Source of the DNA: JAGLHV01 sp023132075 [NCBI: bacterium]
GTDB lineage: Bacteria > CBDUZB01 > JAGLHV01
Length of the DNA: 5,198 nt
Assembly: GCA_023132075.1 (NCBI GenBank)
Contig: JAGLYT010000124.1
Location: forward strand, 1-5,198
Reading direction: 5' to 3'
Shown here: positions 1 to 5,198 of the stretch, piece after piece
How positions within the stretch are numbered: position 1 is the stretch's first letter
Layout: every line of letters begins with the position of its first letter
The notes under the pieces: generated by a model
Seen by the model: only the letters and a program-made list of their open reading frames with translations
Told to the model about the DNA's origin: nothing
The model's database searches: none
Made by a program: the position numbers and the translations under genes

Positions 1-1
1 C

Positions 2-598
2 ATTGGCGGCGGGATGTGGGGCGGCGGGATGATGTTTAATAAGATTGTTATTCAGGAGGAAGGCAAGAGGATATTGGATGAAATAGGAATTAGAATGGAG
101 AAATATCAGGAAGGTTATTATATAGCTGATTCAGTAGAAGCGGTTACGGGGTTATCTTTTCGTGCACTTCAGGCAGGAGCGAAGGTATTTAATTTGATGG
201 ATATAGAAGATGTAATAATCAGGGAGGATAAATTAAGCGGGTTTGTTTTAAATTGGTCGGCAGTAAATATAGCTAAATTACATATAGATCCTTTAAGTAT
301 AAATTGTAAGATAGCTGTAGATGCTACCGGTCATACCAGTGAAATTGCCAAAGTTGTGCAGAGAAAAAGCGGTGCTAAATTATATACCCCAACGGGAGCG
401 ATTATAGGGGAAAAACCAATGTGGGCGGAAGTAGGGGAAAGAATTATTGTGGAAAATACTAAGGAAATTTATCCTAACCTTTATGTTGCCGGAATGGCGG
501 CGAATGCGGTTTTTGGAGGACCGAGAATGGGTCCCATTTTTGGAGGGATGTTATTATCCGGGGAAAAAGTAGCGAAAATGATTTTAGAAAAGTTATAA
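2..598 (+). CDS. thi4: Thi4-family thiazole synthase, 5'-truncated by window edge
   Basis: This is the C-terminal part (198 residues visible, reading open from base 2) of a Thi4 protein, which makes the thiazole phosphate precursor of thiamin from NAD and glycine in the cytoplasm. Visible family signatures are the glycine-rich [13 protein letters not shown] stretch at the start, the segment [21 protein letters not shown], and the C-terminal [24 protein letters not shown] block (Arg codon 524-526). Family members are about 260 residues, so roughly 60-65 N-terminal residues, including the first dinucleotide-binding glycine motif, lie outside the window. At the position where yeast and plant Thi4 carry the sulfur-donating cysteine, this protein has histidine (codon 281-283), as in methanogen Thi4. 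By family knowledge that makes it a catalytic, iron-dependent enzyme using free sulfide rather than a single-turnover suicide enzyme; for this protein that is inference. Its promoter and any TPP riboswitch would be upstream and cannot be seen. ATG 14 is internal, not the start. Confidence 0.93.
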
Positions 599-609
599 TT
601 GAAAAAATT

Positions 610-615
610 AAAGGA
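610..615 (+). promoter_or_regulatory. Ribosome binding site that decides the def start
   Basis: AAAGGA lies 7 bases before ATG 623, a good Shine-Dalgarno arrangement. The alternative in-frame TTG at 599, directly abutting the thi4 stop codon, has no comparable purine-rich site in front of it. This favours ATG 623. Confidence 0.7.
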
Positions 616-622
616 ATTAAGA

Positions 623-1132
623 ATGGATATATTACCGATTAAATTATACGGGGAAGCTGTTTTGTCTGCTAAGGCGGATAAAGTGGAGAAAATAGATAAA
701 GAACTTAAAATGTTCATTACCGCAATGATGAGGACGATGTATAAATACGGAGGAGTTGGATTGGCGGCACCGCAGGTGGGGGTATCAAAGAGAATAATTG
801 TTGCTGATATAGGGGAGGGGTTGAATTGTCTGATTAACCCCAGGATACTTTGGTCTCGCGGAGAAGATGTTATGGAAGAGGGATGTTTAAGCCTTCCTAA
901 AATCAATTTGGAAATAAAACGTTCGGAAGAAATAGTAGTGGAGGGGATGGATAGAAATGGTAAACAAATACAATTAGCGGTAAAGGGGCTTTTAGCTCGG
1001 GTATTCCAGCATGAAATAGACCATTTGGATGGAATTTTAATTATTGACAGGGTTTCCAAAAAAAAGTTAAAATCAGTTAAAAAGCAATTAGAAGATATAC
1101 TTAAAAATCCTACGGAGGTTTGTCTTAAATAA
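623..1132 (+). CDS. def: Peptide deformylase
   Basis: Removes the formyl group from the N-terminal formyl-methionine of nascent proteins at the ribosome; the enzyme normally uses Fe2+. All three family motifs are present: GVGLAAPQ (residues 44-51), EGCLSLP (86-92, metal ligand C88) and QHEIDHLDG (129-137, ligands H130 and H134, catalytic E131). From ATG 623 the product is 169 residues, close to the usual length of E. coli-type deformylase, and begins MDILPIKLYGEAVL, matching the usual family N-terminus (ILPI-x-x-YG-x-x-VL). A TTG start at 599 would add eight residues (MKKLKELR) that families normally lack. The gene follows thi4 by 24 bases and is probably co-transcribed with it. The common bacterial partner fmt (methionyl-tRNA formyltransferase) is not next to it here. 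Confidence 0.96.
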   Translation: MDILPIKLYGEAVLSAKADKVEKIDKELKMFITAMMRTMYKYGGVGLAAPQVGVSKRIIVADIGEGLNCLINPRILWSRGEDVMEEGCLSLPKINLEIKRSEEIVVEGMDRNGKQIQLAVKGLLARVFQHEIDHLDGILIIDRVSKKKLKSVKKQLEDILKNPTEVCLK

Positions 1133-1158
1133 ATTTAAATAGAGCAGCGGCAGTAATA

Positions 1159-1165
1159 AAAAGGA
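1159..1165 (+). promoter_or_regulatory. Ribosome binding site supporting a GTG start
   Basis: AAAAGGA sits 8 bases before GTG 1174. No ATG is available near this position in the frame, so this site supports GTG as the start of the YggS-family gene. Confidence 0.65.
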
Positions 1166-1173
1166 ATACTTCT

Positions 1174-1881
1174 GTGGAAAATATTAGAGAAAATGTAGAG
1201 AAAATTTTGAGTGAATTGCCGGAAGGGATAAAGTTAGTAGGGGCGGCAAAGACAAAAACAGTGGGGGAGATTTTAGAAGCAATAGATGCCGGGGTAGAAA
1301 TTATCGGAGAGAATTATATTAGGGAAGCGGAAAAGGTAATTGAGCAGATAAAAAAAACAGAATTTGGAATAAATAATGATGCGAATAAAAAAATATGTGC
1401 GGTAAAATGGCATTTTATCGGACACTTGCAAAAAAATAAAGTAAAAAAAGCGGTTAAGCTTTTTGATATGCTCGAAACTGTGGATTCTTTCAAAATAGCC
1501 GGAGAAATTGATAAAGAATGTAGAAAAATAGAGAAGGTAATGCCGGTATTACTGGAAGTAAATAGCGGCAGGGAAAAACAGAAATTTGGTATATTTCCGG
1601 AAGATGTGGAAAATTTAGTTAGGGAAATTTCTTTATTTGATAATTTAAAAATAATGGGCATAATGACTATGGGTCCCTGGGAAGAAGATGCTGAGGTTTT
1701 GCGTCCTTATTTTAAAGAGACAAAAAAAATATTTGAAAAAATTAAATCGCTTAACTTAAACAATGTTCGGATGAAATATCTTTCGATGGGAATGAGTAGT
1801 TCTTATCGTGTTGCTCTGGAAGAAGGGGCGAATATGATACGAGTGGGAAGCAGAATATTTGGTGAAAGAAATTATCAATAG
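1174..1881 (+). CDS. yggS: YggS/PLPBP-family pyridoxal phosphate homeostasis protein
   Basis: A 235-residue single-domain protein of the YggS/PROSC/YlmE (UPF0001) family: a TIM-barrel fold like the N-terminal domain of alanine racemase that binds PLP but has no known enzymatic activity and helps keep vitamin B6 and amino-acid pools balanced. The PLP lysine is K26 in VGAAKTKTV. Other signatures are HFIGHLQKNK (80-89), EVNSGREKQKFGI (from 128), IMGIMTMGPW, SMGMSSSY (204-211, phosphate-binding region) and IRVGSRIFGER (from 222). Length is normal. Between the helix ending near residue 60 and the WHFIGHLQ strand there is a somewhat long polar insert (about residues 62-77). Start is GTG with a good ribosome binding site. 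It lies 41 bases after def and 14 bases before the small Cys-rich gene, consistent with one transcript. In many bacteria this family sits near cell-division or proline biosynthesis genes; that context is absent here. Confidence 0.94.
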   Translation: MENIRENVEKILSELPEGIKLVGAAKTKTVGEILEAIDAGVEIIGENYIREAEKVIEQIKKTEFGINNDANKKICAVKWHFIGHLQKNKVKKAVKLFDMLETVDSFKIAGEIDKECRKIEKVMPVLLEVNSGREKQKFGIFPEDVENLVREISLFDNLKIMGIMTMGPWEEDAEVLRPYFKETKKIFEKIKSLNLNNVRMKYLSMGMSSSYRVALEEGANMIRVGSRIFGERNYQ

Positions 1882-1895
1882 TAAAAAAGATTATT

Positions 1896-2051
1896 ATGTT
1901 TAAAATTTTAGATGACTTATGGTTTAAATTAAAATCATTTTTAGGTGGAACAAAGTTTTTATGCGATTCCTGTCGGTATGATTGGGGAGATGCCTGTACC
2001 AGGCCCGAGAGGCCTAATGCAACAAGGTGTCCTGATTATAAAAAACGATAA
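1896..2051 (+). CDS. Small Cys4 protein, possible zinc-binding (unrecognised)
   Basis: A 51-codon ORF starting at ATG 1896, 14 bases after the yggS stop. I do not recognise the family. The N-terminal half is hydrophobic and basic (MFKILDDLWFKLKSFLGG), likely an amphipathic helix. The C-terminal half holds four cysteines, C23-x2-C26-x7-C34-x10-C45, within FLCDSCRYDWGDACTRPE followed by RPNATRCPDYKKR, rich in Arg, Asp, Pro and aromatics. This spacing looks like a small metal-binding knuckle (zinc or Fe-S), and the sequence ends in a basic tail that could bind nucleic acid; both are inferences. Evidence that it is real: it fills what would otherwise be a gap in a tight gene string, its composition is protein-like, and the overlapping other-frame extension (1945-2097) of the next gene is dispensable. 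The Shine-Dalgarno is weak (AAAAAAGA at 1883-1890), so translational coupling to yggS is possible. Confidence 0.72.
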   Translation: MFKILDDLWFKLKSFLGGTKFLCDSCRYDWGDACTRPERPNATRCPDYKKR

Positions 2052-2085
2052 AAAACAGAAGAGTTTAAAAGTAGTTGAATTAAAA

Positions 2086-2092
2086 AAGGGGG
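2086..2092 (+). promoter_or_regulatory. Ribosome binding site that decides the radical SAM start
   Basis: AAGGGGG lies 5 bases before ATG 2098. The in-frame GTG at 1945 is inside the small Cys-rich gene and has no purine-rich site at proper distance, so this site marks ATG 2098 as the start. Confidence 0.75.
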
Positions 2093-2097
2093 AAAAA

Positions 2098-2811
2098 ATG
2101 AAAATAGTGATAAAAGGTTTTATTGAGACTTCCTTAGTTGATTGGGAAGGAATGATTGTTTCCACATTATACGTGCCTTATTGTAATTTCAGAGGCCCTT
2201 TTTGTCAAAATTCCGGATTGATACTTAATCCTGAACAATATGAGACTATTCCGGTAGAAGATATTATGAATTATTTAATCAAGCATAAAGGATGGATTGA
2301 CGGGGTATGTTTGACCGGAGGTGAACCCTGTTTATACGAAGATGTAATTGATTTTATTGAAAAAATTCGGGGAATAGGAATGAAATTAAAACTTGATACC
2401 AATGGTACTTTCCCTAAAGTTTTGCGTAAAATAATAGAAACGAAGATGGTAGATTTTGTCGCTATGGATATTAAAGCCCCTTTGGAAGAAGAGGCATATA
2501 GTAATTCGATAGGGGTAAAAGGTAAAAAAATATTAGAAAAAGTTAAGGAAAGTATTAATATTCTTATGCATTCGGATATTGATTATGAATTTAGAACAAC
2601 GGTAGTTCCTTCTTTGCACGAAAAAGACGATGTGTGTAAAATTGCTCAATATATAAAAGGAGCAAAAAGATATGCTTTGCAAAATTTCGTTCCTCAAAAT
2701 ACACTGGATCCGGAGTATATGAAAATAAAACCTTATGACAAAAGCGAGATGGATGAAATTTATCGTGAGGTTTTGCCTTATGTAAAGGAATGCCGGATGA
2801 GAGGGGTATAA
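2098..2811 (+). CDS. Radical SAM protein, NrdG2-like; middle cluster Cys reads Gly
   Basis: A 237-residue protein resembling the radical SAM activators of anaerobic ribonucleotide reductase (NrdG2 type), which install a glycyl radical on a partner enzyme. Matching features: an N-terminal IKGFIETSLVDWEG (family form is like GG-x-x-x-x-SLIDYPG), a cluster region YCNFRGPFCQN (28-38), TGGEP (73-77, SAM binding), LDTNG (99-103), MDIKAP (123-128) and a C-terminal QNFVPQNT like the QxFxP segment of the family. The cluster motif should be C-x3-C-x2-C, but residue 33 is Gly (codon GGC at 2194-2196), leaving C29 and C36 only; TGC would differ by one base. Either this copy cannot hold a normal 4Fe-4S cluster, or the base is a sequence error. 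No nrdD or other glycyl-radical partner is in the window, so the substrate is unknown. Start at ATG 2098 has a strong ribosome binding site; a GTG reading from 1945 would overlap the small gene in another frame and add 51 residues unlike the family. Confidence 0.82.
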   Translation: MKIVIKGFIETSLVDWEGMIVSTLYVPYCNFRGPFCQNSGLILNPEQYETIPVEDIMNYLIKHKGWIDGVCLTGGEPCLYEDVIDFIEKIRGIGMKLKLDTNGTFPKVLRKIIETKMVDFVAMDIKAPLEEEAYSNSIGVKGKKILEKVKESINILMHSDIDYEFRTTVVPSLHEKDDVCKIAQYIKGAKRYALQNFVPQNTLDPEYMKIKPYDKSEMDEIYREVLPYVKECRMRGV

Positions 2812-2820
2812 AATATTTGC

Positions 2821-2849
2821 TTGATTATATTTTTTCGTTAAAGTACAAT
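2821..2849 (+). promoter_or_regulatory. Candidate sigma-70-type promoter for metE
   Basis: TTGATT (2821-2826) and TACAAT (2844-2849) are separated by exactly 17 bases and match the -35 and -10 consensus at 4/6 and 5/6 positions. Transcription would begin near 2855-2858, giving a leader of about 100 bases before metE. It starts ten bases after the radical SAM stop, so it would give metE its own transcript. In AT-rich DNA such matches also arise by chance. Confidence 0.55.
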
Positions 2850-2889
2850 AAGCCGGTGTTTTGAGAAGTAAAAAAATTGTCGTTAAAAT

Positions 2890-2940
2890 CTATGAACTCA
2901 TAGGCTGAAACGAATTTCGTGGCAGCCTATTAATTTTTAA
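2890..2940 (+). promoter_or_regulatory. Structured metE leader with two competing hairpins
   Basis: Hairpin A pairs CTATG (2890-2894) with CATAG (2899-2903) around a 4-base loop. Hairpin B pairs ATAGGCTG (2900-2907) with CAGCCTAT (2923-2930), a perfect 8-bp stem, continuing after an AA/GG internal loop into ACGA (2910-2913) with TCGT (2917-2920) around a 3-base loop. The two share bases 2900-2903, so they cannot form together. B is followed by TAATTTTTAA, a weak T-run, and then by the metE ribosome binding site at 2942-2951. This could be an attenuator or riboswitch-like switch for metE; alternatively B is just a weak terminator for the upstream genes. I cannot match it to the known SAM, cobalamin or T-box leaders. 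Confidence 0.5.
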
Positions 2941-2941
2941 T

Positions 2942-2951
2942 AAAGGGAGAG
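2942..2951 (+). promoter_or_regulatory. Strong ribosome binding site of metE
   Basis: AAAGGGAGAG precedes ATG 2956 by 4 bases after its last purine core base. It is the longest Shine-Dalgarno-like run in the window and begins 11 bases after leader hairpin B, so folding there could influence its access. Confidence 0.7.
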
Positions 2952-2955
2952 AAAA

Positions 2956-5139
2956 ATGGAAACGTATGCGTATGGTTTTCCCCGCTTGGGAAAAGACAGG
3001 GAGTATAAAAAAGCGATTGAAAGTTTTTGGAAGAAAAGGATCACAGAGAAAGAACTGAAGGATAGTATTTACAATTTGGATAAAGAACGGTTGGACATTT
3101 ATGAGAAATATGTTGATAATTTTCCCGCCGGAGAAATGACTTTTTACGATAATATGCTGGATACGGCAATCATTGTCGGATTATATAAAAGTGAAAATTT
3201 AGACGAGTATTTTGATTTATGCAGGGGTAAAAATGCATTAGAAATGACTAAGTGGTTTAATACCAATTACCATTATCTTGTTCCCAAAATTGATGGATCT
3301 TTTTCTCCTTCGCAATTTAATTTGTCCTGGGACAAATTAGCACAGGTAAAAGAAAGAAGTAAAAAAGGGATTCCTTATTTAATCGGTCCTTTTACTTTCT
3401 TGAAATTATCCAAAGGAGTTGAACCCGGAAAATTCAAAGAGCATTTTTTTGCTTTAGCTGATGTTTACAAAAAAATAATCGATAATCTGGATGAAGTTTA
3501 TCTGGATGAACCGGCTTTGGTAATGGAGCTTTCACCGGAAGAAATTAGTATGGTCAAGGAAGTATATAAAAAAATTACTAGCCAAAAGGACAAGATTACT
3601 CTTTTTACTTACTATGATTCGGTAGATTTTTTGGCTGACTTATATGAATTACCGCTAAAGGCGATTGGTCTGGATTTTGTTAACGGCAAAGAAAATCTGG
3701 AAAACATTAAAAAATATGGTTTTCCTGATGACAAAATTTTAATTGCCGGTATTGTTGACGGACGGAATGTGTGGAAGACAGACATTAAAAAATCCCTGGG
3801 GATTTTGCAGGAATTAAATAAATATGCAAAAAATTTGGCTGTTTCTAATGCGGCTCCTCTGTCTCATTTACCTATTACTAAAAAGGGTGAAAATTTAGAT
3901 GATAGACTTTTAGGAAAATTGGCTTTTGCCCAGGAAAGATTAGAGGAATTGCAATTAATTTCCCGGATATACAAAAATGGGGAAGATAAAGAAGTAGAAG
4001 AGTATAGCAGTAATAGCACGGATGATTTTGGGATGAATAGGGATGTTCAGGAAAAAATCAAAAATTTAAAGGAAGAAGATTTTTCAAAAAAGATGTCCTA
4101 TGAAGAACGTAATAAAAAACAACGGGAAATTTTGAATCTACCCCTTTTTCCAACTACTACCATCGGTAGTTTTCCTCAAACACCGGAAGTTAGGAAAAAA
4201 AGAATGGATTTTAAACGGGGTAAAATAAGCAAAGAGGAATATCAATCCTTTATTAAAGAGGAAATTACCAACCTAATTAAATTTCAGGAGAAGATAGGTC
4301 TGGATGTATTTGTGCATGGGGAATTTGAAAGGACGGATATGGTGGAATTTTTTGCGCAAAAAATGGAAGGAATTGCTAGTACTGATAACGGATGGATTAT
4401 TTCTTATGGAACACGGGGATATCGTCCTCCGTTAATATACGGAGATGTTTCAAGAAGTAAACCCATGACGGTTGATGAGATTAGTTTTGCTCAGAATTTG
4501 ACCGAAAAACCGGTTAAAGGAATGCTGACCGGACCGGTTACTATTATTGCCTGGAGTTTTGTTAGAAAGGACATACCCATCAGTCAGGTTGCTTATCAAT
4601 TAGGTTTATGTTTACAGGAAGAAATAAAGGATTACCAAAAAGCAAATATTAAAATAGTTCAGATTGATGAACCGGCTTTCAGAGAAAAAGCACCGATAAA
4701 AAAGAGAAACTGGAAACAATATTTCCAATGGGCAGTAAAAGCATTTAATTTAGCCAGTCAGTCAAAACCCGAGTTGCAAATTCACACCCATATGTGTTAC
4801 TCGGAATTTGGGGAAATTATTGAGCAAATTAATCAGATGGATTTTGATGTGATTACTATTGAGGCTTCCAGAAGCAAAGGAAATATTTTGAGCCATTTTG
4901 AAAACAGTGATTTTAACCGGCAGATAGGCTTAGGGGTTTGGGATATTCATTCTCCCCAAATTCCAACTCCGGGAGAAATTACCACCACGGTAAAAAGGGC
5001 GTTGAAAACATTTCCTAATGATAATTTTTGGATAAATCCGGATTGTGGATTAAAGACGCGAGGCTGGGATGAGTCCACTAAATCCCTGGAAAATATGGTT
5101 GAAGTTACCAGGGAATTGAGAAAAGAGTTTGTTTCATGA
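2956..5139 (+). CDS. metE: Cobalamin-independent methionine synthase
   Basis: Transfers a methyl group from 5-methyltetrahydropteroyl-polyglutamate to homocysteine, the last step of methionine synthesis, in the cytoplasm without vitamin B12. The 727-residue product has both (beta/alpha)8 domains: an N-terminal domain opening with YGFPRLGKDREYKKA (folate-contacting R15-K18) and containing LIGPFTFLKLSK and DEPALV; a charged linker (about 345-390); and a catalytic C-terminal domain from FPTTTIGSFPQT (398-409). Zinc ligands H612 and C614 (HTHMCYSEF), E636 (TIEASRS) and C697 (NPDCGLKTRGW) keep the exact spacing of E. coli H641/C643/E665/C726. The expected general acid H665 (DIHSPQIP) and homocysteine contacts E456 and D571 are also present. 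Slightly shorter than E. coli MetE (753), mainly in the N-terminal half and linker. It likely has its own promoter and leader. No metF, metH or metR is in view. Ends at TGA 5137-5139. Confidence 0.97.
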   Translation: METYAYGFPRLGKDREYKKAIESFWKKRITEKELKDSIYNLDKERLDIYEKYVDNFPAGEMTFYDNMLDTAIIVGLYKSENLDEYFDLCRGKNALEMTKWFNTNYHYLVPKIDGSFSPSQFNLSWDKLAQVKERSKKGIPYLIGPFTFLKLSKGVEPGKFKEHFFALADVYKKIIDNLDEVYLDEPALVMELSPEEISMVKEVYKKITSQKDKITLFTYYDSVDFLADLYELPLKAIGLDFVNGKENLENIKKYGFPDDKILIAGIVDGRNVWKTDIKKSLGILQELNKYAKNLAVSNAAPLSHLPITKKGENLDDRLLGKLAFAQERLEELQLISRIYKNGEDKEVEEYSSNSTDDFGMNRDVQEKIKNLKEEDFSKKMSYEERNKKQREILNLPLFPTTTIGSFPQTPEVRKKRMDFKRGKISKEEYQSFIKEEITNLIKFQEKIGLDVFVHGEFERTDMVEFFAQKMEGIASTDNGWIISYGTRGYRPPLIYGDVSRSKPMTVDEISFAQNLTEKPVKGMLTGPVTIIAWSFVRKDIPISQVAYQLGLCLQEEIKDYQKANIKIVQIDEPAFREKAPIKKRNWKQYFQWAVKAFNLASQSKPELQIHTHMCYSEFGEIIEQINQMDFDVITIEASRSKGNILSHFENSDFNRQIGLGVWDIHSPQIPTPGEITTTVKRALKTFPNDNFWINPDCGLKTRGWDESTKSLENMVEVTRELRKEFVS

Positions 5140-5149
5140 ATTTCAATGA

Positions 5150-5193
5150 GACTTAGAGTTTTTGTTAGCGTAGCTGACAAAAACTCTGTAGTC
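5150..5193. repeat. Long near-perfect inverted repeat after metE
   Basis: AGAGTTTTTGTTAGC (5155-5169) pairs with GCTGACAAAAACTCT (5173-5187) across a 3-base loop GTA: 15 pairs with a single G-U wobble. Outside it, GACT (5150-5153) pairs with AGTC (5190-5193) past a small bulge. It begins 10 bases after the metE stop. No T-run follows on either strand within the window, so a standard intrinsic terminator is not shown; a palindromic intergenic repeat or an mRNA 3'-end stabiliser are alternatives. The window ends five bases later. Confidence 0.7.
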
Positions 5194-5198
5194 GAATT

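What the first reader, a model, noticed from the sequence alone, without database searches (positions are those of the whole stretch)
1896..2051. Overlooked 51-residue Cys4 protein between yggS and a radical SAM gene
An ATG-started frame encodes a basic protein with C-x2-C-x7-C-x10-C and a dense, protein-like motif (CDSCRYDWGDACTRPE, then RPNATRCPDYKK). It sits inside the stretch that a naive gene call would assign, in another frame, to an N-terminal extension of the radical SAM gene, so automated annotation could miss it. I do not recognise the family. A metal-binding partner or scaffold for the adjacent Fe-S chemistry, or a small nucleic-acid-binding protein, are speculative roles.
Basis: partly seen in the sequence, partly recalled or inferred. 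Interest (0 to 1): 0.6.

Follow-up and report, generated by a model that had tools for sequence, protein, structure and literature searches.

The report
Widespread unnamed four-cysteine mini-protein family
The tiny overlooked gene is real and belongs to a widespread, unnamed family of four-cysteine mini-proteins found in many bacterial groups, and in some cyanobacteria what looks like the same four-cysteine piece sits inside the sensor domain of the kinase NblS, whose sensing mechanism is still unknown.

Summary
The 51-residue frame at 1896-2051 is a real gene. Among three species of its genus it looks under purifying selection (pN/pS 0.08-0.17), while the competing frame at 1945 does not and stops early in both relatives. 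Relatives occur in many phyla: of 77 sequences (75 loci, the window, L004), 76 keep C-x2-C-x7-C-x10-C; 26 of 386 sampled bacteria match, one of them doubtful. No Pfam, NCBIfam, PHROG or PDB family fits. Among the 75 loci, yggS and radical-SAM neighbours occur only in the two same-genus ones, so a radical-SAM scaffold role is not supported. Eight of 77 members have hydrophobic membrane-type stretches; short forms carry a basic N-terminal helix, so I infer a Cys4 metal site at the membrane. New lead: cyanobacterial relatives carry a zinc ribbon and tail anchor and lie tail-to-tail near nblS in 13 of 22 genomes holding both; 17 of 386 cyanobacterial genomes carry the module inside the PAS region of NblS itself. 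Metal, fold and function are unproven; both structure models were poor.

The parts
1896..2051 (+). 51-aa Cys4 mini-protein gene (stop included)
1902..1943 (+). residues 3-16: tentative N-terminal helix, basic/aromatic; presumed membrane-surface anchor
   Evidence: helix H3-16 in a low-confidence model; helical moment of residues 1-16 exceeds shuffles at p 0.038, best 11-residue stretch of 1-21 only at p 0.25
1953..2048 (+). residues 20-51: conserved Cys4 core, consensus about FLCD[ST]C[RK]Y[DN]Y..AC.RPERPNAT.CPDYK
   Evidence: alignments A3, A4
1962..1964 (+). Cys23 codon (presumed ligand 1)
   Evidence: invariant
1971..1973 (+). Cys26 codon (presumed ligand 2)
   Evidence: invariant
1995..1997 (+). 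Cys34 codon (presumed ligand 3)
   Evidence: invariant
2028..2030 (+). Cys45 codon (presumed ligand 4)
   Evidence: invariant
1945..2097 (+). competing frame (false N-terminal extension of the radical SAM ORF)
   Evidence: broken in L002 and L003; substitution pattern against it
1174..1881 (+). upstream neighbour, YggS family PLP protein
   Evidence: TIGR00044
2098..2811 (+). downstream neighbour, NrdG2-like radical SAM protein
   Evidence: TIGR02495

Best explanation
A conserved small protein made of a membrane-binding N-terminal helix and a ~28-residue cytoplasmic Cys4 module that binds one metal, most likely zinc, and serves as a small protein-docking or redox/metal-responsive module at the membrane surface. 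Shown: the gene is real, usually single-copy, under purifying selection in its genus and widespread; the Cys4 spacing is nearly fixed; several lineages have hydrophobic membrane-type stretches in its place or in addition; a module of the same spacing is found inside the PAS region of the membrane kinase NblS in some cyanobacteria, and a tail-anchored relative is often encoded near nblS. Inferred: metal binding, membrane attachment of the short forms, orientation, and a role in sensing or in docking to membrane regulators. The role in the window's own organism cannot be named from gene context.
For: Homologues in 78 reported loci, 75 used (L083 and L087 truncated, L088 a spurious radical SAM match); spacing C-x2-C-x7-C-x10-C in 76 of 77 sequences including the window and L004. 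Profile hits in 26 of 386 bacteria, one doubtful, the window's genome and two sister species included; 20 of 40 and 12 of 14 genomes of two other phyla, chosen because a member was already known there. One match per genome in 26 of 26, 20 of 20 and 11 of 12. Hydrophobic 19-residue stretches in 8 of 77: N-terminal in L041, L065, L070, L071; C-terminal in L078, L084-L086. Over all 77, segments before the first Cys average net charge +3.3 and 3.8 W/F; helical moment above shuffle at p<0.05 in 23 of 69 short forms. Upstream gene on the same strand in 63 of 70 against 358 of 476 for other neighbour pairs; 11 with 1- or 4-base overlap. NblS: in 17 of 386 cyanobacterial genomes a 707-789 aa ORF carries the module; all 17 are NblS-like, 66-74% identical to an NblS without insert, with the insert at the corresponding place; L160 passes NCBIfam NF045911 NblS (1115.9 against cut-off 1000). 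Profile A3, which holds no zinc-ribbon cyanobacterial form and no NblS, scores the 17 proteins 13.8-31.7 bits; the best of 7000 shuffles of the first 7 inserts reached 9.8. The small gene is tail-to-tail with nblS, the two matches starting 1.1-1.7 kb apart, in 13 of 22 genomes holding both.
Against: AlphaFold models of the whole protein and of the core are poor (mean pLDDT 58.4 and 58.2), so fold and metal geometry are unseen. Amphipathicity of the short forms is only moderate: 46 of 69 do not beat shuffles at 0.05, and the window's own helix is borderline (p 0.038 or 0.25 by choice of stretch). No conserved partner gene outside cyanobacteria was found. In cyanobacteria 9 of 22 genomes have the two genes apart, and tail-to-tail neighbours are not co-transcribed; the 13 cases come from related genomes, not independent events, and I looked for intervening genes only in L005/G049 and L251/G750. 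Most NblS lack the insert: 22 of the 29 sequences read. In 13 genomes with the module no NblS passed the 1e-30 cut, which need not mean absence.
Confidence: 0.5

Rival explanations
1. The four cysteines hold a [4Fe-4S] cluster, as in HiPIP-like small subunits of glycyl-radical enzymes, making a redox-active membrane-surface module.
For: One CxxC pair plus two lone cysteines resembles the HiPIP-type order (recalled, from no call); aromatic residues at 28 (118 of 124 Y, W or F) and 48 (nearly invariant); the window neighbour is an NrdG2-like activase.
Against: None of the 67 members of A3 matched a family named as Fe-S in Pfam or NCBIfam at E 0.1 (two weak hits to DUF2284, 'predicted metal-binding'), nor did A3 find an Fe-S chain in PDB sequences; the activase neighbour is limited to this genus among the loci seen; in cyanobacteria it follows a zinc ribbon.
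Confidence: 0.25
2. A small zinc-binding nucleic-acid-binding or ribosome-associated protein.
For: Basic and short; downstream of HflX-type GTPase genes in five Bacillota loci (L014 scanned, the rest by clustering); def lies in the window gene row and two genes upstream in L063.
Against: Context differs by lineage; membrane-type forms and the insert in a membrane kinase fit poorly.
Confidence: 0.12
3. Partner or scaffold of the adjacent radical SAM protein.
For: Adjacent in three species of the genus; that radical SAM protein lacks the middle cysteine of CX3CX2C in all three.
Against: No relative of that protein among the gene calls of the other 73 of 75 loci (some loci are short).
Confidence: 0.04
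4. The NblS insert is an unrelated zinc loop that converged on the same spacing.
For: Only ~27 residues are shared; most inserts lack the RPN triplet.
Against: Identical cysteine spacing in 17 of 17 (by a pattern search, but each was first found by profile), and scores above all shuffles with a profile that holds no cyanobacterial zinc-ribbon form.
Confidence: 0.2

Closest known systems
NblS (Hik33/DspA) PAS-region insert of some cyanobacteria
   Same: C-x2-C-x7-C-x10-C-x2-[YF], mostly with R-P before the last Cys; membrane-kinase context
   Different: Part of a 700-790 aa kinase, sequence around the cysteines more divergent, no N-terminal helix of its own
Cyanobacterial zinc-ribbon + Cys4 + tail-anchor protein (120 aa in L084-L086, unnamed)
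   Same: Same Cys4 module, membrane-type stretch
   Different: Extra N-terminal zinc ribbon (L085: PF13248, 20.1 bits, below its cut-off of 27), anchor at the C-terminal end, N41 mostly Tyr
Haloferax one-domain zinc-finger micro-proteins (PMC10716476, PMC6562870; search listing and abstract starts only)
   Same: Under 70 aa, four cysteines, presumed single zinc
   Different: Those described in PMC10716476 have two C(P)XCG motifs; here one CxxC and two lone cysteines, plus a possible membrane helix
HiPIP-like small subunits of glycyl-radical enzymes (recalled, from no call)
   Same: CxxC then two lone cysteines
   Different: Longer spacings (recalled); no sequence match here

Membership tests
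This new Cys4 mini-protein family | C-x2-C-x7-C-x10-C | tested here: met
   window protein and 75 of 76 other sequences; L072 has x6
This new Cys4 mini-protein family | N-terminal helix or transmembrane anchor | tested here: inconclusive
   hydrophobic stretch in 8 of 77; amphipathic helix only moderate in the rest
Two-knuckle zinc ribbon / CPXCG micro-proteins | two CxxC knuckles | tested here: not met
   a single CxxC
Any Pfam or NCBIfam family | score above curated cut-off | tested here: not met
   no family for the window protein at E 1; for the 67 members only weak hits, Pfam families in at most 5 members with best E 0.0015, NCBIfam one member each with best E 0.021
HiPIP-like Fe-S small subunits | bound [4Fe-4S] cluster | not testable with these tools
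   needs purified protein; no sequence match
NblS histidine kinase (for the large ORFs) | NCBIfam NF045911 above 1000 bits; HAMP-PAS-HisKA-HATPase | tested here: met
   only L160 (with insert, 1115.9) and L167 (without, 1180.9) were scanned; the other 16 large ORFs by 66-74% identity to L167
Mobile-element or phage protein | copies on phages, plasmids or viral contigs | tested here: not met
   no match in the three collections

The most novel reading that the evidence does not exclude
A ~28-residue Cys4 metal module is a portable redox or metal input device used at bacterial membranes: stand-alone and membrane-tethered in many phyla, encoded beside nblS in many cyanobacteria, and in several cyanobacterial families built into the PAS region of NblS, where it would supply part of the kinase's uncharacterised redox sensing, with the tail-anchored protein supplying it in trans elsewhere.
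Probability: 0.2. Interest if true: 0.85.

Novelty: new variant of a known kind. Interest (0 to 1): 0.6.

Why it matters
It adds an unnamed, strongly conserved mini-protein family found in many bacterial phyla and unmatched in the family libraries searched. The shared module links it to NblS, a global regulator of photosynthesis genes in cyanobacteria. A 2026 review (PMC13421787, passages read) says the exact redox-sensing mechanism of NblS is uncharacterised and that its PAS domain has been proposed to take part. Point changes in four cysteines would test the link directly.

Tried and rejected
Function by neighbourhood: clusters of neighbours are lineage-specific. A first longest-ORF gene caller gave what look like antisense ORFs in GC-rich loci and was replaced by one scored on codon composition; both are my own and unbenchmarked. 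Weak Pfam hits (IBR_1, PHD, DUF4428 and others, best E 0.0015) are scattered over at most 5 of 67 members and were not followed. PDB profile hits at E 0.81 and 1.7 are chance-level zinc fingers. Fold search was not run because both models are below pLDDT 60. Of the weak hits L005-L010, L005 proved real (cyanobacterial); the frames at L006 and L008 lack the four cysteines; L007, L009 and L010 are reported with stops inside and were not read. In one search the partial hit G240 and (the same genomes, core profile: 27 of 386) the partial hits G152 and G159 are not counted as members; (38 of 146) G523 is likewise a partial hit.

Print: no paper in the open-licence library holds the family's peptide strings (its three hits, all for one short string, have unrelated titles). 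One search returned nothing. The listings (13 of 13 papers; 15 of 17; 20 of 1,630, hardly any on NblS) show no title or abstract start about a Cys4 insert in NblS; only PMC13421787 was opened, by passages. So absence from print is weakly tested. The table and the insert spacing come from pattern searches that require the cysteines; carry the spacing claim for the family.

Full report
OBSERVATION. The window holds, in order on the + strand, thi4 (cut at its start), def, yggS, the 51-aa frame, an NrdG2-like radical SAM gene and metE. The frame starts at ATG 1896, 14 bases after yggS ends, and encodes C23, C26, C34, C45 as described. The GTG-started frame from 1945 runs into the radical SAM gene in the window; in L002 and L003 (same genus) it ends after 40 codons, and the radical SAM gene starts at an ATG matching window 2098. 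Pairwise pN/pS in frame 1896 is 0.119, 0.082 and 0.174; in frame 1945 it is undefined (0 synonymous, 4 nonsynonymous), 2.4 and 1.8. Counts are small (6 to 12 differences per pair), but all point the same way.

A WIDE FAMILY. One scan of the genome collection gave 78 loci. I dropped L083 and L087 (cut at contig ends) and L088 (a radical SAM protein matched by chance), leaving 75, plus the window and L004. Their record titles name Sumerlaeota/BRC1, Planctomycetota, Hydrogenedentota, Armatimonadota, Zipacnadia/WS1, Firestonebacteria, Bacillota, Chloroflexota/Dehalococcoidia, Nitrospirota, Omnitrophota, Aerophobetes, Methylomirabilis and cyanobacteria, among others. The search patterns (FLCD[ST]CRY or PNAT[RK]CPD, either one sufficing) bias the set toward parts of the motif, but neither pattern asks for all four cysteines. 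Spacing is C-x2-C-x7-C-x10-C in 76 of 77; L072 has x6. In the 67-row alignment A3, L22, C23, D24, C26, C34, R39, P40, N41 and C45 are invariant. A3 leaves out L004, one duplicate (L022) and the eight forms with hydrophobic stretches. A3 found 26 of 386 genomes sampled across bacteria, the window's own and two sister species included; one (G240) is a partial match I do not trust. It found 20 of 40 and 12 of 14 in the phyla of two hit genomes. Genomes had one match each in 26 of 26, 20 of 20 and 11 of 12. The phage, plasmid and viral-contig collections gave none. Pfam, NCBIfam, PHROGs and PDB sequences give no credible match.

GENE CONTEXT. In 63 of 70 loci the upstream gene is on the same strand, against 358 of 476 for other neighbour pairs in the same loci; 11 overlap by 1 or 4 bases. 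The downstream gene is on the same strand in only 42 of 72 (my own simple gene caller; related loci are not independent). So it is usually co-directional with the gene before it and often, though not always, the last of its unit. The upstream gene changes with lineage: HflX-type GTPases in Bacillota (L014 scanned), an SH3 protein in Planctomycetota (L028 scanned), an AraC-type regulator in Hydrogenedentota (L053 scanned), a pilin-like protein in Sumerlaeota (by eye). Relatives of the window's YggS and radical SAM protein appear only in L011 and L012. Context therefore names no partner outside cyanobacteria.

ARCHITECTURE. 69 of 77 members are 47-64 aa. Over all 77 the part before the first cysteine averages +3.3 net charge and 3.8 W/F residues. 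Eight have clear hydrophobic stretches: N-terminal in L041, L065, L070 and L071 (two helices by eye), C-terminal in L078 and L084-L086. In each arrangement the Cys4 module could face the cytoplasm (inference). I read the short forms as bound by an amphipathic helix, but the test is only moderate: 23 of 69 N-termini beat their shuffles at 0.05 (about 3-4 expected), mean z 1.4; the window helix gives p 0.038 (residues 1-16) or 0.25 (best 11-mer). AlphaFold models reach only pLDDT 58.4 and 58.2, so I draw nothing from them beyond a tentative helix 3-16.

THE NBLS LINK. In cyanobacteria the module lies between a zinc ribbon and a C-terminal hydrophobic stretch in a protein of about 110-125 aa (120 aa in L084-L086). 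In some genomes an ORF of over 700 aa also matches. With the core profile A4, 82 of 386 cyanobacterial genomes match at 0.001, and 17 large ORFs of 707-789 aa appear (A4 contains one NblS insert, so it is not independent). I read all 17: each aligns with an NblS without insert (L167) at 66-74% identity, and each carries the module at the corresponding place, after the strand R-[IV]-x-[LV] and before KGIA-x-T-x-QDI or close variants. L160 passes NCBIfam NF045911 (NblS), its match broken there; L167 passes it unbroken. Profile A3, without any zinc-ribbon cyanobacterial form or NblS, scores all 17 at 13.8-31.7 bits, while 7000 shuffles of the first seven inserts reached at most 9.8. In the 146-genome sample 30 matched the NblS query at 1e-30, 7 with insert; of 29 sequences read, 22 have none. 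Of the 22 genomes with a separate small gene as well, 13 have it tail-to-tail near nblS and 9 do not; 8 had no separate small gene found. G750 (L251) is a further tail-to-tail case. Of the 17 insert-bearing genomes, 12 also have a separate small gene and 5 (G413, G425, G516, G643, G659) do not at that threshold. The genomes are related, so the arrangement may be one old event that was kept. Many species have an NblS without the insert.

MECHANISM. I commit to a membrane-surface Cys4 metal site, most likely zinc, serving as a docking or redox/metal-responsive element. Shown: gene, conservation, membrane-type stretches in several lineages, presence in NblS. Inferred: metal, membrane attachment of the short form, sensing or docking. 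The main rival is a HiPIP-like iron-sulfur cluster. A 2026 review states that the exact redox-sensing mechanism of NblS is uncharacterised and that its PAS domain has been proposed to take part (PMC13421787, passages), which makes the insert worth testing.

NOVELTY. Small Cys4 proteins are a known kind; this family, its distribution and its presence in NblS are not in the libraries searched, nor in the paper listings seen (open-licence papers only, mostly titles and abstract starts, so an existing report could be missed).

Noticed in passing
window 2098-2811: The NrdG2-like radical SAM protein has C-NFR-G-PF-C where CX3CX2C is expected (middle Cys is Gly), also in L002 and L003 of the same genus. 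It may not bind a normal cluster.
   Followed up: partly
L035 5763-5963 and the matching gene of L038: A 62-66 aa protein with CPFC...WCPHFIG lies directly upstream of the Cys4 gene in two Sumerlaeaceae loci; the L035 copy has no Pfam match.
   Followed up: no
L159 (G566): Second, divergent copy (LCFHCLEEAEERCRLPERPFARRCIAY) in an 84-aa frame of a genome that also has a normal copy.
   Followed up: no
L084-L086: In these loci the tail-anchored gene follows a Der-like GTPase gene and a TIGR03792-type gene (L084 scanned) rather than nblS. L086 is titled Gracilibacteria but its genes resemble those of the two Hydrococcus records, so it looks mis-binned (by eye).
   Followed up: partly
G413, G425, G516, G643, G659: Five of the 17 genomes with an NblS insert show no separate small gene at E 0.001, as if the insert replaced it; the other 12 keep both.
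   Followed up: partly
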